A stretch of DNA of 8,164 nucleotides from Bryobacterales bacterium (lineage in GTDB: Bacteria; Cyanobacteriota; Vampirovibrionia; Obscuribacterales; Obscuribacteraceae): the NCBI GenBank assembly GCA_903970295.1, contig CAJCHQ010000440.1, positions 1 to 8,164 of the forward strand. Reading direction: 5' to 3'. A program made the translations under genes and the position numbers. Below are positions 1 to 8,164 of this stretch, one piece after another. The notes under the pieces were generated by a model. That model was not told where the DNA came from. It did not search any database and worked only from the letters and a program-made list of their open reading frames with translations. The stretch's first letter is position 1; each line of letters starts with the position of its first letter.

Positions 1-2
1 AA

Positions 3-494
3 AATCATCCACGCCGTGCCCAAGTGCTCGGGCGCGCCTACGGCGATCAAGAACGCATCAATGCTGACGAAGGTCACCTCAATGGACATTATGGACAATT
101 GATGAACGAGGACAAAAGCGTCATCAGTCAAGAACAAAACGACGCCCGCAATAATGGTGGTCACATCACAGCCGGCGAGCAGCACCAATTAAATAACGAA
201 GAACATGATATTTCTAAACAGACCTATTTCGACAACAATCAAAATTCGTTCGTAAAAAATCACCCGGGTAGAGCGCAAGTGCTTGGACGGGCTTACGGTT
301 TGGCCGACAACATCAATTCAGACGAAGGCAAATTGGGTGGACATTTCGGTCAACTGCGCAGCGAAGATCGCTCGATTATGCATCAAGAACAAGCTGACGC
401 CGCTGCCGATCATGGTCACATCACTGGCTCAGAACGTGCTCAACTAAACCAGGAAGAGTCTTCATTGAAGAACCAGATTCAACAAGACTTCCAA
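3..494 (+). repeat. 255-bp tandem coding repeat inside the first gene
   Basis: The codons for NHP-RAQVLGRAYG occur at 3 and again at 258, a spacing of exactly 255 bp or 85 codons. The second copy stops about 79 codons in, at the end of the gene. The copies are clearly diverged at the DNA level, so this is an old duplication kept for protein structure. More copies may lie upstream of the window. Confidence 0.75.
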
Positions 495-497
495 TAG
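3..497 (+). CDS. Repeat protein of unknown function, 5'-truncated by window edge
   Basis: The reading frame is open from base 3 to the TAA-type stop at 497, so the true start lies before the window. The GTG at 24 is not a convincing start: the codons before it (NHPRRAQ) match the same stretch in the next repeat (NHPGRAQ), so they are coding. About 164 residues are visible. They form an 85-residue unit (NHP-RAQVLGRAYG, then DEG-L-GH-GQL, then GHIT-E-QLN-EE) seen once in full and once nearly in full. Each unit splits into two related halves of the form GH(L/I)...QL.NE(D/E)..(I/V)S.Q, so the visible part is about four helical hairpin segments. It is very hydrophilic, rich in Asn, Gln, His and Glu, with no membrane segment in view. 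I do not recognise a named family; similar 'GGHIT..E..QLN..E' helical repeats occur in uncharacterised bacterial proteins. No enzymatic motif is visible. Confidence 0.8.
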   Translation, partial: NHPRRAQVLGRAYGDQERINADEGHLNGHYGQLMNEDKSVISQEQNDARNNGGHITAGEQHQLNNEEHDISKQTYFDNNQNSFVKNHPGRAQVLGRAYGLADNINSDEGKLGGHFGQLRSEDRSIMHQEQADAAADHGHITGSERAQLNQEESSLKNQIQQDFQ

Positions 498-502
498 CCT
501 AG

Positions 503-518
503 ACGCAAGCAATTGCGT
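503..518 (+). terminator. Weak stem-loop after the first gene
   Basis: ACGCAA (503-508) pairs perfectly with TTGCGT (513-518) around a GCAA loop of the stable GNRA type, six bases after the stop codon. The bases that follow (AGCTTTCT) are only a poor U-tract, so termination here is uncertain. A 14-bp perfect palindrome, TCGCTTTAAAGCGA, follows at 531-544. Confidence 0.3.
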
Positions 519-594
519 AGCTTTCTGCATTCGCTTTAAAGCGACACACTGCCAAAATGTGCAACACTTCTCCACTGTGCCGCTGAGATTCTGC

Positions 595-611
595 GACACA
601 GTGGCTGTGTC
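595..611. other. Perfect 7-bp stem-loop overlapping a stop codon
   Basis: GACACAG (595-601) pairs with CTGTGTC (605-611) around a three-base loop. It overlaps the stop of the leftward tautomerase gene (610-612) and lies in the space between two converging genes. No T-run follows on either strand, so it may slow or protect the transcript end rather than act as a classic intrinsic terminator. Confidence 0.35.
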
Positions 612-837
612 ACATCTTGTAGCCTGGCTTCTTAAACAACGTGTCTGACTTGCCCACAATTTCGGGCTTGTAAACTTGCTCGGACCAGACCTCTGATGCT
701 ACTTCTTCGATAGCCACTGAAATCGAGTCTTCGCTGGAGCCCAGAATGTTCATAACGTCTTTGACGATCTGTTGGGCGAGTTCTACTTTCTGCTGTTTTG
801 ATTTTCCAGGCCAGAGTTTTACTGATATATGGGGCAT
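610..837 (-). CDS. 4-oxalocrotonate tautomerase family protein (PptA/YdcE-like)
   Basis: A 75-residue protein, the usual length of the 4-oxalocrotonate tautomerase subgroup. It begins Met-Pro-His-Ile; the proline exposed by Met removal is the catalytic base of the family, which moves protons between keto and enol forms of small 2-oxo acids in the cytoplasm. The order of elements fits the beta-alpha-beta fold: strand PHISVKLWP, helix 12-32, strand DSISVAIEEV, and a C-terminal KKPGYKM that closely resembles the KKPGYSM end of E. coli PptA (from memory). The ATG at 837 is preceded by AAGGAG four bases upstream (842-847 on the plus strand), a strong ribosome binding site. It lies 37 bases downstream of the zinc-finger membrane gene in the same direction, so the two are probably cotranscribed. 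The physiological substrate cannot be told from sequence. Confidence 0.9.
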   Translation of the reverse strand: MPHISVKLWPGKSKQQKVELAQQIVKDVMNILGSSEDSISVAIEEVASEVWSEQVYKPEIVGKSDTLFKKPGYKM

Positions 838-874
838 TTTTCTCCTTCAATCTTTAAAGCGCGGTTCGACAGAC

Positions 875-1411
875 TCACCATCTGTCCCCCCAAATCGTAG
901 GTCTGAGAATGCCGGCGAAGAAACAGACCGGTCCAAAAATCAAGCCCACTGCATCGGTGAGCGCTTCGACGAGTGTAGCGCCATGACCAGTGAACACCTC
1001 GGCAAGAATTTGTACCATGAGCATAGGCAATAAACCGCACGGACTCATGGCCATGCCAATGAGTAGTCCAAAAACAATAGTCATCGCCACATTCTTGCCC
1101 AATTTATAGTCGATGACGCGCGCCAACCAGCGACCGATGAACAGTCCCAGAAAAAAGTCGATAAAACAGCTAAAAAAGGGTACGGCGATAAACGGGATCA
1201 ACCAGCCGGCGCCGCAGCCGATCGCAATGCAAAGCGAAAGCGTTTTCACGACGAGTAACGGGGTCACCGATGTAAGCGGGTTTTTAACCGAGCCCACACA
1301 AGACTTGCAACGAAATCCCACGGGACATTGAACCAAACATTGAGCGCAAATTGGACTGCTACACTCAATGCATGTCAACCGAGAATCTTCGTGAGAGCAC
1401 TTGGTGGCCAA
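875..1411 (-). CDS. Membrane protein with N-terminal B-box-like zinc finger
   Basis: A 178-residue protein. The first 38 residues hold a cysteine/histidine cluster: C5, H7, C14, C17, C22, C25, C29, C35 and C38, with PICAQC and PVGFRC. This spacing matches the B-box-like zinc-binding head common at the N-terminus of bacterial membrane proteins, including some rhomboid proteases. The rest is hydrophobic, with about four membrane segments near 52-75, 77-96, 108-135 and 150-170. The rhomboid catalytic motifs (GxSG and a later His) are absent, so it is not a rhomboid protease. The start is a TTG at 1411; an in-frame stop lies six codons upstream, no ATG is available, and GAGGG sits five bases before the TTG. 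The C-terminus ends in Trp at a TGA. It is probably the first gene of a unit with the tautomerase. Function unknown; the zinc head may bind a protein partner. Confidence 0.75.
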   Translation of the reverse strand: MATKCSHEDSRLTCIECSSPICAQCLVQCPVGFRCKSCVGSVKNPLTSVTPLLVVKTLSLCIAIGCGAGWLIPFIAVPFFSCFIDFFLGLFIGRWLARVIDYKLGKNVAMTIVFGLLIGMAMSPCGLLPMLMVQILAEVFTGHGATLVEALTDAVGLIFGPVCFFAGILRPTIWGDRW

Positions 1412-1520
1412 ACCTTCCCTCGCCGATCAATTCAAACCTTGCCGTTCCAATTGTATCCCTCTGAGGCGCTTGGATAAAGTTCGGATGGGAAATACTGAGG
1501 GCTGGAAGTATCTGTAAGCC

Positions 1521-1535
1521 AGTCTTCATAAGACT
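1521..1535. promoter_or_regulatory. Perfect dyad in the divergent intergenic region
   Basis: AGTCTT (1521-1526) and AAGACT (1530-1535) are exact inverted repeats with a three-base centre. The site lies in the 218-base space between two divergent genes, about 30 bases upstream of a possible -35 element for the rightward gene, a plausible place for an operator. A 15-bp dyad can also arise by chance. Confidence 0.3.
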
Positions 1536-1562
1536 ATTAGCTCGGGCAGTTGATTGACAACA

Positions 1563-1601
1563 TTGACGGCTCAGGATAAGGTGGGAATATTAGCTCCACC
1601 T
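1563..1601 (+). promoter_or_regulatory. Candidate promoter with overlapping dyad for the TadE-like gene
   Basis: TTGACG (1563-1568) and AATATT (1586-1591) are 17 bases apart and resemble -35 and -10 boxes; a second TTGACA lies at 1554-1559. The -10-like box sits inside an inverted repeat, AGGTGG (1579-1584) with CCACCT (1596-1601), and an AT run (TAATATATATAT) follows. GGAG at 1622-1625 is four bases before the ATG at 1630. The rest of 1412-1629 shows no gene. Confidence 0.35.
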
Positions 1602-1629
1602 AATATATATATGGCTTCAGCGGAGAGAT

Positions 1630-2817
1630 ATGCTCACCTCCAAGCTCAGACTGGCTCGCAAACATTTTGGCAGAAATAACAGAGGGTCAGCGGAGATAGC
1701 CGAGTTCGTCCCCGTTCTATACATTCTCTTCCTATTGATGCTGATGCCTATTTTGGATATCGTCAGCATTTTTGTGGCAGGCGCCACTCAATATTTGGCG
1801 ACCAATGACTTCGCTGCAAAGGCGGCCACTCAGGCGAACTACACAACTGCCTTAGCCACGATGGCTACTGAAGCCTATCAATTTCAATCAAATGGTCTGG
1901 CAAAGTTCGTCCATATGGTGCCGGATGGGGGTTTCACCGGGTGCGGTGACGATCTCTTCGTGTTGGCGACCGACCTCGGCAGTGGTAATGTCACCAGTTC
2001 GGCGGCGAACTTGCCGCTCACTCAGACAATCAACACGCAAGCCAACATGTATGAAATATCGGTGAAGAGTGTTTATAGCGTGTCGCCGCTTGTCAGCCTG
2101 GCGTCCGTACCGCTGCTCGGAGACGTACCAGGTCTCGGAAAACCAGCCACTTTATCGTTTTGCGCGAATCGCCCGGTGGAACATCCTGGCGGTTTGAATC
2201 CCTCGCAAGGCGGTAATTTGGCTGGCGGCGGGAGCGGAGGCGGTAGCGGGGCCGGCATCACACCATTCCCTCGGGTGGCGAGCAATCCGGCAGCACCTGG
2301 CCTACCGAGTAACATCACCTGGCGCAATCCCGGCATTTTTGAGCAGATTGCAGCGGCCGGACAGACGGTCGTCAACGTCAATGTTCTCACCGTTCAAGCT
2401 GATTACGGCACAACAGTCGGCGCAGCGAACGGGGGCTGGGTTTCGAGCGGAATTACGGTGCAGCCAGGTCAGATGGTGTGGTTAGACACTCAGGCGACCG
2501 GAAACTGGGGGACGCTCGCTACGGGCACTCAATACGATGCCAACGGCGGAGTGTTGGACGCCGCTACTACCGCCGGCGGTGATGGACGAATTGATGGTGC
2601 GACCAAATACTACACTTTGATCGGTTGGGTCGGGTCACCGCCTATACTGCCTTACGGACACACAAATATGCAAACCACCAACCCGAAATTTATTGTCGCA
2701 GGCAACACGTTGCTGAATTACCTTGTTACCCAACCAGGAAATATCATGCTGGCGAACAACGACAATCAAATCGATGACTTCGGTTCGCAGATGGTACGTG
2801 TAATCGTGACGCAATAA
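1630..2817 (+). CDS. TadE-like pilus-type protein with C-terminal PA-IL (LecA)-like lectin domain
   Basis: A 395-residue protein in three parts. Residues 1-26 are basic and end in RGSAEIAEF; 27-51 form one membrane segment (VPVLYILFLLMLMPILDIV...). Together these resemble TadE/TadG-type minor pilin proteins (a Gly, a short acidic stretch ending EF, then a hydrophobic helix). Residues 52-185 are extracytoplasmic and hold two cysteines (TGCGDD and SFCANR) that could form a disulfide. About 186-212 is a Gly/Ser linker. From about 245 to the end, the pattern GWVSSGITVQPGQMVWLD, then LIGWVG, then ANNDNQIDDFG and VRVIV matches the galactose-binding PA-IL (LecA) fold: 'W..sGi.V.pGd.v.i', 'GaLi..IG', and the calcium-site 'ND....DN.G'. 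Binding residues appear partly changed (DDFG where the family often has DNSG). GGAG four bases before the ATG supports the start. No other tad genes are in view. The TadE-like assignment rests on the N-terminus only; the lectin assignment is from pattern memory. Likely surface-exposed. Confidence 0.75.
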   Translation: MLTSKLRLARKHFGRNNRGSAEIAEFVPVLYILFLLMLMPILDIVSIFVAGATQYLATNDFAAKAATQANYTTALATMATEAYQFQSNGLAKFVHMVPDGGFTGCGDDLFVLATDLGSGNVTSSAANLPLTQTINTQANMYEISVKSVYSVSPLVSLASVPLLGDVPGLGKPATLSFCANRPVEHPGGLNPSQGGNLAGGGSGGGSGAGITPFPRVASNPAAPGLPSNITWRNPGIFEQIAAAGQTVVNVNVLTVQADYGTTVGAANGGWVSSGITVQPGQMVWLDTQATGNWGTLATGTQYDANGGVLDAATTAGGDGRIDGATKYYTLIGWVGSPPILPYGHTNMQTTNPKFIVAGNTLLNYLVTQPGNIMLANNDNQIDDFGSQMVRVIVTQ

Positions 2818-2831
2818 GACGCCAATTCCAT

Positions 2832-2867
2832 CTGGTCCGGGTGAAGGCATTCCCGACCAGCCTTTTT
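2832..2867 (+). terminator. Intrinsic terminator after the TadE-like/lectin gene
   Basis: CTGGTC-C-GGG (2832-2841) pairs with CCCGACCAG (2852-2860), nine base pairs with one bulged C and a ten-base loop, followed by CCTTTTTC. It starts 15 bases after the stop codon at 2817. This is the clearest classic terminator in the window. Confidence 0.75.
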
Positions 2868-2895
2868 CGGCCTTAAACGATTTTGAAACACAAAC

Positions 2896-2933
2896 GTTCT
2901 CACTTAACAGTATGTTAGGCAGGCGGTGAGAAC
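2896..2933 (+). promoter_or_regulatory. Perfect 8-bp inverted repeat with nested dyad upstream of the next gene
   Basis: GTTCTCAC (2896-2903) and GTGAGAAC (2926-2933) are exact complements 22 bases apart. Inside, TAAC (2905-2908) can pair with GTTA (2914-2917). In RNA this gives a two-part stem with an asymmetric internal loop about 70 bases before the ATG at 3005. It is too far from any T-run to be a terminator. It may be an operator or a leader structure controlling the downstream gene. Confidence 0.4.
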
Positions 2934-3004
2934 TGAGAATCCATATTACCGCGCTAATGGCAGCGAAGGTTAGATGTTCGACTTCATCTCAGGCGGGGAA
3001 AAAT

Positions 3005-3865
3005 ATGGCCACACATACAACAGATTCGACGCAGACTGCGTCAGTAGAAAACACTGCTTCAGCTAACACCACACTTACTAAAAACCATTCTTTCGGTAAC
3101 ACGAGTCTTCATGAAGTACAGGGATTGAACCAACAAGTGACGAAGCCTGTCGATTTGCCGAATCTATCATTCGACAGTGGTCCGTGGTCTCAGCCGGTCC
3201 TCGAAAAGGCCGGCGGACTGGCCGGTATACTCGGGTTTAAACACATGGAAGATCTGGGCACTGCTGTAGAAAAAAGAACCATCGCCGGACTTTCTCCAGA
3301 AGACCGCAAGGAATACGACAAGGAAACCAAAGCGAACGAGCGCTGGATGGAAGGCGATTACCGCGCCACTCCACCTTCGATGCCTGAACACGAAAAAGTG
3401 GCGGCACTCGTTAAACAGCAGGAAAAAGAAGTCGAGCAAAAAATCTTGAGCTCGATGTCGCCGGAAGAACAGCAAAAGTACAAACAGGATAAACAACAGT
3501 ACACGAAAGCCAGCGCCGACGCTTTTGCTCACAATAAAGATCAACCGGAATTACCTGCATCAGTGGTAGCTTTCAATGCGGCGTGCGCCAAAGAAATAGG
3601 CGGCGTCCAATCGATGGACAGTGGACCAATTACGGAACCATCAATCGCTCAGATGAGGGCCGAGCGCCATATTGAGTTGGATGGTCTGCCCTCGAAACGT
3701 ATCGAAGTTCCGTCGGTCAGTGACATGAAAAGCCAGCACGATCCTATGCTGGATGCTCATCCACTGCCGAAAGCGATCCAAGCGCCGTCGATTAGCGGCA
3801 TGCATCAAGGTGGAAAAATCTGGTTGGATTTCAAAATTGCGGACCCGTATCGATTGTACGCCTGA
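3005..3865 (+). CDS. Hydrophilic repeat protein of unknown function
   Basis: A 286-residue protein beginning MATHTTDSTQ. I chose the ATG at 3005 because GGGG lies six bases before it; the in-frame ATG at 2957 has no ribosome binding site and would add only 16 residues. There is no signal peptide and no membrane segment. The first 40 residues are Ser/Thr-rich and probably disordered. The middle (about 80-190) is charged and helical, rich in Lys, Glu and Gln, and holds two related pieces: GLSPEDRKEY and SMSPEEQQKY. The C-terminal part (212 onward) carries three tandem units of 24-25 residues of the form PS(I/V)..M.......LD...P...I. I do not recognise a family and see no catalytic motif. It faces the proline-tract gene across 200 bases; both proteins start with unstructured Ser/Thr/Gln-rich tails, which hints at a related type but not a shared function. 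Confidence 0.75.
   Translation: MATHTTDSTQTASVENTASANTTLTKNHSFGNTSLHEVQGLNQQVTKPVDLPNLSFDSGPWSQPVLEKAGGLAGILGFKHMEDLGTAVEKRTIAGLSPEDRKEYDKETKANERWMEGDYRATPPSMPEHEKVAALVKQQEKEVEQKILSSMSPEEQQKYKQDKQQYTKASADAFAHNKDQPELPASVVAFNAACAKEIGGVQSMDSGPITEPSIAQMRAERHIELDGLPSKRIEVPSVSDMKSQHDPMLDAHPLPKAIQAPSISGMHQGGKIWLDFKIADPYRLYA
3638..3850 (+). repeat. Three tandem PS(I/V)..M...LD coding repeats
   Basis: Codons for Pro-Ser-Ile/Val start at 3638, 3710 and 3785, spaced 24 and 25 codons. Each copy continues with a Met four residues later and an LD pair about 13 residues in. DNA identity between copies is low, so the motif is kept at protein level. Confidence 0.6.
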
Positions 3866-3998
3866 CTTTCTCCCAGCTCTGAACTGCCCAGAATGCTGAA
3901 ATCCCACTCCTCCAAGCTCTTTCTTGGCGAGATGTATGTCAGTTGCATGAGAAATTCGCACAACTTTCCTGCGTTCTATCACATCCGGCAAAAGCCGA

Positions 3999-4035
3999 CA
4001 CCACCATTCAAAGCCTGGCGGCAGTGAAGGTGGTG
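3999..4035. terminator. Possible bidirectional stem-loop between converging genes
   Basis: CACCACC-A-TTCA (3999-4010) pairs with TGAA-GGTGGTG (4025-4035), eleven base pairs with one bulge and a 14-base loop. It lies 31 bases beyond the stop of the leftward proline-tract gene and 134 bases beyond that of the rightward gene. A small stem, CGGC-AAAA-GCCG (3986-3997), adjoins it. Neither side has a good T-run, so the terminator role is tentative. The remainder of 3866-4066 shows nothing else. Confidence 0.35.
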
Positions 4036-4066
4036 CCCTGAGGTCAGCAGCTCAGTTAGCGTGCTT

Positions 4067-5452
4067 CTAAGCGGACGTTGGGTTCGAGTCTTTTACCCAC
4101 AACGTCTTATCGTATTCGGTGACGCCTGTAGTGGTGCCATTAGCGACGCCTTTAAGCATGTCTAATTGGGTTTGAATGTAGTCACCGGCACCCCAACCGA
4201 GAGGGATATCTTTAAACACCAGCGGGGCTTTGAGCAGATTCTTGCCATCAATATCGTAAGAGTCAACTGTGGCAGTGTGAGTTGCCTGGTCCGTAGTTAT
4301 GCCGATCTCTAATTGGTATTCCTTCCCAGCCACGATCGGACCACCTAGCGAGCCGGCATTTTTATCTTCCCATCCTCCCTGCGGACCATCAATGTCGAGT
4401 TGTCCGGTATGCACATTGAGCTGGGTGGCGAGCATTTCTGACGCTTGTGGGGAGCCCTTTGGTGCTCCGGTTGGTAAGTCGTTTTCGAACTCGTGAAGCG
4501 AATTCAATTCGGACTGTGTAAAACTAAACCCTTCGGTCATAGTCACTTGCTGAATCGTCCCGGGATTTTGTGTAATCGGTGTTTTGACGCTTTTTGTCAG
4601 TAGCCCATCACCGCCGGAGCCACCAACCATCGTAACCTGATCTGCCGTTTGACCGTTGATTTCACCTAATTGAGTCGATGTCATCGATTGAACGTTGCCT
4701 GAACCACCAATTTGCTTCGGATTCAAATTCGCCGTTTCACCACTGCCCATGCCGGTATACTCTGTTGAACCCGCTGGAGGAGGTGGGTTTTTTCCACCGC
4801 CAGGAGGAGGTGGTGGCGGTGGTGGTGGCGGCGGCGGTGGTGTAGTCTTGAATTCTTTCTCGTATTGATCCACGGGGAAGTAAGCCGTCGTGTTTCCGGC
4901 AAGCGTTTTAAAATTCAGACTGTAGAGTTTATTAGCAATGTCTTTGATCTCACTGTGGTCGGCTTGCAGGGGTTCGCTGAATTGACTAAAGGTGCTTGAG
5001 GAATCCTTCAAGCCGGTTAAGACATCATTATGTAATGTTTGTTCGTCTGCCTTTACCGTAGCTAGATCAGTTGCACTGCCTGGATCATGCGCCAGTGCAT
5101 TTACATCAGTATGTAATTTGGCTACGGTTTTGTTCAGATTACTGACGGTTGTATCGTAGGATTCAGTACTTTTAGCCGTGGTGGGTTGTGAATCTGCCGA
5201 TGTCTTTGCGGCTGTGGTTGGCGTTGTTGGCTGGGCATCTGGGGATGATTGTTCGTTGACGGTACCGACAATGCTCATCGTTGGAAGTTCACCTTTTTGC
5301 GTCAATGCAACGGTATCTGATGCATTGCTTATTTTTGAGGCGCCCGCTTTGATTTCTCCTTGATTAGTGGCAGACAGGTTCTCTCCCGGCTGCACGTTTT
5401 TAGCGGGTTGCAGATGGTCCGATGGTTTGACTTGTAGTGTTTCAACTTGCAT
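4067..5452 (-). CDS. Proline-tract protein with helical stalk and beta-rich C-terminal domain
   Basis: A 461-residue protein from the ATG at 5452. GGTGAT, part of the extended anti-16S match, lies four bases before that ATG; a GTG three codons upstream (5461) is a weaker choice. No signal peptide is visible. Residues 1-100 are Ser/Thr/Gln-rich and probably unstructured. About 100-175 looks like a helical or coiled-coil stalk (Leu/Val spaced in heptads, e.g. VSNLNKTVAKLHTDVNAL). Residues 205-217 are 13 consecutive prolines, followed by GGG and a second run of four prolines. About 235-455 is a Gly-rich, beta-rich region; its last 130 residues (GQLDIDG, then GKEYQLEIGITTD, then YDIDG, then LGWGAGD) look like a jelly-roll domain such as a ConA/LamG-type lectin, but this is only a fold-level impression. 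The proline run would be expected to need elongation factor P for smooth translation. Function unknown. Confidence 0.75.
   Translation of the reverse strand: MQVETLQVKPSDHLQPAKNVQPGENLSATNQGEIKAGASKISNASDTVALTQKGELPTMSIVGTVNEQSSPDAQPTTPTTAAKTSADSQPTTAKSTESYDTTVSNLNKTVAKLHTDVNALAHDPGSATDLATVKADEQTLHNDVLTGLKDSSSTFSQFSEPLQADHSEIKDIANKLYSLNFKTLAGNTTAYFPVDQYEKEFKTTPPPPPPPPPPPPPGGGKNPPPPAGSTEYTGMGSGETANLNPKQIGGSGNVQSMTSTQLGEINGQTADQVTMVGGSGGDGLLTKSVKTPITQNPGTIQQVTMTEGFSFTQSELNSLHEFENDLPTGAPKGSPQASEMLATQLNVHTGQLDIDGPQGGWEDKNAGSLGGPIVAGKEYQLEIGITTDQATHTATVDSYDIDGKNLLKAPLVFKDIPLGWGAGDYIQTQLDMLKGVANGTTTGVTEYDKTLWVKDSNPTSA
4802..4840 (-). repeat. GGN trinucleotide tract encoding 13 prolines
   Basis: Read on the plus strand, this is thirteen triplets AGG, TGG or CGG in a row, i.e. 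CCN proline codons on the minus strand. The third bases vary (T, A and G), so it is not a pure slippage repeat, but copy number could still differ between strains. Confidence 0.85.
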
Positions 5453-5461
5453 ATAAATCAC

Positions 5462-5837
5462 CCGGGGTGCTCACAACTATGCGCAGCAATCATGCAGGCA
5501 CAGGCGTGGGAGTAATATCGGTTGGTAAATCGTGGTGGGAAAGAACAAAGCAATGCTAACAGTGACGAACATTGAGATGTTAAAGATTTGAAACAAGTCG
5601 GCTATGTGCTTCTAGCCATAAGTATTTCGACTGTTATCACCAGGTCTGTTATGCAGTACCATAGTCGACAATTAGATTTAACAACTCGGAAACATTTGCA
5701 GGAAATTCGGGTTAGAACACCTGGCACAATGCCGACAACGCAATCTTTTTCGCACTCTCGAATTGGGCAGCACGCCTCAAAGGCGGTGCCTAAATTCACC
5801 GTGAAAAGTGAGTTGCCAGTTGTCGCGTTGCGATCGC
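5462..5837. other. Mostly non-coding space between two leftward genes
   Basis: About 375 bases lie between the proline-tract gene start and the transporter stop. The only content I can suggest is the doubtful small ORF at 5588. A stem at 5770-5789 (GCACGCC with GGCGGTGC, one bulge, TCAAA loop) lies about 50 bases past the transporter stop and may mark the end of that transcript, but it has no T-run. A promoter for the proline-tract gene must lie here; I could not pick a convincing one. Confidence 0.5.
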
Positions 5838-5854
5838 TTAAACTGCGACCTTAA
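5588..5854 (+). CDS. Doubtful small membrane-anchored protein
   Basis: An 88-residue frame from a TTG at 5588; a stop lies five codons upstream, so the start cannot be much earlier. Residues 3-22 (QVGYVLLAISISTVITRSVM) look like a signal anchor, followed by a basic tail rich in Arg and Lys. This layout is what makes it worth listing. Against it: no proper ribosome binding site, a TTG start, and a 17-base overlap with the 3' end of the converging transporter gene. No family recognised. It may simply be an open frame by chance. Confidence 0.3.
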   Translation: MKQVGYVLLAISISTVITRSVMQYHSRQLDLTTRKHLQEIRVRTPGTMPTTQSFSHSRIGQHASKAVPKFTVKSELPVVALRSLKLRP

Positions 5855-7100
5855 CTTCTTCCGGCTCACTCGACACGACCTTTTCAATTTTAGGCAAATT
5901 CAAACTCAGTACGCAAGCTAACAGAGTGAAGCTCGCACCCAGATAATAGGGACTAGCTGCGCCTGCAGCATCAAACAAATAGCCGCCCACCACCGGTCCC
6001 AGAATGCGGCCAAGCGTAGACATAGATTGACCAATGCCCATGACGCCACCGGTTTCATCTTTAAGCGAAAGTTTCGAGAGCAAGCTGCTGTTGGACGGAT
6101 TGTTGATACCAGAGCCGGTCGCCATGATCAGCAAAGCAACGCAGAGCACCGGCAAACTGTGAGTGATCGGAGTCAAGATCAAACCAATAGTAATCAGCGC
6201 GGTGCCAGCAGTTATAAGTTGTGAATCAGGATATTTCGTTCCGATTCGACGAATCAACCCGCCTTGAATTAAGGCCATTACCAGGCCCAGCCCGACGAAG
6301 AGGAAACTATTTTGCTTCATAGAGAAGTTGTAGTATTGATTCGTCAATAGCACGAGCGTTGTCTCCATATTTGCAAAAGCGAACGTCGAGATGAACATAA
6401 TCAATAAACAGAGCGCAAACTTTTGGTCGGAAAGTGTGCGCACATAAAAATCCAAACCGAGAGAAAAGCGGTCGGGACCTTTGGCCTTGTGCTGCGCTGG
6501 CTCTGGCAAGGCAACAGCTGTGAAGATCAAATCGACAACGCTAAAAGCAGCTGCAATAAATCCCAACACATTCGGCTGGACGCCAAACAAACAAGCAATG
6601 CCGGCGATGGCCGGTCCCAAAACAAAACCTAGTCCGAATGCTGCGCCGATCATGCCCATGCCTTGAGAACGATTCTCTTCCGGTGTGACATCTGCGATAT
6701 AAGCCTGAGCCACAGCCAAATTGGCATTGCCAAAACCAGCAACAACTCGCGATAAAAATAGCATCGCCAGCGAATTTGAAAATCCCCAAATTATGTAACC
6801 GATCGCGGAAGCGGCCAAACTGATCATTAAAACTGGGCGACGACCGATTCGATCTGACAAACGTCCCCACATTGGTGCAAAGAAAAACTGCATTAGCGAA
6901 TAGGACATGAGCAGCAGTCCCACTGTCAGCCCACTTGCACCAAATTGTTTTGCATAAAGAGGCAACAGCGGCATAATGATGCCAAAACCGATCAGGTCGA
7001 TGAATACAGTGAGAAACATCAGGCCCAGAGCCATGTTCATCTTGTATTTGTCACTATTTTTATCCTTAGCGACCCCAGTCTGGCCAGATTTATGCTTCAT
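5838..7100 (-). CDS. MFS efflux transporter, TetA-like DHA1 group
   Basis: A 420-residue integral membrane protein with about 12 hydrophobic segments, the standard size for the 12-helix drug/proton antiporter group. Helix 1 holds FIDLIGFGIIMPLLP, typical of TetA-like members. The loop after helix 2 holds motif A, GRLSDRIGRRPVL (about 79-91), nearly identical to the family consensus. Helix 5 holds LGFVLGPAIAG, the antiporter motif C, with an echo (GRILGPVVGG) in the second half. A central basic loop (near 195-215, PEPAQHKAKGPDRFS) divides the halves, and the tail is acidic (SSEPEEVKV). It probably exports a small molecule in exchange for protons; the substrate cannot be read from sequence. I chose the ATG at 7100, with GGTGG just upstream; the GTGs at 7109 and 7106 are alternatives. 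No regulator gene adjoins it. Confidence 0.9.
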   Translation of the reverse strand: MKHKSGQTGVAKDKNSDKYKMNMALGLMFLTVFIDLIGFGIIMPLLPLYAKQFGASGLTVGLLLMSYSLMQFFFAPMWGRLSDRIGRRPVLMISLAASAIGYIIWGFSNSLAMLFLSRVVAGFGNANLAVAQAYIADVTPEENRSQGMGMIGAAFGLGFVLGPAIAGIACLFGVQPNVLGFIAAAFSVVDLIFTAVALPEPAQHKAKGPDRFSLGLDFYVRTLSDQKFALCLLIMFISTFAFANMETTLVLLTNQYYNFSMKQNSFLFVGLGLVMALIQGGLIRRIGTKYPDSQLITAGTALITIGLILTPITHSLPVLCVALLIMATGSGINNPSNSSLLSKLSLKDETGGVMGIGQSMSTLGRILGPVVGGYLFDAAGAASPYYLGASFTLLACVLSLNLPKIEKVVSSEPEEVKVAV

Positions 7101-7342
7101 GTCCACCACCGATAGACAGTTTCCTAACGTGCATCATTCACTGTCATTAATAGAGTAACGCAGGCCGCAGGCGGTGTTGGCTATTAATTTGTAGATTTTC
7201 CTCACGCCTGAGGGTGACTGGGCTAGCATCAGGTCAGAAAGCCCGGTATCGGCATGCGCTGCACGCTTTTCTCGCTTGAAATCTTTGCGACATGGTCTAT
7301 AACGAAAGTTCATCTCCATGATTGCATCCCGCGACACGAAAG

Positions 7343-7359
7343 ATGATTTAGGAAATCAT
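7343..7359. promoter_or_regulatory. Perfect 7-bp dyad, possible operator
   Basis: ATGATTT (7343-7349) and AAATCAT (7353-7359) are exact inverted repeats around AGG. The 17-bp size and AT-rich arms suit a dimeric regulator. It lies between the leftward transporter gene and the rightward tuf leader, so it could serve either. No known operator consensus matched by eye. Confidence 0.35.
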
Positions 7360-7390
7360 GTTCACAGCATCCACTTCACAGTGATAGAAA

Positions 7391-7427
7391 CGCCGCTTCG
7401 TCTCGGACCTTGTCGAGATGAGCGGCG
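7391..7427. ncRNA. Strong stem-loop in the tuf-remnant leader
   Basis: CGCCGCTT (7391-7398) pairs with GAGCGGCG-side bases 7420-7427 and, after one bulged C, GTCTCG (7400-7405) pairs with CGAGAT (7414-7419). That is 14 pairs including two G-T wobbles, with an eight-base loop. On the minus strand it is followed by TTTCTATC, a poor terminator tail. It is the most stable local fold in this region. It may be part of a long leader RNA or a small RNA; I match it to no known RNA family. Confidence 0.4.
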
Positions 7428-7440
7428 CGCTGAAATCTGC

Positions 7441-7501
7441 CGCGGTGCTGTGGCCTAACGAAGAGTAATACCGGTTGGTGTTCAGCAAACAAGACACCGC
7501 G
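7441..7501 (+). repeat. Exact 7-bp inverted repeat closing a 47-base segment
   Basis: CGCGGTG (7441-7447) and CACCGCG (7495-7501) are exact complements. If transcribed, they would close a domain of about 61 bases directly after the strong stem-loop at 7391-7427. I checked the enclosed bases for signal-recognition, RNase P and tRNA hallmarks and found none. Confidence 0.35.
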
Positions 7502-7618
7502 CACAGCTTTGTGCAGCGAGGTTTGGTTGATATGTCAAACCGCAGGCCATCCGCTTGCCATCGGCACCGTGGCATCACATACATCTATAACCCAAACACA
7601 TAAAGAGCGTTTGGTTAG

Positions 7619-7645
7619 TTTCGCGCGCGCATTTTGTTCGCGAAA
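7619..7645 (+). promoter_or_regulatory. Stem-loop just upstream of the tuf-like ribosome binding site
   Basis: TTTCGCG (7619-7625) pairs exactly with CGCGAAA (7639-7645) around a 13-base loop. It ends 12 bases before the GAGGAG ribosome binding site, so it leaves that site free and could set the 5' border of a translation-ready leader. Confidence 0.35.
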
Positions 7646-7779
7646 ACGTAGGCGCTCGAGGAGAAATATCATGGTTCGCAAAAAGTTCGAAAGAACAAAA
7701 CCTAATTTGAACATCGGCACGAAGGCGGGCATACCGTCGGCGCCGGCGTCGTATCCAGCGTCATCGAATAAGAGCGAAA

Positions 7780-7810
7780 CTGCGTCGACCACCGGCGCAG
7801 CTTTTGCTTT
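7780..7810. terminator. Bidirectional intrinsic terminator
   Basis: CTGCGTCG (7780-7787) pairs with CGGCGCAG (7793-7800), eight pairs with one wobble and a five-base loop. On the plus strand CTTTTGCTTT follows; on the minus strand TTTCGCTCTT follows. It lies 15 bases after the stop of the leftward Gly/Ser-rich gene and about 60 bases after the tuf-like part ends, so it can end both converging transcripts. Confidence 0.6.
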
Positions 7811-7815
7811 GCAGG

Positions 7816-8163
7816 TCACTGAATCAAATGATGCTTTCTTTTATAAGCGAGGCTATTTGGATTATTCGGGTTATTGGGATCGTTCGGATCGTTGGGATCG
7901 TAATTATTCGGATTGTAGTAACCACGTCCACCGCCACCCCGCAATCCGCCGTATGATCTAAATACATGTTTGGCGCTACTGCTTCCGCCGCCAGTGCTGC
8001 TTTCACTTTGACTACTATTGCTGACACCGTTTGAGCTAGTACTTTGAGCAGTGTTGCTTGCAGCGCTTTTGGGCCAGCTAAAATTTTGCACTTGACCCTC
8101 ATGGCTCGCTGCCTCTGCAGCCTGCGCCTGGCGGCTTAGTGACCCGGAACCACCACCAGCGCG
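7816..8163 (-). CDS. C-terminus of a Gly/Ser/Asn-rich protein, 5'-truncated by window edge
   Basis: The minus-strand frame is open from the window edge to a TGA at 7816-7818, giving 116 visible residues; the start lies beyond the window. The GTG at 8091 is in frame but needs no role, because coding continues upstream (AGGGSGSLSRQAQAAEAASHEG). The sequence is low in complexity: a Ala/Gln-rich helix-like stretch, a Ser/Asn-rich stretch, a Gly run (SYGGLRGGGGRGYY), then tandem NPN/DPN triplets, and a basic end (YKRKHHLIQ). Such tails are common in surface, secreted or nucleic-acid-binding proteins; the GGxxGGGGRG part resembles RGG-type RNA-binding tails, but this is weak. No family recognised. 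The bidirectional terminator follows 15 bases after the stop. Confidence 0.7.
   Translation of the reverse strand, partial: RAGGGSGSLSRQAQAAEAASHEGQVQNFSWPKSAASNTAQSTSSNGVSNSSQSESSTGGGSSSAKHVFRSYGGLRGGGGRGYYNPNNYDPNDPNDPNNPNNPNSLAYKRKHHLIQ
7855..7917 (-). repeat. 9-bp repeat tract encoding NPN/DPN triplets
   Basis: On the plus strand, close variants of the 9-mer GTTGGGATC / GTTCGGATC recur in phase with the codons, giving about six Asn-Pro-Asn or Asp-Pro-Asn triplets in the minus-strand protein. The near-identity of the middle copies suggests recent expansion by slippage or unequal recombination. Confidence 0.7.
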
Positions 8164-8164
8164 A

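Follow-up and report, generated by a model that had tools for sequence, protein, structure and literature searches.

Both ends of a gene for EF-Tu (tuf) lie side by side in the window, as the whole stretch of 8,164 nt of DNA analysed here is called. They stand in the right order and orientation, about 52 nt of each being left, and are joined out of frame. With a probability of roughly 0.6, what is left here derives from an additional, ectopic and rather divergent tuf gene that was killed by an internal deletion. Most likely, this makes it a broken gene of an ordinary sort, provided that the contig has not been misassembled.

Both ends of a tuf gene and their junction

The 5' end of the gene occupies 7671-7722 of the plus strand, where direct reading gives 17 EF-Tu codons (MVRKKFERTKPNLNIGT) from the start codon ATG at 7671 through 7721, plus 1 nt. 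It is preceded by a Shine-Dalgarno-like GAGGAG (7658-7663, plus strand) with a spacer of 7 nt to the ATG. Of 20 intact tuf genes from the order, 19 carry AAGGAG ahead of the start codon and one (L109) carries TAGGAG; GAGGAG, as in the window, is found at L146. In blastn runs against four intact tuf loci, one locus per run (L019, L020, L021 and L022), 7671-7722 matches the tuf start with 81% identity in L021 (E 3e-8) and 83% in L022 (E 3e-9), both over 52 nt. The match is weak in L020 (74% over 42 nt, E 0.35), and no match of this segment to the tuf start was found in L019. These E-values indicate that the likeness to a tuf start is not due to chance. The original prediction of GAGGAG, seven bases, ATG and an EF-Tu N-terminus is thereby borne out in its coordinates by both direct reading and blastn. 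The likeness to the elf18 peptide is one that every EF-Tu start would show.

What follows the N-terminus had been described as sequence unlike EF-Tu, which is wrong: it is the other end of the same gene. At 7720-7771 of the plus strand, EGGHTVGAGVVSSVIE followed by the stop codon TAA (7769-7771) is read directly as the C-terminus of EF-Tu, in the frame next to that of the start. By blastn, this segment matches the 3' end of intact tuf in L019 (E 2e-5), L021 (E 3e-8) and L020 (E 5e-12), with 77-89% identity and a match length of 47-52 nt. In L022, the fourth locus, which gave no blastn match to it, it is matched by tblastx only. Judged as a member of the EF-Tu family (TIGR00485), the feature has the N-terminal segment with ribosome site and start, and it has the C-terminal segment and stop in a frame other than that of the start; no single open frame holds a GTP-binding core together with domains 2-3. 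ATG to TAA measures 101 nt, which is no multiple of three, and the frame is broken. Since tuf is 1,185 nt long in all 20 intact relatives measured, the missing core would amount to about 1,084 nt if the parent gene had that length. Recognisable remnants in gene order are thus combined with a disabling change, as in a tuf pseudogene. Conceivably, the two ends derive from two separate tuf genes; with about 52 nt apiece they are too short to tell.

The blastn matches from both sides overlap at 7720-7722 (plus strand), which marks the deletion junction with the microhomology CGA. Its length is 1-3 nt, depending on the Thr17 codon of the lost parent; among 20 intact tuf genes, codons 17-18 read ACGAT(C/T) in 12, and 19 have CGC immediately ahead of the codons for EGG. 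A search of viral contigs for the exact 26 nt across the joint gave 0 matches, which says little on a bacterial locus.

Directly 3' of the stop codon lies a strong hairpin with a U-rich 3' arm (7772-7809, plus strand; fold -21.5 kcal/mol, z -4.33), and none of 200 shuffles folds as well. It is probably the transcription terminator of tuf. A terminator scan of 7100-8164 gave one site (7780-7800), which is no excess over the average of 1.3 in shuffles. In intact relatives, GC-rich hairpins and T-runs are seen by eye, uncounted, some tens of nucleotides after tuf. The position of the hairpin after the stop suggests that the remnant may still be a transcription unit. By its AAA/UUUU arms, the same hairpin could cause termination both ways between convergent units. 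The fusion has created an open frame of 96 codons (7671-7961, plus strand), which crosses the tuf 3' end in the wrong frame and further on overlaps, on the opposite strand, a convergent open frame (7816-8163, minus strand). The latter is rich in Asn/Pro/Asp, Ser and Gly, is cut by the contig end and belongs to no family found; no homologue of it was found in 53 genomes, a result that shows little given its simple composition and a silent positive control.

Divergence of the copy and its genomic setting

The comparison of the window copy with intact tuf genes of the class, 45 distinct ones in all, covers 33 codons. The copy differs from each of the 45 by amino-acid-changing differences in at least 8 of the 33 codons (mean 9.3). 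The intact genes differ among themselves by 3.9 changed codons on average; each of them has a neighbour within 4 changed codons, and 44 of the 45 have one within 2. Synonymous differences of the copy are not raised (11.0 against 14.0). As pairs among the intact genes differ by up to 9 codons, the divergence alone is no proof of a second gene.

Had the copy decayed after its loss, conserved positions would have been hit. All 11 invariant EF-Tu columns are instead unaltered in the window, and of the 33 residues compared, 32 have a precedent at the corresponding position among 116 intact EF-Tu proteins, Val2 being the exception. When neutral mutation was simulated from 41 starting sequences with 4000 runs per number of changes, at most one unseen residue resulted in 0/4000 runs with 8 and with 9 changes, in 1/4000 with 7 and in 9/4000 with 6. 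Decay is thereby ruled out as the main source of the amino-acid differences. With 32 of 33 residues in use by intact EF-Tu, the copy probably diverged as a working EF-Tu, and its core was lost later. Asn12 occurs in 42 of the 116 EF-Tu proteins, namely in 42 of the 55 from the same phylum and in 0 of the 61 from other phyla, which marks the window copy as one of its phylum's kind.

A DNA search of 386 genomes of the phylum, with the two best candidates per genome scored, gave matches in 34 genomes and no tuf closer than the best one of the order: the top match reaches 52.7 bits with 82% identity across 51 nt, and that of the order 63.5 bits. Among plasmids, three records show short matches of 7655-7775 at the 3' end (E 9e-8 to 7e-3), two of them annotated as tuf and one unannotated; the same segment has no match among phages.

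The next recognisable gene upstream encodes a major facilitator superfamily transporter (5838-7109, minus strand; Pfam PF07690, E 8e-62). It is 75-78% identical to counterparts in four MAGs, two labelled Candidatus Obscuribacterales and two Cyanobacteria bacterium, all in one order. The transporters of these four are 73-80% identical to one another, and the similarity of the two ranges suggests that the source of the window is a relative of about the same rank. A protein 96% identical to the transporter is found on a contig of 1.5 kb. Judging from the transporter, the contig resembles that order, and its source bacterium would be close to Obscuribacterales.

At E 1e-60 or better, a limit that would miss weaker fragments, the order's 53 genomes yielded exactly one tuf in 43 cases and none in the other 10, and no second tuf was found in any of the 53. 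In the class, 130 of 146 genomes have an EF-Tu match, and three of these (G132, G143 and G161) have two rows, which are partial matches only. A tRNA scan covered 29 of the order's 43 tuf loci with their flanks. In 25 of the 29, tRNA-Thr, tRNA-Tyr and tRNA-Thr precede tuf on its strand, and with L152, where a single tRNA-Thr stands before tuf at a contig edge, the number of tuf loci behind tRNA genes comes to 26 of 29. Two more (L106 and L113) are contig ends that begin merely 212 and 200 nt upstream of tuf. The tuf gene at L145, the sole one found in its genome (G009), is of a divergent type (MADAAVFDRTKPHVNVGT) without tRNA genes in the 2.9 kb upstream, and may be either a contamination or a transferred gene.

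No tRNA gene lies in the window. When eight window proteins were compared by tblastn with 118 loci, including 20 of the 29 flanked tuf loci, matches were obtained for the transporter and one distant neighbour only. The latter is the open frame 875-1411, which has a 49% homologue at 7084-7593 of L101, about 1.9 kb downstream of tuf, probably by coincidence. Without tRNA genes and with other neighbours, the tuf copy of the window appears ectopic, and an in-place deletion of the housekeeping tuf is ruled out by the tRNA context. The 350 nt upstream resemble the upstream regions of 24 intact tuf genes no better than shuffles in 23 cases (30 shuffles each), the exception being L099 by one point (score 23 against a best shuffle of 22). 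Likewise, 7772-8071 stays within 30 shuffles for the 3' flanks of 23 of 25 intact tuf genes; L100 and L115 score 24 against a best shuffle of 21, which is about chance level for 25 tests. Rfam gave nothing at gathering scores in the window. Two other open frames belong to no Pfam family: that at 3-497, which is cut by the contig start, consists of two similar halves (RAQVLGRAYG and related stretches occur in both), and that at 4067-5461 (minus strand) encodes 464 residues with a long proline run.

Deletion and its rivals

The destruction of a tuf copy by deletion, one of the options in the original prediction, fits best, the C-terminus and stop following directly on the N-terminus. An extra tuf copy would have diverged while working as EF-Tu, and a deletion at the microhomology of 1-3 nt would then have taken out the core. 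The cell would live on a normal tuf beside tRNA genes. Transcription of the leftover pseudogene, beginning in its own leader and ending at its own terminator, may persist, and the transcript might give rise to a peptide without meaning, at most 96 residues long.

Random deletions show a microhomology of 1 nt or more in 44% of cases and of 3 nt or more in 5.7% (P 0.057). One to three shared nucleotides are normal for illegitimate deletion, and the joint is without the k identical bases that k-mer assemblers need, which supports a deletion and not a k-mer overlap. On the other side, random deletions that leave 52 nt or less at the 5' end leave 52 nt or less at the 3' end in 4.4% of cases and leave near-equal ends (within 3 nt) in only 0.5%. 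The near-equal ends of about 52 nt each therefore count against a chance deletion, and no tested mechanism explains them well. The lack of a second tuf in the order at E 1e-60 or better and the near-identity of published duplicates count against an extra divergent copy. Such equal ends are what would be expected of unique contigs reaching one k-mer into a shared or collapsed repeat, and they lend some weight to a misassembly or a chimeric library molecule, by which a complete tuf would stand here, or the flanks of two copies would have been joined, with the core skipped by the assembler or by PCR. This is a tentative second choice. The window is a whole contig that ends about 390 nt past the joint, other assemblies do break at tuf, as shown by several genomes with pieces of it on the ends of contigs (G516, G529, G557, G161 and G595 among them), and genomes of the class as a rule carry a single tuf, all in keeping with an artefact. 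However, the joint shares far fewer nucleotides than a k-mer overlap, the ends stand in the correct order and orientation, and the neighbourhood is unlike the usual tuf locus; with at least 8 of 33 codons off all 45 tuf genes of the class, the copy is also unlike a sister species' housekeeping gene.

A functional short gene, which would have preserved its leader and ribosome site, the EF-Tu start, the stop and the terminator for a short transcript or peptide serving as a decoy or target in tuf control, is improbable. The start signals and the stop are retained, the kept ends are symmetric and a hairpin of z -4.33 follows the stop; yet the 96-codon frame has no homologue, the search having returned one candidate, the window itself, and it runs antisense through another open frame and bears no sign of selection. 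Moreover, 7600-7771 folds like shuffles (z -0.09), and the leader is like shuffled sequence in nearly all comparisons with intact tuf leaders. The suggestion of a short tuf-like transcript existing for its own sake is therefore not upheld, and a function of the peptide or RNA has little support beyond the hairpin and the symmetric ends. Slightly less probable again is a course of events in which the core was removed while both gene ends, the start signals and the hairpin terminator were preserved since a short tuf-like transcript had a use of its own, such as that of a decoy for a factor controlling tuf expression. The least credible of these readings is a duplicated tuf leader that came to serve a new gene. 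The ribosome site and start codons are intact as it would have them, but the C-terminus and stop of tuf follow at once in another frame at 7720-7771, which refutes it, and the upstream 350 nt show no likeness beyond shuffles to the leaders of intact tuf genes, apart from the single point at L099.

Known tuf duplicates

Under the preferred reading of an extra tuf gene lost by internal deletion, a second, divergent EF-Tu gene outside the conserved tRNA-tuf locus would have existed, and then been lost, in at least one lineage close to Obscuribacterales. If the joint is an artefact, it is a warning that what looks like a gene stub close to the end of a contig may be a gap in a conserved gene. In both cases, the feature is no new kind of system. 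Among papers on tuf pseudogenes, duplicate loss, misassembly and the EF-Tu of Obscuribacter, titles and the opening lines of abstracts report no such remnant. A second tuf is seen in the genome of Ktedonospora formicarum (L012). The first part of this copy (L198) is frame-shifted, reading CGYHWTHRPWQDDPDRG... against GTIGHIDHGKTTL... in the first copy (L190), and elsewhere it is by eye like the first copy; it may be either a frameshifted duplicate or a sequencing error.

Compared with the housekeeping tuf of the order, the window copy is similar in its N-terminal KPN, which is replaced by KPH in other phyla, and in the frame of its C-terminus. It differs in the absence of upstream tRNA genes, in its leader, in the loss of the core and in a larger number of amino-acid changes. 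For the duplicated tuf genes tufA and tufB, differential loss of one copy was reportedly described by Lathe and Bork in 2001. EF-Tu duplicates are nearly identical, gene conversion being assumed to keep their likeness, and either tuf copy can be deleted in E. coli (PMC1780047). The gene proposed here would be like the tufA/tufB duplicates in being an extra EF-Tu gene that can be lost where another copy serves the cell, and unlike these near-identical duplicates in being divergent and in belonging to a lineage that usually has a single tuf.
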